Assembly: GCF_016811075.1 (NCBI RefSeq)
Contig: NZ_JAFBGL010000012.1
Span: 1-64,000 of the forward strand
From: Oceaniferula flava
GTDB lineage: Bacteria > Verrucomicrobiota > Verrucomicrobiia > Verrucomicrobiales > Akkermansiaceae
DNA length: 64,000 bases
Direction of reading: 5' to 3'
The notes beneath the pieces were generated by a model, which was given only the letters and a program-made list of their open reading frames with translations, made no database searches and had not been told where the DNA came from. The position numbers were made by a program, and so were the translations under genes. Numbering within the stretch: the stretch's first letter is position 1; the number at the start of each line of letters is the position of its first letter. Of the stretch, positions 1 through 64,000 are shown piece after piece.

Positions 1-8
1 GACAACAA

Positions 9-54
9 GGCCACAACCCACTGATTTTGAGCGGTTGTGGCCTGTGAGTTTTTT
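9..54 (+). terminator. Rho-independent terminator
   Basis: A perfect 10-base-pair stem (9-18 with 33-42) encloses a 14-base loop and is followed by a run of six T at 49-54. It would end a plus-strand transcript coming from left of the window. There is no matching A-run on its left side, so it should not work for the minus strand. Confidence 0.7.
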
Positions 55-282
55 CACCGAAAACACTCAATGCACCACCGGCGGCGTGTCGTTTTACTCA
101 CGAAGTGCAGATTTGGCTCAAATCACCCCGTTTTAGGGTGCCTCCACAAGCTGACTTTTCTCACCTAACAGCTCTACTTTTTTCACCCTTCCCATCAGCA
201 ACAGCACTTCCTCTTCATCGCCTTATGAAAAGCACTACCAGCAGCCGTGTTTCATCGCCTTAGTCAAAAGGACAGAACACCC
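55..282. other. Gene-poor left end with short direct repeats
   Basis: I see no convincing gene here. The stretch holds three copies of TTTTYTCACC (49-58, 156-165, 178-187) and a 12-base direct repeat, TTCATCGCCTTA, at 214-225 and 251-262. No tRNA, tmRNA or other structured RNA could be recognised by eye. Confidence 0.5.
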
Positions 283-423
283 ATGCAGGCGACTCAAAGC
301 ATGAACCCGCTATCCAAGAGCGTAGGGAAAGCAGCTATCACTCGAACCAAAAACCAATCCAAGGAAACCCTCTACCGACGCAGAGCCCGTTTTAACACGT
401 GCCTCCGGTGTCAGATTCCTTAG
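283..423 (+). CDS. Possible small basic protein (46 residues)
   Basis: An ATG at 283 opens a 46-codon frame that ends in TAG at 421-423. Upstream, AAAGGACAG provides an AGGA ten bases before the ATG, which is unusual in a window where nearly all genes lack a Shine-Dalgarno sequence. The product is rich in Lys and Arg and ends in a CLRC segment. It resembles no family I know, and it overlaps the last codon of folP on the other strand by three bases. It may be a chance frame; the ribosome-binding site is the only real support. Confidence 0.25.
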   Translation: MQATQSMNPLSKSVGKAAITRTKNQSKETLYRRRARFNTCLRCQIP

Positions 424-1271
424 GAACTCACTGAAGCAGCCAACTGGAGAGCCTGTTTATTGAGAGGCACATTGTGGACACGATGAAGGCATACTCCTTG
501 CTGGCATGTCATCGCCGTGATCATCGCTGTCGCGGCATCTCGATGCTCCGGTGTTTCAATCCCGGTGATTGTACCGAGGAATGATTTGCGCGATACCCCT
601 AATAAGAGAGGGCGGGCAATGTCTGACTGCAATGCAGCCAGCTGCTGAATGAGCGCGAGATTCTGATCCAAGGTTTTGCCAAATCCGATCCCCGGATCGA
701 AACAGAGCGATTCCAGCTGAATGCCAGCTTCTACCAGAGCACGGCATCGCTGCCGGAAGAAATCAGCCACTTCGGCGACCACCCCTTCTGTATACTGTGG
801 ATTCTGTTGCATGGTGCGAGGGGTCCCTTGCATATGCATGACAACCACACCAACACCAGACTCAGCACATACGGTGGACATATCGGGATCACCCAGGAGC
901 CCGGTGACATCGTTGACAATGTCCGCGCCGGCCGCAATGGCAGCTAGGGCCACGGCAGCTTTTGATGTATCGATGGAAATCAAGACGTCTGACTGAGCAC
1001 GGATCGACTCGATCACGGGGGCGGTGCGAGCGATCTCTTCTTCCGCCGATACTGGTGGCGCACCTGGTCGGGTGGACTCGCCCCCGACATCAATGATCAC
1101 AGCTCCCGCCTCCTGCATCTCCAGCGCTACTCTCACCGCACGGCTCCCTGCCTGGTGCAAACCTCCGTCTGAAAAGGAATCAGGGGTGGTGTTCAGGATC
1201 CCCATGAGGGCCGCTGAAGCATTGCCTTTCTCATTGAAATCGAGCGAGTCGCGACGGGTCTTCCAGATCAT
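420..1271 (-). CDS. folP: Dihydropteroate synthase
   Basis: Joins 6-hydroxymethyl-7,8-dihydropterin pyrophosphate with p-aminobenzoate in folate synthesis, in the cytoplasm. The 283-residue protein carries the family landmarks in order: MGILNTTPDSFSDGG (23-37), GGESTRPG (63-70), SIDTSK (99-104), NDVTG (120-124), DPGIGFGKT (192-200) and SRKSFLG (227-233), then an HRVHNV segment near the C terminus. The length is normal for a stand-alone TIM-barrel enzyme. I chose the ATG at 1271; an in-frame GTG at 1292 would add seven residues. It is transcribed divergently from the secreted-protein gene at 1324, only 52 bases away. No other folate gene is adjacent. Confidence 0.95.
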   Translation of the reverse strand: MIWKTRRDSLDFNEKGNASAALMGILNTTPDSFSDGGLHQAGSRAVRVALEMQEAGAVIIDVGGESTRPGAPPVSAEEEIARTAPVIESIRAQSDVLISIDTSKAAVALAAIAAGADIVNDVTGLLGDPDMSTVCAESGVGVVVMHMQGTPRTMQQNPQYTEGVVAEVADFFRQRCRALVEAGIQLESLCFDPGIGFGKTLDQNLALIQQLAALQSDIARPLLLGVSRKSFLGTITGIETPEHRDAATAMITAMTCQQGVCLHRVHNVPLNKQALQLAASVSS

Positions 1272-1323
1272 AATTGATAGCTTGAAATCCACTCAAGCGC
1301 AGCTAAGGTCGGCCTACACAGCG

Positions 1324-1971
1324 ATGAAAACAATCTTAAAACACACCATCCTCCGGCCCATCGGCCGAGCCACGCTCGCCACCGCAGGAGCTATTACGAT
1401 GCTGACAGCCCTGCAGCCAACCTGCGCGCAGGCCAACGTCAAAGAAGATCCACAGAACGTGCGGATCATGCGCAACGAAGACGGATCCTTCACAGAATTC
1501 CGCCGCAGCCCTGACGAACGAGTTATCGAGCGCCGAACCTACGGCGATCGCCAAGGCGGCAATGGCGACCGCGTGTTGCGGATGACGGTGATTTACCGCA
1601 AGGACAAGAACGGCAAACTTCGCAGTGGTAAAATCCACGGAGGAAATGGCCAGGTGCTCTACCGCGTAGTCTATGGCTATCGTCGCTCCGACGGCAAACT
1701 GGTGGCAGAAGACATGTTCGACGCCCGCCAAAAGCGTGGCGATTACGTGATCAACCCCAAGAGCCAGAAGCCTGAATTCAAAGAGAAACCCGTGCGTTGT
1801 CTGCGCCATCGCTACGACGCCCAAGGCCGACAGCTAAAACCCATCGTCGTCTGCGCGCCGGCTGGCAAGACCGCTGAAAAGCTGTTTGGTAAAGAAGGCA
1901 GCAGCCACATCGAGGACCCATGGGCGAACAGCGGCACCACAGTGAACCCCAATTCCCGCCCGGTGAGGTAA
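1324..1971 (+). CDS. Secreted protein of unknown function
   Basis: The start at 1324 gives a 215-residue protein beginning with a typical Sec signal peptide (about residues 1-35, cut near TCAQA). The frame stays open upstream to 1024, but that part lies antisense to folP and is not likely coding. The mature part is polar and basic, with repeated Arg/Tyr-rich segments (near VIYRKDKNGK and VVYGYRRSDGK) that read like successive beta strands. No catalytic motif is visible and I do not recognise the family. A strong terminator follows at 2052-2092, so the gene is probably a single transcription unit. Confidence 0.75.
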   Translation: MKTILKHTILRPIGRATLATAGAITMLTALQPTCAQANVKEDPQNVRIMRNEDGSFTEFRRSPDERVIERRTYGDRQGGNGDRVLRMTVIYRKDKNGKLRSGKIHGGNGQVLYRVVYGYRRSDGKLVAEDMFDARQKRGDYVINPKSQKPEFKEKPVRCLRHRYDAQGRQLKPIVVCAPAGKTAEKLFGKEGSSHIEDPWANSGTTVNPNSRPVR

Positions 1972-2051
1972 GCCGGCTCCCAGAGGTGAGCGAGTTGGCC
2001 TAACCACTAAAGAGGGAATCACCCCGAGCTCGCCTCCACTTCCTTTTCCCT

Positions 2052-2092
2052 ACGCCCCGCATGTGACGCCCTCGCATGCGGGGCGTTTTGTT
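2052..2092 (+). terminator. Rho-independent terminator
   Basis: A perfect 12-base-pair stem (2052-2063 with 2075-2086) and an 11-base loop are followed by TTTTGTT. It ends the transcript of the secreted-protein gene at 1324-1971. The opposing TPR gene ends at 2148, and there is no A-run on the left that would make the hairpin bidirectional. Confidence 0.85.
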
Positions 2093-2147
2093 GGGATGAA
2101 GGAGCCGCGCCTCTTGCAATTAGCCGCAGTCCTAGAGTGCCTGCCTC

Positions 2148-4520
2148 TTAAGGAGCATCGGGCGCCGCCGATTGCTTGAGGTAGTTCGGAAACTCCTTAT
2201 TCAAGGTATTGAGATAGTGCTTGGCTTGTTCCTGGTCACCCTTCTTCTCCAGCGCTTGGTAGGCTTTCAGTAAGGCCTCGGGGCGCAGTTTTTGATCATC
2301 GGTGAACAATTCCACTGCCACCACGTAGAGTCCAGCTGCAGTATCATAGTCCTTTTGATTATACGCAATATCGCCCAAGACCATCCGCAGCTCCGAGTTG
2401 ACACTCCCCTTGGGCCGCAGTTGCAGTCCTTCCTCAGCGGACGTCTTGGCCTCTGCCAACTTCTCCAGTCCGAGATAAGCCTTGGCTTGATCGAGCAAGG
2501 TTTCCGCTTTCCAGAATGGCTCCTCCGCCACATCAAGGAAGTTCTTGATTGCCTCCAGCGCCTCCTCATACTTGCCCGTCTCGACGCGTGCCGACCCCAA
2601 CATTTTCCAAAAACTCTTCGGTGTTTGGCGGGGTTCTGAGGCGGTGGTGCCGAGAGTCAGGTAGCGCTCGGCCGATTTCATCTCATCGGCATTGAAACAC
2701 TGAACGCCGAGCCAGCGGTAAATGGGGTTCTGGACTTTGTCGCCTTTGCCCAGAGTGAGAATGGAGTCGACCGCCTGCTGCAGCCGCGCTTTATCCTTCA
2801 TCGAGTAGCTACAATAAACTGTCAACATCCCTGCCTGAAAGCCGTAACTGTCCGGCTCCAGGGTGAGTGCTTTATCGAGGGATGCAATCGCCTTGGCGTA
2901 GTCCTTCAGCTGGTAACTACCCCAGCCGATCCAGTAGTGCGCATTGGCCACCGTGCCTTGCATCAGGTCGGGGAAATTCTTCAACATCTGCTCGTAGCGG
3001 CGGATCATGTCCTTGTAATCTTTGTCCTCCTTTTTGATCCTGGCACTGCTCTGCCACGCCAGCGCGGCCAACTTGTCTTTGGGAAAACGCTGAATCAGGA
3101 GATCGAAATCACGCAGCGCCGATCCACGGTCGCCGAGCGCCATGTAAGACTTTCCACGTCGCGCAATCGCCTTGGAGCTGCGCGGATCTTCCGGGTAGCT
3201 ATTGATAAAATCGGTAAAACTGCGCACCGCACCGTTATGGTCGCCTGACTCCGAAAGGCACCAAGCGCGTTTATACAGCAGGTTTGGAATATTCTCCTTA
3301 CCGACCAAGCTGGTTTCGATCTGGTTATAGGCATCGGCCGCCTCGCGTGACTTGCCACTATCGAACAAGGTCTCCGCTTTCATCAACAGCGCCTTGTGGA
3401 TGCGGGTGTGTTTGGGGTAGCGTTTCTGATAGACCTCCAAAAAGCCATCCACCTGCTGGGGAATATTCACGCCCTCGACATTGAAGAAACAGAGCAGGCG
3501 GTAATAAGCTGCGGTGAAAGCCTCCTCCGAGAGCGGGATCTGGCTTTCGGCTTTGGCAAAGTAGCGGATTGCCTCGTTGTAGGATTTCAGTTGCAGGGCG
3601 CTTTTTCCGGCGATGGTGTATTTGATCGCCTCGGTACTCGGCTTGCCTTTGTATGCTCCTCTTTTCAACGTATCCAGCACTCCTCGGTAGTCCTTGGTGG
3701 CGAACATACAATTCATCAATGCCGCCTGAGCGCGTGGTTTATGTTTGTCCTCCGTGGAGAGCAGCACGGACTTCAAATAACCTTTGGCGAGGTCGGTGTC
3801 GTCCTGCTCCAGAGCAATCAGCCCACAGTTAAATGTCGCTTCCACGCGCAGGCTGGCAGCCACTCCGGGCAGCAGGAGGGCACTGAATTTCTCCATCGCC
3901 TTATCGAGATCCTTCTTCGCAAGGTAGAGATGACCGAGACGAAGCTTGGCATTCTCCCGGTAGACAGGCGGGGCTTTTTCTGAGGTTTCCACCGTGGTGT
4001 AAGCACGGATCGCGGCGTTGTTGTCGCCGGCAAAGCGATAACATGAGGCCTCTTGGTAGCGACCACGGGCGCGCTCCGTGGGGGTATCCGACAAGCGGGC
4101 TACACGATCGAAGTGCACCGCGGCCTGACGGTATTTTTTGTTATAAAAGGCATCGTAACCGAGTCGATTCGAAGCCAATGCGACATAGCGCCCTGTGCGG
4201 AAACGGTTCACCACTCCGCTGAGCACCCGTTTCGCCTGATCCACGGCACCGGATTGGTAATAACACTCGCCCAGGTAATAGCTGGCCGCCGGAGTGTTCG
4301 GGTTGTTGGGAAACTTGGCCACGTAAGCTTCGAGCCGGGGGATCAGCCGCTGGTAGGCCTGCACCCGCTGTTCGTGATCTTGCATGGCATTAGCCTGACG
4401 GTAGAGGTGCTTGCAAAACTCAAACTGATCGTTGGCCGGATTCACCGCCAGCGGAGCGTCTTGAGCCGAGGCTGGAAGTGCCGCGAATGCGAGGGCGAAA
4501 ATGAGAGCGTAAATGCGCAT
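2148..4520 (-). CDS. Periplasmic TPR-repeat protein of an ExbB/ExbD operon
   Basis: A 790-residue exported protein with a clear signal peptide (about 1-19, cut after ALPASA). The rest is almost entirely tetratricopeptide-like helical pairs; recognisable segments include AASYYLGECYYQSG, ATFNCGLIALEQDD and ANAHYWIGWGSYQLKDYAKA. It is the last gene of a minus-strand operon after ExbB, ExbD and an ExbD-like protein, so I infer that it is the periplasmic partner energised by that complex. Large TPR proteins are known beside TolQ/TolR-type motors, for example around the Agl/Glt gliding machinery of Myxococcus. No TonB-like protein is encoded nearby. The exact role is unknown. Confidence 0.8.
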   Translation of the reverse strand: MRIYALIFALAFAALPASAQDAPLAVNPANDQFEFCKHLYRQANAMQDHEQRVQAYQRLIPRLEAYVAKFPNNPNTPAASYYLGECYYQSGAVDQAKRVLSGVVNRFRTGRYVALASNRLGYDAFYNKKYRQAAVHFDRVARLSDTPTERARGRYQEASCYRFAGDNNAAIRAYTTVETSEKAPPVYRENAKLRLGHLYLAKKDLDKAMEKFSALLLPGVAASLRVEATFNCGLIALEQDDTDLAKGYLKSVLLSTEDKHKPRAQAALMNCMFATKDYRGVLDTLKRGAYKGKPSTEAIKYTIAGKSALQLKSYNEAIRYFAKAESQIPLSEEAFTAAYYRLLCFFNVEGVNIPQQVDGFLEVYQKRYPKHTRIHKALLMKAETLFDSGKSREAADAYNQIETSLVGKENIPNLLYKRAWCLSESGDHNGAVRSFTDFINSYPEDPRSSKAIARRGKSYMALGDRGSALRDFDLLIQRFPKDKLAALAWQSSARIKKEDKDYKDMIRRYEQMLKNFPDLMQGTVANAHYWIGWGSYQLKDYAKAIASLDKALTLEPDSYGFQAGMLTVYCSYSMKDKARLQQAVDSILTLGKGDKVQNPIYRWLGVQCFNADEMKSAERYLTLGTTASEPRQTPKSFWKMLGSARVETGKYEEALEAIKNFLDVAEEPFWKAETLLDQAKAYLGLEKLAEAKTSAEEGLQLRPKGSVNSELRMVLGDIAYNQKDYDTAAGLYVVAVELFTDDQKLRPEALLKAYQALEKKGDQEQAKHYLNTLNKEFPNYLKQSAAPDAP

Positions 4521-4574
4521 GGTAACTAAAAGTAATCTTCAATCAGGCGAGAGGCCTTTGACTGGATGGAGAGG

Positions 4575-5099
4575 TCAGGGAGCTTCCGTCTCATCAGCCT
4601 TGGGGACGGGAACTTGCTTGATAAATGTCACATCGGAAATACCGGCCGACTGGCAGAGATCCATAATTTCGGTGACCTGCTTCATGGGAACGTTGCCGCC
4701 AGCGGTGACGATCACCTTTTGTTCCGCATTGGCTTTAGTCAGCACGCCAAGCAGGTTGACCAAGGCTCGTTGACCCACTTTCCGCCCATCCAGAGTCAGT
4801 TCCCCATCGGCCTTGAGAGTCACGATAACAGGGGCAACAACCACCTCACGGGGAGCTGCAGGTTCGGCTACTGGCTTGACCGGTTTAGCGGCCACTTTCG
4901 GAGCAATCAGCTCTGGTGCGGCGTCCGCAGGAGGGGCTACGGGAGCCGCTTGAACAGCCCGCATTTCAACTTCGGCTTGTTTCACCTCAACCGCGCGGAA
5001 CCCCAGCCAAGAAAAACCACCCAGCATGACCAAGAGCACTTTGAAGGGCGCTGGCAGGCTGAGAATGAATGGGATACTGAAAATGCTGAAACTGGACAT
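4575..5099 (-). CDS. Degenerate ExbD/TolR-like protein
   Basis: A 174-residue protein with one N-terminal membrane segment (about 19-35), an Ala/Pro/Val-rich linker (about 48-90) and a C-terminal domain. That domain ends in the ExbD/TolR pattern of a strand, MKQVTEIMDLCQSAGI, then a final strand. The tail closely parallels the next-door ExbD (YQKIVQVIDVCQKAGI). Unlike genuine ExbD, the membrane helix contains no acidic residue, so it cannot supply the proton-path Asp. The Ala/Pro linker also recalls TonB. It lies 30 bases after exbD and 54 before the TPR gene, all on one strand. I infer a structural or coupling subunit. Confidence 0.75.
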   Translation of the reverse strand: MSSFSIFSIPFILSLPAPFKVLLVMLGGFSWLGFRAVEVKQAEVEMRAVQAAPVAPPADAAPELIAPKVAAKPVKPVAEPAAPREVVVAPVIVTLKADGELTLDGRKVGQRALVNLLGVLTKANAEQKVIVTAGGNVPMKQVTEIMDLCQSAGISDVTFIKQVPVPKADETEAP

Positions 5100-5129
5100 G
5101 ATGCTAGGGGGATTGAGGGGGTAATCTGA

Positions 5130-5546
5130 CTATTGTTTCTTTCTTACTTGAGTCGCGAAGGAAATGTTGGGGATGCCAGCTTTCTGGCAAACATCAATCA
5201 CTTGGACAATTTTCTGATATTCCACCTTACCATCGCCTCGGATGCGGATGGCTTGGTTTTTATGCACCGCAGCGATCCGAGTAAGTTTGGCGTAGAGCTG
5301 GTCTTGGGACATCACTGAGTTGTCCACCACCACCTCGCCGTTTTCTTTCACATTGACGATGATTTCTCCCACTGTCTGCTGAGCATCGGCGCCCTCCTCC
5401 GCCACAGGGACAGAGACATTGAGCTCACGCTCGCTCTGGGAGAACTGCATGGTGGCGATGAAGAAAATCAGCAGCAGAAACACCACATCAATCATCGGCG
5501 CCAAAGGGAAGGCGGCGGATTCAGGCTCTCTGTTATTAAATTTCAT
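5130..5546 (-). CDS. exbD: ExbD/TolR-family biopolymer transport protein
   Basis: A 138-residue inner-membrane protein with the canonical N terminus. A short cytoplasmic segment leads into PLAPMIDVVFLLLIFF, and Asp20 sits at the start of the single membrane helix; this is the residue that carries protons in ExbD, TolR and MotB relatives. The periplasmic domain ends with the conserved VQVIDVCQKAGI helix and strand. It follows the ExbB gene by 41 bases and should form the stator-like proton channel with it. Length and architecture are normal for the family. Confidence 0.92.
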   Translation of the reverse strand: MKFNNREPESAAFPLAPMIDVVFLLLIFFIATMQFSQSERELNVSVPVAEEGADAQQTVGEIIVNVKENGEVVVDNSVMSQDQLYAKLTRIAAVHKNQAIRIRGDGKVEYQKIVQVIDVCQKAGIPNISFATQVRKKQ

Positions 5547-5587
5547 GTGGCTAGGAAACGGGAAATAGACTGGGTGCTGCGACTGGA

Positions 5588-6496
5588 TTAGTCGTGCTGA
5601 GGACGGGGTCGCTGCACCGGCATGATGCGATCATCGACGATGTCAGTATCGTCATCACCATGGACAGACGGTTGGTAGTCGGCATCATAACCGCGTTGTT
5701 GTGCGGTGTAAACCGGCTGAGGGGCATTGCCTCCGCGGCGATTATACTGAGCGGCGAGCAGGGCCATCAAGTGGGTGGTGGCTGCTTCCAGCTCGGCGAT
5801 GTATTTCTGCACCCGACCACGGAACACGGAGTAAAAAATCACCGCCGTGATCCCGATGACCAGACCGGCCGCGGTGGTCACCAATGCTTGGTAGACCCCC
5901 TCGGCGAGTTTATTGGCGTGAACGCCCTCGTAATTACCGCTGGCGATCTCCATGAAGGCCCGAATCATCCCGATCACGGTGCCGAGCAGACCGGTCATCG
6001 GCGCGATCGTGCCGACGTCCGACAGATAACTAATCCGCTGGGTAAGGATCCCCGTTTGTCGTGATCCTTCCGCTTGGGCAACCTCGCGCACCTCCTTGAA
6101 GGACGCCGAGGTGTTTTTGGTCATAAAGTCCAAGGTCTTCTCGGTGATACGGGCGACGCTTTGGTTCTGACGGTTGCAGTGAGCGACCAGTCCGAGGTAA
6201 TCGCGCTTGCGAATCAGGGCCTCGGCGGCATTCATGAACTTATCGCTCACTACCGATCCGCGGCGGATGGTCAGGAAATAAAGTAAAATCAGCACCACAC
6301 AGATGATGGAAAGCAGGGCCAGAGGATACATCATGAACCCACCCATTTTCAGAATGTCCAAGATGTCCTTGTTCTGGGTGGCTCCGGCCGCAGCGCCAGC
6401 CGCGCCTTCAGCGGCCATGACACAGGGGGCGGCTACCAGCATGCATGCGGTGGTGGCGGCCGTGGCCAAACCGGAAGTAATTGTTGAGAATTTCAT
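5588..6496 (-). CDS. exbB: ExbB/TolQ/MotA-family proton channel protein
   Basis: From the ATG at 6496 the product is 301 residues. A signal-peptide-like N terminus (about 1-29) and an Ala/Gly linker precede three membrane helices, at about 54-76, 162-182 and 203-225. The family core is clear: SYLSDVGTIAPMTGLLGTV and EGVYQALVTTAAGLVIGI. The C-terminal 60 residues are polar and acidic. ExbB proteins with an exported N-terminal extension are known in other bacteria. The frame stays open to 6568, but that part reads poorly as protein. It is the first gene of the ExbB-ExbD-ExbD-like-TPR operon. Confidence 0.92.
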   Translation of the reverse strand: MKFSTITSGLATAATTACMLVAAPCVMAAEGAAGAAAGATQNKDILDILKMGGFMMYPLALLSIICVVLILLYFLTIRRGSVVSDKFMNAAEALIRKRDYLGLVAHCNRQNQSVARITEKTLDFMTKNTSASFKEVREVAQAEGSRQTGILTQRISYLSDVGTIAPMTGLLGTVIGMIRAFMEIASGNYEGVHANKLAEGVYQALVTTAAGLVIGITAVIFYSVFRGRVQKYIAELEAATTHLMALLAAQYNRRGGNAPQPVYTAQQRGYDADYQPSVHGDDDTDIVDDRIMPVQRPRPQHD

Positions 6497-6672
6497 AGAA
6501 AAGTTCGCGGTTAGTGTAGCTGGATTTTGCGCGGGCGCAAGCGTAGGGAACGGCATCGGACAGGGCATCCTCGCCCCACCCAGCCAGTCTCCACGGCACC
6601 TTCAGGCCTAGCTCTCGACTTGGGCTTGCTTTACGGCGGTTTCAGGTCGACTCTTTCTCAGCATTCAACCGC

Positions 6673-8223
6673 ATGAGCACGCCCGAGGTGAGAAAAAAAC
6701 TCCAGGAAACCCCGCACAAGCCGGGGGTTTACCTGATGAAAGACCGCCTTGGCGGCATCATCTACGTGGGCAAGGCGCGCGATTTGAAAAAACGGGTCGG
6801 CAGCTACTTCATGCCCTCGCGCAAAATGCGGGCCGACCTGAAAACCCGGGCGCTGATCGACAGCATCTGCGATTTCGACCTGCAAATCGTCCGCAACGAG
6901 CAGGAAGCTCTCATCTTGGAAAGCAAGCTGATCAAGGAGTATCGTCCGCGCTACAACGTCAGCCTGCGCGACGACAAACGTTTTTACATGGTCAAGCTGC
7001 AGCTCGACGATCCCCTGCCGCGCTTCATGCTGACCCGATTGAAAAAGGACGACGGCGCTCGCTACTTCGGCCCCTTTGTCCACTCCACCGCCCTCAAGGC
7101 GACGCTGGAATGGATCAACCGCGAGTTCGGCCTGCGCACCTGTCGACCGCGCCATCCTGGGGAAAACGACTACCGCCACTGCCACGCCGACATCATCCGC
7201 AAGTGCAGCGCACCGTGTATCGGCAAGGTCAGCGAAGAGCAATACCGCGCCAACGTCATGGAAGCCGTCAGCCTGCTCGAGGGCAAAGGCCGGCGTGAAC
7301 GACTGCAAGGACTGCGCGACGACATGGCCAAGGCGGCGGAAAAGCTGCAGTTTGAAAAAGCCGCCCGCCTGCGCGACATCATTGGCAATCTGGAAAAAAC
7401 ACTGAGCCCGGCGCGCAGTTTCAGTCGTGGTCGCGGTGGCGTGCCCAGCACCGTCAACCCCAGCGAAGACCTGGCCGAACTGCAGGACGCACTGGGGCTG
7501 CCCGATCAGTTGGAAATCATGGAGTGCTTTGATATTTCCAACGTCTCCAGCAACCACATCGTCGCTTCGATGGTGCGCTTTGTGAATGGTGCTCCGGACA
7601 ACCAGGGTTACCGTCGCTACCGGATCAAAACCGTGCAGGGGCAGGACGACTTTGCCAGCATGGCGGAGGTGGTGCGGAGACGCTACTCCCGCATCCTCAC
7701 GGAGAACAATGTCGAGGGCAGCGAAGACTCTCAGGAATCCCCGCTCGAAGCCCTCCGCCGGCTCGCGCGCGAAGGAAAATCGCCACTGCACCTGCCGAAC
7801 CTCGTCATCGTCGATGGCGGTAAAGGCCAGCTCGGCATGGCGGTGAAAGAGCTCAACCGGCTCGGGCTGCACGATCTCCCGGTGATCGGCCTGGCGAAGC
7901 AGCACGAAGAAATTTTCCGTCCCGGAAACAGTGAACCGCTGCTGTTACCTCACGACACCGGCGCGCTGAAGCTGCTCCAGCGGATCCGCGATGAAGCTCA
8001 CCGCTTTGCTAACAACTACAACGAACTGCTGCTGCGCCGCCGTGTTCGCGAAAGCTTGTTAGACGACTGCCCCGGCATGTCGCCAAAGCGCAAGGAGGCG
8101 CTGCTGCGCCGTTTCGGATCGGTCAAAAGCATCCGCAAAGCCAGCGTCAAGGAGCTCGAATCCGTCCCGGGCATTGGCAAGAAAACCGCCGAGCAGATGA
8201 GGGAGTTTCTCGACAAAGGCTGA
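6673..8223 (+). CDS. uvrC: Excinuclease ABC subunit C
   Basis: Makes both incisions in nucleotide excision repair, together with UvrA and UvrB. The N-terminal GIY-YIG nuclease covers about 15-95 (GVYLMKD, IIYVGKARDLKKRVGSYF, Glu83 in ILESKLIKEY). A UvrB-binding UVR helix pair follows (AEKLQFEKAARLRDI), then the RNase H-like nuclease (ECFDIS, VDGGKGQL, IRDEAHRFA) and C-terminal helix-hairpin-helix motifs (SVPGIGKKTAEQ). At 516 residues it is about 90 shorter than E. coli UvrC, but all catalytic parts are present. It is divergent from exbB and probably starts an operon with the next two genes. Confidence 0.96.
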   Translation: MSTPEVRKKLQETPHKPGVYLMKDRLGGIIYVGKARDLKKRVGSYFMPSRKMRADLKTRALIDSICDFDLQIVRNEQEALILESKLIKEYRPRYNVSLRDDKRFYMVKLQLDDPLPRFMLTRLKKDDGARYFGPFVHSTALKATLEWINREFGLRTCRPRHPGENDYRHCHADIIRKCSAPCIGKVSEEQYRANVMEAVSLLEGKGRRERLQGLRDDMAKAAEKLQFEKAARLRDIIGNLEKTLSPARSFSRGRGGVPSTVNPSEDLAELQDALGLPDQLEIMECFDISNVSSNHIVASMVRFVNGAPDNQGYRRYRIKTVQGQDDFASMAEVVRRRYSRILTENNVEGSEDSQESPLEALRRLAREGKSPLHLPNLVIVDGGKGQLGMAVKELNRLGLHDLPVIGLAKQHEEIFRPGNSEPLLLPHDTGALKLLQRIRDEAHRFANNYNELLLRRRVRESLLDDCPGMSPKRKEALLRRFGSVKSIRKASVKELESVPGIGKKTAEQMREFLDKG

Positions 8224-8248
8224 GCCTTTGCAGAGCATTCTCCCGCTC

Positions 8249-9172
8249 ATGAAAACCGCCCTGCCCGATCTCAGCCCGATGATGCCCGTCGTCGAAGGCT
8301 TTTCCCACCCGCGCTGGGACCTCATCTTCGACTGCGTCAACGCCGTGGTCCCGGAGGCCAAGAAACCTGCCGCATGGACCGCCGTGGAGAGACAATGGCT
8401 GGAAAAACTCTGCGGCGACCTTGGTGCCGACTACCGCGTTTACGAAAGTAAGCATTTCCTGCTGGTGAGCGAGACACCGCCACGCTTGGCCAAGGGCAGC
8501 TGCAAGTTCTTTGAGAAAGCACTCGGGCTCATTCTCAAATACCTCCCGGGGGTCGCCAAGAATGCCGCCTTGGGCAAACAAATCGTGCTCAAGTTCAGCG
8601 ACGAGGACGACTACAACCGCTACACCCTGCACTTTTTCGAGGATGGCACCCACCCCATGTCAGGCGGCATGTGCATCACCTCCGGCGGCTGCCTGCACTA
8701 CGCATTTCCGGTCGATCCTGAAAACCCCTCAGGATACCGCACGACCTTGGTGCATGAGCTGACCCACGGCTGCCTCAACGATTGGCCCCTGCCGGTTTGG
8801 CTCAATGAGGCCCTGGCCATGCGGATGGAGCAGGTCATATGCGGCACGCCACCGATGCCGCTCGATCGCTTCATCCTGAATCAACATCGCAGCCATTGGA
8901 CTGCGCAGACCATGCAACAATTTTGGAGTGGCGAGTCCTGGAACTTGGCCGATCAGGGATTCCAGCTGAGTTACGGCTTGGCTCAAATCATTTGGAACAA
9001 GATTGAAAATGAAATGCGTGCGCCGCAGTCGATGATCCTCGACTTCATCACCCGTGCCACTCAAGCCGATGCCGGTGAGGCCGCCTGCCGCGAGGTGTTC
9101 GATCTCAGCCTCGGAGACTTCGTCGAAGACTTCCTCGGCGAAGGTGAGTGGTCGCCCCCCCCATCCCCCTAA
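8249..9172 (+). CDS. Putative gluzincin-type metallopeptidase
   Basis: A 307-residue protein without signal peptide or membrane segment. It contains a zinc-peptidase motif HELTH (169-173), followed 14 residues later by Glu187 in WLNEALAM; this HExxH plus downstream Glu arrangement is that of gluzincins, as in peptidase-MA-like families. The region before it (SGGMCITSGGCLHYAF) could form the substrate-edge strand. It starts 26 bases after uvrC and ends 8 bases before the amidase gene, so it should be co-transcribed with both. The substrate is unknown. The frame also has a TTG start at 8228, but the ATG at 8249 is more likely. Confidence 0.7.
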   Translation: MKTALPDLSPMMPVVEGFSHPRWDLIFDCVNAVVPEAKKPAAWTAVERQWLEKLCGDLGADYRVYESKHFLLVSETPPRLAKGSCKFFEKALGLILKYLPGVAKNAALGKQIVLKFSDEDDYNRYTLHFFEDGTHPMSGGMCITSGGCLHYAFPVDPENPSGYRTTLVHELTHGCLNDWPLPVWLNEALAMRMEQVICGTPPMPLDRFILNQHRSHWTAQTMQQFWSGESWNLADQGFQLSYGLAQIIWNKIENEMRAPQSMILDFITRATQADAGEAACREVFDLSLGDFVEDFLGEGEWSPPPSP

Positions 9173-9179
9173 AATCACC

Positions 9180-10121
9180 ATGAAACCCCTCCTCATCCTC
9201 CTCTTCATCCTCCCGCAGCTCTATGCCGAGCAGCCCGAACCGGCAGAAGATGCGCCCCGATTGCAGACCATCGACATCGCCGGCAACAGCTATGTGTCCC
9301 TGGATCAGATCAAAACCACTTACCGGGTGAAAAAAATCACTCAAGGCGCGCAGGGTTCACGGATTCTGGAACATGACTCCGCCACCATCCAGCTCACGCC
9401 AAACAGCCACAATGCGATCATCAACGGGGTGAAATTTCTCACCGCCCACCCTGTTAGACAGCAAGGTCAGCAGCACTATCTCTCGAGCCACGATCTCGCC
9501 ACCCTGATCGATCCCATGCTCCGTCCGGCGAACAAGCCGATGAAAGTCTTTCAAACCGTGATCCTTGATGCCGGGCATGGAGGAGAGGATCAGGGAGCCG
9601 CCGGCAAGGAATCCAAGCAAACGCTGAAGCTCGCCAAAATGGTGCAAGGCCAGTTGGAAAAACACGGCATGCAAGTCGTCATGACCCGTGAGAAGGATGT
9701 ATTCGTCCCCCTGCAGCAGCGGGTGAAATTGGCCAACCGGCAGGAGCATGCCATCTTTGTTTCCCTCCACTTCAATGGCGGGCCCAAGCAGGCACAGGGT
9801 CTGGAAACTTACATCCTCAGCACCCGCCGACCGCAAGGAGCCCAGAACACCCATCCAGCGAGTCTCGCTCTGGCTGCGGCGGTGCACTCGCGGGCCTTGC
9901 TGTTTGTCAAACCCATCTACGCGATCAACGATCGCGGCATCCGCCACGCGCGTTTCAATATCCTCACCCACTGCCAACACCCGGCCATCCTGATCGAAGC
10001 CGGTTTCCTCACCCATCCGCAGGAAGCCCAAGTGATCGTCCGCGATGACTATCAGCTGAACCTCGCGCAGGCAGTCACTCGCGGCATCTTGGCGTATCGG
10101 AAAACCCTGCAGGAGGAATAA
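9180..10121 (+). CDS. N-acetylmuramoyl-L-alanine amidase (Amidase_3)
   Basis: Cuts the bond between MurNAc and the stem peptide of peptidoglycan in the periplasm. The 313-residue protein has a short signal peptide (about 1-16), an N-terminal region with some resemblance to copper-amine-oxidase-N-like substrate-binding folds, and an AmiC-type catalytic domain. That domain has zinc ligands His133 (LDAGHGG), Glu144 and His197 (SLHFNGG) and the catalytic Glu273 (ILIEAGFLT). It starts 8 bases after the metallopeptidase gene. The start is the ATG at 9180; the upstream part of the frame lies inside the previous gene. The gene converges on the GH92 gene. Confidence 0.93.
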   Translation: MKPLLILLFILPQLYAEQPEPAEDAPRLQTIDIAGNSYVSLDQIKTTYRVKKITQGAQGSRILEHDSATIQLTPNSHNAIINGVKFLTAHPVRQQGQQHYLSSHDLATLIDPMLRPANKPMKVFQTVILDAGHGGEDQGAAGKESKQTLKLAKMVQGQLEKHGMQVVMTREKDVFVPLQQRVKLANRQEHAIFVSLHFNGGPKQAQGLETYILSTRRPQGAQNTHPASLALAAAVHSRALLFVKPIYAINDRGIRHARFNILTHCQHPAILIEAGFLTHPQEAQVIVRDDYQLNLAQAVTRGILAYRKTLQEE

Positions 10122-10132
10122 AGATACCCCCT

Positions 10133-12481
10133 CTAACGACTCAATGACGGCGGGCGCGACTCAGGGTCGGTGCCCCATGCCTTGTTCGGCTCAGGCCCCA
10201 TCTCGAAGACCAACTCACCGCCGGCGGTGAGTTCATCGTAGTGCAGCCAGGAGCGCTTGATGAGCTTGCCATTCAAACTCAGCGACTGCACATACACATG
10301 GGACGGCTGATTGTTTTTCACCACAATCTTCAGCTCACGGCCGTCGTGGTAGTTCGGGTCCAGGCGAATGCTGATTTGGTCGAAAATCGGGCTGCCGACC
10401 ATGAACACGCCGGATACCGGATCCACCGGATGCAGCCCCATGGCATTCAAGAGATACCAGGCCGACATCTGACCGAGGTCCTCATTGCCCGGCAGACCTC
10501 TAACACCGGTTTGATAGGCCTTGTCCATAATCACCCTGACCCACTTCTGCGTCAGCCATGGTTTTCCGGCGTAGCTGAACAGGTAGGGAACGTGGTGCAC
10601 CGGCTCATTGGCGTGATTGTAGTAAAGATTCCAGCCGGTGAACTTGCCCTCGGTGCGCTCAAAAAAGGGCTCTAGGTGCGCGAGGAATTTTTCCTCTCCA
10701 CCCATGAGATGGATCAAACCCTGAACATCGTGAGGCACAAACCAGCCTTGCTGGTATGGATTGCTTTCCACACAGCCGTAGCCGCGCAGCAGACCTCGCC
10801 AAGTGGCCCACGAGCCATCATCCATCTTCGCCTGCATATTGCCGTGATCCGGGTGATAGACATTTTGGTAGTTGAGCGACCGCTGACGGAGGAAGGCGGC
10901 ATCGTCTTTTTTCCCCAGTGCGTGGGCGAACTCGGCCACCGCGTAGTCGGCATAGGCCCACTCCAGAGTTTTCGACAAACTGCCTACGGCATAACCCAGC
11001 TCATTGTAGCGATCGCGCCCCTGGCTATCGCCCTCAGTCATCACGCTGGTTCTGCACGCCTGATAGGCGGCTTCAACATCGTAGTTGCGGATGCCCTTGC
11101 GGTAGGCCTCGGCAAAAACCACGGTGGCCGGATCTCCGATCATGCAGCCGGAGTAGGCATTCATGATTTCCCAACGGGGCAGGTAGCCCTTGCCGCTGAT
11201 CTGGGCCATTTGCAGCAGGCTGTTGACCTCATCGTTAACAATGTCCGGTCGCAGCAAGGTCAGCAGTGGAAACTGACTGCGAAACACATCCCAGCCGCTG
11301 AACAAACTGCGGTAGGTGAAGCCGTTGGCAGGGTGGCGTTTTTGATCGGCGCCGATGTATTCGCCATTGGAATCGGAGACACTGCGGGGATCGATGAATG
11401 CGTGATAGAGAGCGGTGGCAAAAATCGTCCGTTGCTCCTTGCTGCCACCCTGCACCGAGACGCCGGCCATTTCGTGGCTCCACAGGGCGCGGTTCGCCCG
11501 ATACACCTTCTCAAAATCCCAGTGAGGTATGTCCTTTGCTAAGTTCTCCTTCGCTCCCTGGATACTGACCATCGAGATCCCCGATTTCATCTGCACCTGC
11601 TCACCTTCCTCGGTGGGAAACTCGAAGAAAAACCCGGTATTCCGGCCCTCATGGCGATCGGCCATCCGGGTGATCGCTTCCGCCTCCCAGAACCCCCAGT
11701 TCTCGATAGGCCGATCAAACTGGAGGTAAAAATGCAGGGTGTAATTCACCTCGCCATCGCCCTTGCCCCAACCACCGTCGAGGTTCGAACATTGGATCGA
11801 CCCCTGCAGGGTGGACGCGTCGACCTTCTCGATACGCTGCCGACTGAATTTCAAGCGCGCCGATTTCATGCCGATACGGCGGGCGAAATCGATCTGCACC
11901 CGACTGGTCTCCGATTTCGGATAGGTAAAACGCAGCATGCCCGACCGTGGCGCCGCGGTGAGCTCCACCTGGACATCGTAATCGAGCAATTGCACCGAGT
12001 AATACCCCGCCTTTGCCTTCTCCTGATCGTGGCTGAAGCTCGACTCCGCCGGGCTGTTGAACTTATTCCACAGGCTGTATTTTTCTGCCTCGGGTCGCAG
12101 GTATTTCAGCTCCTTGCCGGTGGTCGGCATGACTTGCAAATTGCCAAACTCACCGAACCAGCCAGCACCATTGAGTCGCATGAAGCTGAAGCCTTCGATC
12201 TTGTCGTGGGTGTAGCAGTAGCCCGGGGCGTTATCGCCACCGGTGACGGTGTCGGGCCCCAACTGCACCATCCCAAATGGCGTGCAGGGGCCGGGGAATG
12301 TTTTGCCGAGGCCGTGGCTTTTGCCCTCGCGCTTGGTCCAGCAGCCGATCATCGGGTCGATGGCATCCACCAAACTGAGATCACTCTGCGCCTGGGAGAC
12401 CGGTGCCGCAGCCAGGGTGAGACCACATAACAATCCACCGCCCAGTTTCTTCCATAATGATTCGCTCGTCATGCTCGCCAT
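10133..12481 (-). CDS. GH92-family alpha-1,2-mannosidase
   Basis: An exported glycoside hydrolase of about 782 residues that resembles family GH92, the calcium-dependent exo-alpha-mannosidases that trim N-glycans and yeast mannan. After a signal peptide (about 1-32, cut near VSQAQ) comes the family N terminus, VDAIDPMIGC and GPCTPFGMVQLGPDT. The C-terminal (alpha/alpha)6 part has GLPGNEDLGQMSAWYL and NAMGLHPVDPVSGVFMVGSP. I chose the ATG at 12481; another lies at 12472. No transporter or SusC/D-like partner sits beside it. It points to scavenging of mannose-rich glycans, probably algal or fungal (inference). Confidence 0.93.
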   Translation of the reverse strand: MASMTSESLWKKLGGGLLCGLTLAAAPVSQAQSDLSLVDAIDPMIGCWTKREGKSHGLGKTFPGPCTPFGMVQLGPDTVTGGDNAPGYCYTHDKIEGFSFMRLNGAGWFGEFGNLQVMPTTGKELKYLRPEAEKYSLWNKFNSPAESSFSHDQEKAKAGYYSVQLLDYDVQVELTAAPRSGMLRFTYPKSETSRVQIDFARRIGMKSARLKFSRQRIEKVDASTLQGSIQCSNLDGGWGKGDGEVNYTLHFYLQFDRPIENWGFWEAEAITRMADRHEGRNTGFFFEFPTEEGEQVQMKSGISMVSIQGAKENLAKDIPHWDFEKVYRANRALWSHEMAGVSVQGGSKEQRTIFATALYHAFIDPRSVSDSNGEYIGADQKRHPANGFTYRSLFSGWDVFRSQFPLLTLLRPDIVNDEVNSLLQMAQISGKGYLPRWEIMNAYSGCMIGDPATVVFAEAYRKGIRNYDVEAAYQACRTSVMTEGDSQGRDRYNELGYAVGSLSKTLEWAYADYAVAEFAHALGKKDDAAFLRQRSLNYQNVYHPDHGNMQAKMDDGSWATWRGLLRGYGCVESNPYQQGWFVPHDVQGLIHLMGGEEKFLAHLEPFFERTEGKFTGWNLYYNHANEPVHHVPYLFSYAGKPWLTQKWVRVIMDKAYQTGVRGLPGNEDLGQMSAWYLLNAMGLHPVDPVSGVFMVGSPIFDQISIRLDPNYHDGRELKIVVKNNQPSHVYVQSLSLNGKLIKRSWLHYDELTAGGELVFEMGPEPNKAWGTDPESRPPSLSR

Positions 12482-12608
12482 GCTACGAAATGGCAGGTGG
12501 CATCTTTCACCCAGCGTCCGGGCCAAGGAGCAAATTGTGCACGACTGTCCTCAAAGAAAGGCAGCACCGTGGCAATGAACAGTTCGATTTTCAAACCGCC
12601 ATGGCGGT

Positions 12609-13025
12609 CTAAGCAGATGCGTGCTCAAGGGCACGTTGTTTCATCTGGGTTGCCATCAAATTGAGGGCGTTGGCGCGGGTCGGAGCGAGGTGCTCCTTGA
12701 GGCCGGTTTCGTCAATGAATGACATGTCCGCCTGCAAGATGGAGTCGGGGGACTCCCCATCAAGCACACGCACAAACAGGGCAATCATGCCCTTGGTAAT
12801 TAAAGAGTCGGAGTCGGCCTGATAGTGCATCACGCCGTCCTCATAGCTGGCATCGAGCCAGACTTGCGACTGACAACCTTTGATCAGCTTGTCAGCCGTC
12901 TGTTGTTCCTTCGGCATGGCAGGCAGGGACTTTCCGAGACCGATGACGTATTCGTATCGCTCCGTCCAGTCGTGGAAAAACCCGAGTTCTTCCAACAGCT
13001 CTGCCTTTTTTGCCTCCAGATCCAT
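12609..13025 (-). CDS. sufE: SufE-family Fe-S cluster assembly protein
   Basis: SufE accepts sulfane sulfur from the cysteine desulfurase SufS and passes it to the scaffold. The 138-residue protein shows the family pattern: a helical start, LPAMPKEQQTADKLIKGCQS with acceptor Cys51, then WLDASYEDG and a C-terminal helical part (GLKEHLAPTRANALN). It starts one base after the stop codon of the HU/IHF-like gene, so the two are translationally close. No sufBCDS genes lie in the window. An alternative is CsdE, which has the same fold and function. Confidence 0.92.
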   Translation of the reverse strand: MDLEAKKAELLEELGFFHDWTERYEYVIGLGKSLPAMPKEQQTADKLIKGCQSQVWLDASYEDGVMHYQADSDSLITKGMIALFVRVLDGESPDSILQADMSFIDETGLKEHLAPTRANALNLMATQMKQRALEHASA

Positions 13026-13026
13026 G

Positions 13027-13344
13027 TTAGCTAGCGTTTTGCTGAAGCACAGGAAGGATGCGGGCGACCTTTTCCTTCATTTCTTTGCCGGGCTTGAACT
13101 TCACCACAGCGCGAGGTGGGATTTTCATGTCGAGGCCTGGGTTCTTCGGGTTGCGGCCGACTTTACCCTTCATTTCGCGCACTTGAAATGAGCCAAAGTT
13201 GCGGATGACCACTGTGTTTCCCTGAGCAAGCTCACTTGTAACTGTCTCAAGCATAGACTCCAGCACGTTGAGGACGTCTGCTTGTCCAAGGCCGGTTTTG
13301 TTGCTGAGTTTAGTGACCAGATCGCGTTTCGTAATTGTTTCCAT
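13027..13344 (-). CDS. HU/IHF-family DNA-bending protein
   Basis: A 105-residue histone-like protein: an N-terminal helical dimerisation part (ITKRDLVTKLSNKTGLGQADV), then IRNFGSFQVREMKGKVGRNPK leading into the DNA-inserting beta arm with its proline tip (DMKIPPRAVVKFKPGKEMKE). PKNPG with a slightly long C terminus fits either HU or an IHF subunit. It is the first gene of a short minus-strand unit with sufE. The 141 bases upstream, to the end of panE, should hold its promoter, but I could not pick out good -35 and -10 boxes. Confidence 0.93.
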   Translation of the reverse strand: METITKRDLVTKLSNKTGLGQADVLNVLESMLETVTSELAQGNTVVIRNFGSFQVREMKGKVGRNPKNPGLDMKIPPRAVVKFKPGKEMKEKVARILPVLQQNAS

Positions 13345-13485
13345 GAGTATCAGATAATGAATGAATTAGCATCAAGCGTGTGCTTCGCCTGTGCGGGCTT
13401 GGGAAAACCATAGACTCACCTAATTGTCCCGCAAAAAATGCTTCAAACTTATTCACAATTTCGCCCTAACAGCCTGTAGCCCCTA

Positions 13486-14445
13486 CTACTCCGCCAAGCG
13501 CGCTTCAATTTCGCCAAGCAGGTTTTTTATTTCCGGCACCGGCACACCCAGACTCTCGGCACGACGCAGCGGCTCACGCCAGATCGTCTTCCATTCCACC
13601 GACCTGCCTTCGACGTAATCGATCATACTCGACGGCCGGTAGGCATCCATCGGTCGGGTGATCGCAATCTGGTGATCGATGAACGCATCGGTGATCTCAT
13701 GACCAAGTGCCGCGGCCACCGCCTGCACCTCGTGCATGATCTTGCGCACCCGCTGTTCCATTCCGGGGGTTTGCAGCAGGACCTTGGTGTCGACACCACC
13801 TTCAGCGATCGCCAGACCATTGAAGGGGATGTTCCACACCAGCTTCATCCACTGCGCCCGCTCGAGGCTGGCCACCGCTTCGCAGTCGATCCCTCCGTCA
13901 CGCAGTTGGTTGCATAGCTGATCCAGCTCGGCCGATTCCTCGGCACTCAGAGGTCGCTCTTCCGGCAGGTATTTCCCCACTCGGATCAATCCCGACGCGC
14001 TGTGGCGGATCACACCGGGACCGAGCCGATTGATACAAACAAAACAGAGCCCCGCATAGACACGCCGGGAGCCAAAGAGCTCGGCCAGCCGCTCGGCGCT
14101 ACCGAGACCATTCTGCAGGGTGAGGATCTTGGTGTCCTCGTGAAGCAAGGGCGAGATGACCTCGGCGAAGTAATCGTTGGCGGTCGTTTTCCAGGCAATG
14201 ACGACCAGATCCACCGGCCCAATCTCCTCACTGCGGCGTGCGCAATGGACCTCGGGCAGCTGAAAGTCCCCTGCCACGCTGGTAATCGTCATGCCGTGCC
14301 GAGAGACATGTTCGTAATCAGCGCGCAGCAGAAAACGCACGTCCATCCCGACCTGCGCCAGTCTGGCTCCATAGTAACTCCCCACCGCTCCGGCACCTAC
14401 AATGGCGATGCTTTTTACCGGGCTATTTTCAGAATGTTTGTTCAT
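13486..14445 (-). CDS. panE: 2-Dehydropantoate 2-reductase
   Basis: Reduces ketopantoate to pantoate with NADPH, a step toward pantothenate and CoA. From the ATG at 14445 the protein has 319 residues. The N-terminal Rossmann motif is SIAIVGAGAVGSYYGARLA (about 12-30). The ketopantoate Lys is in VIAWKTTAND, TLQNGLGS follows, and the C-terminal domain has QWMKLVWNIPFNGL with catalytic Lys and Asn. It overlaps the end of bioA by 17 bases, so the two vitamin genes are probably co-transcribed. A type III pantothenate kinase gene (coaX) later in the window belongs to the same route. Confidence 0.9.
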   Translation of the reverse strand: MNKHSENSPVKSIAIVGAGAVGSYYGARLAQVGMDVRFLLRADYEHVSRHGMTITSVAGDFQLPEVHCARRSEEIGPVDLVVIAWKTTANDYFAEVISPLLHEDTKILTLQNGLGSAERLAELFGSRRVYAGLCFVCINRLGPGVIRHSASGLIRVGKYLPEERPLSAEESAELDQLCNQLRDGGIDCEAVASLERAQWMKLVWNIPFNGLAIAEGGVDTKVLLQTPGMEQRVRKIMHEVQAVAAALGHEITDAFIDHQIAITRPMDAYRPSSMIDYVEGRSVEWKTIWREPLRRAESLGVPVPEIKNLLGEIEARLAE

Positions 14446-15718
14446 GACTCCAATCGTTGATGGCCGCCTCCAAGGCAGCACAAAGGTGGCGGATTTCATC
14501 GGCCGTGATGCTCAGTGGCGGCAGCACCACCACTGTGTCCAAAATCGCACGGGTCAACAGTCCGTGATCGCGCGCCAAGAGACAAACGGTCTCCCCGACG
14601 CGATCGGTGACGGGAAAAGCGGAACCATCAGGCGCACGCAGCTCGCCCCCAGCCACCAGGCCGCACTGCCTGATCTCGATGACCAAGTCGGAGCGCTCGG
14701 CGAGCTCATTGAGCAGTCGACCCAACAAATCCACCTTCTCCGGCAGCAGCTCGAGCGTCTGTTCCTGCTCGAAAAGATCCAGGTTCGCCAGCGCCGCCGC
14801 GCAGCCCAGCTGGTTGGCGGTGTAGCTGTGACCGTAATAAAACGCCTTCTCCGCCCCACCGAGAAAACCTTGGTAAATTTCAGCCTGCACCAGGGTGGCC
14901 GCCAAGGGCAGGTAGCCGCCGGTGAGACCTTTTGCCAGGCAGAGAAAATCGGGCACGACCTCTTCCCGCTGGCAGGCAAACATACTGCCGGTCCGACCAA
15001 AACCCGTCATCACCTCGTCGAGGATCAGGTGCACACCGTGCTGATCGCACCAGTGCCGAATCGCGCGCAGCATGCCCTCCGGCCACGGGCGGATTTGATT
15101 CACTCCCTGCACCAGCGGCTCGATCACGACGGCCGCCGTTCTGCCAATTTGCTCTGGTGACACAGCAAGCAGTTCATCGAGATCGCGCACATGTTGCACC
15201 GGGAAGCCAAACTTGCGGAATCGCTCGAAAAAAGCTCCCACGCCCCCCAAGGATGCCGCCCCCATGGTATCGCCGTGGTAACATTGATCAAAGGCGATGA
15301 ACTCGGTGCGGTCTGGCTCGCCCGTTTGAAGGCGGTATTGGATCGCCATCTTCACCGCGCATTCGACCGCAGTGGAGCCATCGTCCGAATAAAAAACCCG
15401 CTCAAGTCCAGAGTCGGGGAAAAAGCCACAGAGCCGTTCGGCCAGCTCGCTGGCACGCGGATTGGCAAACCCGAGGTAACTGGTGTGCGCCACCTGATCC
15501 AACTGATCCTTGATCGCTTGGCTGATCACCGGGTGACCGTGGCCGTGGATATTTGTCCAGATGGAGGCATTGCCATCGATGTATTTCCGACCTTTGGAAT
15601 CGGTCAGCCAGACTCCCGAACCACCGACCAATACCAGCGGGTCGGTTTTCTCCCATTCCCCCTGTCGGGTAAACGGATGCCAGCAATGATCGCGATCGGC
15701 GGTAATCCAAGTGTCCAC
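14429..15718 (-). CDS. bioA: Adenosylmethionine-8-amino-7-oxononanoate aminotransferase
   Basis: Transfers an amino group from S-adenosylmethionine to 8-amino-7-oxononanoate in biotin synthesis, using PLP. The roughly 429-residue protein has the BioA-typical CWHPFTRQ near its N terminus, then SIWTNIHGHGHPV, the substrate and cofactor loop QCYHGDTMGAASLGG, LDEVMTGFGRTG, and the PLP lysine in CLAKGLTGGYLPLA. The start is uncertain: GTG at 15718 is preferred here and TTG at 15736 is possible; no ATG lies near the expected position. No other bio gene is adjacent. panE follows with an overlap. Confidence 0.9.
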   Translation of the reverse strand: MDTWITADRDHCWHPFTRQGEWEKTDPLVLVGGSGVWLTDSKGRKYIDGNASIWTNIHGHGHPVISQAIKDQLDQVAHTSYLGFANPRASELAERLCGFFPDSGLERVFYSDDGSTAVECAVKMAIQYRLQTGEPDRTEFIAFDQCYHGDTMGAASLGGVGAFFERFRKFGFPVQHVRDLDELLAVSPEQIGRTAAVVIEPLVQGVNQIRPWPEGMLRAIRHWCDQHGVHLILDEVMTGFGRTGSMFACQREEVVPDFLCLAKGLTGGYLPLAATLVQAEIYQGFLGGAEKAFYYGHSYTANQLGCAAALANLDLFEQEQTLELLPEKVDLLGRLLNELAERSDLVIEIRQCGLVAGGELRAPDGSAFPVTDRVGETVCLLARDHGLLTRAILDTVVVLPPLSITADEIRHLCAALEAAINDWSHEQTF

Positions 15719-15851
15719 GTGCGCATCAGGGCACAAGCACCCGGCAATGACAAGACTCGGCTGGAGGTTCAGCGCGAGAAATGCCGTCAGAATCCCAATT
15801 ATTTCTGATTAATGTTGAATTTTATCAGACCCAAGGCGTCATAGTAGTGTT

Positions 15852-16424
15852 ATGAAGATCAAATTACTCCTATTGGCCGCAGCGGCCATTGCTCCTCTAC
15901 TCATGGTTTCCTGTGACCCGGGAGTCTACTACGGCGGAGGATATTCCTCTGGCGGCTACGTCAGTGTCCTGCCCCGCGGCTACAGCACCGTTTACGTCAG
16001 CGGCAGCCCTTATTACTACCACAGCAACACCTGGTATCGCCGCAGCAATGGGCGTTACATCCGCTGTGCACGTCCCCACGGATACAATGGCTCCATTGGT
16101 CGCCACAGCTATAAAAAGCCGACGAATTACTACAAAAAGCCATCCACCTATCACAAGAAGCCTACCAACTATTACAAAAAGACCACCGTTCCAGGAAAAC
16201 CAGGCGGCTACTACCAGCGTAATAGCAGCTACAACAAGAAACCGACCTACAAGCCGAATCCAAACAACTCAAAATACCAGCGTAGTAACTCGAGTCACAA
16301 ACCTCAAGTCAAGCGCCCGACATCAAATACACGCTTGATCCCTGCTAGCACAAGCAGAGGAAATAGTAACAACTCGAATAAGAAGTCCTCTGACGACAAA
16401 CACGACAAGCGTGGTCGCCGTTAG
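15852..16424 (+). CDS. Tyr/Lys-rich lipoprotein with heptapeptide repeats
   Basis: A 190-residue protein with a lipoprotein-type signal peptide whose lipobox ends in LLMVSC, so Cys21 is the likely lipid-bearing residue. After it comes a Gly/Tyr/Ser-rich part (residues 24-60, YYGGGYSSGGYVS) recalling DUF6515-like small secreted proteins. A run of seven-residue units of the form KPTNYYK / KPSTYHK / KPTNYYK follows at about 86-108, then a Lys/Asn/Ser-rich, strongly basic tail. The low complexity suggests a surface or matrix protein, perhaps one binding acidic polymers (inference). The family is otherwise unknown to me. Confidence 0.8.
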   Translation: MKIKLLLLAAAAIAPLLMVSCDPGVYYGGGYSSGGYVSVLPRGYSTVYVSGSPYYYHSNTWYRRSNGRYIRCARPHGYNGSIGRHSYKKPTNYYKKPSTYHKKPTNYYKKTTVPGKPGGYYQRNSSYNKKPTYKPNPNNSKYQRSNSSHKPQVKRPTSNTRLIPASTSRGNSNNSNKKSSDDKHDKRGRR

Positions 16425-16440
16425 AGTCCATCTCTGAAAA

Positions 16441-18150
16441 CTACATCCGCTCGGGAGTTTCAATCCCGAGCAACCCGAGTCCCTTCATCAACACCCGGCT
16501 GGTCAGCTCACAGAGCACCAGGCGGGTGTTCTGCGTTGCCCCCTCCGACTTCAGCACCGGACAGGCTTCGAAGAAGGAGTGGAAGGCCTTGGCCAGCTCC
16601 AGCAGATAGTTCGCCAGCAGGTTCGGACGGAAATCATCGAGCAGCGAGGGAACCACCTCACCGAAGCGGACAATCATCCGCGCCAAGTGAACCTCGGCAT
16701 CTTCGGTGATGGTCAGGTTTTCCAGATCCAGGCTAACGCCCTCGTCCAGCTTGCGGAAAATCGAGCGCACACGGACGCAGCTGTATTGCAAGTAAGGTGC
16801 TGTATCGCCCTGGAGCGCGAGCATCCGGTCCCAGCTGAAGACGTAATCCGTCATCCGGTGTTGGGAAAGCTCGGCAAATTTCACCGCGCCGATGCCTACG
16901 ATCTCGGCCACTTTCTGCTTCTCATCCGCAGCGAGGTCCGGGTTCTTTTCTTCGATCGCTTGGCTAGCGCGTTCCACTGCCTCGTCTAACACGTCCACCA
17001 GCTGCACGTTGTCGCCGCTGCGGGTTTTCATCAGCTTGCGGTCCTCGCCCAGGATGGAACCAAAGGAAACATGCTGCATCGATGGAGTCATACCACGGCG
17101 ACGCGTGGCTTCAAAAATTTGTTGGAAATGCAGCTGCTGGGGAGCACCGACCACGTACCAGATGTCGTCCGCATTCCACTCTTCCACGCGGAAGTCGATA
17201 GTTGCCAGATCCGTGGTGGCGTAAAGGAAACCACCATCGGCTTTGCGAACCACAGTCGGTTTATCCTCGAGCTTCGGATCGCCGTCAAAGAACACACAGA
17301 TCGCGCCTTCGCTTTCGCGGGCGACTCCTTTTTCAATCATCTCGTCCACCAAGGGGGCGAGGCGATCGTTGTAGAAACTTTCCCCATACCAGTAATCGAA
17401 ACTGACATCGAGGCGGTCGTAGATTCCCTGCAGACCATCCTTGGAAAGCTCGACGCATTTATCCCAGATCTCCAGGTTTTCCTGATCGCCGGCCTGGAGT
17501 TTCACCAGCTCCTGCTTGCAGGTTTCGCGCACGCTTTCGTCATCGCCACAGAGGGCATTGACACTGCGGTAAACGCGGAGGAGCTCCGCCACGGGGTCAC
17601 ACTCCAACGCGTCCTGATCGAGCACCGTTTTCCAGCCATGAATGATCATGCCAAACTGGGTGCCCCAGTCGCCAATGTGGTTATCTGTGATGACCTTGTG
17701 ACCGAGGAATCGGGCGATCCGTGCGAGGCTGTCACCAATAATGGTCGAGCGAATATGACCGACGTGCATGGGCTTCGCCACGTTAGGAGCGGAGAAATCC
17801 ACCACAATGGTGCGGGCGGGGCTGGCGAGAGGGACGCCGAGGCGGTCATCGCCTAACAGCTGACCAACACGCTCGCTCCACGCTTCTTTCTTAATGCGGA
17901 AATTGATGAATCCAGGACCTGCGATATCGGCTTCGGCGAGGTCACCAAGATCGAGTGCGTCAACCAACTGGGTGGCTAGCGCGCGTGGATTGGTTTTAAT
18001 TTGCTTCGCCAATACCATGGCGACGTTCGACTGGTAATCGCCAAAGCGCAGATCGGCTGAAGCAGCGACCTGGGCTTGGAAGTTCTCGGGCAAATCGACA
18101 CCCACCGCAGTCAACGCGGAGAGCAAGGATGTTTCTAATTTCTCGATCAT
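16441..18150 (-). CDS. argS: Arginyl-tRNA synthetase
   Basis: A class I synthetase that charges tRNA-Arg; 569 residues from the ATG at 18150. The N-terminal Add-1-like domain is followed by the HIGH-type motif within SAPNVAKPMHVGHIRS (HVGH at 129-132). The KMSKS loop is replaced, as in most ArgRS, here by LGEDRKLMKTRSGD. The C terminus is a DALR anticodon-binding domain (YLQYSCVRVRSIFRKLDEG to GIETPERM). It converges on the lipoprotein gene (17 bases between stops) and is preceded by a PTS EIIA gene on the same strand 66 bases away. Confidence 0.96.
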   Translation of the reverse strand: MIEKLETSLLSALTAVGVDLPENFQAQVAASADLRFGDYQSNVAMVLAKQIKTNPRALATQLVDALDLGDLAEADIAGPGFINFRIKKEAWSERVGQLLGDDRLGVPLASPARTIVVDFSAPNVAKPMHVGHIRSTIIGDSLARIARFLGHKVITDNHIGDWGTQFGMIIHGWKTVLDQDALECDPVAELLRVYRSVNALCGDDESVRETCKQELVKLQAGDQENLEIWDKCVELSKDGLQGIYDRLDVSFDYWYGESFYNDRLAPLVDEMIEKGVARESEGAICVFFDGDPKLEDKPTVVRKADGGFLYATTDLATIDFRVEEWNADDIWYVVGAPQQLHFQQIFEATRRRGMTPSMQHVSFGSILGEDRKLMKTRSGDNVQLVDVLDEAVERASQAIEEKNPDLAADEKQKVAEIVGIGAVKFAELSQHRMTDYVFSWDRMLALQGDTAPYLQYSCVRVRSIFRKLDEGVSLDLENLTITEDAEVHLARMIVRFGEVVPSLLDDFRPNLLANYLLELAKAFHSFFEACPVLKSEGATQNTRLVLCELTSRVLMKGLGLLGIETPERM

Positions 18151-18216
18151 CGTTCTAAATTCATTGAGGCAAACACACATCGCTCACGGGCGGGTGCTGC
18201 CATGGCTGCGCCGCCC

Positions 18217-18696
18217 TCACTTTTCGGCGTGAATCCGAGAGGGCCGGGAGGCAAAAATATCCAAGACATCCTCCACGGTCTCAGCCGCGCTGAGCTGCTG
18301 GCGGATGGCGCAATTGTTAAACATCTTTGCGATCGCCGCCAGTGTTTGCAAATGCAGGCTGTAGTCCTTTTTGGGAACCACAAAGAGAATGACAAAATTC
18401 ACCGGCGCGTTATCCAGGGATTCGAAGTCGCAGCCTTCCTTGGATCGGGCAAAGGCCGCCACCACCTGGTCCACGGAATCGGAGAACGCATGAGGAATCG
18501 CCACGCCCGAGCCAATGCCGGTGCTGATCTGCTGCTCGCGCTCTTCCAGCGCCTCCATAATCTCTTCACGGCTATCCGCAGCCAGCAGCTTTTTATCAAT
18601 CAGGTGATCCACGATATTAGAAATCGCCTCCACACACACATCCCCTTTAAGATCGAGAATGACCTGCTCCGGGGTTAAAAGACTGGCTAATTTCAT
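18217..18696 (-). CDS. PTS EIIA domain protein (PtsN/fructose type)
   Basis: A 159-residue single-domain EIIA of the fructose/nitrogen family. The phosphorylatable His69 lies in GSGVAIPHAFSD, and the fold pattern continues with VNFVILFVVPKKDYSLHLQTLAAIAKMF. No EIIB or EIIC permease is nearby, so a regulatory EIIA-Ntr-like role is more likely than sugar uptake. In proteobacteria ptsN sits beside rpoN and hpf; here hpf is about 45 kb away beside lptB. It precedes argS on the same strand and may be co-transcribed with it. Confidence 0.88.
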   Translation of the reverse strand: MKLASLLTPEQVILDLKGDVCVEAISNIVDHLIDKKLLAADSREEIMEALEEREQQISTGIGSGVAIPHAFSDSVDQVVAAFARSKEGCDFESLDNAPVNFVILFVVPKKDYSLHLQTLAAIAKMFNNCAIRQQLSAAETVEDVLDIFASRPSRIHAEK

Positions 18697-18868
18697 AAGG
18701 ACTGACTGGGCTGACGCAGATTGGATCGGATGGAATCAAGCGACCTAAGTGACTGACAGGAGTGGGGGCATTACCCCGAAGAAAGGCCGCTGGCAAGCAC
18801 ATTTGCCAAGACTCCCTTGCTGCTATGAGATTGACCTCAGCAGATTTAAAACCATCATGACAGGGCTC

Positions 18869-19630
18869 ATGAACATTCGAATCTCCCCCGTAGCGCTCGC
18901 TTTCATCATCGGCCTGACCACTACGGCAACAGGCTTTAGCGAGCCCCAACCGAGCGCAAAAAAAAGCACGGATGACCTGATCAAGCTGCTCCTCGCTCAG
19001 GACCTCGGCACCCGCAAGTTCCCCTTCCCAGACGTCGTTTACGCGGCCACGGGGAAAAAAGTCCTGTCCTTTTCCCCCGATCACCCACCCCAGGCACTGA
19101 TCATCAAACAGATTACCGAAGCTGCCAAAGCCACCGTGGCCGAGCTCAATGGGGTCGACTCCCCAGTGCGCCAGCTCCGCCGTATCAATGAAGCCTCTCG
19201 ATTTTTCGAAGATGGCATCCACCGGCGACTCAATGCCGTCGCTAACATCACCTGCGAAATCCCCCGCAATGCGAAAGGCAACGAGCAACGCTCCGGTTAT
19301 CCGGACCTGCTGATCACCCACACCGCGGCGGACGGCACCGTCACCCGCGCCTACCTCGACCCGAAGCTCTTCGAGAAAAAGTCCCGCGCCTCCTCGCTGC
19401 GCACCTTCTATTACGAACCACGGACCCACACCAACAAGATCCAGCACGACGCCATGCACCTGCTGATCGGCATCAGCCACGACGGCAAGCAGCAGGCCTG
19501 GACATTCACCGGCTGGGAAATCTGTGACCTCGCACATTTTCATGTTCGCCTGAAGGCGGAGTTTCAGGCTTCTAATAAAGACCTTTACCGCCCCCACACC
19601 ATCATTGAATCGTCTCAGCAGACGCCATAG
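18869..19630 (+). CDS. Secreted protein with a PD-(D/E)XK-like motif
   Basis: From the ATG at 18869 (another at 18857) the protein has 253 residues and begins with a signal peptide (about 1-24). The core contains SGYPDLLITHTAADG and, about 13 residues on, TRAYLDPKLFEKKSR. That is a PD followed by a strand with D-P-K, the spacing seen in PD-(D/E)XK nuclease-like folds. A conserved-looking Glu (INEASRFFEDG) lies upstream and ASNKDLYRP ends the domain. Export of such a fold is unusual. The nuclease relation is an inference from motif and spacing only. No known partner lies beside it. Confidence 0.7.
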   Translation: MNIRISPVALAFIIGLTTTATGFSEPQPSAKKSTDDLIKLLLAQDLGTRKFPFPDVVYAATGKKVLSFSPDHPPQALIIKQITEAAKATVAELNGVDSPVRQLRRINEASRFFEDGIHRRLNAVANITCEIPRNAKGNEQRSGYPDLLITHTAADGTVTRAYLDPKLFEKKSRASSLRTFYYEPRTHTNKIQHDAMHLLIGISHDGKQQAWTFTGWEICDLAHFHVRLKAEFQASNKDLYRPHTIIESSQQTP

Positions 19631-19677
19631 TCACGGTTGTGCCTTGACTCTTGATTCGCCTATCCTGACTCTGCCGC

Positions 19678-20112
19678 ATGGCCATTTCTCACCGCACCAG
19701 CGGCTCCACAGCACGCGATGACTATCTCGAGCAGATCCTGCATCTGATTGAGGAAAAGGGATACGCCAGACCCATCGACATCTCCAAGAAACTGGGGATT
19801 TCCCAGGCGAGTGTCACCAACATGCTGCTCAAGCTCGATGCCGAAGGGCTGGTCAAGCATGAGAAATACCGCGGCACCACCTTGACCGAGGAAGGACTGA
19901 GCATCGCCAAGGCTATCATCGATCGCCACGAGACGCTGACACGCTTCCTCGAGCTCTTTGAAATCAAGGAGGACACCATCTACCGCGACGTCGAAGGCAT
20001 GGAGCACCATGTTTCCCGCTCCACCCTCGAGGCGATCCGCGCAGTGGCGAACCACCTCGAACAAAACCCGGACACCTTGGCGGAAATCAAGGCGGCGCGA
20101 GACGCGATCTAG
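19678..20112 (+). CDS. DtxR/MntR-family metal-dependent regulator
   Basis: A 144-residue regulator with the MntR layout. An N-terminal winged helix-turn-helix (DYLEQILHLIEEKGYARPIDISKKLGISQASVTNML, written here as the region about 15-50) is followed by the wing KHEKYRGTTLTEEG. The dimerisation and metal domain follows, with likely ligands in RHETLTRFLELF and EGMEHHVSRSTLEAI. There is no SH3-like third domain, which fits manganese-sensing MntR rather than full-length DtxR. No manganese transporter gene is adjacent, so its targets must lie elsewhere. Confidence 0.88.
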   Translation: MAISHRTSGSTARDDYLEQILHLIEEKGYARPIDISKKLGISQASVTNMLLKLDAEGLVKHEKYRGTTLTEEGLSIAKAIIDRHETLTRFLELFEIKEDTIYRDVEGMEHHVSRSTLEAIRAVANHLEQNPDTLAEIKAARDAI

Positions 20113-20249
20113 CAACTTTGACGGCCAATCGTCCAGATAGCCGCGACAGTAGCCAATCCCCCCTTGCCATCTGAGTTAAGCAGGTGTATGGAACCTCCGC
20201 AAGGCACCCAAAATGTGCCTAAAAATCAGCACCTTTTACCATTCTCAAC

Positions 20250-23435
<3,186 letters not shown>

Positions 23436-23513
23436 AGGCAGGAGCAGGCAATCAGGCTACAGCGGTCACCACGACCACACCCTGACGGCTCTCACGCCAA
23501 CAAACAATCAAAC

Positions 23514-23545
23514 AACCCTGGGTGAAAACCCAGGGTTTTTCTTTT
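23514..23545 (+). terminator. Rho-independent terminator of secA
   Basis: A perfect 10-base-pair stem (23514-23523 with 23528-23537) is closed by a GAAA tetraloop and followed by TTTTTCTTTT. It lies about 80 bases after the secA stop codon. Confidence 0.9.
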
Positions 23546-23654
23546 CCCCCACCTCAGCGCACACCCCATCCCCTCATGCGATGGCCAGTTAGGCGCCTAC
23601 GGCATCCCCCACATTCACTCAAGAAGGTGAGTCCTAGAATAGGCTGACAGAAGA

Positions 23655-23942
23655 TCACTCTTCCCGGTGCTTCTTACGCTCCTCCTTCACCACCGCAGCC
23701 ATATCGTAAATGGCCAGCAGGACGATCATCAGGCCGTAGAACATCGAGGCACCCCACCAGAGAAGAAACAGCCACACACTCCCGCTCAACCAAGTGGCCA
23801 GCGGCCAGGCGCCCAGCACCACCAAAACCAGCAGCACAATCACCAGCTGAAACAGCATCTTCCGCCGCATTTCACGCGAGTGCAGAATCATCCGTGCAAG
23901 TCCCACACACACTGTCGCCCAGCTAGCTCTCTTCTCTGACAT
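23655..23942 (-). CDS. Small membrane protein (two helices)
   Basis: A 95-residue protein with two predicted membrane helices (about 31-52 and 56-80), a basic N terminus (MILHSREMRRK) and a charged C-terminal tail (VVKEERKKHREE). It is transcribed toward the secA terminator and away from serS. I do not recognise a family; helical pairs of this kind often belong to DUF-type inner-membrane proteins. The reading frame looks real because of the clear hydrophobic and charged pattern. Confidence 0.55.
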   Translation of the reverse strand: MSEKRASWATVCVGLARMILHSREMRRKMLFQLVIVLLVLVVLGAWPLATWLSGSVWLFLLWWGASMFYGLMIVLLAIYDMAAVVKEERKKHREE

Positions 23943-24246
23943 CGCGCTGACCTTAAGTTTTCAGTTCCAAACTCCAAATACCAAATCGGAAAAACTTTCG
24001 CGTCTCATCAACGAATCATCCACCCTGGCAAACAATTCGTCCAATTCGCTAGATTCGCGGTCAAGCGCCCCGTGGATGCTGGGCAATAACCCAAGCCACC
24101 TTCCGTGTATTCCGTCGCTTCTGTGGTTCAAAAGCACCACTCAAACCTTGTTTCGCGTAGTTCGCATATTTCGCGGTCAAAAAATTCGTATCATTCACAA
24201 GATTCGTAGTTTCAAAATCGGCCCGATCCGCTATCACTTCCGCGCC
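23943..24246. repeat. Intergenic cluster of 7- and 9-base period repeats before serS
   Basis: This 304-base gap holds no gene. It starts with heptads (23958-23999; TTCCAAA, CTCCAAA, TACCAAA at 23965-23985). Four blocks follow, each of three 9-base units, at 24035-24061, 24100-24126, 24151-24177 and 24084-24110 plus 100, that is 24184-24210. Each block ends in a short CAA- or TTCAAAA-containing tail. Typical units are ATTCGTCCA, ATTCGCTAG, ATTCGCGGT. All blocks face the same way. The last ends about 30 bases before the serS start codon, so the repeats are probably transcribed in its leader. Confidence 0.8.
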
Positions 24247-25521
24247 ATGCTTGATATCAAAGCCATCCGCGAAGACGCCGCAGCCATCAAAGAACGCCTT
24301 GCTACCCGAGGCGGTGATGCGCATTTGCTCATCGATGAAGTGCTCGCCTGCGATGAATCCCGTCGCAGTGCCGAGACCGATAAGCAGCAGCTCCAGTCCC
24401 AGCGCAAGCAGCTGTCCAAGCAAATCGGAGCCCTCATGGGCCAAGGCAAAGCCGACGAGGCCGAAGCCATCAAGGAAGAGGTCCGCGAGATCGGCGAAAA
24501 GATCGCCGCGCTCGATGAAGCCGGTGAAACCGCCGGCAGCCGCCAGACCGAGCTGCTGATGAGCATCCCCAACCTCCCCCACGCCGATTGCCCGGTAGGC
24601 GACAACGAAGACGCCAACCCTGAAATCCGCGTCTGGGGTGAGAAACCTGAAATAGCCGAACCACTCGACCACGTTGCCCTCGCCGAACAACACGGCCTGA
24701 TCAGCTTCGACGATGGCACCCGCCTGACCGGATCCGGCTACGTCGTTTACCGGGGAAAAGGAGCCCGCCTCGAGCGCGCACTCATCCAATTTCTACTCAA
24801 CACCCAGAGTGATGAACACGGCTACGAGGAAGTCAACGTGCCACACATCATCAAACGTGAGTGCATGGAAGGAACCGGCCAGCTGCCGAAGTTCGAGGAC
24901 GACATGTATGGCATCGAGGACAACTCCCTTTTCCTCGCCCCCACCGCCGAAGTCCCGGTGACCAACCTTTACCGCGACACCCTACTCAAGGACGACGAAC
25001 TCCCGATCAAGCTCACCGCCTACACCCCCTGCTTCCGCCGTGAAGCCGGTAGTGCGGGTCGTGACAACCGCGGCATCATCCGCATGCACCAGTTCGATAA
25101 AGTCGAGCTGGTTCAAATCGTCCAGCCGGAGAAATCCTTCGAGCTGCTCGAGGAACTCACCGGTCACGCCGAGGCGATTCTCCAGAAGCTCGGCCTGCAT
25201 TACCGCGTGATTGAACTCTGCACCGGCGACATCGGGTTCTCGTCCACCAAGACCTACGACATCGAAGTTTGGTCGCCCGGACAAAACAAATTCCTCGAGG
25301 TCTCATCCTGCTCGAACTTTGGCGACTACCAAGCGCGCCGGATGAAGCTGCGTTATAAAGACGCCGACGGCAAAAACCAGATCTGCCACACCCTGAACGG
25401 ATCCGGCACCGCGCTGCCTCGTCTTTACGTCGCCCTCATCGAGCAATACCAGCAGCCCGACGGCTCCATCCTCATCCCCGAGGCTCTGGCCCCCTACTTC
25501 GGCGCTGATCAGATCGGCTAA
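24247..25521 (+). CDS. serS: Seryl-tRNA synthetase
   Basis: A class II synthetase that charges tRNA-Ser; 424 residues from the ATG at 24247. The N-terminal long coiled-coil arm (about 30-100, rich in Gln/Lys/Glu heptads) contacts the variable arm of tRNA-Ser. The catalytic domain shows motif 2 (FRREAGSAGRDNRGIIRMHQ), the serine-binding region (SSCSNFGDYQARRMKLRY) and motif 3 (NGSGTALPRLYVALIE). The frame is open 57 codons upstream, but that part is the repeat cluster. A terminator follows within 30 bases of the stop. Confidence 0.96.
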   Translation: MLDIKAIREDAAAIKERLATRGGDAHLLIDEVLACDESRRSAETDKQQLQSQRKQLSKQIGALMGQGKADEAEAIKEEVREIGEKIAALDEAGETAGSRQTELLMSIPNLPHADCPVGDNEDANPEIRVWGEKPEIAEPLDHVALAEQHGLISFDDGTRLTGSGYVVYRGKGARLERALIQFLLNTQSDEHGYEEVNVPHIIKRECMEGTGQLPKFEDDMYGIEDNSLFLAPTAEVPVTNLYRDTLLKDDELPIKLTAYTPCFRREAGSAGRDNRGIIRMHQFDKVELVQIVQPEKSFELLEELTGHAEAILQKLGLHYRVIELCTGDIGFSSTKTYDIEVWSPGQNKFLEVSSCSNFGDYQARRMKLRYKDADGKNQICHTLNGSGTALPRLYVALIEQYQQPDGSILIPEALAPYFGADQIG

Positions 25522-25550
25522 TCCGCCATCGCTCTCTTTGACTTCACCAA

Positions 25551-25583
25551 AAAGCACCGTGTTCGCACGGTGCTTTTTTTTGC
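25551..25583 (+). terminator. Rho-independent terminator of serS
   Basis: A 13-base-pair stem counting the outer A-T pairs (25551-25563 with 25568-25580) is closed by a TTCG tetraloop and runs into eight T. The A-run on the left could also let it act on the minus strand, though no gene comes from that side. Confidence 0.92.
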
Positions 25584-25925
25584 GTCCTGATGACTGAACT
25601 CTACACTCAAAAACTGCGTTTTGATGCATCCGAATTCACCATCAGTGAACTTTTTCAATCCACTCAAGAATATGAAGAACACCACATGAACCACTCACGA
25701 TAAGCACGATAGCACGGAATAATAAGCTCAAACGGCGATAAAGTTTACAAAATTTATAATTAACAGGATCTTAACTATCGTAAAAACCACACAACTTATA
25801 CAATTGTTTGATCAACCAATCATAAAAACCAACGCATGATTACTTTTTATAGAAAATTTACATAATTATTTGACTTTATAGATTTATGTAAGAGTTTCGC
25901 GGCGAACACACCCTATTTACCCGCT
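25584..25925. other. AT-rich island upstream of the PEP-CTERM gene
   Basis: No gene is visible in this stretch of about 340 bases. From about 25730 to 25900 the base composition is far more AT-rich than the surroundings. An inverted repeat TTACATAA/TTATGTAA (25858-25865 and 25884-25891) flanks a TTTGACTTTATAG segment 35-60 bases before the start codon, and TTTATAGA occurs just left of each arm (25847-25854 and 25875-25882). The arrangement looks like a promoter with an operator, but no factor can be named. Confidence 0.5.
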
Positions 25926-26885
25926 ATGAATCTCATCCAAAAAATCAATCTTCGTGGTGCTGCCCTTGGCCTCTCCAGCTTGTCACTGGCAGCAGCTCTC
26001 CCATTGAGCATCACTGACGCCAATGCCCAGAGTCTGTCACCACTATCGGACTACTCCGTAATCGTCTCCGGCGATTTCAGCACCACGTCCGACGTCGAAG
26101 GCCGCACCTTGGTCGGCGGCGACCTCACAGGCAGCAACAGCATGAACCTCGCCATCAAGCTGCAGAACACAGTGGACTCATCCACCTTCACTCTCCAAGT
26201 GGCGGGTGACATTGTTTCCGGAAACTCGATCAATCTGAACGCCGGTAGCATTGAGCTCGGGGGATCAATTTCACGCAACGTCAACTACAACGGTGGCGGT
26301 TCACTGGTATCGAACCCAGGTGTTTCCTACGATGCGATCTTCGCTCAACTCGATGCCGCCAGCTCCCAGCTTTCTGGTCTCGCCTCCAACAGCGTAGCCA
26401 GCTTCCCAAGCAGCCAGCCAGGACCACTGGTCTTCAGCGCCACACCGGACGACGATGGCACTGCTATTTTTTCCTACAGCGGCAACGACATCTTCAGCAA
26501 TAATTACGTGCAACAGATTGAGCTGGACCTGAACTCTGCCAGCACCGTGGTGATCAACGTTTCAGGAACGGATATCGACTGGACAAGTGGTAACATGGTC
26601 GGCTCGTTCACAGACCTCGCGGTGCGTGAGAGCGTGATCTGGAACTTCTACGAAGCTGAAAGCATCGACTTCGGCAGCTACAACATGATGGGGCAGGTCC
26701 TCGCCCCAAATGCCACGGTGACCACCTCCGCTAACATCGACGGTTCTATCTACGCCCAGAACCTCACCACCACTTCGGAAGTGCACCTGCCAACTTACAA
26801 TGGCGAACTGGTTCCGGAACCATCCAGCCTCGCCATGCTCGGCCTCTCTGCTTTTGCCTTCCTGATGCGCCGCAAACGTGGCTAA
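25926..26885 (+). CDS. Choice-of-anchor A family PEP-CTERM protein
   Basis: A 319-residue exported protein. After a signal peptide (about 1-34, cut after DANA) comes a choice-of-anchor-A-type domain: PLSDYSVIVSGDFSTTSDVEG and VGGDL near the start, and NFYEAESIDFGSYNMMGQVLAPNA near the end. It ends in a PEP-CTERM signal: VPEPSSLAMLGLSAFAF, a hydrophobic helix, then RRKRG. Such tails are cleaved by an exosortase/archaeosortase-type enzyme, which is not encoded here, and direct the protein to the cell surface. The gene stands alone between two terminators, with a long AT-rich leader. Confidence 0.92.
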   Translation: MNLIQKINLRGAALGLSSLSLAAALPLSITDANAQSLSPLSDYSVIVSGDFSTTSDVEGRTLVGGDLTGSNSMNLAIKLQNTVDSSTFTLQVAGDIVSGNSINLNAGSIELGGSISRNVNYNGGGSLVSNPGVSYDAIFAQLDAASSQLSGLASNSVASFPSSQPGPLVFSATPDDDGTAIFSYSGNDIFSNNYVQQIELDLNSASTVVINVSGTDIDWTSGNMVGSFTDLAVRESVIWNFYEAESIDFGSYNMMGQVLAPNATVTTSANIDGSIYAQNLTTTSEVHLPTYNGELVPEPSSLAMLGLSAFAFLMRRKRG

Positions 26886-26912
26886 GCCAAGCACAAGCAT
26901 CCAATTTCCCTC

Positions 26913-26944
26913 AAGAGGCTGTCACTGGACAGCCTCTTTTTTTT
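26913..26944 (+). terminator. Rho-independent terminator of the PEP-CTERM gene
   Basis: A perfect 11-base-pair stem (26913-26923 with 26928-26938) with a four-base loop runs into eight T. It lies 28 bases after the stop codon. Confidence 0.9.
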
Positions 26945-26968
26945 GTCTCATTGATCATGACGAGAAAG

Positions 26969-27274
26969 TTAATCGCGAGAGCCTTCTTCGTCGCGCCAGG
27001 GGTGAAAATGCTCATGTTTACCGTGCCAATCCTCTAACTCATAAGCTGCATAAGCAACGCCTAACACGTAGGCTGCTGGCACCAAAATAATGGCCAAACC
27101 GAAGGTTGCCAGAGCCAGCAAGGCGGTGACGAAGACCATCAGGAGGTTGCCTCCGGTCATAATGCCGAGCCCTGCCAGGTAGTGATGTTTGTAAAGATGC
27201 CCAGCCCCCGGCAGCACGCTCAATAGCGCAGCGAAGAGGTCGCGGTCCTGTTTTCTCAGATGAATTTTTTCCAT
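26969..27274 (-). CDS. Small membrane protein (TM2-like)
   Basis: A 101-residue protein with two hydrophobic segments (about 34-50 and 53-76) after a polar start. The segment LSVLPGAGHLYKHHYLAGL resembles the first helix and turn of TM2-type small membrane proteins, which share a GxGxxY pattern. The C terminus is rich in His, Trp and acid (EDWHGKHEHFHPW) and could bind a metal. It converges on the PEP-CTERM gene, whose terminator lies between. The role is unknown. Confidence 0.6.
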   Translation of the reverse strand: MEKIHLRKQDRDLFAALLSVLPGAGHLYKHHYLAGLGIMTGGNLLMVFVTALLALATFGLAIILVPAAYVLGVAYAAYELEDWHGKHEHFHPWRDEEGSRD

Positions 27275-27431
27275 GGCATTCTCCTAGGCTAGATTGACAC
27301 AATTCAATCTACACCAGACCTCGGTAAAATTCAACTCACCGCGTCTCTTGGGGCATGCACTGACGGGCCGGCACACAGGATTTTGAGAGGAGAAATCTGG
27401 TATTTGCCCTGCGCCCGACTACAACCAGCGC

Positions 27432-28469
27432 ATGCCCGCTGACCCGCAGAAACCCCGCGCAAAAAAACACCCGACCCAAAACCCCCGGGCGTTCCAGAAT
27501 GCCCTGGTGAAGTGGTTCGAGGCCGAAGGCAAGGAATACCCGTGGCGCGACACCACCGATCCCTGGGCGATCCTGGTTTCCGAAATCATGCTGCAGCAGA
27601 CGCAGGTGGCCACCGTGTTAGGGAAAGGTCACTACACCCGCTTCATGGCGCTCTACCCGACACCGCGCGCGATGGCCGAGGCGACCGAGCAGGAGATCCT
27701 CAAGGCCTGGGAAGGGCTGGGGTATTATCGGCGGGCGCGCAACCTGCATGCCGCCGCCCGTGCCATCACTCGCGATCACGGCGGATATTTCCCCAAGAAA
27801 TACGATGAAGTGCGCGCACTCCCGGGCATCGGCGAATACACCGCAGGTGCCGTGGCATCTTTTGCCTATAATGAAGCTCAAGCGATTGTGGACGCCAACG
27901 TCGCTCGGGTGTTCTCGCGGGTTTTTGATTTCCAAGAACGCATCGACACCAGCGCCGGCAGTCGACAGCTATGGAAATGGGCGGCCGATCTGGTGCCGGG
28001 AGACAATCCACGCGCCTACAACTCGGCACTGATGGAGTTGGGCCAGCGACAATGCTCGAACAAATCGCCCGATTGCTCAAGCTGCCCGGTGAGCCAATTT
28101 TGCCAGTGCAGCGACCCCAGCACGCTACCGATCAAGAAGTCCGCCGCCAAGGTCACCCGCACCGATGAGTTCGCCCTCTTTGCCACGGACTCTCACGGTC
28201 GGGTGCTGCTGCATCAGGTGCAGCAGGGCAAACGCCGCGAAGGTATGTGGTCGATCCCCAGACGCGAGCATGCCGAAACGCTCGACCTGGCGCTGGCGCT
28301 GAAAACCACCTACAGCATCACACGCTATCATGTGACCCTGCGGATCTACGCCTGTGACGCCCAGAACGTGAACGTCCAGGATCAGGAAAAGTGGCACACA
28401 CTCGATGAGCTGGAACAGCTGCCCATGCCCAGCCCCGACAGGCGGGCGCTGGAGAGCTTATTGGACTAG
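27432..28469 (+). CDS. mutY: A/G-specific adenine DNA glycosylase
   Basis: Removes adenine mispaired with 8-oxoguanine. The 345-residue protein has the helix-hairpin-helix glycosylase core: Glu51 in SEIMLQQTQV, the hairpin LPGIGEYTAGAV, and catalytic Asp154 in VDANVARV. A [4Fe-4S] cluster follows with Cys208, 215, 218 and 224 in the C-x6-C-x2-C-x5-C spacing. The C-terminal Nudix-like 8-oxoG recognition domain runs from about 240 (FALFATDSHGRVLL, GMWSIPRR). Length is normal. It stands alone, 25 bases from the convergent ThuA-like gene. Confidence 0.95.
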   Translation: MPADPQKPRAKKHPTQNPRAFQNALVKWFEAEGKEYPWRDTTDPWAILVSEIMLQQTQVATVLGKGHYTRFMALYPTPRAMAEATEQEILKAWEGLGYYRRARNLHAAARAITRDHGGYFPKKYDEVRALPGIGEYTAGAVASFAYNEAQAIVDANVARVFSRVFDFQERIDTSAGSRQLWKWAADLVPGDNPRAYNSALMELGQRQCSNKSPDCSSCPVSQFCQCSDPSTLPIKKSAAKVTRTDEFALFATDSHGRVLLHQVQQGKRREGMWSIPRREHAETLDLALALKTTYSITRYHVTLRIYACDAQNVNVQDQEKWHTLDELEQLPMPSPDRRALESLLD

Positions 28470-28494
28470 GAATATTCTTACCCCCTGCGGTCGG

Positions 28495-29277
28495 CTATTT
28501 TTCCAACTTCCCGGCGGACCAGAGGATGCCGCGGGTGACCAGATCGAGGAAAACGGGATCACTGAAGGTCTCGCTGGTATGTCCGAAGGTGGTGCCGAAA
28601 ACACGGGTGCCGTGGAAATCGTTCACCCAGATGACCGGATGCACCTTGCCGTCTTTCTCGCTGACGGAGGTGGCCAGCGGACTCATGCCTTTGGCGGTAT
28701 CGAGGATGACGTAGAGCTCGTCCTTGGGCGTTTTCCAGTTCGCCGGGAAGCCTTTCATGATCGGGTGATCCTTCTTCACCGTGGTCACTGGGTAGTGGCT
28801 TTGGTGATCGTGATGTTTGGTGGTCACTCCAAGGAAGTTCTGCCACTCGGTGTCTTTGGATTTGCGGTAGGTGTGCATGGCGCAGTGGATCACCACGGCC
28901 GGAGCACCCTGCTTATGGGCGTCGGTGATTTTCTTGATGTATTCGACGTTGGTGGTGCCTGCAAAACACTCGTTATGCACCACCACATCGTAGCCCTTGG
29001 CCCAGTTGGGATCCTGATAGAGATCGATCTCAGCCTTGGTGCCCTTGCCACCTTGGTTGACCACGGTCCATTGGATCGGCGCCTTGGCCTCGGACGCCAT
29101 GGTCAGCGCCTTGGTCTGGAATTCGTAATCGTGGCAGCAGCCGCCGGTGACCAGCAGCGCTTTGACCGGCTTGCCATGGTAAAATTGCTTTTCCTCAGGC
29201 TCATCGGCCGTGGCAGTGTGAGTGAGCAGAACGGCGGTGAGCAGGCGGAACATACGCTGGTGGATCATGGACACCAT
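28495..29277 (-). CDS. ThuA-like domain secreted protein
   Basis: A 260-residue protein with an N-terminal signal peptide (cut near TATADE) and a ThuA-like glutamine-amidotransferase fold: VKALLVTGGCCHDYE, the YDVVVHNECF strand, GAPAVVIHCAMHTYR, HPVIWVNDFHGTRVFGTTFGH, and a closing LVTRGILWSAG helix. ThuA-type proteins are common in sugar-related operons of Planctomycetes and Verrucomicrobia, but their reaction is not settled. Start codons at 29277, 29268 and 29253 are all possible. No sugar dehydrogenase lies next to it. Confidence 0.88.
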   Translation of the reverse strand: MVSMIHQRMFRLLTAVLLTHTATADEPEEKQFYHGKPVKALLVTGGCCHDYEFQTKALTMASEAKAPIQWTVVNQGGKGTKAEIDLYQDPNWAKGYDVVVHNECFAGTTNVEYIKKITDAHKQGAPAVVIHCAMHTYRKSKDTEWQNFLGVTTKHHDHQSHYPVTTVKKDHPIMKGFPANWKTPKDELYVILDTAKGMSPLATSVSEKDGKVHPVIWVNDFHGTRVFGTTFGHTSETFSDPVFLDLVTRGILWSAGKLEK

Positions 29278-29300
29278 TACTCTGGGATTGGCGCTGTGTT

Positions 29301-29347
29301 TTCAATGTATTTCTTGCATCTTCGCGGCTGATTCCTGAGTCTTCGCT
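29301..29347 (+). repeat. Degenerate decad array before the murU-like gene
   Basis: TTC recurs at 29301, 29311, 29321, 29332 and 29342, a period of about 10 bases, with units such as TTCTTGCATC and TTCGCGGCTGA. The array runs directly into the GTG start codon at 29349. It resembles the 9-base blocks before serS but is more degenerate. Confidence 0.4.
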
Positions 29348-29348
29348 T

Positions 29349-30227
29349 GTGATCCACAAAGCATTCATCCTCGGCGCCGGTCTCGGCACCCGCCTCCGCC
29401 CGCTCACCAACCTGCTGCCGAAGCCTCTGGTGCCGGTGTTTCACGAGCCGATGGCAAACCACGCGCTGCGCCACTGCCAAGCCGCCGGCATCACTGAGTT
29501 CGCCATCAACACCCACCACCTACCCGACGCCTGGAACGCCAGCTATCCGGACGGGACATTCGAAGGCAGCCCCTTGGCATTTTTCCACGAAGACGTTTTA
29601 CTCGAAACTGGAGGAGGCATCCGCAACATCGCCACCTTCATCGGCGACGACCCGCTGCTGGTCTACAATGGCGACATTCTCACCGACATCGATATCCAAC
29701 AATTGATCGATCACCACAGCGCATCCAACAACGTCGCCACCCTGGCGCTGCGCTCGAGCGGGGAAAACTGCAACGTCAACATCGCCGGCGACCAGGTCAG
29801 CGACATGCGCAACCTGCTGGGTTCGGCTGCCGGCACGCATCAGTTCACCGGCGTCTATTGCATCAATGCGGAAATCCTCGACCTGATCCCCGATGAGCAA
29901 GTGGTCTCGATTGTGCCCGCCTTCATCGAGCTGATCCAAGCCGGAAAACTCGGGGCGGTGGTGCTGGACGAGGGCGATTGGTTCGATATTGGCAATCCGC
30001 AGGCTTACCGCGACGTGCACGACTATTTACGTCAGAAGCGAGACGATGCCATCCACCCCGATGCCCAAATCCACCCCGACGCCGAGGTCGATGAATCAAG
30101 CTGCGTCATTGGTCCGGGAGCGATCGTCGAGGCTGGTGCCCGCTTGGAAAACTGCATCGTCTGGCCCGGAATTCGCGTTCCGGCCGGAAGCCAGCACCGA
30201 GACGCGATCTTGACAGGAGCAATTTAA
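29349..30227 (+). CDS. Sugar-phosphate nucleotidyltransferase (MurU-like)
   Basis: A 292-residue enzyme of the NTP-transferase family with FILGAGLGTRLRPLTNLLPK at its N terminus, the metal Asp in LLVYNGDILTDID, and DEGDWFDIGNP. The C-terminal 60 residues add a short left-handed beta-helix (DAQIHPDAEVDESSCVIGPG). Beside a sugar-kinase-like gene on the same strand, it fits the AmgK-MurU peptidoglycan-recycling pair known from Pseudomonas, in which MurU makes UDP-MurNAc from MurNAc-1-phosphate. That assignment is an inference; the C-terminal extension is absent from the short Pseudomonas MurU. The start is GTG at 29349. Confidence 0.82.
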   Translation: MIHKAFILGAGLGTRLRPLTNLLPKPLVPVFHEPMANHALRHCQAAGITEFAINTHHLPDAWNASYPDGTFEGSPLAFFHEDVLLETGGGIRNIATFIGDDPLLVYNGDILTDIDIQQLIDHHSASNNVATLALRSSGENCNVNIAGDQVSDMRNLLGSAAGTHQFTGVYCINAEILDLIPDEQVVSIVPAFIELIQAGKLGAVVLDEGDWFDIGNPQAYRDVHDYLRQKRDDAIHPDAQIHPDAEVDESSCVIGPGAIVEAGARLENCIVWPGIRVPAGSQHRDAILTGAI

Positions 30228-30279
30228 CCATTGAAACAGAGTCCATTTTCTGAAATCTCCACACACAACGCCTACTGCC

Positions 30280-31245
30280 ATGCCAGCCGATACCCTGCTT
30301 ACCGCCATCCGCAACTACCTCGAACTCAGCCCGACTCACTCCTGTGTCATCGAGCCGATCACCAAGGGCGCGTCCGGGCGCACCATTGTCCGGCTAAAAG
30401 CTGAGGGTTACGCCCCCTACATCGGCATCCACTACACCATGGATCGCAAGGACAATGCGAACTACCTGCCGGTCTCCAATTTCCTCGCCGATGCCGGTTT
30501 CAACGTGCCGCAAGTCATCTACGATCACCCCGGCCGCCGTGTGGCCCTGGTGGAAGATCTCGGCGATGTCGATCTGCTCAGCCTGAAAGACGAACCGTGG
30601 GAAGTGCGCGAGCCGATCTACCGCTCCGCCTTCGAGCAGCTGGACAAACTTTTCTACACCCGCCCGCCAAAAGACCTCGAGTTCCAGCCCCCCTTTGACG
30701 AGGCACTTTACCGCTGGGAGCAGGATTACTTTTTCGATCAAGTCGCCGATGAACATCTGGGCATGAACCCGGCGGTGGTCGACGAACTCTCCGAGCACCC
30801 TGCGCTGGCCCAGATGGCCAAGGACCTTGGCGCCTCGTCACGGAACCTGGTGCACCGCGATTTTCAGTCGCAAAACATCATCGTCAATGAAGGCGAGGCC
30901 TGGCTCATCGATTTCCAAGGCATGCGCCGCGGTCGCCAAGAATACGATCTCGCCTCGTTGATCTACGATCCCTACATGGACCACTCCGCCGAGGACCGGC
31001 AGAAGCTGCTCGATCTCTGGGAGGAAGTCTCCGAAGAAGAACCGATCGCGCCCATCCTCCAGAAATGCGCCACCCAGCGGCTGATGCAGGCCATGGGTGC
31101 CTACGCCAAGATTGGTCGGCAGCCGCAGCAGGAGTGGTTCCTCCAGCACCTTCCCACCGCAGGAAAAATCCTTCGCGAGGTCATTACCGGCTCTGATCTT
31201 GAAGAGCCGCTGCTTCCCGTGTTAGATGCGCTGGAAAAAGCCTGA
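30280..31245 (+). CDS. Aminoglycoside-phosphotransferase-fold sugar kinase (AmgK-like)
   Basis: A 321-residue kinase of the APH fold: an N-lobe with ITKGASGRTIVRLK and ALVEDLGDVDLLSL, then the catalytic loop LVHRDFQSQNIIV (His-x-Asp with the metal Asn) and the metal Asp in WLIDFQGMRRGRQEYDLASL. This arrangement and the preceding nucleotidyltransferase, 52 bases upstream, match AmgK, which phosphorylates MurNAc/GlcNAc at C1 in cell-wall recycling. An alternative is another hexose-1-kinase. All catalytic residues are in place. Confidence 0.85.
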   Translation: MPADTLLTAIRNYLELSPTHSCVIEPITKGASGRTIVRLKAEGYAPYIGIHYTMDRKDNANYLPVSNFLADAGFNVPQVIYDHPGRRVALVEDLGDVDLLSLKDEPWEVREPIYRSAFEQLDKLFYTRPPKDLEFQPPFDEALYRWEQDYFFDQVADEHLGMNPAVVDELSEHPALAQMAKDLGASSRNLVHRDFQSQNIIVNEGEAWLIDFQGMRRGRQEYDLASLIYDPYMDHSAEDRQKLLDLWEEVSEEEPIAPILQKCATQRLMQAMGAYAKIGRQPQQEWFLQHLPTAGKILREVITGSDLEEPLLPVLDALEKA

Positions 31246-31299
31246 TTGGCGCTCCGCCCGGACCGCCACCCAGACCGCCACGATCTCAACTAGCGGCCG

Positions 31300-32742
31300 A
31301 TGACTTCTAAATCTGAAAACAACGCCAAACCCCAAGCCGACCCGGCTTCGGGTGCTGGGTCGGAGTCGGCTGAACAAGCGACGAACAACGACAGCTTGGC
31401 GGCCAAACTGCGCCCTTACCTCTGGTCGTTTATCCTCACCGCCCTGACCAGCTTACTGGTGCTCTTTTTCGGAAACAAAACCCATTTCCTGCCCGAGTTC
31501 GATATCACCTGCGTCCGTGCCGCCGCGCAATCGTCAGGCAGACTCTACGATCTGGATCGTAACACCCAGGTGATCACCTCTCGCTTGCTCAGCAAGCAGC
31601 CAGATCGAGGTCGCGCATTCCAGCTGATCGAGATCACCGATGATCCTGACCGTGTGTATGAGTCCACACCGCCGTCACCGCTCGATTACGCAGTGATGCT
31701 GCACGCGCTCAATGACCGGGGCGTCGAGAATCTCGTCTTCACTACCCGACTGAGCTGGGACGGAGATCTGGGGCTCAGCGCTGACGCTCTCAACCATCAA
31801 TTGGCTCCCTTTTCCCATGCCAGCTTCGGCCTACCGCTGACTCGAGGCGCCACGGCCCAAGAGCTACCGCCCGCCCTGCGCCGCAGCCTCATCCCCTTTT
31901 CCCAAGTCAGCGGAAACCGTCGCCTCATCCCCACGGTGAACCAAGTCGCGCTTCCGGCGGTAATGTCAGGCGGAGAACACAGCTACGCCGGCTTCAGCTC
32001 GATCGAGAGCACCCCTGGCACCCCAGACTACGTGCCGATGATCTGCCAATGGCAAGACGAGGGCCTCATCCCTTCGCTCGAGCTGCTCGCGCTGATGAGT
32101 GCCCACGATGTGCGGCCCGACGAGGTCAGAGTCCACTGCGGCCGGCACATTCGGTTGGGTATGGAAGGTCTGGTCATCCCGATTGATTCCTATGGTGAAA
32201 CCGCCCTCCCCGTGTTCTCCGCCAACGAGCAACAGGCATCGACCCAGCCCCCGCTCAAGGCCGAGGAGCTGATCACCCGCCCGAAAGATAACAGCGCCGG
32301 GTCCGCCACCGCCGCAGAGCCTGACGTGTTTCTCTTCTGTGCCACTGGGGAAAAAACTGCCTCTACGAACTTACTTTCGCCCGAACGTCTGGCAGCTGTC
32401 CAACACTGGTCCACAAACCTGCTAGCAATAGAGCCAGGAGCCTCCATCGACTATCGCCGTCTGCCTCTATGGGCTCAGGTGGTGATCATTTTCGATGTTG
32501 CCTTTGCCGCCTGCTGGTTCAGCGGCTTCAAACGCATTAACCGCTTACTCGCCAGCCTTCTCACTGCCGCTCTCATTTACCCCCTGTTACTGCTGATCAT
32601 GGATATCACGGAGCACTGGTTCAATGTCAGCCCCCTGCTCACCGCCCTCATCGTGGGCGCCATTGTCCCTGCGGCCAGACGCAAACACACCACCCTCCAA
32701 GAGGATCACACCAGCGACCTCCAACCTGTCATCCACTCTTAA
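31300..32742 (+). CDS. CHASE2-like membrane protein without an output domain
   Basis: A 480-residue protein: an N-terminal membrane helix (about 40-58), a long extracytoplasmic domain (60-385) and three C-terminal helices (about 389-407, 415-434, 440-456), then a short tail. The domain shows CHASE2-like features: a helix and strand around LNDRGVENLVFTTRLSWDGD, the later TPDYVPMICQWQDEGLIPSLELLAL and VIPIDSYGETALPVF. Usually CHASE2 is followed by a cyclase, kinase or phosphatase, but here nothing follows the helices. It lies 54 bases after the kinase gene. The family call is by pattern only. Confidence 0.6.
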   Translation: MTSKSENNAKPQADPASGAGSESAEQATNNDSLAAKLRPYLWSFILTALTSLLVLFFGNKTHFLPEFDITCVRAAAQSSGRLYDLDRNTQVITSRLLSKQPDRGRAFQLIEITDDPDRVYESTPPSPLDYAVMLHALNDRGVENLVFTTRLSWDGDLGLSADALNHQLAPFSHASFGLPLTRGATAQELPPALRRSLIPFSQVSGNRRLIPTVNQVALPAVMSGGEHSYAGFSSIESTPGTPDYVPMICQWQDEGLIPSLELLALMSAHDVRPDEVRVHCGRHIRLGMEGLVIPIDSYGETALPVFSANEQQASTQPPLKAEELITRPKDNSAGSATAAEPDVFLFCATGEKTASTNLLSPERLAAVQHWSTNLLAIEPGASIDYRRLPLWAQVVIIFDVAFAACWFSGFKRINRLLASLLTAALIYPLLLLIMDITEHWFNVSPLLTALIVGAIVPAARRKHTTLQEDHTSDLQPVIHS

Positions 32743-32790
32743 GCCACATTTCGTGTTTGGCATTTATATCGGGCAGTTTAAAACGCCCAC

Positions 32791-33669
32791 ATGTCTCTGG
32801 ATGCCACCATCAACAAAGCCTCGGTCCTGATCGAAGCTCTGCCCTATCTCCAATCGTTCCGCGGCCACACCTTCCTGATCAAAATGGGAGGCTCCGCGAT
32901 GGAAGATCCGGACCTTGTTAGAAAAGTCATGCGCGACATCGTCTTCCTCGAAGTTGCCGGCGTGAACCCAGTAGTCGTGCACGGTGGCGGCAAGGCCATC
33001 TCGGCCGCAATGAAAGAGGCCGGGCTGGAGGCAAACTTCATCGGTGGCTTCCGCGTCACCACACCGGAAGCAATCGACATCGTGCAGCATACCCTCTCGG
33101 GAAAAATCAACCCCGGCCTGGTGGACATGCTCACGGAATTCGGAGGAAAGGCCAAAGGGCTGCCCGGCTCCGAGGTTTTTGTCGGACGCCGGATTCAAGC
33201 GACCAATGAGGACGGTGACAATGTCGACATCGGCCGCGTTGGCGAAGCGGTGGGCTGTCAGCTCGATGAAATCCGCAACTGCATTTACTCCGAGACCGTG
33301 CCGGTGATCTCACCGCTTGCCGCCGAGGAAGAAAGTGGCAAACCGCTCAATGTGAATGCCGACCTCGCCGCTGCCTGCCTGGCCAAGGAGCTGAAAGTCA
33401 CCAAGCTGGTTTATCTTTCCGATGTCCCCGGCATCCTCGCGGATCGCGATGATCCAAGCACCCTCATCCCCTCGATCAATCAGCCCAAGGCGGAGGAACT
33501 GATCGAAGACGGCACCATCGCCGGCGGCATGTTGCCGAAAATTGACTCCGCGCTCGATGCCCTTTCCCACGGTGTCGGTAAAGTCCACTTCATCGACGGC
33601 CGCACCCCGCACTCGCTGCTGCTGGAAATCTTCACCCGCTCAGGGATCGGCACCGAGATTGTTCAGTAG
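32791..33669 (+). CDS. argB: Acetylglutamate kinase
   Basis: Second step of arginine synthesis: phosphorylates N-acetylglutamate. The 292-residue protein has the amino-acid-kinase fold with FLIKMGGSAM (N-terminal Lys and Gly loop), NPVVVHGGGKAIS, FIGGFRVTTPEA, PLNVNADLAAACLAKEL, LVYLSDVPGIL and GTIAGGMLPKIDSA. Length is normal. The last seven bases overlap the end of the prepilin peptidase gene on the opposite strand. No other arginine gene is adjacent; argS is about 15 kb away. Confidence 0.95.
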   Translation: MSLDATINKASVLIEALPYLQSFRGHTFLIKMGGSAMEDPDLVRKVMRDIVFLEVAGVNPVVVHGGGKAISAAMKEAGLEANFIGGFRVTTPEAIDIVQHTLSGKINPGLVDMLTEFGGKAKGLPGSEVFVGRRIQATNEDGDNVDIGRVGEAVGCQLDEIRNCIYSETVPVISPLAAEEESGKPLNVNADLAAACLAKELKVTKLVYLSDVPGILADRDDPSTLIPSINQPKAEELIEDGTIAGGMLPKIDSALDALSHGVGKVHFIDGRTPHSLLLEIFTRSGIGTEIVQ

Positions 33670-34817
33670 CCCTGCACCACCGGAGCAGGTGCCATCAGGG
33701 AGAAATACCAATCCCAGACCTGCCAGCCGAAGAAGATCCAAGCGAATCCACCAAAGGCCAAACTGGGCCCGAAAGGCAGCCGCTGGCCAAAGCCCATGCG
33801 CCCGAGAATGGCGAGGAAGATGCTGAATAAACAGGCGGCAAAGACGGTGAACAGCACCGATTCCCAACCGAGGCAGGCACCTAACATGCCCATCAGATAG
33901 ACATCGCCCATCCCCATCGCCTCGCGAGGAATCACCACCTTGCGCGCTTTGCCGCTGAGAGATTTGAGATCCTCGATACCGATGGTTTTCCCCTTGAGCT
34001 CAATGGTCGTGCCTTTGATCACCAGCTCCTTGGCCTTGACCTTTTTGCCATCCACCAGAAAGCCACTGCCCTCGATGATCAGTTGATCGGAATCGCGGAA
34101 AAATAGCTCGGACCACCCATGGGCATCGCCATCGATGACAAAGCACAGCTCCTCCTGCTCGTCATCCGGATCATCGGTCGGCTCCCGCAGTTCCCACTCG
34201 ACCGCCTCGGCGAACTCCATGTTTTTCTTCCCGAAGGCCAATTTGCCAAGGCGAACCACCAACCACAGGCCGCCGAAACCGGCGACAAATCCGAGACCAC
34301 ATTTCCACAGACCGTCCACCCAGCCATCGGCGCGCAGGTGATGTTGGATCAGCACGGCACCAACCACACCCAGCGCGGTGCCCAGCCAGGTTACCTGCAG
34401 CGGGATCAACATCAGCTCGGCATCGACAAAAACCACCACCACTAACAGCGCCATCAGGATCATGTAGAAAAGCGCCAGCCCCGGCGTCTGCGGGAAGCTC
34501 ACCCACATCAGCAGGAACAGCAGTGCGGTGACCAGCTCCACCGCGAAGTAGCGGAATGGAATCCGGCACTGGCACTCGGCACATTTCCCACCTTGGGCGA
34601 GCCAGGTGAACAAGGGGATGTTGCGATACCATGGGATGTCCTTCTCACAGGTCGGGCAATACGAGCGCTTCGGCGTGTTCACCGAAAGACCGCGCGGCAG
34701 CCGGTAGATAGCGACGTTGAGAAAAGATCCGACACAGGCACCGAGCACAAAGGCTGAAATCACAAACAGAGGATGTTGCCAGTTCACCATCTGCATGTTT
34801 TCGAAAATCATGGGCAT
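33663..34817 (-). CDS. Type IV prepilin peptidase with inserted domain
   Basis: A membrane aspartic peptidase (A24 family) that trims and may methylate prepilin-like proteins. From the ATG at 34817 (others at 34811 and 34850) it has 384 residues. The start shows GACVGSFLNVAIYRLPRG, then the cytoplasmic zinc-like cysteine pairs Cys54/57 and Cys79/82 (plus Cys84). Catalytic Asp132 lies in FVDAELMLIP and Asp305 in GMGDVYLMG. Between the helices is an extra block of about 100 residues (195-298), acidic and beta-rich, which ordinary prepilin peptidases lack. No pilin or secretion genes are nearby. Confidence 0.9.
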   Translation of the reverse strand: MPMIFENMQMVNWQHPLFVISAFVLGACVGSFLNVAIYRLPRGLSVNTPKRSYCPTCEKDIPWYRNIPLFTWLAQGGKCAECQCRIPFRYFAVELVTALLFLLMWVSFPQTPGLALFYMILMALLVVVVFVDAELMLIPLQVTWLGTALGVVGAVLIQHHLRADGWVDGLWKCGLGFVAGFGGLWLVVRLGKLAFGKKNMEFAEAVEWELREPTDDPDDEQEELCFVIDGDAHGWSELFFRDSDQLIIEGSGFLVDGKKVKAKELVIKGTTIELKGKTIGIEDLKSLSGKARKVVIPREAMGMGDVYLMGMLGACLGWESVLFTVFAACLFSIFLAILGRMGFGQRLPFGPSLAFGGFAWIFFGWQVWDWYFSLMAPAPVVQGY

Positions 34818-34823
34818 GGCTAG

Positions 34824-34861
34824 TTCTAAACTCCCATTCTTAAATTCCAAATACCAAATTC
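34824..34861. repeat. Heptad repeat in the prepilin peptidase/cca gap
   Basis: Five 7-base units in a row: TTCTAAA, CTCCCAT, TCTTAAA, TTCCAAA, TACCAAA, then TTC. The last two match the heptads at 23965-23986 base for base over TCCAAATACCAAAT. The array fills much of the divergent gap between the prepilin peptidase gene (minus, 34817) and the CCA enzyme (plus, 34914). Confidence 0.7.
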
Positions 34862-34913
34862 ACCCAGCACATTCACCTTGTATCTTAGCGCTTGAGTCTT
34901 ATGTCTATCCACA

Positions 34914-36233
34914 GTGAGCGATTTGAAAACAACGGCCGTTGCCACCGCGCAGCGCCTCATCGATGCCGGACACACCACCTACTTTGCAGGAGGCTGTGTT
35001 AGAGACGCATTGTTAGGAAACGAGCCGAAGGATTACGACATCGCCACCTCCGCCACACCCGACGAAGTGCAGGCGCTTTTTCCCAAATCCGATGCCATCG
35101 GCGCCCACTTCGGGGTGATTCTGGTGAAGGAAAACAAGATCCCTTTTGAGATCGCCACCTTTCGTCACGACGGCTCTTACAAAGATGGCCGACACCCGGA
35201 GTCGGTGACCTTTTCCAGCCCAGAGGAAGATGCCCAACGCCGCGACTTCACCGTCAACGGTCTGTTCCAGCATCCGGTGACCGAAGAAGTGATCGACCAC
35301 GTAGGTGGCCTGGCCGACCTGAAAAGCAAAACCCTCCGAGCGATTGGTAATGCCGCTGACCGCTTCCAGGAAGATGCCCTCCGGCTGATGCGCGCCGTCC
35401 GTTTCGCCACGGTCCTGGATTTTGAAATCGAAGCCAGCACTTGGCAGGCCGTTCAAGACCATGCTGGTCTGCTGGAACAAATCAGCACCGAGCGAGTGCG
35501 CGACGAGTTCACCCGAACGCTGGTGGCACCCGGGCGGGCGCGGGGGCTTGATTTACTCACCGAGAGCGGACTGATGCGATTCATCGTGCCGGAAGTTTAC
35601 GCCCTGATCGGCTGCGAGCAGCCGCCGCAGTGGCACCCGGAGGGAGACGTCTACACCCACACCCGGATCATGCTCGATATGTTAGGTGGCGATGTCACCC
35701 CCGAGCTAGCCCTCGCGGTGCTGCTGCACGACATCGCCAAGCCGCCGACCTATACCTACGATGAAGAAGCCGACCGCATCCGCTTCAACGGTCACGACCG
35801 CGTAGGTGCTGAGATGGCGGACGTGATTCTGCGGCGGATGAAATACTCGAACAAAACCATCGAGGACGTCTGCGCCATGGTTCGCAACCATATGAACTTC
35901 ATGAACGTCATGGACATGCGCACCGCCAAGGTGAAGCGTTTCATGGCGCGTCCCACCTTTGAGCAGGAAATGGAGCTGCACCGGGTCGATTGCGCCAGCA
36001 GCAACGGCCTGACGGAGAACTATGACTTCCTGCGGGAGAAGGAAAAAGAATTTGCCGCCGAGCCCTTGATCCCCACCCCACTGGTGACCGGCAAGGACCT
36101 CATCGACATGGGGCTTAAACCCGGCCCCGTATTCAAAAAGATTCTCACCCAAGTTCAAACCGAGCAGTTAGAAGGTCATCTGAGCACCCGCGAAGACGCA
36201 CTGGACTTCGTCAGAAAAACGATCGAGGTCTAG
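34914..36233 (+). CDS. CCA tRNA nucleotidyltransferase
   Basis: Adds or repairs the 3' CCA end of tRNAs (class II), or is the related poly(A) polymerase. The 439-residue protein begins with YFAGGCVRDALLGNEPKDYD, where DYD holds the metal aspartates. Then come the ERhxxExxx-type region (ISTERVRDEFTRTL) and an HD domain with VLLHDIAKPPTY and FNGHDRVGAEMA, as in CCA enzymes with phosphohydrolase activity. The GTG at 34914 is used; the ATG at 34901 is out of frame. Confidence 0.88.
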   Translation: MSDLKTTAVATAQRLIDAGHTTYFAGGCVRDALLGNEPKDYDIATSATPDEVQALFPKSDAIGAHFGVILVKENKIPFEIATFRHDGSYKDGRHPESVTFSSPEEDAQRRDFTVNGLFQHPVTEEVIDHVGGLADLKSKTLRAIGNAADRFQEDALRLMRAVRFATVLDFEIEASTWQAVQDHAGLLEQISTERVRDEFTRTLVAPGRARGLDLLTESGLMRFIVPEVYALIGCEQPPQWHPEGDVYTHTRIMLDMLGGDVTPELALAVLLHDIAKPPTYTYDEEADRIRFNGHDRVGAEMADVILRRMKYSNKTIEDVCAMVRNHMNFMNVMDMRTAKVKRFMARPTFEQEMELHRVDCASSNGLTENYDFLREKEKEFAAEPLIPTPLVTGKDLIDMGLKPGPVFKKILTQVQTEQLEGHLSTREDALDFVRKTIEV

Positions 36234-36274
36234 GGCGCTGCGATGCACTCACAGCCGGAGCAATTCCCCCAGGC

Positions 36275-36736
36275 TTATTCGCCTTTTTCCTTCAGTTCGC
36301 TCAGCACATCGGACATGTCGCGCAGCTCGTCCCAGACTTCACGGAGGACGTAGATCGGCGCTTCCTGGCGCACGGCCAAGGCCAGGCAATCACTTGGGCG
36401 GGCATCGATTTCCACAATCTTGCGTTCCATGATTTCGTTCTCGGCACTGATCAACAAGCGGGCAAAGAACACCTCGCCTTCGACTTTGATAATGTCGGCA
36501 TGATCGACGTGGCCGCCAAAGGCATCGATGACTTGGGAGAACAGGTCGTGGGTCAGCGGTCGCGGTGGTTTCACCCCGGCCATCACCGCATTAATCGATG
36601 CTCCGATGGCGGGCTCGATGTAAAATACGATGACCTTTTCACCGTCACCCAAGAACACCGCGCAACCAGCCGAGGTGGGCATCAGGGCCACCGGCTCAAC
36701 GCGGACTTTGGCATCTTCGGGTGAATTTTCTAGCAT
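36275..36736 (-). CDS. Bifunctional nuclease family protein (DUF151)
   Basis: A 153-residue cytoplasmic protein with the DUF151 layout: VFLGDGEKVIVFYIEPAIG near the N terminus, then PRPLTHDLFSQVIDAFGG, IIKVEGEVFFARLLI, and VEIDARPSDCLALAVRQEAPIYV. Members have been described as having DNase and RNase activity, or occur with UVR-like motifs. It converges on the CCA enzyme gene (41 bases between). The role in this cell is not clear from its neighbours. Confidence 0.9.
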   Translation of the reverse strand: MLENSPEDAKVRVEPVALMPTSAGCAVFLGDGEKVIVFYIEPAIGASINAVMAGVKPPRPLTHDLFSQVIDAFGGHVDHADIIKVEGEVFFARLLISAENEIMERKIVEIDARPSDCLALAVRQEAPIYVLREVWDELRDMSDVLSELKEKGE

Positions 36737-36805
36737 ACGCCGATTAGTCTACCCTGTCACACGGTGGAGTCAATCCGCAGTGTCAAAATGCCAGAGGATC
36801 ACCGC

Positions 36806-37333
36806 CTAGCAGCGTCCATCATTCGGGCGCTGCTTATATTTCTTGGCATTCCTGACGTATTTCTCAGCCCACTTTTTGATATCCGCCTGCTGGGCCAAAT
36901 CGAGCGTTTTCACCACCTTCGCCGGGCTGCCGAGCACCAGTGAGCCGGGTGGGATCACGGTTCCTCCGGTCACCAGAGAGTTGGCGCCGATGATGCTGCG
37001 CTCGCCGATCACCGCGCCATCCAGAATGCAGGCACCCATGCCGACCAGCACCTCGTCCTTCACCGTGCAGGCATGCACGATCGCGCTGTGGCCAATGGTC
37101 ACGAGCTCGCCGAGATAGGTGCCGTAATCATCGGCGAGGTGGATGCAGACGTTGTCCTGCACGTTGGAACGAGGGCCGACGACGATCTCGTTGATATCGC
37201 CGCGCAAGGTGGTGTTATACCAGACGCTGGCGTCCTCTTCCACTTTCACCCTACCAATCACATCCGCACTGCCTGCGATAAACGCGCTGGGATGAATCTC
37301 CGGGCTGATGCCATCAAATGTCTCAATCGCCAT
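36806..37333 (-). CDS. Gamma carbonic anhydrase-like protein
   Basis: A 175-residue left-handed beta-helix protein of the YrdA/PaaY/gamma-carbonic-anhydrase group. Hexapeptide turns run through IHPSAFIAGSADVIGRVKV, SVWYNTTLRGD, VGPRSNVQDNVCIHLA, LVTIGHSAIVHACTV and GANSLVTGGTVIPPGS. The zinc-type histidines are visible in CIHLA and IGHSAIVHA. The C-terminal helix is basic (KKWAEKYVRNAKKYKQRP). I chose the ATG at 37333; frames extend upstream to 37429 without a family match. It could also be an acyltransferase-like relative. Confidence 0.88.
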   Translation of the reverse strand: MAIETFDGISPEIHPSAFIAGSADVIGRVKVEEDASVWYNTTLRGDINEIVVGPRSNVQDNVCIHLADDYGTYLGELVTIGHSAIVHACTVKDEVLVGMGACILDGAVIGERSIIGANSLVTGGTVIPPGSLVLGSPAKVVKTLDLAQQADIKKWAEKYVRNAKKYKQRPNDGRC

Positions 37334-37504
37334 GGCAAGGAGCATATCGATCCCATCCAGTTTCACAAGTTGCAATCCGCAGCGGGCGGTGGCATATTCC
37401 CGCGTCAACAGCGCGAACGAGGGAAACATCAGACATTAAATTCTCTCGTTATCAAAAGCTTAGCCACCCGTGGCTAGGTAGGCCGTGCGGTTGGCGGATA
37501 TGTT

Positions 37505-38323
37505 ATGAATCAATTTTACACCGTTCTAGCCGTCATCGTTTTTGGATTTGCGCTGCGCTCTTGTCGCACCATGTATCTTCGCAAATTCGGCGCTTTGGTC
37601 ATGCTAGTCGCGTCCGGTTTATGTTTCTACTTTCTCACCGGCAGTGTCATCGCCGGCATCCTCGCCGCCGCCGCGTGGTTCTTCCTCCCATGGGTGGAGT
37701 TGCTGACCAGGATCCGCAAGATGCGCATGCCCTTGGAGAATCGACTGAAAGAGCACTACTCCACCAACCTCGAAGTCTTCCCCAATGCCGAAGAACACCT
37801 GATCGCCCTGGAACGCGAAGGCTACGAGCACATCAAAGACTGCACCTGGAAACTCGGCGGCATGCAGCAGATCTACCAGCTGTTCTGGAATGCCGAAACC
37901 AAATCCGTGGCCTCGCTCTGCCTCTGCGAGCAGTCGAACGTCACCTTTACCTACCTGACCTTGACCAGTCGCGACCTCACCGACGGCATCTGGCGCACCA
38001 CCAACTTCCCCTTTTCACCAACCCTCAAGACGGCGCCCAAAGTCCACTGGAACCAGGTCAGCTGCTCCAACGAGTGCGCCATGAAGCTGATCAAAACCCA
38101 CAACCACTATCTCAATCAGCAGGGTTTCATCGATGACGATCTGATGATCCCGGACCCCGATCATGTGGACGAAGAGATCGAGCATGAGCTGCGCCACCAG
38201 ATCGATCACAATCTGGAAACCGGCATCATTCAGCTCACTGGCGACGGGCATTTCCGCTACACCGTGAAGGGCTTGTTTTACCTATGGAAACAGTTCATTC
38301 GCGATATGATCCGTCTCTGTTAG
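37505..38323 (+). CDS. Membrane protein of unknown function
   Basis: A 272-residue protein with an N-terminal hydrophobic helix (about 5-18), one or two helices at about 28-64 (VMLVASGLCFYFLTG, AGILAAAAWFFLPWVELL), then a soluble part of about 200 residues that should face the cytoplasm. Cys and His recur in it (CLCEQSN, SCSNECAMKLIKTHNHY), followed by an acidic loop (IPDPDHVDEEIEHEL). I do not recognise the family. It stands between two unrelated minus-strand genes. Confidence 0.7.
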   Translation: MNQFYTVLAVIVFGFALRSCRTMYLRKFGALVMLVASGLCFYFLTGSVIAGILAAAAWFFLPWVELLTRIRKMRMPLENRLKEHYSTNLEVFPNAEEHLIALEREGYEHIKDCTWKLGGMQQIYQLFWNAETKSVASLCLCEQSNVTFTYLTLTSRDLTDGIWRTTNFPFSPTLKTAPKVHWNQVSCSNECAMKLIKTHNHYLNQQGFIDDDLMIPDPDHVDEEIEHELRHQIDHNLETGIIQLTGDGHFRYTVKGLFYLWKQFIRDMIRLC

Positions 38324-38356
38324 TCAAGATCGATCACCTCCTATCCGGACACGAGG

Positions 38357-40012
38357 CTAGGTATACATTTTGGTGTAGTATTCATCAGCCATGCGGCTGG
38401 AATCGAAGAACGGCACCACCTCGTTCATGCTGTTGAGCACAATCTTCCACCAGTCGTCAGGGTGATCGTAGTAGCTCGGTAGCACCACGGTATCGAGGAT
38501 CTGATAGAACCCTAACAAATCGTGCTGATCGCGAGCTTCCGGCGTCAATGAAGGATCGGCCTCCGGGATGATGAAGGCATTGTGTCCGTCCTTGGCGAAC
38601 TCGCAGACCCAGCCATCGTGGGTGGAGAAGTTCACGCTGGCATTCATCGCCGCGGTCATGCCCGAGGTGCCGGATGCTTCGAGGGTGACGATGGGGTTAT
38701 TGAGCCAGACGTCCGATCCGTCTTTGAGTAGCTTGGACAATGCCAACTCGTAACTCACCAGCACGGTGGCGTTGGCGTATTTCTTGGTGAGTTTGACCAG
38801 GTAGTTGAAGGTCTCGATCGCGTCACTATCTTTCGGATACGGCTTGCCGGCCCAGATGATCTGCACTGGCCGCTCGGTGTTGGCCAGCATGGCTTCGAAG
38901 CGTAGGAGATCGCGGGTCACCAGTTCGGCTCGTTTGTAGCCGGCAAAGCGGCGGGCCCAGACGATGGTGAGCACATCGGGATCGAGCAAGCGCCCTGTCT
39001 GATCAGCCACCTCCTTGAAGAGCCGTTTTTTCAGCTCCCGCTTGCGCTTGGCCAGAGCCTTGATATCGCCTGCCTGACGAGCGGCTTCTAGCTCTTCATC
39101 GACCCAGTATTTTTTATTCTGCGCGTTGGTGACGTGATCGATTTCACAGATCCCCTCGGCGCCTTTCCACATCTTGCGGGAAACCTCGCCGTGCAATTTC
39201 GACACAGCATTGGCTTTGTGGCTCAGTCGCAGGGCGGTCAGTGAGTGATTGAACTCATCCCCCTGGACACCGCACAATTGGCGCGCGGCCTCCTTTTCCA
39301 ATCCGCAGAAGAAGGTGAACTTGTGCAGCAGATCGAAGCTCGACTTCTCATTGCCGGCTTCCACCGGCGTGTGGGTGGTGAAGACAAAGCGCTTCTTCAC
39401 CTCGGCGAGCGACTGCGTTTTACCGTAAACTTGGAATGCCGCCGAAAGCGCATGGGCCTCATTGAGATGCCAGACATCGGGGTCCACTCCCAAGTGATCG
39501 AGCAAGGTGGCGCCACCGACACCTAACAGCATGTATTGAGCTATCCGTGTTAGAAAATCTGAATCGTAGAGACGGTGTGAAATCGTCCGCGACATCACAT
39601 CGTTTTCATCCAAGTCCGTGGTGAGGAAGAACATCGGGGCGGTGCCAAAGGTTTCGGCTGGAAGGTGCATGACCTTCACCCAGACATCATGATCGTGGAT
39701 TTTAATGGTGTATTTGATCCCAGTCTCTTTCAGGAAATAGTAATCCTTGCGGTGTTGCTGCACGGCCATCTCGCGATTTTCACCACGCCCTTGATCGTAG
39801 TAGCCATACGACCAAAGGATGCCGATGCCGATGAGGTTCTGCTTCAAATCATAGGCGCTGCGCATGTGCGATCCGGCCAGAAAGCCAAGGCCACCTGAGT
39901 AGATCTTCAAAGCCTGATCGATGGCAAATTCCGAGCTAAAATAGGCCACGCTCTTCTTGTATTTGGGATCGATCTCGTAGGGGTGTTGGTAAGGGGCAGG
40001 CAGAAAACTCAT
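38357..40012 (-). CDS. GT35 alpha-glucan phosphorylase-like protein, PLP Lys replaced
   Basis: A 551-residue member of the short glycogen/starch phosphorylase group. It has VAYFSSEFAIDQALKIYSGGLG near the N terminus (counted from the ATG at 40012), then VWHLNEAHALSAAF, FVFTTHTPVEAGNE, VWARRFAGYKRAELV, and VLVSYELALSKLLKDGSDVWLN. In GT35 the following motif normally carries the PLP-binding Lys as GTSGMKAA or GTGNMKF. Here it reads EASGTSGMTAAMN with Thr453, and the codons ATG ACC are unambiguous. It may be a PLP-free or altered enzyme, or a pseudo-enzyme; the rest of the fold looks intact. Confidence 0.85.
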   Translation of the reverse strand: MSFLPAPYQHPYEIDPKYKKSVAYFSSEFAIDQALKIYSGGLGFLAGSHMRSAYDLKQNLIGIGILWSYGYYDQGRGENREMAVQQHRKDYYFLKETGIKYTIKIHDHDVWVKVMHLPAETFGTAPMFFLTTDLDENDVMSRTISHRLYDSDFLTRIAQYMLLGVGGATLLDHLGVDPDVWHLNEAHALSAAFQVYGKTQSLAEVKKRFVFTTHTPVEAGNEKSSFDLLHKFTFFCGLEKEAARQLCGVQGDEFNHSLTALRLSHKANAVSKLHGEVSRKMWKGAEGICEIDHVTNAQNKKYWVDEELEAARQAGDIKALAKRKRELKKRLFKEVADQTGRLLDPDVLTIVWARRFAGYKRAELVTRDLLRFEAMLANTERPVQIIWAGKPYPKDSDAIETFNYLVKLTKKYANATVLVSYELALSKLLKDGSDVWLNNPIVTLEASGTSGMTAAMNASVNFSTHDGWVCEFAKDGHNAFIIPEADPSLTPEARDQHDLLGFYQILDTVVLPSYYDHPDDWWKIVLNSMNEVVPFFDSSRMADEYYTKMYT

Positions 40013-40182
40013 GGGGTAAAAAAGGATGGACACTCGCTGGAGCAGGTCAGCCATACAGTTGCACAAGCCCCACGCCAAGAGCGTTTTTCCTACTTTTTAG
40101 CCGCTGGAATTTCTGCTACTGCTATGAAAATAAATAAACTATGGGTGCTTGGAAAAAATGGATCGTGGGAGAGTGGAACTGG

Positions 40183-40959
40183 ATGAGGCCGATCAAGTCT
40201 CTGGCATTCATTTACCTCTGCCTGTTGGTGGTCGCCTGCGGGTTTTCGAACCGCATTCTCTTTCAGCCACCGCAGGCTCGCTACACCGAGCAGATGACCG
40301 GCATCCAGCTGATTGAACGCAGCGAGGGCAAACAAGTGGCCGTCTACCATCACCCCGCGAAACCAGACAAGCCGACCCTCTTGTGGTCGCACGGCAATGC
40401 CGAGGACATTGGCTATTTGCAAGAACGCCTGAGCGACTTCCGCGCACGCGGTTATGGCATTCTCGCCTACGATTACCCCGGATACGGGTTAAGCGAGGGC
40501 AGTCCGAACGAGGACAGCTGCCAGGATGCTTGTCGGGCAGCGTGGCAGCACCTGACCGACGACCTAGGCGTCCGTCGGGAGCAGGTGATCATTTACGGAC
40601 AATCGGTCGGCAGCGGCCCATCGGTCTGGTTGGCGGAGCAGGAGCCATGCGCCGGCTTGATGCTGGTCTCCCCCTTCGTATCCGCCTTCCGCGCGGTCAC
40701 CCGGGTGCCGCTTTTTCCTGGAGATCGGTTCAAAAACATCCAACGAATCGAGCACATCCGCACACCCTTGCTGGTGGTGCATGGCGACCGCGATCAGGTG
40801 ATCAAACCGTGGCATGGCAAAAAACTACACGAACTCCACCCCGGACCGAAGACCTTCGTTGAGATCGAGGGGGTAGGACACAACGACCTCTACCTGCTCG
40901 CCACTGATGAAGTGTTAGGTGCTCTCGATCAATTCTGGAAGGATGTGAAGACGCCCTAA
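40183..40959 (+). CDS. Lipoprotein alpha/beta hydrolase
   Basis: From the ATG at 40183 the product has 258 residues with a lipoprotein signal ending in LLVVAC, so Cys19 is probably lipidated. The hydrolase fold has TLLWSHGNAEDIG (oxyanion-type HGN), the nucleophile elbow IIYGQSVGSGPSVWLA with its Ser, the acid in VVHGDRDQVIKP and the His in VEIEGVGHNDLYL. This resembles the FrsA/BEM46-like hydrolases. An upstream ATG at 40141 would add 14 residues. It is convergent with the Nudix gene. Confidence 0.85.
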   Translation: MRPIKSLAFIYLCLLVVACGFSNRILFQPPQARYTEQMTGIQLIERSEGKQVAVYHHPAKPDKPTLLWSHGNAEDIGYLQERLSDFRARGYGILAYDYPGYGLSEGSPNEDSCQDACRAAWQHLTDDLGVRREQVIIYGQSVGSGPSVWLAEQEPCAGLMLVSPFVSAFRAVTRVPLFPGDRFKNIQRIEHIRTPLLVVHGDRDQVIKPWHGKKLHELHPGPKTFVEIEGVGHNDLYLLATDEVLGALDQFWKDVKTP

Positions 40960-40973
40960 CAAGGGTCGTTCTC

Positions 40974-41432
40974 TTATAACCTAACGCCAAAGAAATCCAG
41001 CATCACAGCGCGGTAGACCTGGCGTTTGAACTCCGGCAGCCACTTGAGATTGAACTCATCGGGGTTGATCCATTGGTAGCGGCCGAACTCCTGGTTTTTA
41101 TGCCGTTTCAGATCGAGCTCCGGGGCATTTTTCTTCAGGCGGCAGAGGTAATACGTCTGCACCTGGCCATCGAAGTAAGACTTCTGTTTCCGCACCTGCT
41201 TCGGGTAGAGGTAAGTGTAGCCACCGCGTTTCTCGAGAACCCGGTAGGCGTCTGACGGCAGGCCAATTTCCTCCTCAACCTCCCGCGCCAAGGCATGTTT
41301 GCGCTTCTCTCCGGCATCCACGCCGCCTTGGGGAAACTGCCACAGGCCAGTTGAATTAACCCGCTCGCAGACAAGCAGCTTTCCCTCCCGGTTCAGAACA
41401 AGGGCAGCTACATTCGGTCGATACTTCGCCAT
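40974..41432 (-). CDS. Nudix hydrolase, RppH-like
   Basis: From the ATG at 41432 the protein has 152 residues. It begins MAKYRPNVAALVLN, has NSTGLWQFPQGGVDAGE, and a textbook Nudix box (GX5EX7REUXEEXGU) at about 36-58. The pattern, size and PQGG before the box match RNA pyrophosphohydrolase RppH, which trims 5' triphosphates from mRNA, or a plant-type Ap4A hydrolase. The frame is open 40 codons further upstream, but that part overlaps the divergent gene's leader. Confidence 0.9.
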   Translation of the reverse strand: MAKYRPNVAALVLNREGKLLVCERVNSTGLWQFPQGGVDAGEKRKHALAREVEEEIGLPSDAYRVLEKRGGYTYLYPKQVRKQKSYFDGQVQTYYLCRLKKNAPELDLKRHKNQEFGRYQWINPDEFNLKWLPEFKRQVYRAVMLDFFGVRL

Positions 41433-41555
41433 AACATCGCAGTTCTTAGCGATTGCATTTTCAACGATCAAGGCAGGATCCAGCTTTTGGGAAACTTTAT
41501 TGCCACCTCTCGGTTTCAATTCTATCCTCACCACAACATCATTCAGCCCCAACCT

Positions 41556-42077
41556 ATGAAATCTCTTACGCTACTCACCACCGCCCTGTTTCTGATCTTG
41601 TCCGCTGCTCCCTCAGCTATTGCTCAGGACGATACAGACAGCACCAGCGACACCTCAACATCAACCAAGTTTTGGCAAGCCAGTTTACCCGGCGGCAGCT
41701 ACGTGGTGGCGCTCAGCAAGATCACATCCGTCAGCAAGCACAGCTACGTCATCGATGGAAACCTGAAAGTCTCCGAAGTGGTGATCGATACCATCGGCAA
41801 CTCACTGGTGCGCTTTTATTACATCATCCCAGTCACCGAGGACGCCGAGTCCAGCATCACCTCCGGCATCACCGAACGCGCCAAGGACATTGCCGACAAT
41901 GTGGGTGATCGCACCGGCGCCAATGCCAATACCATGGTGGCGAAGCAGTATCCAACGACGACGCACTCCAAGACCATCGAGTTCCGCCTGTCCGACGAAG
42001 CCGATCTCGATCAGCTACTGAGCAGCGCCCGTAAAGCCTGGATGAACAACAAGGGACGGAAGTTCACCGTCAAGTAG
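41556..42077 (+). CDS. Secreted protein of unknown function
   Basis: A 173-residue protein with a clean signal peptide (about 1-23, cut after APSAIA), then an acid- and Ser/Thr-rich linker (DDTDSTSDTSTST). A compact domain follows with KFWQASLPGGSYVVALSKITSVSKHSYVIDG and, at the end, FRLSDEADLDQLLSSARKAW. No known motif was seen. It starts 124 bases from the divergent Nudix gene and ends 31 bases from the AsmA-like gene on the other strand. Confidence 0.7.
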   Translation: MKSLTLLTTALFLILSAAPSAIAQDDTDSTSDTSTSTKFWQASLPGGSYVVALSKITSVSKHSYVIDGNLKVSEVVIDTIGNSLVRFYYIIPVTEDAESSITSGITERAKDIADNVGDRTGANANTMVAKQYPTTTHSKTIEFRLSDEADLDQLLSSARKAWMNNKGRKFTVK

Positions 42078-42107
42078 GGCGTCTCGGCGTCCCACCGAGC
42101 TCAGCTC

Positions 42108-43691
42108 TCACTCCTCGTCCTTCTTCCTCCGCGGTTGTGAGCCGGGGATCAGGTCCAGCATGCCGCGCACGCCACTCTCGACACCCGACGCCGGGCCTTC
42201 CTCGAGGGTTTTCTGCAGCACGTCCACGCCAGTATCCAGAGCGCCCTCGCCAGTTTCGATGGCTTTCCCCGGCAGCTGCACCGCTGAATTGTGGGCAAAC
42301 TTGAGCGCCATCTTTCCGGTCTCAGGCACCAGCTCGAACATCCTCTCGCCCGCCGCGGCAATCATCCGATCGCTGAGATCTTCCTTCGGCGCATCTATGG
42401 TTCCGGTGATCCGCAGAGGCGACCACAATAGCCCCTTCTCGCCACGGATAAACACCTTGGTCTCAGCCCCCGGAATGTGGGTCAGGGTGCCGGGGATGAT
42501 TCCCACTTTGAAACGTCCGTCCAACTGGTCACCGACTATCGTCATGCGTCCTTCCACTCGGACAAGCCCCTCGCTTGCGAGCACAATGTCGGTGAGCTCG
42601 AGGCGATCGCCCGCGCGATGGTATTTCATTTTGGCTTCGGAAAATTGGAGTCGTCTGAAGCGGCGGGTGTTGGCATAGGCAGCGATGGTATCGAGCACCG
42701 GCAACGACGTGAGCACGCCATTCTTCAGTTCTAGCTGACCGCGTAAAATGGTGTCCGCCCGGCTCCCATCGACCTGCTCCGCGCCGGACTGGACTTTGAA
42801 TTGGGTCGTCAGGTCACCGGTCAGACGTTTTTGCCAATCTTCCGGCACCAGCTCTTCTGCTTTGATGTCGCGGAGTTGACCATAAAATCCAAAATCGCCG
42901 CCCTCGAGCTCACCATTGAGATCGAGGATGCCACGTTCGTAGACTCGATACGACGAGTCGGTGAGGTAGATCCGGCCTTGCTGGTATTTCCCACGCGCAC
43001 TGATCAGCTCCATCGGCGAGCCGAACCAGCTGGTCTCGATCATGCCGCTGGACAAATTGATATCAAAGGCTCCTTTGGCCTGTGCAGCATCGATGCGGGC
43101 GATCAGATTCGTCGCCTGCAACCCGCCACCCGCGGTCTCCACCTTGAAGTTCAAGCGCTCGATCTCCGCGGAACTCAGCTCGGCGCGGTTCGGGAGCAGG
43201 CCGGAAAGGAAGCCCCCCTCGCTCTCGGGTGTGGGGTCGGCAGTGATCTCGTCGGACGCTGGCTCAGCGGTTGGCCCCTCGTTGCGGGTATCCATTTCCA
43301 CATCGAGCTGTTTGACCCGCAGTCCGGAGACCTCCCAGACACCACGGCGGACACCGGACAATCCGACACGGGCCTGCACCTCATCGGCACGCAGGGCACG
43401 AATCAAGCCACCATTTTCAGCGGTCAAACCTTCGGTCTGCGCCTGCATTCCCTGCCAGGTGAACAACTCAAAATGTGTCTCAGCCCCAATCGCCTCTCCC
43501 ACTGTGTCCCCAAGGAACACACGGAAATCATCGCTGTGGAGGTAGGATTTCAGCCAAAAATAACCACCAAAGCCTGCAAGAAGCACCGCCAGCACCAGTA
43601 TCGCTATCATGCGCGGTAACCAGCCGAATCCGCCTTTCCCTCTGGAACTCGAACTACCACCGGATTTTCTTCTCTGAGCTCTTCTCGACAT
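42108..43691 (-). CDS. AsmA-like inner-membrane-anchored protein
   Basis: A 527-residue protein with a basic N terminus, one membrane helix (about 28-47) and a long periplasmic part made of repeated beta segments: GIIRALRADEVQARV-like strands, GKYQQGRIYLTDSSYRVY, ILDLNGELEGGDFG, ILRGQLELKNGVLTSLP, YHRAGDRLELTDIVLASEG. This is the AsmA/YhdP pattern of bridge-like lipid-carrying proteins between the two membranes. The C-terminal 60 residues are helical and basic (SQPRRKKDEE). Residue counts are approximate; the family call is by pattern. The gene lies alone. Confidence 0.75.
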   Translation of the reverse strand: MSRRAQRRKSGGSSSSRGKGGFGWLPRMIAILVLAVLLAGFGGYFWLKSYLHSDDFRVFLGDTVGEAIGAETHFELFTWQGMQAQTEGLTAENGGLIRALRADEVQARVGLSGVRRGVWEVSGLRVKQLDVEMDTRNEGPTAEPASDEITADPTPESEGGFLSGLLPNRAELSSAEIERLNFKVETAGGGLQATNLIARIDAAQAKGAFDINLSSGMIETSWFGSPMELISARGKYQQGRIYLTDSSYRVYERGILDLNGELEGGDFGFYGQLRDIKAEELVPEDWQKRLTGDLTTQFKVQSGAEQVDGSRADTILRGQLELKNGVLTSLPVLDTIAAYANTRRFRRLQFSEAKMKYHRAGDRLELTDIVLASEGLVRVEGRMTIVGDQLDGRFKVGIIPGTLTHIPGAETKVFIRGEKGLLWSPLRITGTIDAPKEDLSDRMIAAAGERMFELVPETGKMALKFAHNSAVQLPGKAIETGEGALDTGVDVLQKTLEEGPASGVESGVRGMLDLIPGSQPRRKKDEE

Positions 43692-43819
43692 AGCGGCAAT
43701 CTAACGTTCACCATCAAATCCACAAGTTTTCTTCTCGCCACCATTCGCAACTTTCCCTAGTTAACCTTGTTTAAACCGACTGCTAACTACCAGTCCTCCC
43801 CAACATACCTGATTCCACC

Positions 43820-45685
43820 GTGCTCGAACTCAAAGACGTCTGCTTCTCTATTCAAAAGGATGGTGAACCCATCAATCTCATCGACAACGTATCGATCGAT
43901 ATCCCACGCGGCCATTTCATGGCCATTGTCGGCCCCTCAGGTTGCGGTAAAACCACCCTTTTAAAAACCATCGCCGGGCTCAATGAGGAGTCCGCTGGCG
44001 ATCTCATCTGGAACGGCCGAAACCTCGCGGAGGAGAAAGATTTCGACCCTGCGGAAATCGGCTACGTCCCCCAGTTTTCCATCGCCTACGATCAACTCAC
44101 CGTCGACGAATCCATCGAGTCCGCCACGCGCCTGCGTGTGAAGACTCGCAATGTCGCGGAGCTGGATAATCGCATCGACCGCATTCTCGAGGAAACCGGC
44201 CTGGCCACCTTGGCGGATCGCCCCGTAAAGGTGCTTTCCGGTGGGCAAAAACGCCGACTCGGACTGGCCATGGAGCTGGTCACCGGCCCCCACCTCCTGC
44301 TCTGCGATGAGGTGACTTCGGGCCTCGACCCCCGCTCGGAACGCGACATCGTGCGACTGCTGCACCAGCTTTCCAGAAAGGACGGTCGCTCGGTCATCTC
44401 CGTCACCCACTCACTCGCCCACCTGGAGCTTTATGATTCCATCCTGGTGCTGCACGAAGGTCGGGTCGCCTACCACGGACCACCGGAGGGGCTGACCCAT
44501 TACTTTTCTGTCGACGACATGGAAGAGGTCTATCCGCAACTGGCCAAACAACGGTCGGACAAGTGGCAGAGCTCATGGCTGAAACACCGCGAGGCTTACT
44601 ACGGCAAGTTGGAAGCCAAGCGCCAGAAGCAGATCGAAGAAGGCACGCTCTCGGTGCCGGACGATGTGCTGAAGCAGAAAATGTCAACCTCCCAAGCCCT
44701 CTCGGAGAAACTCGACGAGGAGCCCAAACCACGGCGCAAAAAACGATCCAAAAGCGATACCGCACCGCTCGACGATCCAGCCGGCGATGATGCCATCGTG
44801 CGCGAGGCCACGGAGCTGGTGCCTATGCCCGGCGTGTTCAGCCAGTTCAGCACCCTGCTCAGCCGCCGCTGGAAGATCTTCTTCCGCGACCGGGGCCAAG
44901 TTTTCCTGCAGCTTTCCATCCTCGTCTGTTTCCCCATCCTCGTCGCCCTCTTCAGCGATCGCGGGAATGAGAACATCAAACGCTTCTCCGATCGGCAAGA
45001 AGGCTTGCTGCAGCAGATCACCGAGGAATCGATGGTCAAGGCCAGCTACCTCAGTGTGGGCTCCGCAGTCTCCGGCATTGTCATGTTCCAGGTGGTGCTG
45101 CTTTCCCTCATGGGATCGAACAACTCCGCCCGTGAAGTCGCCGGCGAACGCTTGATCTTCGAGAAAGAAAAATTTGGAGGCATCCGCCCATCCGCCTACC
45201 TCGCCAGTAAGGTCGCCTTCCTCGGAAGTTTGATCCTCATCCAGTCCTTGTGGATGGCCATCTTCGTGCAGCAGTTCTGGAAATTCCCGGACGGCACCGA
45301 CACCGGCTTCCTCGATCACACCGTCTTCCTCGTCATGGTCAATGCGGCGATGACCTTCGTCTGCCTCGGCATTTCCTCGCTGATGAAGACCGCCGAGCAG
45401 TCATCCCTGCTTTCCATTTACCTCGTGGGCTTCCAGCTGCCGCTCTCCGGCGCAGTCCTCGCGCTGCCAGAAAGCATCGAAAGCATCACCCGTCCGTTCA
45501 TCTCCGCTTACTGGGCATGGTCCGGTAGCATTGATTCGATGAACCCAAGCTACCGCAATGCCATCGATGCCGTCACCGAAACCTCCTTCCAGAGTGCCGA
45601 TGCCTGCCACTACCTGCTGGCCATCCACATTGCACTGGGACTCATCGCCTCCTACATCGGCCTCAAACGCCACCAGTGGGACTAA
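43820..45685 (+). CDS. ABCG-type fused ABC transporter
   Basis: A 621-residue half-transporter with ATPase and permease in one chain. The N-terminal ATPase has Walker A GPSGCGKTTLL (about 38-48), signature VLSGGQKRRLGLAMELV and Walker B LLLCDEVTSGLD. A charged linker (about 255-325, rich in Lys/Arg/Glu) joins an ABC-2-type permease with six or so helices between about 365 and 615. The layout is that of ABCG/White-type exporters. The start is GTG at 43820. No gene next to it hints at the substrate. Confidence 0.92.
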   Translation: MLELKDVCFSIQKDGEPINLIDNVSIDIPRGHFMAIVGPSGCGKTTLLKTIAGLNEESAGDLIWNGRNLAEEKDFDPAEIGYVPQFSIAYDQLTVDESIESATRLRVKTRNVAELDNRIDRILEETGLATLADRPVKVLSGGQKRRLGLAMELVTGPHLLLCDEVTSGLDPRSERDIVRLLHQLSRKDGRSVISVTHSLAHLELYDSILVLHEGRVAYHGPPEGLTHYFSVDDMEEVYPQLAKQRSDKWQSSWLKHREAYYGKLEAKRQKQIEEGTLSVPDDVLKQKMSTSQALSEKLDEEPKPRRKKRSKSDTAPLDDPAGDDAIVREATELVPMPGVFSQFSTLLSRRWKIFFRDRGQVFLQLSILVCFPILVALFSDRGNENIKRFSDRQEGLLQQITEESMVKASYLSVGSAVSGIVMFQVVLLSLMGSNNSAREVAGERLIFEKEKFGGIRPSAYLASKVAFLGSLILIQSLWMAIFVQQFWKFPDGTDTGFLDHTVFLVMVNAAMTFVCLGISSLMKTAEQSSLLSIYLVGFQLPLSGAVLALPESIESITRPFISAYWAWSGSIDSMNPSYRNAIDAVTETSFQSADACHYLLAIHIALGLIASYIGLKRHQWD

Positions 45686-45794
45686 TCGACCGATTTCCCC
45701 ATTCCAACGACTCAATTAACTTCATTCACACCGTTCGTCTTTCTGAGCAATCACTCGGATTTTAGAACTCCAATATTCGACCTTCCCACCCACC

Positions 45795-46214
45795 ATGGCC
45801 CGCAGATCCAGATCCTCGCAGAAAAGTAAAAGTAACACCGCCGTTTATATCATCGTCGCCGCCGCCGTTCTCGGTGCTCTGGTAGTCGGTAAAATCATCC
45901 TCGATAAACGCGCCCAGCATTTTTCCAATCTCAGCGAACTCTCCATCACCGACTTCCAGAATAATGCCAATAGCTTGAGCGGAAATGAATACCGAGTCTC
46001 CGGCAAAATCGTCGAGAAACTGAAATGGACGTCCGACCGTGGCCAGCTCATCAGCCTGGCCACCGAACAGGGCGACGGCGAGGAAGGTGTGCTCGGCATC
46101 ATGGTGCCAGCAGGCATCGATCAAGTGAATCTCGAAAAAGGCCACTCCTACACCTTCAAAGTCGAAATCAACCGCGAGGGATTGCCTGTTGCGCTCGATG
46201 TTAAAGCGAAGTAA
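45795..46214 (+). CDS. Membrane-anchored small protein, OB-fold-like
   Basis: A 139-residue protein: a basic Ser/Lys/Arg N terminus, one membrane helix (about 16-34), then a domain of about 100 residues with strands NEYRVSGKIVEKLKW, LISLATEQGDGEEGVLGIMVP and HSYTFKVEINREG. The strand order recalls OB-fold domains of the CcmE or tRNA-anti-like group. This is a guess from the pattern. It lies 109 bases after the ABC transporter and 31 before the next gene on the same strand. Confidence 0.65.
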   Translation: MARRSRSSQKSKSNTAVYIIVAAAVLGALVVGKIILDKRAQHFSNLSELSITDFQNNANSLSGNEYRVSGKIVEKLKWTSDRGQLISLATEQGDGEEGVLGIMVPAGIDQVNLEKGHSYTFKVEINREGLPVALDVKAK

Positions 46215-46245
46215 TCTTATCCACTCACAGCCACGTCCCACTGAT

Positions 46246-48216
46246 ATGAAAAACTCCAGTCTTCACAGTCATCTCCAGCGTCCACTATCGCAGCGGCTGC
46301 TCACTCTTGCCGCCCTGCCCTGCCTCGCGCTTCCAGCAGTGGCTCAAGTCTATAATCCCACGAAAGGCACCAACACCCCTGCCGCAACTCCAGCAGCAGG
46401 CGGCGGTGACACCACCATCGTGCGCGATAAGAAAAAGGCCGACTCCCCCTACGGCAATGAAGTTCCCTTCATCGATCCTACCCAGGAAACCATCAGCCTG
46501 ATGGGTCACACCTTCAATTTGGGCGACAACCGCCTGGGCGGTCAGTTCGAGTCTTACCTCGCTGACACCCCCAACACCGATGCTGCAGCCCAAGAATACC
46601 GAGAAACCATCGATGCCATTCTCAAAGCTGTCTCACCTCACACCACCGGAGTTTCCATCCGCCAAAAGCTGATCAACGGCTTCGCCCTGCTGCCACGTGC
46701 ATCCTCCTACCCTGGCGATGGTCGTATCTGTGATTCGCTGTCGAATGCCATCTACGCAGCCATGCTCTCCAAGGGGGCCATCAGCAACTCGAAGGACTAC
46801 ATCGAAAGCCTCGAAAAGGAGAAGAAACGCATCATCTACAATGCCGATGTACTTGCGCGCAAACAGGATCTCACCGAGACGGAAACCAGCACTCAAGGGG
46901 GTAGACAAGGAAAAGGTAAAAAGACCACCGTCGAGAAATCCGCCGAGACCTTCGAACTCCAGGACATGCAGAAACGCATCTTGGAAATTGAAGCCCTGAA
47001 GAAAATGCACCAGGCCAAGGACGAGGTAAACATCGTGCAGGCCAAGATCCAGTATCAGGCACTGCTGGCCCAGCTCTTCGTTCAGCGCCGCTTCGAACAC
47101 GTCGTCATCGGAACCCGCTTCTACAATCTCATTTTCCGCGATGGCGACAGCAAGATGCGCCTGAAGAAAAACTCGGATGTTGCCAAGTTCTTCGGCGAAG
47201 GACTCGGTGTCGATCCTACCGTGACAGGACTCGATTCCGCCGCCAATGAGGCCATCCGCAAGGTGCAGACCTTTGTGGCCGCCTTCCACAATCACGTTTC
47301 ACACAATGAGCTGCACTCCGCCTCACGCCGACTCACCGAGGCCTTTGCCATCGGCGAGTTCCTGCCTGCGGTGCAAACTGTGCCAGCCGGAGACCGCCGC
47401 AAGATCCTCGAATACGTTCGCGACGGCCACGCTCTGGTGAAAGCCATGGATGTGCACGATTACGCTCGCGCCAAAGTTCTTCTCGAGTCGTTGAAAAAGC
47501 AATCCAGCGACTTCGATTCCACCAAGGCCGAGGGAGCCATCGCCGCCTACACCCGGGTGTCAGATGGCCACGTCCGTGCCGCCAAGATCGCTCTGATGCA
47601 GGGAGATCAGGAAAAATTCCAGACCGAATTGAAAAATGCCACCCAAGTCTGGCCCACCAACCCTAGCTTGGTAGAAATCGACGAACGCCTCGATTCTATG
47701 CTCAGCAAGGGCGACACAGCCAAAACATTGCTGGACGACTTCGACCGCCTGCTGAGCGAAAGCAACTACCGCGAGATCTTCAAGCGCCAGTATGAGTTCG
47801 TGCCCGTGGTGAAAGACGATAGCGAACGCAAGGACGCCGTCGCCCAGATCATCAAGAACATCCACCGCATCGATGGCTCCATCATCCAGGCCAAGGAGTT
47901 TTCCAAAATTGGCAACGATTACGCCGCCTGGGAAAGTCTCGCCACCCTGCGTGAGGAATTTCCCAAGGATCCGGAGCTGCTGCGCCAATTGGAAAAGCTG
48001 TCATCGAAAGTCGCCAACTTCACCGTCGCCCTGACCCGCGCCAAGGAATTTGAAACCAACGATCTGAACCCACAAACCGGCTCGGCCCTCGCTTGGTATC
48101 TCGAAGCCAAAGGCATCTACCCGGACAGCAAGTTCGCCCAGGAAGGCATCGACCGCTTGGTCAAACGCATCCTCCCCGAGCCAGGCGACGAAACACCGAT
48201 CACCACCACAGAATAG
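46246..48216 (+). CDS. Large secreted helical protein of unknown function
   Basis: From the ATG at 46246 the protein has 656 residues. A signal peptide (about 1-34, cut after LPAVA) is followed by a Thr/Pro/Ala/Gly-rich stretch (about 35-60) and then almost entirely helix. Residues about 190-285 look coiled-coil (rich in Glu/Lys, including SLEKEKKRIIYNADVLARKQ). The second half (from about 380) reads like TPR-type helical pairs, such as HDYARAKVLLESLKKQ and NDYAAWESLATLREEF. No catalytic site was seen. It probably forms a periplasmic scaffold. Confidence 0.7.
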   Translation: MKNSSLHSHLQRPLSQRLLTLAALPCLALPAVAQVYNPTKGTNTPAATPAAGGGDTTIVRDKKKADSPYGNEVPFIDPTQETISLMGHTFNLGDNRLGGQFESYLADTPNTDAAAQEYRETIDAILKAVSPHTTGVSIRQKLINGFALLPRASSYPGDGRICDSLSNAIYAAMLSKGAISNSKDYIESLEKEKKRIIYNADVLARKQDLTETETSTQGGRQGKGKKTTVEKSAETFELQDMQKRILEIEALKKMHQAKDEVNIVQAKIQYQALLAQLFVQRRFEHVVIGTRFYNLIFRDGDSKMRLKKNSDVAKFFGEGLGVDPTVTGLDSAANEAIRKVQTFVAAFHNHVSHNELHSASRRLTEAFAIGEFLPAVQTVPAGDRRKILEYVRDGHALVKAMDVHDYARAKVLLESLKKQSSDFDSTKAEGAIAAYTRVSDGHVRAAKIALMQGDQEKFQTELKNATQVWPTNPSLVEIDERLDSMLSKGDTAKTLLDDFDRLLSESNYREIFKRQYEFVPVVKDDSERKDAVAQIIKNIHRIDGSIIQAKEFSKIGNDYAAWESLATLREEFPKDPELLRQLEKLSSKVANFTVALTRAKEFETNDLNPQTGSALAWYLEAKGIYPDSKFAQEGIDRLVKRILPEPGDETPITTTE

Positions 48217-48435
48217 CCTGTCCCTGACGGGCCCTCTGGCTAGCCGTGAAGCCTCTGATACTTCACGGAACAAAGCTTCACCCATGCCCAGCATGGGTGA
48301 ATGTGGTTATAGATCCCTTTCACATGTTGGAAGTCGCTGCTTGAGCTGCAGCTCCGTAGCCGATTTCTGCCTCGACGGAGCGGAGGAGCTTGATAGATTT
48401 ACAATCTAACCACCTCTCTTACGGTGCCCTAAGTC
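48217..48435. other. Hairpin-rich intergenic region
   Basis: This 219-base gap has three clean hairpins. They are an 8-base-pair stem at 48244-48251/48261-48268; an 11-base-pair stem with a three-base loop at 48277-48287/48291-48301; and a 7-base-pair stem at 48351-48357/48375-48381 overlapping a 12-base palindrome at 48343-48354. None is followed by a T-run, so none is a standard terminator. Confidence 0.5.
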
Positions 48436-48984
48436 ATGATCCTCGACGCTATCATTGGTCTTTTTATAGCGCTGGCCAGCGCTCTGGCCGCAAGCGTCGC
48501 CGTGATCTTTGTCCCGCTCATCAACCTCGCGGCCCTTGGGGTCGAAGCGGTGATCGGCCTTTTCGTCTCGGGTTTCAGTTTGGGACGAATCCGTCGCGAT
48601 AAGGACGAAGCAAAGTCGACAGGATCTGTGATTGTGAGCATCGTGACGCTGCTGCTTATCCTTGGAGCCATCACTTACTTTTTCGTCGCGCCGGTGGTGA
48701 TGAATCGGCAAGTCACCTTGGTGGCGGAGGACGGCCATAGCCTGCCCTACGCGGCCTTGATGATTCATACCGACAGCGGAACGCAGCATCAGCGGACGGA
48801 CAAGGCGGGCAACATCGTGATCCCACGTTTTGCCACCAACGCCATCACCGTGAAAGACCCTCGATATGTCGAGCGCACTTGGGCGAAGTCCGAGATCGAG
48901 CCTGAGTTGGTGGTCGGACGGACCGTGTTAGGAGCCAGCTTGGATACTCTCGCCGACAAACTGCTCAAACCTGCCCAGGAGTGA
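48436..48984 (+). CDS. Membrane protein with a small extracytoplasmic domain
   Basis: A 182-residue protein: two hydrophobic helices (about 4-27 and 30-48), a cytoplasmic linker with several charges (RIRRDKDEAKST), a third helix (about 65-88), then a C-terminal domain. The domain runs RQVTLVAEDGHSLPYAALMIHTDSG and DKAGNIVIPRFATNAITV, which resembles carboxypeptidase-regulatory-like or Ig-type folds. The tail is polar. I do not recognise a named family. It follows the hairpin-rich gap. Confidence 0.65.
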   Translation: MILDAIIGLFIALASALAASVAVIFVPLINLAALGVEAVIGLFVSGFSLGRIRRDKDEAKSTGSVIVSIVTLLLILGAITYFFVAPVVMNRQVTLVAEDGHSLPYAALMIHTDSGTQHQRTDKAGNIVIPRFATNAITVKDPRYVERTWAKSEIEPELVVGRTVLGASLDTLADKLLKPAQE

Positions 48985-49054
48985 ACTCAGGAACGCCCCA
49001 TCCACCCCATTGCCACTACCCCACCTGGCTAGAACATACCCACGCCCCAACACC

Positions 49055-49435
49055 ATGATGAAAACATCCTACCTCGCCCTCGCGCTCCTCGCGCTAACGA
49101 CATTGAGCAGCTCAGCTCTTGAAGCTCCCAAGGAACCAGCCTCCGCCTTGAAAGTTTTGCTCGATGCTACCCAGAACAAAGATCTCGAGAAATTTGAATC
49201 GGTCTGCAACGAAGTCATGCAACAGGCCATGACGGAAGAGACGATGGCCGCGGTGTCACAGCGCTTTGCTGAGTTCTTGAAACAAGGATATCAAGCCTGC
49301 TACATGGGCTCGCTCGATCGCAAATCGGTGAAAACATTCTATTGGAAGCTGGATTTCAAGACCGATGGCCGCCCCGACATGCTCGCCGAACTGTCCATGA
49401 AAGACGGCAAGGTAGCCGGTTTCTTTATTCGTTAG
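49055..49435 (+). CDS. Small secreted protein
   Basis: A 126-residue protein with a signal peptide (about 1-21, cut after SSSALE or nearby). The mature part of about 105 residues alternates helix (LKVLLDATQNKDLEKFESVCNEV within about 30-55) and strand (TFYWKLDFKTDGRPDMLAELSM). This resembles small NTF2-like or DUF3887-like secreted domains in shape only. The start is at 49055, with a second ATG at 49058. Neighbours are also proteins of unknown function. Confidence 0.65.
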   Translation: MMKTSYLALALLALTTLSSSALEAPKEPASALKVLLDATQNKDLEKFESVCNEVMQQAMTEETMAAVSQRFAEFLKQGYQACYMGSLDRKSVKTFYWKLDFKTDGRPDMLAELSMKDGKVAGFFIR

Positions 49436-49576
49436 GTGCTGATTCAACTTTTTGGACCCAAAGCGCAACACACGCTCATTACAAAACCACATCCGCATTT
49501 TTGTTAGGAAAATTACCGATTTCAACCATGCCTTTACAGGTAAACAACTAGCCAGAATCGCTTTCTTGCTACGGCA

Positions 49577-49960
49577 ATGATCTCCAAGAAAAAATCACGA
49601 ACAGTCACTGTCGACGACACGCTATTCCGTCACAAGATCTCTACCACTCCTCAAAGCAAGGGGATTTACCGTCTGAATATCACTGTCCAGAGTGAAGAGC
49701 ATAATGCCACTAAGCTGATTGTTGCCGGCTTAATCCAAAAAGACCATTCAATCCTCCCCCTTGTTGACTCACAGGAGGGAGAATATTATCCAACAGTGAC
49801 ACGACACGAGGTCGAGTGGTGTGTCAGAGAAGCTATTAATAGTGGATGGGATTACAGAGCCAAGGGTGAACCATTTATTCTGAAAGTCACCAACGAGATC
49901 TTTCGGCTCGGGTTTTGGTCCACTGAAAAATCAGACAACCCAGTCATCAAGCCGACTTAA
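49577..49960 (+). CDS. Hypothetical protein, less GC-rich than neighbours
   Basis: A 127-residue cytoplasmic protein with no signal peptide. It starts with a Lys-rich segment (MISKKKSR) and contains YRLNITVQSEEHNATKLIV, a GEYYPTVTRHEVEWCVREA segment and a final FILKVTNEIFRLGF. No known domain was seen. By eye its base composition is clearly lower in GC than that of the genes around it, which could mean recent acquisition. The adjacent genes are a small secreted protein and a TPR protein. Confidence 0.6.
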   Translation: MISKKKSRTVTVDDTLFRHKISTTPQSKGIYRLNITVQSEEHNATKLIVAGLIQKDHSILPLVDSQEGEYYPTVTRHEVEWCVREAINSGWDYRAKGEPFILKVTNEIFRLGFWSTEKSDNPVIKPT

Positions 49961-49991
49961 GCCCCCCAGCCCCTGTGCAAATCGCCCAAAT

Positions 49992-50534
49992 ATGAAACCG
50001 TTGATCACCTGGCTCGTTCTGTTACTCAGCGGGCTAACAGCCTATGCCACCCCCTCTGAACCGGTGACCAAAGAAGATGCCATCGCAGCGTTTCGGGAAT
50101 ATCGAAGGGGCGTGAAATTGATCACAGCAATCCACAGCGACCTGATGCAGGCGTCATGGACCGCCACCGCAGACAAGAAGCTTGAGATCACGGCCCAGCA
50201 GAAGGTGGATTACCAACAAGCGCGGAAGCACCTTCAGAAATCGATTAGCCTCAATCCCTATTTCCCAGACGCCTACGTATTCCTCGCCAACTCCTACTGG
50301 GAGCTGGAAAACGATCTGCAGCAGACTCTGACACATTACAGCAAGGCGCTCGAAATTGACCCTGACTACGACGATGTCATCTCCGCCCGAGGACAGGTGT
50401 TGATCCTGCTCAAACGCACTGCTGATGCCGAAAAAGATTTGCAGCGGCTCGAAGCGCTGGAGTCGGATCACGCTTCCGCACTCCGCGAGCAAATCGCCGA
50501 GCTCAAAACCCAACGCAAGCAAAGCAGGGAATAA
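49992..50534 (+). CDS. Secreted TPR protein
   Basis: A 180-residue protein with a signal peptide (about 1-20, cut after TAYA). It has about two to three TPR motifs: VDYQQARKHLQKSISLNPYF, DAYVFLANSYWELEN, LTHYSKALEIDPDYDDV, and AEKDLQRLEALESDH. It should bind peptides or proteins in the periplasm, but no partner is evident. The stop codon lies 133 bases before the next gene on the same strand. Confidence 0.8.
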   Translation: MKPLITWLVLLLSGLTAYATPSEPVTKEDAIAAFREYRRGVKLITAIHSDLMQASWTATADKKLEITAQQKVDYQQARKHLQKSISLNPYFPDAYVFLANSYWELENDLQQTLTHYSKALEIDPDYDDVISARGQVLILLKRTADAEKDLQRLEALESDHASALREQIAELKTQRKQSRE

Positions 50535-50666
50535 ACGCCTGCCCGACGTCGCGGCCAACAGGGCATCCAGCACTTCTCCTTGAAATCATGGCCTATTTCC
50601 TGTAGTGAGAAGTCGTCGTCAACGCTCAGCTCGCTGACGCGCCTCAGTCCATTCGGAACCCATTCC

Positions 50667-51335
50667 ATGCGCCCGATTACACCCGTTCAGATCGTCATCG
50701 GTGGATGTCTGTTAGCATTTGGTGCCTCATTTCTGAATACCGGCTTTCTTCTTTCCACGGGAGCCTCGGTCAGTCACCTCACTGGGGACATCGCGAGGAT
50801 TGGTTCCGGCCTCTCCAACCTCGGCAGTTCCTCCGGCAGCCACATTTTCAACGTCACGTCAGCGGCCTTGGGTTTCATCACAGGAGCGATTATCTCAGGC
50901 TTCCTACTCCACCACCCGACGGTGGAAATCAGCAAACCCTACGGTCGGATCTTATCGGTGTTAGGCATCTGCTTACTCATTTCTTATGCCACCTATTCCA
51001 GTGCCCCGGTCCTCTCGATCACCATCGCCAGTGCCGTCTGCGGGGCGCAGAATGCTCTGGCCAGCCGATACCGCGGCGTGGTGCTGCGAACCACTCACCT
51101 GACAGGCCTATTCACCGACTTTGGCATCCACTTGGGCATGAAGCTACGTGGCCATACCGTGGAAGGCTGGAAACTCCTGATCCCTATCTGCCTGACATGC
51201 TCCTTCCTCGTCGGCGCCGTCATCAGCAGCGCAGTGGCTTTGAACGCCTTGGGAAATTGGCTGTTGCTAGCTGGGATCGGTTACCTGCTCGGAGGTATGG
51301 CGTGGAGTTTTTATAAACGAACAAGAAGTGAATAA
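50667..51335 (+). CDS. DUF1275/YoaK-like membrane protein
   Basis: From the ATG at 50667 the protein has 222 residues and about six membrane helices. The family pattern is visible: GGCLLAFGASFLNTGFLLS at the start, VSHLTGDIARIG (the SHxTGN-like motif), CGAQNALASRYRGVVLRTTH and TGLFTDFGIHLG. YoaK/DUF1275 proteins have no settled function. The frame continues to 50580 upstream, but that part does not fit the family N terminus. Confidence 0.88.
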   Translation: MRPITPVQIVIGGCLLAFGASFLNTGFLLSTGASVSHLTGDIARIGSGLSNLGSSSGSHIFNVTSAALGFITGAIISGFLLHHPTVEISKPYGRILSVLGICLLISYATYSSAPVLSITIASAVCGAQNALASRYRGVVLRTTHLTGLFTDFGIHLGMKLRGHTVEGWKLLIPICLTCSFLVGAVISSAVALNALGNWLLLAGIGYLLGGMAWSFYKRTRSE

Positions 51336-51382
51336 GTGACTCTATGAAACAGTAACCCCCGTTCATTCATCCCCCCCTCCAT

Positions 51383-51880
51383 ATGCGCGCAATCATCACT
51401 GGCAACTCTGGCTCAGGAAAATCCACACTCGCGAAACGCTTGGCTGAGAATCACCAGATGGCCCACCTGGACCTCGATACTCTGGCCTGGAATGGCGACA
51501 CCCCACCTGCGCGACAGATTTTCTCGAAAAGCACGCGGGCTATCGACGACTTTCTAACCGCTAACAAAAACTGGGTCATCGAGGGCTGCTATGCCGATCT
51601 CATTCGATACGCGGCGAAAAGCTCGACTCATTTCTACTTCATGAATCTCCCGACTGAGACCTGTCTGGAAAATTGCAGAAACCGTCCATGGGAAGCTCAT
51701 AAATACCCATCTCCTGAGGCCCAGAACGCCATGCTCGAAATGTTACTTCAATGGGTGCGTGACTATACTCAACGGGACGATGATTTTTCCTATCAATCAC
51801 ACCGCGATCTCTTTGACGCTTTCAACGGAAGTAAGTTCGAAATTTTAACGAACCAACAAGCTGCCGCCCTCACAAACTAG
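51383..51880 (+). CDS. P-loop kinase (FlaR/adenylate-kinase-like)
   Basis: A 165-residue small nucleotide kinase with MRAIITGNSGSGKSTLAKRL at the start (P-loop GNSGSGKST, residues 7-15) and MAHLDLDTLAWNGDTP (base-binding region). A lid-like segment follows (CLENCRNRPWEAHKYPSPEA). It resembles the DNA-topology-modulation FlaR-like and shikimate/adenylate kinase relatives, whose real substrates are unknown. It ends 239 bases before the pyrophosphatase gene. Confidence 0.82.
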   Translation: MRAIITGNSGSGKSTLAKRLAENHQMAHLDLDTLAWNGDTPPARQIFSKSTRAIDDFLTANKNWVIEGCYADLIRYAAKSSTHFYFMNLPTETCLENCRNRPWEAHKYPSPEAQNAMLEMLLQWVRDYTQRDDDFSYQSHRDLFDAFNGSKFEILTNQQAAALTN

Positions 51881-52119
51881 CAGCTAAGTTGAGCCCACTC
51901 AACTCACCTCCGATCTCTGCGAAAACCTCTTTCGATCGCATCGTCTTGCAGCTCGGCCATTGAGCTTGGATAAGGATCTCCTCTGACGGACTATCTTTTC
52001 CTTGCCAGCTTCCGTTCAAATCCTATTCTGATCATTGCTACTATGAGTGAGGTTCATCGATCTCACCAGTTCTTCTAGCAAAGTCGCTGAGCGTTTTTAC
52101 ACACACAACCACCCTCTTC

Positions 52120-54150
<2,031 letters not shown>

Positions 54151-54174
54151 GACGTTGGCAGTTGTTACAGCACT

Positions 54175-54702
54175 ATGTCGGCAACTGCACCCAAGAAGCA
54201 CGAGAGTGGAAATCGCTCACCACAACACCAATTTCGTGTGCCCAGTGCCGCGGAGGTGACACGTGTCAAAGCCGGCCCCAACCTCGGCCAGCGAGACCGC
54301 TCCGTGCCGTATAAGAAGCCCTACGTGCTCGCAGTGCTTGCCACTCTGTTATTCTATTTACTTATTCTCGCGGTAGGCACGGCGGCTCTCGCATTTGCCC
54401 TCACAGCGCAAGAAGGGCAAACACGGAATGCTTATCTCATCGCCGGTCTGTTAGCAGCGACTGCCTTCACATGGCTGGTCGCCTACCTCCTCCGCCGTAG
54501 GGCTACCTGTCCCCTCTGTAAGTGCACTCCATTGCTCGATAACCTGGCGCTGAAACACCAGAAGGCCCGTAAAATCTGGCCATTGAACTACGGCAACAGC
54601 GCCGTGCTCAGCATTCTTTGCACCCAGCGTATGCGCTGCATGTATTGCGGCACGCCCTTCGATATCCTGAAGGTCAAAAACAAGGAAGACATGGAAGGCT
54701 AA
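54175..54702 (+). CDS. Membrane protein with cysteine-rich end
   Basis: A 175-residue protein: a basic polar N terminus of about 45 residues, two membrane helices (about 51-74 and 84-105), then a cytoplasmic tail with Cys pairs (RRRATCPLCKCTPLL and MRCMYCGTPFD) that may bind zinc. No known family was recognised. It starts 24 bases after hppA and could be co-transcribed with it; the role with the pyrophosphatase is unknown. Confidence 0.7.
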   Translation: MSATAPKKHESGNRSPQHQFRVPSAAEVTRVKAGPNLGQRDRSVPYKKPYVLAVLATLLFYLLILAVGTAALAFALTAQEGQTRNAYLIAGLLAATAFTWLVAYLLRRRATCPLCKCTPLLDNLALKHQKARKIWPLNYGNSAVLSILCTQRMRCMYCGTPFDILKVKNKEDMEG

Positions 54703-54784
54703 GATCCCCGGCCGCTGGGCGATAGAGCCTTGCTCCACCATCAAGGACAGTGAGTGCTGGTTGGTTTGTCATTTTCAAAACGAC

Positions 54785-54816
54785 AAAAATGGGGGCCCGC
54801 ACTAGGCGAACCCCCA
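54785..54816 (-). terminator. Rho-independent terminator of the porin gene
   Basis: Read on the minus strand, an 11-base-pair stem including two G-U pairs (54790-54800 with 54806-54816) and a five-base loop are followed by five T. It lies about 50 bases after the porin stop codon. Confidence 0.85.
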
Positions 54817-54868
54817 CTTTCCAGACAACTGAATTAAACTATAATTCAGCAAGATTGGTTAGCTAAAC

Positions 54869-55603
54869 TTAGAACGCGTAGCTAAGAGAAACACCGCCGT
54901 AGAAAAGGTCGGAGCTGCTGCCGTCGTCGTAGTCATTGCCAAGGTCACTGTCAGCACCCACGAACTTGACGTATGGAGTCAGGGTCATGTTTTCAGCGAT
55001 GCTGTAAGGAAGGGCGACACTCACGAAGTAGTGGTTGAAGCCGTCAAGTGGGTCACCGTTGGTGTCAGAGTTGTAGTCGAAGCTCCATGCAGCACCGACG
55101 GAGAGGTCGAGGCTGAGGCAAGGGCTAAGCTCGTAGCTCTTGGTGGCTTCAAACTCAAGATACTCAGCTTGGAAATCATCGATGTCCTTGTAGTAAGTCA
55201 GTGAAAGACCCAGGCCACACTCCAACTCGTGGGAGATACCGATGTAAACTTCATCGGTCTTGGCTCCGTCATCACCAGGGAAGGCGTAGTAGGTGTAACC
55301 AACGCTCAGATCAACTGGTCCGAGAGTTTTGGTCAGGTCGATGTAGTAGTCAACTTCTTCGAAGTCACCGTCGTTGTCGCCATTCGAGTCAGCATACCAG
55401 ATGCCACCGGAAAGTGCGAAACCACCACCGAGGTCATAGCTCAAGTCGATCCCAGCTTCGTAGAGGTCGTCACCAAAGTCGATACCACGGAATTCATAGA
55501 TGCTGTGGTAGCCGGCGTGGATTTCTGTCTCCAACTCAGCGTGTGCGGATGTAGCGGCGAGCATGGAGCCACCGATCAGTAGTGTTTTGATTGCTTGTTT
55601 CAT
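54869..55603 (-). CDS. TorF-like outer-membrane beta-barrel porin
   Basis: A 244-residue protein with a signal peptide (about 1-22, cut after TSAHA) and a chain of alternating beta strands rich in Tyr, Asp and Gly. It begins with ELETEIHAGYHSIYEFRGIDFGD and ends in LFYGGVSLSYAF, where the terminal Phe is the outer-membrane barrel signal. The start resembles TorF-family putative porins. Two Cys (CGLGLS and SPCLSLD) may pair. It is divergent from amt, and its own sigma-54 promoter suggests nitrogen control, so uptake of a nitrogen source is a reasonable guess. Confidence 0.88.
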   Translation of the reverse strand: MKQAIKTLLIGGSMLAATSAHAELETEIHAGYHSIYEFRGIDFGDDLYEAGIDLSYDLGGGFALSGGIWYADSNGDNDGDFEEVDYYIDLTKTLGPVDLSVGYTYYAFPGDDGAKTDEVYIGISHELECGLGLSLTYYKDIDDFQAEYLEFEATKSYELSPCLSLDLSVGAAWSFDYNSDTNGDPLDGFNHYFVSVALPYSIAENMTLTPYVKFVGADSDLGNDYDDGSSSDLFYGGVSLSYAF

Positions 55604-55637
55604 AATAGTTATATTGGGTGCGTAAGCAATACGAGAT

Positions 55638-55656
55638 CAAGCAGGTAGTGTGCCAA
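55638..55656 (-). promoter_or_regulatory. Sigma-54 promoter of the porin gene
   Basis: On the minus strand the sequence reads TTGGCACACTACCTGCTTG. It has the -24 GG and -12 GC with exactly ten bases between and a near-perfect TGGCAC start. The GC ends 38 bases before the porin start codon at 55603. Confidence 0.85.
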
Positions 55657-56309
55657 CTAATAAGTGCGTGCGACATATTGTGACGAAAACGCCAGCTTCC
55701 GCAGCCTCATTCCGGCTTGTTAGAAATGGTGACCTCATACCCGCTAAGCCTCCCAACTTAAGACTTCCAGACGGTCTCCCATTTCACGCGCCCAGGCATG
55801 ATCCACGCCACCTTCCAGTCAAAAACGAGGACTGATCTATTTACATTCACAAAGCTAACCATCTCTCTATCGCCTCTCTGATCGGTAATCACGACGCCCT
55901 TCCTCACCAGACACAGAACCGCATCTATCTTCCTTCAAACACGCGACTCTAGAAGAGCTGCTCCGGCATCTTTGACAAAGGTGCTGACAGGGCAATCGAT
56001 GCCAAAGAAAAATCACAACGGCCAACTCAGACGCTATCCACTCAAGATTGATTTAGTGCTGCCAGCCCAGGAACCCCAATGAGGAAAATTTTTCAAATAG
56101 GAATAAAAACCAATGGGGCTACCGCAGAGAAACCCTAACGTCACCATGGGCTGAGTGTAGGAAGTATTATCTGTGTGCTTGGGGAAAATTAAGCCCTTCT
56201 GCGAAAAAAATAATTCTAGGGAGATCTCCATTTCGGGTAACTTTGAATTATATAATACACGTAGCGTGCCATTTTCGTATTTTTTTTATCTTTCTCTCTC
56301 ACTTGATTT
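55657..56309. other. Long gap between two sigma-54 promoters
   Basis: About 650 bases without a convincing gene. Sigma-54 promoters need an upstream activator, and this gap gives room for its sites. The only clear palindrome I see is GGAGATCTCC at 56220-56229, about 80 bases before the amt promoter. I did not find an NtrC-type TGCAC-N-GTGCA pair. A few frames of 60 codons exist but do not look coding. Confidence 0.5.
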
Positions 56310-56326
56310 TGGCACGGCTCATGCTT
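56310..56326 (+). promoter_or_regulatory. Sigma-54 promoter of amt
   Basis: TGGCACGGCTCATGCTT matches the sigma-54 consensus TGGCACG-N4-TTGCA with one mismatch in the -12 box. GG and GC are ten bases apart. The GC ends 38 bases before the amt start at 56362, the same distance as for the divergent porin gene. Confidence 0.85.
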
Positions 56327-56361
56327 GGACGTTGCTGTTCAACCAACACAAACCACAGTCC

Positions 56362-57687
56362 ATGACTATCAAATCCATACTACCAGCATCCCTACTGCTT
56401 CTCGGTGCAGGCACTCTGCTCGCCCAAGATGATCCGCCTACTGATTACGCCAAATTTGAAGGCAGTGCTGAATACGTTAAATTCGCCCTCAATAACCTCT
56501 GGATCCTCATATCCGCTGCATTGGTCTTCCTGATGCACCTTGGCTTCGCCAGCCTCGAGTCCGGTTTATGTCAGAGTAAAAATACCGTGAACATCCTGTT
56601 CAAAAACTGCTTCATCATCGCGATGGGCGTTCTGACTTACTACCTCGTCGGTTTCAACACTCACTACCCAGCCGAGTGGCAAATGGACGGATTCCTCGGC
56701 CTCGGCGGCCCAGCTGGAGCAGAAGCCGGCAGCGCCGATTTCACCTCGGAATACAACCCTGGTTACACTTACTGGTCAGACTTCATCTTCCAAGCCATGT
56801 TTGCCGCTACCGCAGCAACCATCGTTTCCGGTGCTGTCGCCGAGCGTGTTAAACTCGGTTCTTTCCTGATCTTCGCGACCCTCCTGGTTGCCTTCGCTTA
56901 CCCAATCGCCGGTTCATGGCACTGGGGCACAGGTTTCCTCAGCCGCCTTGGCGATGGAGATGCCGCTTTCTACGACTTCGCTGGCTCCACAGTGGTGCAC
57001 GCCTTCGGTGGCTTCGCAGCCCTCGCCTGTGTTCTGATTCTCGGACCACGTGCTGGCAAATACACCAAGGAAGGTCTCAAACCTATCCTTCCTTCCAACC
57101 TTCCCTTGGCCACCATCGGTGCCTTCCTGCTCTTCCTCGGCTGGTTCGGCTTCAACGGCGGTTCCGTTCTTTCCGCTGACGCCCAAGGTGTTTCCACCGT
57201 CTTCGTGACCACTGCCCTGGCAGCTTGCGCCGGCGCCCTTGCCAGCATCGCTACCGCATGGATCGTCCTCAAGAAGCCTGATCTCTCCATGGCCCTTAAC
57301 GGTTTCCTTGCCGGCCTCGTCGGTATCACCGCTGGTGCAGATGCCATCTCCCCATCCATGTCCCTGGTAGCAGGTGGTGTGGCCGGTGTCCTGGTGGTCT
57401 TCTCCATCATGTTCTTCGACAAAATCAAGGTCGACGATCCAGTGGGTGCCATCTCCGTTCACGGTGTTTGCGGTATCTGGGGAACTCTGGCTGTTGCCTT
57501 CCTCAGCGATGCAGCCACCCTTTCCTCACAGCTGATCGGTATCGTTTCAGTCTGCGCCTTCGCCTTTGTCTTCTCATTCGCTCTGTTCTTCATCCTCAAG
57601 CTCATCATGGGTGTCCGGGTTGACGCAGACGAGGAAAGCGAAGGTCTGGATGTTGCCGAGCACGGCGCTCCTGCTTACAACAAGTAA
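56362..57687 (+). CDS. amt: Ammonium transporter
   Basis: Amt/MEP/Rh-family channel with 441 residues. A cleavable signal peptide (about 1-22, cut near LLAQDD) precedes eleven membrane helices. The twin-His pair is present: GSTVVHAFGGFA and SVHGVCGIWG. The Phe gate regions are FQAMFAATAATIVSG and LGWFGFNGG. No P-II (glnK) gene lies beside it, unlike the usual glnK-amtB pair. The C terminus ends in acidic residues (EESEGLDVAEHGAPAYNK). A sigma-54 promoter precedes it and a strong terminator follows. Confidence 0.96.
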   Translation: MTIKSILPASLLLLGAGTLLAQDDPPTDYAKFEGSAEYVKFALNNLWILISAALVFLMHLGFASLESGLCQSKNTVNILFKNCFIIAMGVLTYYLVGFNTHYPAEWQMDGFLGLGGPAGAEAGSADFTSEYNPGYTYWSDFIFQAMFAATAATIVSGAVAERVKLGSFLIFATLLVAFAYPIAGSWHWGTGFLSRLGDGDAAFYDFAGSTVVHAFGGFAALACVLILGPRAGKYTKEGLKPILPSNLPLATIGAFLLFLGWFGFNGGSVLSADAQGVSTVFVTTALAACAGALASIATAWIVLKKPDLSMALNGFLAGLVGITAGADAISPSMSLVAGGVAGVLVVFSIMFFDKIKVDDPVGAISVHGVCGIWGTLAVAFLSDAATLSSQLIGIVSVCAFAFVFSFALFFILKLIMGVRVDADEESEGLDVAEHGAPAYNK

Positions 57688-57712
57688 GACCATCCATTCT
57701 GGAAAATTCACC

Positions 57713-57746
57713 ACCGGAAGAGCTGCAAGGCTCTTCCGGTTTTTTG
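57713..57746 (+). terminator. Rho-independent terminator of amt
   Basis: A perfect 11-base-pair stem (57713-57723 with 57730-57740) and a six-base loop are followed by a run of T. It ends the amt transcript before the coaX unit. Confidence 0.9.
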
Positions 57747-57813
57747 TGCCTGTGCACCAGCCGGTTTTCCAGGCTTTCCATTCGGCCTTGATCTCCCCTA
57801 GAGTCGCCCAGCC

Positions 57814-58557
57814 ATGCGACTGCTCCTGATTGACAATTCCAACACGCGCACCAAATTCACCTTGTCGAGCGCCGATGCCCTCGGCGACTGGAGCGCCGTC
57901 ATTCCCACCTGCGACATCTCGGAGAGCAGCCTAGCCAGCACCCTGGCCTCCTGCGATTGGGACGCCAGTCTTATCAGCTCCGTGGTGCCCGCCAAGGCCG
58001 CCGTGCTGGAACAATTCCTAGCCGGCAAACCCTGCCACAGCCTGAGCCACCGGAGCCGTTTACCAATCGGTATCGACTACCCCTCGCCGCAGCAAATCGG
58101 GGCCGACCGCTTAGCCAATGCCGCCGCCGCCCATGTGATGTTTGGCAGCCCGGCGATCGTTCTGGATTTCGGCACCGCCGTCACCTTCGACGTGCTGGGC
58201 CTGGATGACGCCCAACAGCCAGTCTATCAGGGAGGCGTGATTGCTCCCGGACTGGCATCGATGACCGAAGGGCTCGCGCGCCGCACAGCCCTGCTGCCTC
58301 ACATCGAACTGGAGGAACCGACCCAAGCGATTGGCAAATCCACCGAGCAGGCGATGCTCGCTGGCGCCGTATTTGGCTACCGCGGACTGGTGCGTGAGAT
58401 CATCCAGCAAATTCAGGCTGAGCTACCGGGCGAGGCGAATATCATTGCCACCGGGGGTGATGCCACATTAATCACTCGCGGCCTTCCGGAAATCCATCAA
58501 CACTGCCCCCAGCTCACACTTGAAGGATTGCGCCTCATCGCCAACCTCAATCTCTAG
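57814..58557 (+). CDS. coaX: Type III pantothenate kinase
   Basis: Phosphorylates pantothenate, the first step to coenzyme A; the type III enzyme needs a monovalent cation and is not feedback-inhibited by CoA. The 247-residue protein has the ASKHA-fold phosphate-1 loop LLIDNSNTRTKF, the type III signature IGADRLANAAAAHVMFG and the phosphate-2 region LDFGTAVTFDVL, then YQGGVIAPGLASM. It is followed after three bases by the ROK kinase gene, so the two form one transcript. panE in this window belongs to the same route. Confidence 0.93.
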   Translation: MRLLLIDNSNTRTKFTLSSADALGDWSAVIPTCDISESSLASTLASCDWDASLISSVVPAKAAVLEQFLAGKPCHSLSHRSRLPIGIDYPSPQQIGADRLANAAAAHVMFGSPAIVLDFGTAVTFDVLGLDDAQQPVYQGGVIAPGLASMTEGLARRTALLPHIELEEPTQAIGKSTEQAMLAGAVFGYRGLVREIIQQIQAELPGEANIIATGGDATLITRGLPEIHQHCPQLTLEGLRLIANLNL

Positions 58558-58560
58558 ACA

Positions 58561-59520
58561 ATGACTCAGCCAGACACTTATCCCAACACCGCCTTAGGAA
58601 TCGACTTCGGAGGAACCTCCGTCAAGTTCGGCGTCGTCCAAGGACACGACGTGATCGACAGCGCCCCCGCCATCGCCACCGATGACTACACGGAACCGGC
58701 CCCACTGATCGATGCCATCGTGCGTGTTATCGAAGACCTGCGCACCCGTCACCCCGGCATTTCCGCCATCGGCGCAGGAGCTCCCGGCTTTGTCAATTTC
58801 CGCACCGGCACCATCCACAACCTCACCAATGTCACCGGCTGGAGCAATATCCCGCTGCGCGAAATTCTCCACCTGCGCACCGGCCTCCCGGTGACCATCG
58901 AAAATGACGCCAACTGCATGGCCTACGCCGAGTGGAAAGAAGGCGCCGGCCAGGGGAAGGATCACCTGATCTGCATCACCCTCGGCACCGGCGTCGGCGG
59001 CGGCATCGTCAGTCACGGCCACATGCTGCGCGGCGCGGAATTCGTCGCCGGAGAGCTCGGTCAGATGTCGATCGATTACCAAGGCCGCAAAGGCGCCTAC
59101 AGCAACCGGGGCTCCCTGGAAGATTACATCGGCAACAACGAGATCGCAGCCGATGCGCGTGAGTATTACGCCTCCAAGGGCATCGAGCGCAGCGTCACCG
59201 ACTGCACACCGGCCGCACTTTCCCAGGCCGCCAATGAAGGCGATGCCATCGCCGTGGAAATCTGGAAAAATATCGCCGAAAAGCTCGCCACCTCCGCAAT
59301 GAACGCCTGCTGGCTACTCAACCCGGAGGCCATCGTCATCGGTGGTGGTGTCGCCAAAGCCGGCGACCTCCTGTTCAAGCCATTCGAAGCCTCGCTACGC
59401 TCCCAGCTGGCTCCGGCATTCTCGGAACACCTGCAAATCCTGCCGGCCCACTTCTGCAATGACGCCGGCATCATCGGCGCCGCAGCCCTGGCACTGGAAG
59501 AGTCAAAAAAATCCCTCTAA
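58561..59520 (+). CDS. ROK-family sugar kinase, zinc site missing
   Basis: A 319-residue kinase of the ROK group (glucokinase-like). It has IDFGGTSVKFGVVQG at the start, APGFVNFRTG, the sugar-binding ENDANCMAYAEW and ITLGTGVGGGIV, and GEL in AGELGQMSIDY. Ordinary ROK kinases carry a His and a CxCGxxGCxE zinc motif next; here the His is Gln and the segment reads GRKGAYSNRGSLEDY, with no Cys. The fold may be stabilised in another way, or the substrate may differ. It starts three bases after coaX. Confidence 0.88.
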   Translation: MTQPDTYPNTALGIDFGGTSVKFGVVQGHDVIDSAPAIATDDYTEPAPLIDAIVRVIEDLRTRHPGISAIGAGAPGFVNFRTGTIHNLTNVTGWSNIPLREILHLRTGLPVTIENDANCMAYAEWKEGAGQGKDHLICITLGTGVGGGIVSHGHMLRGAEFVAGELGQMSIDYQGRKGAYSNRGSLEDYIGNNEIAADAREYYASKGIERSVTDCTPAALSQAANEGDAIAVEIWKNIAEKLATSAMNACWLLNPEAIVIGGGVAKAGDLLFKPFEASLRSQLAPAFSEHLQILPAHFCNDAGIIGAAALALEESKKSL

Positions 59521-59586
59521 TTCGTGCAAATTAATCGTGCCATTGGGAGCTTCCATGCTTAGCTTGAATAGCAGTCCACTTTCATC

Positions 59587-60399
59587 ATGAATCAAATCGG
59601 TAATCTCACCCTCGATCCCTCGTCCCCTTTCTTCATCCTCGGCCCATGCGCACTCGAATCGGAAGAGTTTGCCTGGGAAATGGCCCGTTCTTTAAAAGCC
59701 ATCGCAGAGCGCACCGGCATCCAGTTGATTTTCAAAGCCTCCTACGATAAGGCAAACCGCACTTCGGTCGATTCCTTCAGGGGCCCCGGCGTGGTGGAAG
59801 GTTGCCGCATCCTCGGCGAAATCGGCAAAGAGCTCGGCCTGCCCGTCACCACCGATGTGCACACGCCTGAAGACGCGGAAATCGCCGCGGAGACCATCGA
59901 TTTCCTCCAGATCCCCGCCTTCCTCTGTCGCCAGACCGATTTGCTTGAAGCCTGCGCCAAAACCGGACGTCCGGTGAACATCAAAAAAGGCCAATTCCTC
60001 GCGCCCTGGGACGTCAAACCCATCGCCGGGAAAATGAAACACTTCAACTGCGAGCACTTCTACATCACCGAACGCGGCTCCACCTTCGGCTACAATAACC
60101 TCGTGGCCGACATGCGCTCGCTCTACTGGATGCGCGATCTCGGCATGAAGGTCATCTTCGATGCCACCCACTCGGTGCAACGCCCGGGCGGAGAAGGCGG
60201 AACAACCGGAGGCGATGGTATTCTCGCCCCCGTGCTGGCCCGTGCAGCCGTTGCCACTGGCGTCGACGGCGTGTTCATGGAAACCCACTCCAATCCGGAA
60301 AAAGCATTCTCAGACGGCCCCAACCAGATCCCACTCAGCGAGATCGAGGGCGTGCTCACCAAGCTGCTCGCCGTGCATCACGCCGCCCACGCCGAATAA
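59587..60399 (+). CDS. kdsA: 3-Deoxy-8-phosphooctulonate synthase (KDO8P synthase)
   Basis: Makes KDO-8-phosphate from arabinose-5-phosphate and phosphoenolpyruvate for LPS inner-core synthesis. The 270-residue TIM-barrel protein has FILGPCALES with Cys21, the metal ligand of the metal-dependent class (the E. coli type has Asn there). It continues FKASYDKANRTS, RGPGVVEG, KGQFLAPWD, FYITERGSTFGYNNLV and FDATHSVQRPGG. It begins a group with the lptC/lptA-like gene and lptB, as in the LPS transport cluster of proteobacteria. The gene spacing to the next is 36 bases. Confidence 0.96.
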   Translation: MNQIGNLTLDPSSPFFILGPCALESEEFAWEMARSLKAIAERTGIQLIFKASYDKANRTSVDSFRGPGVVEGCRILGEIGKELGLPVTTDVHTPEDAEIAAETIDFLQIPAFLCRQTDLLEACAKTGRPVNIKKGQFLAPWDVKPIAGKMKHFNCEHFYITERGSTFGYNNLVADMRSLYWMRDLGMKVIFDATHSVQRPGGEGGTTGGDGILAPVLARAAVATGVDGVFMETHSNPEKAFSDGPNQIPLSEIEGVLTKLLAVHHAAHAE

Positions 60400-60435
60400 G
60401 TCCCCGTTGACCAGCTCACTCACTTCGTTATCCCC

Positions 60436-61863
60436 ATGGCCCAAGGCCTCCATATGCTCCACCCCACTGCGCTGAAGTTCTCGCAGCTTCTCAGTCTGGG
60501 TGCCGCTGCCTGCCTCTCGCTGGCACCGGTGGCATTTGCTCAGGACAATAAGACCGAGCCGGAGGAAAAACAAAGCTTCGGCGCCCTCGACGTGCTTCCG
60601 GCAGGCAGCATTCTGCGCCGCGTCAGACTGCCCCGCTACGATCAGGATTTCAATCCCGTCTCCTTGCTGACAGCCGAAACCCTCACGGTGCTCGATGACG
60701 AGCGTATCGACGGCCTGGGACTCACCTTCCAGCTCTACGATGACCAAGGGAAGGTCTCTGCTCGCACCAAGATGAGGCACGCCATCTACAACCAGAAACG
60801 GGCCACCCTGCATGCCAGCGAGGCGGTTTTCATCCAAGGCAAAGGCTTTGTGGTCTCCGGCACCGGCATGGTTTGTGACATCAAAAAGAACCAGAACCGC
60901 ATCTTCATCTTTGGCCCCGTCTCCAGCAAATTCACCCGCGCCACACCCAAACCATCCACTGCCATGCAGCTGAAACCACCATTCTCACCACGCGCAATCG
61001 CAGGCTCGCTGATCACGCTCACCGGACTCTCCACCAGCCTCATGGCAGAGCCTGCCAGCCACCTCACCGAAGCCCAACTGGCTGAGCTCGACGAAATGAA
61101 CCGCTCGATCAAACACCAGATCGAAGAACAACGCGAAACCATCACCACCACTCTGGAAGAAGACCGCCGACTCGACTCCGCAGCCAGCGCCTCGATGCGC
61201 CCCTTCCTCAAGAGCATTGGCCAGGCTGCCCTGCTCGTGCAAACGGATGCCTCCGAAAAAAAGGCGCCTGCTCCGGTGGAAAAAGGGGTGAAGGAAGCTC
61301 CTGCGAAAAAGCCGGCCGACCCCAAAGCCGCCAAAGTTGATACTCTCAAAGTGGAATGTGAAGGCGGGCTCTACTTTGATTCCGACACCGGCATCCTCGC
61401 CTACCTGAAAAATGTCAGCCTGACCGAAGCTCGCTTCCATCTCAGCTGCTCTGACGAGTTGAAAGTTTTTCTCGATCAAAAACCGGCACCTGCCGCGCCG
61501 AAAGCGAAAGCAAGCGCCACGGAAACCGACAAGCCGAAGGCTGAAACCAAGCCTAAAATCGAGCCGGAGAGCGGTCTCTCGTCCTTTGGCGACCTCAAAC
61601 GCATCATTGCCACCGGCGATGTCAAAGTCACGCGCAAGGACGATCAGGGCAAGCTCTTCGTCGCCACTGCCGCCACCGCCAGCTACGATGCCAAAACCGG
61701 TGAAATGATCCTCCGCGGCGGCCGACCAAGGCTGCAGCTGGGACCTAACCAGTTCCTGCAATCCCGCACCGACGGCGCCTACATCCGCATTCTCAAAAAT
61801 GGCAAACTCACCACCAGCCGTGGTCGATGGACCATGGAGACTCCGGTCAAACAAGCTCCCTGA
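60436..61863 (+). CDS. LptC/LptA-like fusion with internal signal-peptide segment
   Basis: A 475-residue protein, probably the periplasmic LPS-transport bridge. Residues 1-36 are a signal peptide. Residues about 50-165 look like an LptC-type domain (strands SLLTAETLTVLDDERIDG, ARTKMRHAIYNQKR, HASEAVFIQGKGFVVSG). Residues 177-204 form a second signal-peptide-like segment beginning with Met177, with a hydrophobic core and SLMA at the end. An LptA/OstA-like domain then runs from about 295 to the end (IATGDVKVTRKDDQG, GEMILRGGRPRLQLG). An Ala/Lys/Pro-rich linker lies between. The next gene is lptB. Confidence 0.75.
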   Translation: MAQGLHMLHPTALKFSQLLSLGAAACLSLAPVAFAQDNKTEPEEKQSFGALDVLPAGSILRRVRLPRYDQDFNPVSLLTAETLTVLDDERIDGLGLTFQLYDDQGKVSARTKMRHAIYNQKRATLHASEAVFIQGKGFVVSGTGMVCDIKKNQNRIFIFGPVSSKFTRATPKPSTAMQLKPPFSPRAIAGSLITLTGLSTSLMAEPASHLTEAQLAELDEMNRSIKHQIEEQRETITTTLEEDRRLDSAASASMRPFLKSIGQAALLVQTDASEKKAPAPVEKGVKEAPAKKPADPKAAKVDTLKVECEGGLYFDSDTGILAYLKNVSLTEARFHLSCSDELKVFLDQKPAPAAPKAKASATETDKPKAETKPKIEPESGLSSFGDLKRIIATGDVKVTRKDDQGKLFVATAATASYDAKTGEMILRGGRPRLQLGPNQFLQSRTDGAYIRILKNGKLTTSRGRWTMETPVKQAP

Positions 61864-61919
61864 TCAACTACTCAAGCCCCGCGCACCTCGACTTCATTTC
61901 CCCCGCATCACCCACCACC

Positions 61920-62732
61920 ATGGCCAGTATGCCCACTCCCTCTGACGCCCTCCCCGCCACACCCGAGCCCATCCATTTGGGAAACTCATCTCGCCGGGAC
62001 ACCTCAACCTTGCTAGAAGCTCAGGGGTTGATGAAAACTTACGGCGGACGCACCGTGGTCAATCACGTGAATCTGTCGGTCCGTCAGGGTGAAATCGTCG
62101 GGCTGCTAGGTCCGAATGGGGCCGGCAAGACCACCTCGTTTTACATGATCGCCGGCTTGATTCCACCCGATGCTGGAGTGGTCAATTTCAATAACACCAA
62201 CATTTCCAACCTCCCCATGCACAAACGGGCCCAGCTCGGTATGGGCTACCTGCCACAGGAGGAGTCGATCTTCCGCCACCTCAGCGTGGAGGAGAACTTG
62301 ATGGCTGTGTTAGAGACGCGCCGCGATCTCAGCCGCAAGCAACGCCGGATGCGTGCCGATCAGTTACTCGAGCGATTCAGCATCACCAAACTGCGTAAAT
62401 CCGAAGCCCTTGCCCTCTCCGGAGGGGAAAAGCGCCGCCTGGTCATCGCCCGCTCACTCTGCACCGATCCCACCCTGCTGATGCTGGATGAACCCTTCGG
62501 TGGGGTCGACCCCATTGCTGTCGGAGATATCCAAAAAATCGTTTGCGATTTGCGCGATCAAGACGGACTTTCTATCCTAATCACGGACCATAATGTCAGA
62601 GAAACACTTCATATTGTTGACCACGCGTATTTACTGCATGAAGGTAAGTTAATCCTTGAAGGTGAAGCCAATGAAATTGCCGTCAACCCCATCGCCAGAA
62701 AGCACTACCTGGGCAAAGATTTCGTCCTCTAA
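61920..62732 (+). CDS. lptB: LPS export ABC ATPase LptB
   Basis: Energises LPS extraction from the inner membrane with LptFG (not in the window). The 270-residue protein has a polar N-terminal extension of about 30 residues, then Walker A GLLGPNGAGKTTSFYMI, the Q-loop in YLPQEESIFRHLSVEENL (typical of LptB), the signature ALSGGEKRRLVIARSL, Walker B LLMLDEPFGGVDP and the H-loop ITDHNVRET. The start at 61920 follows the previous gene by 56 bases. Another ATG lies at 61929. Confidence 0.95.
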   Translation: MASMPTPSDALPATPEPIHLGNSSRRDTSTLLEAQGLMKTYGGRTVVNHVNLSVRQGEIVGLLGPNGAGKTTSFYMIAGLIPPDAGVVNFNNTNISNLPMHKRAQLGMGYLPQEESIFRHLSVEENLMAVLETRRDLSRKQRRMRADQLLERFSITKLRKSEALALSGGEKRRLVIARSLCTDPTLLMLDEPFGGVDPIAVGDIQKIVCDLRDQDGLSILITDHNVRETLHIVDHAYLLHEGKLILEGEANEIAVNPIARKHYLGKDFVL

Positions 62733-62829
62733 CATTCTCTACCAATCTGAACTGCAACCCCGAATAACATACTGAACTCGGAACCGTCCGGGCTCTAACA
62801 ACGTAATACCAAAGAAAGGAAACCATAAG

Positions 62830-63423
62830 ATGCAAACAGCAAATGCAAACACCCAAGTCACCGTCACTGTCCGCCACGAGGATATCACCGATTCCCTGCG
62901 CGACTATGCTACCAAGAAGATTCAGGGACTGCATCTCGACTACCCCAAAATCATCGAGGCCAAAGCTATTCTCGATGTCCAGAAGAACCGCCACCATGCG
63001 GAAATCATCCTTTTCTGTGCCAACCACATCGTCATCGATGCATCCAGCGATACCAAGGATATGTATGCATCTATCGATGAGACCATTTCCAAAATCGCCC
63101 GCCGCATGCGCAAATACAAAACGCGCCTGCTGAAAAAGCAACGGGCCAACCGAGGTCAGGACACCATCCGCCACCTCGATGAAAAAGTCTACGCCTCCAG
63201 CTTCCTCGACGAACTCGACGAAGAGCAAGAGCCTGAGCACGATCCAGAACCAATGATCATTCACCGCGAGAGCTACCGCTTGCGCACCATGGTCAAGGAG
63301 GACGCCATCATGGCCCTGGAACTCTCTGACAAGCCGTTCATCGTCTTCAACAATGAGCGCCGCAACGTCACCCAGATCCTTTACCGCCGAAACGATGGCG
63401 ACTATGCCATCATCGAGCCCTAA
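62830..63423 (+). CDS. hpf: Long-form ribosome hibernation-promoting factor
   Basis: Binds the small subunit and pairs 70S ribosomes in stationary phase. The 197-residue protein has the N-terminal S30AE domain (VTVTVRHEDITDSLRDYA, HHAEIILFCANHIV, DMYASIDETISKI) and a C-terminal dimerisation domain (IIHRESYRLRTMVKEDAIM, FNNERRNVTQILYRRNDGD). A linker rich in Glu/Asp joins them. It is one of the few genes in the window with a purine-rich Shine-Dalgarno (AAAGGAAA, about 8-15 bases before the ATG). In proteobacteria hpf follows lptB and rpoN; here it follows lptB with no rpoN. Confidence 0.95.
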   Translation: MQTANANTQVTVTVRHEDITDSLRDYATKKIQGLHLDYPKIIEAKAILDVQKNRHHAEIILFCANHIVIDASSDTKDMYASIDETISKIARRMRKYKTRLLKKQRANRGQDTIRHLDEKVYASSFLDELDEEQEPEHDPEPMIIHRESYRLRTMVKEDAIMALELSDKPFIVFNNERRNVTQILYRRNDGDYAIIEP

Positions 63424-63441
63424 GGTGGACGCTTGACTCTC

Positions 63442-63475
63442 AGCCCCATGATCTCTCGAGGTCATGGGGCTTTTT
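63442..63475 (+). terminator. Rho-independent terminator of hpf
   Basis: A perfect 10-base-pair stem (63442-63451 with 63462-63471) and a ten-base loop are followed by five T. It lies about 20 bases after the hpf stop codon. Confidence 0.88.
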
Positions 63476-63515
63476 CGTGCTTTCATCACTGGCCATTCCT
63501 TCTTAATTTCACAAC

Positions 63516-63998
63516 ATGATCAAAACCCTCATTTTACTCAGCGCCTTCCTCATCGCCTCACTGCACGCCCAAGACAGCGGTGCCGATAACAAACGCCCCA
63601 CCCTCTACCCCTTCGATGTCACCATAGGAGGCCAGAAAGCGGTCATGCAGGAGGGCAACATCCTCTTTGCCGTCATTGAAAATCCGGTGAAGCCGGATGC
63701 TTTGTTAGAAATCGAACAGCAAGCTCCGATGCTCATCATCAATGCCTTCAAGGTGAATGAAAAGGGTGAGGTCATGCAGCCGGGACAACAACCGGCCATC
63801 ATCTTCGCCCGCAACACCCAATCCACCAAACTTGATGCCACAATGGACAAGCAGCAGCTACAAGCAGGCCGCTACCTCGCGAACATCGTCGCCAACGGCA
63901 CGACCTCGCGAGTGGTCTTCGTGGTCGAAGACAAATCCGGAAAATTCAAGGTCCCCAGCCTGAAGTCACTGGTGGATTACTTGAAGAAAAAGCAGTAA
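63516..63998 (+). CDS. Small secreted protein
   Basis: A 160-residue protein with a signal peptide (about 1-18, cut after SLHA). The mature part is mostly strands: LYPFDVTIGGQKAVMQEG, NILFAVIENPVKPDALLEI, APMLIINAFKVNEKGE, YLANIVANGTTSRVVFVVE. The C terminus is basic (VDYLKKKQ). The beta-rich pattern suggests a small sandwich domain, but no family was recognised. It is complete and ends two bases before the window edge. Confidence 0.7.
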   Translation: MIKTLILLSAFLIASLHAQDSGADNKRPTLYPFDVTIGGQKAVMQEGNILFAVIENPVKPDALLEIEQQAPMLIINAFKVNEKGEVMQPGQQPAIIFARNTQSTKLDATMDKQQLQAGRYLANIVANGTTSRVVFVVEDKSGKFKVPSLKSLVDYLKKKQ

Positions 63999-64000
63999 TT

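Follow-up and report, generated by a model that had tools for sequence, protein, structure and literature searches.

Blocks of three 9-base units in the serS leader of Oceaniferula flava resemble copies of a dispersed, REPIN/BIME-like mosaic repeat

We report an analysis of four short repeat blocks that lie before serS in a 64 kb stretch of Oceaniferula flava DNA (hereafter, the window) and of their copies in other genomes. On balance, we read these blocks as copies of a dispersed, non-coding, mostly intergenic, REPIN/BIME-like mosaic repeat. The copies are dispersed, lie mostly between genes and are arranged nearly at random with respect to those genes; they prefer three units, carry bases that are specific to the rank of the unit, form mosaic arrays and an excess of inverted pairs, and have changed in number at one orthologous site. 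The dispersing unit would be a block of three 9-base units ending G(C/T)GGT(T/C). In the O. flava genome such blocks would often travel with recurring linkers and other flavours, giving arrays that may be viewed as BIME-like mosaics, and in many other genomes two copies facing away from or towards each other would make an inverted repeat that is hairpin-capable and REPIN-like. We infer that copies move as non-autonomous elements, either through an enzyme acting in trans or through host replication and recombination.

The serS leader is the gap of about 304 bases between a small divergent ORF and serS. It holds, in order, an A block, a likeness of a hairpin word, a B block, a C block and a second A block, and its features are as follows.

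23655 to 23942, minus strand: small divergent ORF of 95 aa, its start marking the edge of the leader; orthologous regions have similar sequence at this place (by eye).
23967 to 23986, plus strand: CCAAACTCCAAATACCAAAT words.
24013 to 24034, plus strand: linker before block 1, GAATCATCCACCCTGGCAAACA (by eye).
24035 to 24061, plus strand: block 1, flavour A (ATTCG units), end GCGGTC; 0 mismatches to the own-genome pattern.
24065 to 24084, plus strand: likeness of a hairpin word, GCGCCCCGTGGATGCTGGGC, resembling the GCGCCCCGCGACTGCGGGGC hairpin word of the arrays on contig C17 (by eye).
24088 to 24099, plus strand: linker word before block 2, AACCCAAGCCAC; similar words stand ahead of several B blocks elsewhere.
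24100 to 24128, plus strand: block 2, flavour B (TTCCGTG units), end GTGGTT; 1 mismatch to the own-genome B pattern.
24151 to 24177, plus strand: block 3, flavour C (TTTCGCGTA-like units), end GCGGTC; 0 mismatches.
24184 to 24210, plus strand: block 4, flavour A, degenerate, adjoining serS; 2 mismatches to the own-genome pattern.
24247 to 25521, plus strand: serS, the gene name coming from reading of the sequence.

A preliminary description of this DNA had placed four blocks here, each of three 9-base units, and direct reading bears this out, with starts at 24035, 24100, 24151 and 24184, all on the plus strand. Block 1 reads ATTCGTCCA ATTCGCTAG ATTCGCGGT, then CAAGCG; block 2 reads CTTCCGTGT ATTCCGTCG CTTCTGTGG (24100-24126), then TTCAAAA; block 3 reads TTTCGCGTA GTTCGCATA TTTCGCGGT, then CAAAAAA; and block 4 reads ATTCGTATC ATTCACAAG ATTCGTAGT, then TTCAAAA. 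The single format that had been claimed for all four holds generally, except that block 2 is of a different flavour (TTCCGTG) and has its GGT one base later. By eye, the GAATCATCCACCCTGGCAAACA linker is similar to those ahead of other A blocks of this genome and ahead of the A block in three relatives (G288, G296 and G300). The CCAAACTCCAAATACCAAAT word repeats at steps of about 7 bases beside the start of the divergent gene, and likenesses of it are seen by eye in most serS leaders of the genus.

The pattern of three TTC at 9-base steps with CAA 4-10 bases later occurs four times on the plus strand of the window, always in the serS leader, and 0 times on the minus strand; dropping CAA adds a single match, at 36278. 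In 2000 dinucleotide shuffles of the leader the pattern has a mean count of 0.002 and a maximum of 1, and Tandem Repeats Finder detects one of the four blocks, with a low score. The start of serS, as judged from sequence, is most likely 24247, because the alignments of its orthologs begin there, and a longer ORF from 24076, which runs through three of the blocks, looks like a mechanical extension of the gene. This bears on annotation, since blocks can lengthen ORFs mechanically, as here, and they also give unrelated genomes shared short sequence. Beyond serS, the region 25926-26885 encodes a protein ending in VPEPSSLAMLGLSAFAFLMRRKRG, which resembles a PEP-CTERM sorting signal.

Further copies are spread over the O. 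flava genome (G000; 3.95 Mb in 51 contigs). The strict block form gives eight entries, two of which are one site read with different tails. The A/C flavours at up to 2 mismatches match 42 places (24+18), against 5 (3+2) for the reversed pattern, and at up to 1 mismatch 25 places (14+11) against 0; flavour B at up to 3 mismatches matches 12 places (7+5) against 0, with three copies identical over 29 bases. A looser scan of 20 stretches of this genome counts 53 blocks where the reversed sequence gives 5. Outside called ORFs lie 41 of these and inside them 12, three of the latter being 3-mismatch matches in two long ORFs and three falling in the over-extended serS ORF. Neighbouring blocks are mostly on the same strand (++ 16, -- 8, -+ 5, +- 0), and the starts of same-strand neighbours are 47 to 67 bases apart in 20 of 24 cases. 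The search for more copies in this genome and in other Verrucomicrobiota that the preliminary description had called for thus yields many in both, and the outcome that would have spoken against it, a lack of further copies, is not what is seen. Its picture of a conserved format with differing units agrees with these copies.

The units of a block could also have arisen in place, as a simple microsatellite or a product of local slippage, and we compared units by rank, using all distinct copies from the loci matched by the strict, A/C and B patterns and only the pattern-free bases of units 1 and 2. For flavour B (10 copies), units of the same rank agree between copies at 0.419 and units within a copy at 0.200; swapping ranks at random gives 0.303 and reaches the observed 0.419 in 9 of 2000 trials. 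For flavours A/C (23 copies) the values are 0.500 between and 0.522 within copies, with 0.464 for swapped ranks and the observed 0.500 reached in 6 of 2000. Unit ranks therefore keep their own identity beyond chance in both flavours, strongly for B and modestly for A/C, and such rank-specific bases favour the view that blocks are copied as blocks. A sharper comparison of units (0.73 vs 0.27), which covered 17 of the 23 distinct A/C copies and left out one of the ten B copies, was rejected as inflated, rank 3 being fixed by the search pattern and flavour A having been picked by eye. Since resemblance within A/C copies equals that between units of the same rank in different copies, some slippage at unit level may have occurred in these flavours, and it could still shape single blocks; the exact 9-base period and the existence of two- and four-unit copies, including a two-unit version at serS in G300, also fit such an origin. 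As an account of the family it is nevertheless hardly credible, given the rank-specific bases, the identical 29-base B blocks at three places and the dispersal across genomes. The earlier statement that this is not a simple microsatellite is supported by the identical blocks at separate places and by the rank-specific bases, with that latitude for A/C.

We find serS in 11 of the 14 genomes of the genus, and by eye a block or a decayed remnant stands directly before it in all 11 orthologous leaders found, the weakest cases being G295, G297, G289 and G290. These leaders span 114 to 304 bases with one to four blocks: those of G299, G290, G289 and G297 measure 114 to 116 bases and hold one block, and that of O. 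flava measures 304 bases and holds four. The arrays at this one site thus differ from each other by blocks. The site is old: the block adjoining serS probably predates the split of the genus, the others having come or gone since. The serS tree joins G292 and G298, which have an A-type block in one and a C-type block in the other at the same place; gene conversion was considered for this difference, which is explained equally well if each lost one block of a C-A array like that of O. flava.

One might suppose that the cluster is a cis-acting leader that regulates serS, such as an attenuator, a T-box-like element or a promoter array. In favour of such a leader, the distance between the last block and the ATG is nearly constant in the 11 orthologs; because this stretch has almost no indels, it may hold a promoter, into which the tail of block 4, which lies in it, may have been taken. 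Against regulation by the blocks themselves, the fold of the serS array is nothing beyond chance (z -0.08), an Rfam search of 23900-24300 returns no family above chance (only a chance snoRNA match, E 2.4), and a pattern scan of the leader shows no promoter or terminator pattern. The same blocks, moreover, lie between other genes, convergent ones too, and their number at serS varies. We consider this explanation very improbable; apart from that possible part of block 4 in the promoter, the cluster probably does little to serS.

Mosaic arrays are the setting in which the blocks of this genome are often met. A linker word, ACCC(C/A)AGC or ACCAAGC, precedes 14 of 44 blocks at a distance of no more than 36 bases, while 27 of 4000 random 36-mers from the same stretches contain it. 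Two related arrays lie near each other on contig C17 and share, by eye, the order B, C, ATTCTGT flavour, GCGCCCCGCGACTGCGGGGC hairpin word, A; one of their B blocks has two units. At another locus of this genome (L051) the blocks are nested as a palindrome, in the order A-, B-, B+, A+, and the array forms a long hairpin (z -13.4). These arrays do not have the unique spacers between identical repeats of a CRISPR array: linkers recur between loci and flavours alternate. In a relative (G004), GTCCACTCTGTCCAC-type words occur at a similar step at about 1380-1480 of locus L071, possibly a further flavour.

The anatomy of copies elsewhere was taken from 154 loci (L133-L286; 1.14 Mb), chosen by exact pattern and several from one genome. 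A 3-mismatch scan finds 286 blocks in them, against 1 in reversed sequence. Neighbours up to 300 bases apart are mainly divergent (60 of 93: -+ 60, +- 13, -- 11, ++ 9), although these pairs are not all independent because of how the loci were chosen. Among terminal units that the pattern did not select, copies have three units in 61 cases, two in 24, four in 4 and one in 104, the last being, by eye, mostly chance 9-mers. In 54 pairs the agreement between arms, taken over variable positions, is 0.69, against 0.46 when shuffled, a difference inflated by the flavour that a genome's copies share. Pair spacers range from 12 to about 120 bases and both inward and outward topologies are present, unlike what a single transposon end would predict. 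A test less affected by this comes from a single genome, a member of Acidobacteria gp4 (G308): the 20 sites fetched from it because they looked paired are inward (+-) pairs, each with a further outer unit. Between arms these outer units agree over 9 bases at 0.778, whereas shuffling the arms gives 0.489 and, in 2000 trials, at most 0.678; agreement at the variable positions within the block (0.725 vs 0.620) falls inside the shuffled range (maximum 0.762), and over the 10 bases beyond GGTT it is 0.300 against 0.399. The gaps within the 20 hairpins (L345-L364) lie near 17, 35, 49 and 56 bases, as if there were few loop sizes.

Matched arms can arise by a known mechanism, quasi-palindrome correction during replication. 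The family might then need no dedicated mobiliser: local duplication with template switching would build the arrays, gene transfer would carry them between species and quasi-palindrome correction would match the arms. The nested palindrome at L051, the arm-matched outer units of G308, the related arrays close together on C17 and the differing block number at serS all sit well with this scheme. It does not readily account for blocks that are almost the same although they lie on different contigs of a single genome, or for a 27-base form common to many phyla, and we regard it as rather unlikely.

Where the copies lie relative to genes was scored with a simple ORF caller, counting only sites with a called gene on both sides. 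Intergenic sites number 110 of the 154 scored, against 1547 of 8587 random positions (18 percent); the other 44 are inside a called ORF, and some of those ORFs look spurious or over-extended. Flanking genes are convergent, divergent and tandem in proportions of.22/.11/.67, close to the.22/.16/.62 of random positions. Sites are nearer to genes than random intergenic positions are, with median distances of 59.5 against 151 to a 3' end and 75.5 against 164 to a gene start. Single blocks between tandem genes are on the genes' strand in 17 cases and on the opposite strand in 31.

Candidates for a mobiliser were sought among neighbouring proteins and known transposases. All-against-all BLASTP of 1112 ORFs from the 154 loci reveals, among the matches listed, neither an autonomous copy nor a neighbour protein that recurs convincingly; the largest neighbour group among them covers 9 loci and appears to consist of ABC ATPases. 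In one phage protein group 4 of 5 members lie within 1 kb of a block, but the query ORF contains translated block sequence, which may account for the match. In the search for empty sites among phages, one protein led to two relatives without the block, one of which has another repeated word there; a second protein gave one distant relative and a third only itself. A RAYT/Y1 transposase as mobiliser is unsupported in the O. flava genome, in the phylum and in six named genomes. A block lies within the flanks of 0 of 7 Y1_Tnp loci in O. flava, and of the 50 matches in five other genomes, 30 loci were fetched, 2 of which have a weak block within 1.5 kb. Y1_Tnp is present in 101 of 109 block-bearing genomes of the phylum and in 112 of 179 others (raw counts over all genome sizes). 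Such transposases are not needed, because block-bearing genomes without Y1_Tnp exist: 8 of those 109, and a Phenylobacterium record with 46 copies. The orthologous-site comparison worked only at serS, two further sites of O. flava having no syntenic relatives in the genus, and it showed neither a clean empty site nor a target duplication.

The range of the family extends beyond the Verrucomicrobiota and, like the inverted pairs and the mosaic arrays with linkers, goes further than the preliminary description did. A search for TTCGYGTNNTTCGYGTNNTTCGYGGTT that allowed up to 2 mismatches succeeded in 109 of 288 genomes of the phylum (78 of 152 genera), with two reversed-control matches seen; one genus of the same taxonomic family (g2) shows no match in its 22 searched genomes. 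The exact TTCGTG form occurs in at least 119 stretches of the genome_contigs collection, in records whose titles name about 14 phyla. The titles of the listed matches include Verrucomicrobiota (with Lentisphaerae and Kiritimatiellae), Planctomycetota, Pseudomonadota, Desulfobacterota, Spirochaetota, Nitrospinota, Bacteroidota, Gemmatimonadota, Latescibacterota, Hydrogenedentota, Cloacimonadota, Bacillota, Chloroflexota and Acidobacteriota, a range that contamination can inflate because most records are MAGs. All 12 named genomes searched whole, each chosen for a known copy, hold 5 to 166 copies with a reversed control of 0; records not titled as MAGs include Thioalkalivibrio denitrificans ALJD (141 copies) and Singulisphaera sp. 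GP187 (19). Strings like the block sequences are presumably common in environmental genomes, and the GCGGTCAAAAA end, we assume, resembles the uptake sequences of Pasteurellaceae.

The commonest form is also present in 35 stretches of the viral_contigs collection, some of which may include host sequence. Four viral contigs hold at least 3 exact copies, often near a start or stop codon (by eye). A 34-base query finds no match in the plasmid record collection and two partial matches, both weak, in the phage record collection; a query of this length says little about absence. In viral contig IMGVR_UViG_3300044477_000284 (L252, L282) intergenic gaps are packed, besides the block, with short repeated words of several kinds, such as AACCGCAACCGA, GGATAATGGATAATGG and CGCAGAGACGCAGAGGCGCGGAG. 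In a related phage (L311, after 3748), GGGATTCGTGACTCGGGATTCG ... CCCGAGTCCCG is a repeated, partly inverted word at the gene boundary that bears an inverted block pair in L309.

The blocks might instead be arrays of sites at which a conserved protein binds DNA or RNA, for example a nucleoid organiser or a global regulator that recognises three steps of 9 bases. Such a protein would account for the preference for exactly three units, for a conserved core amid variable positions, for occurrence in many phyla and for the block or remnant in every serS leader found. It fits poorly with the near-random arrangement relative to genes, convergent gaps included, with flavours that differ between and within genomes, with absence from parts of the phylum such as the g2 genomes, and with array order and linkers that recur along with the blocks; we judge it unlikely.

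Returning to the reading of a dispersed mosaic repeat, a bolder version of it is tentative. The three-step 9-base superfamily, with flavours TTCGTGT, TTCGCGT, TTCCGTG, ATTCTGT and probably more, could rank with the non-coding repeat systems that bacteria share most widely. An undiscovered enzyme or process outside the RAYT group, copying hairpin DNA one block at a time, would then move it between genomes and phages; we hold this to be doubtful. One 27-base grammar lies between genes in records titled as many unrelated phyla and in viral contigs, with no name in the literature searched and no enzyme found, which leaves a testable question: what copies the blocks. The preliminary description knew of no named element of this kind, and sample block sequences are indeed absent as a repeat from the literature searched. 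That search, of work on repeat families in these groups and of sample block strings, met no description, subscription papers and preprints being mostly outside its scope; the sole match to the sample strings was an accidental one of 15 bases in a fish eDNA paper. The family may already have a name.

Several known systems invite comparison. BIMEs are bacterial interspersed mosaic elements, built from REPs in enterobacteria; our blocks likewise combine several types of motif and linkers into mosaics between genes, but their motifs and hosts differ from those of the REP-built enterobacterial elements. MITEs have terminal inverted repeats with target-site duplication, and block pairs resemble them in many genomes as inverted arms with a variable middle, whereas no target duplication or parental transposon was found for the blocks. 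REPINs are REP doublets that form hairpins, with a less conserved spacer and matching changes in both arms, and occur as singlets too (PMC3116915). The blocks are like them as short, dispersed extragenic repeats with frequent inverted, hairpin-forming doublets and arm matching, and unlike them in that a block is a three-step 9-base direct repeat with no REP palindrome and no adjoining RAYT, in that both inward and outward topologies occur, and in that same-strand mosaics dominate the O. flava genome. Inverted hairpin doublets are found for the family at large, but in only 5 of 29 neighbour pairs at O. flava loci and not at serS; the extragenic distribution of REPs and REPINs is shared, and an associated RAYT was not found with the blocks. 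GTAG/CGTC REPs and TIRtrons are interspersed intergenic repeats, reported from the PVC group too (PMC3733652). The blocks share that interspersed intergenic habit and differ in having neither the tag as a defining end nor a palindromic core and in not having been found beside tyrosine transposase genes. By reading, a single block ends GGTT/GGTC and lacks a palindromic core with the GTAG/CGTC tag, and some relatives' blocks end GTAGTT. Because the palindromic, tagged REP and the RAYT are both missing from the blocks, we do not file the family as a REPIN; by analogy, it appears to work like a REPIN/BIME-type element all the same.
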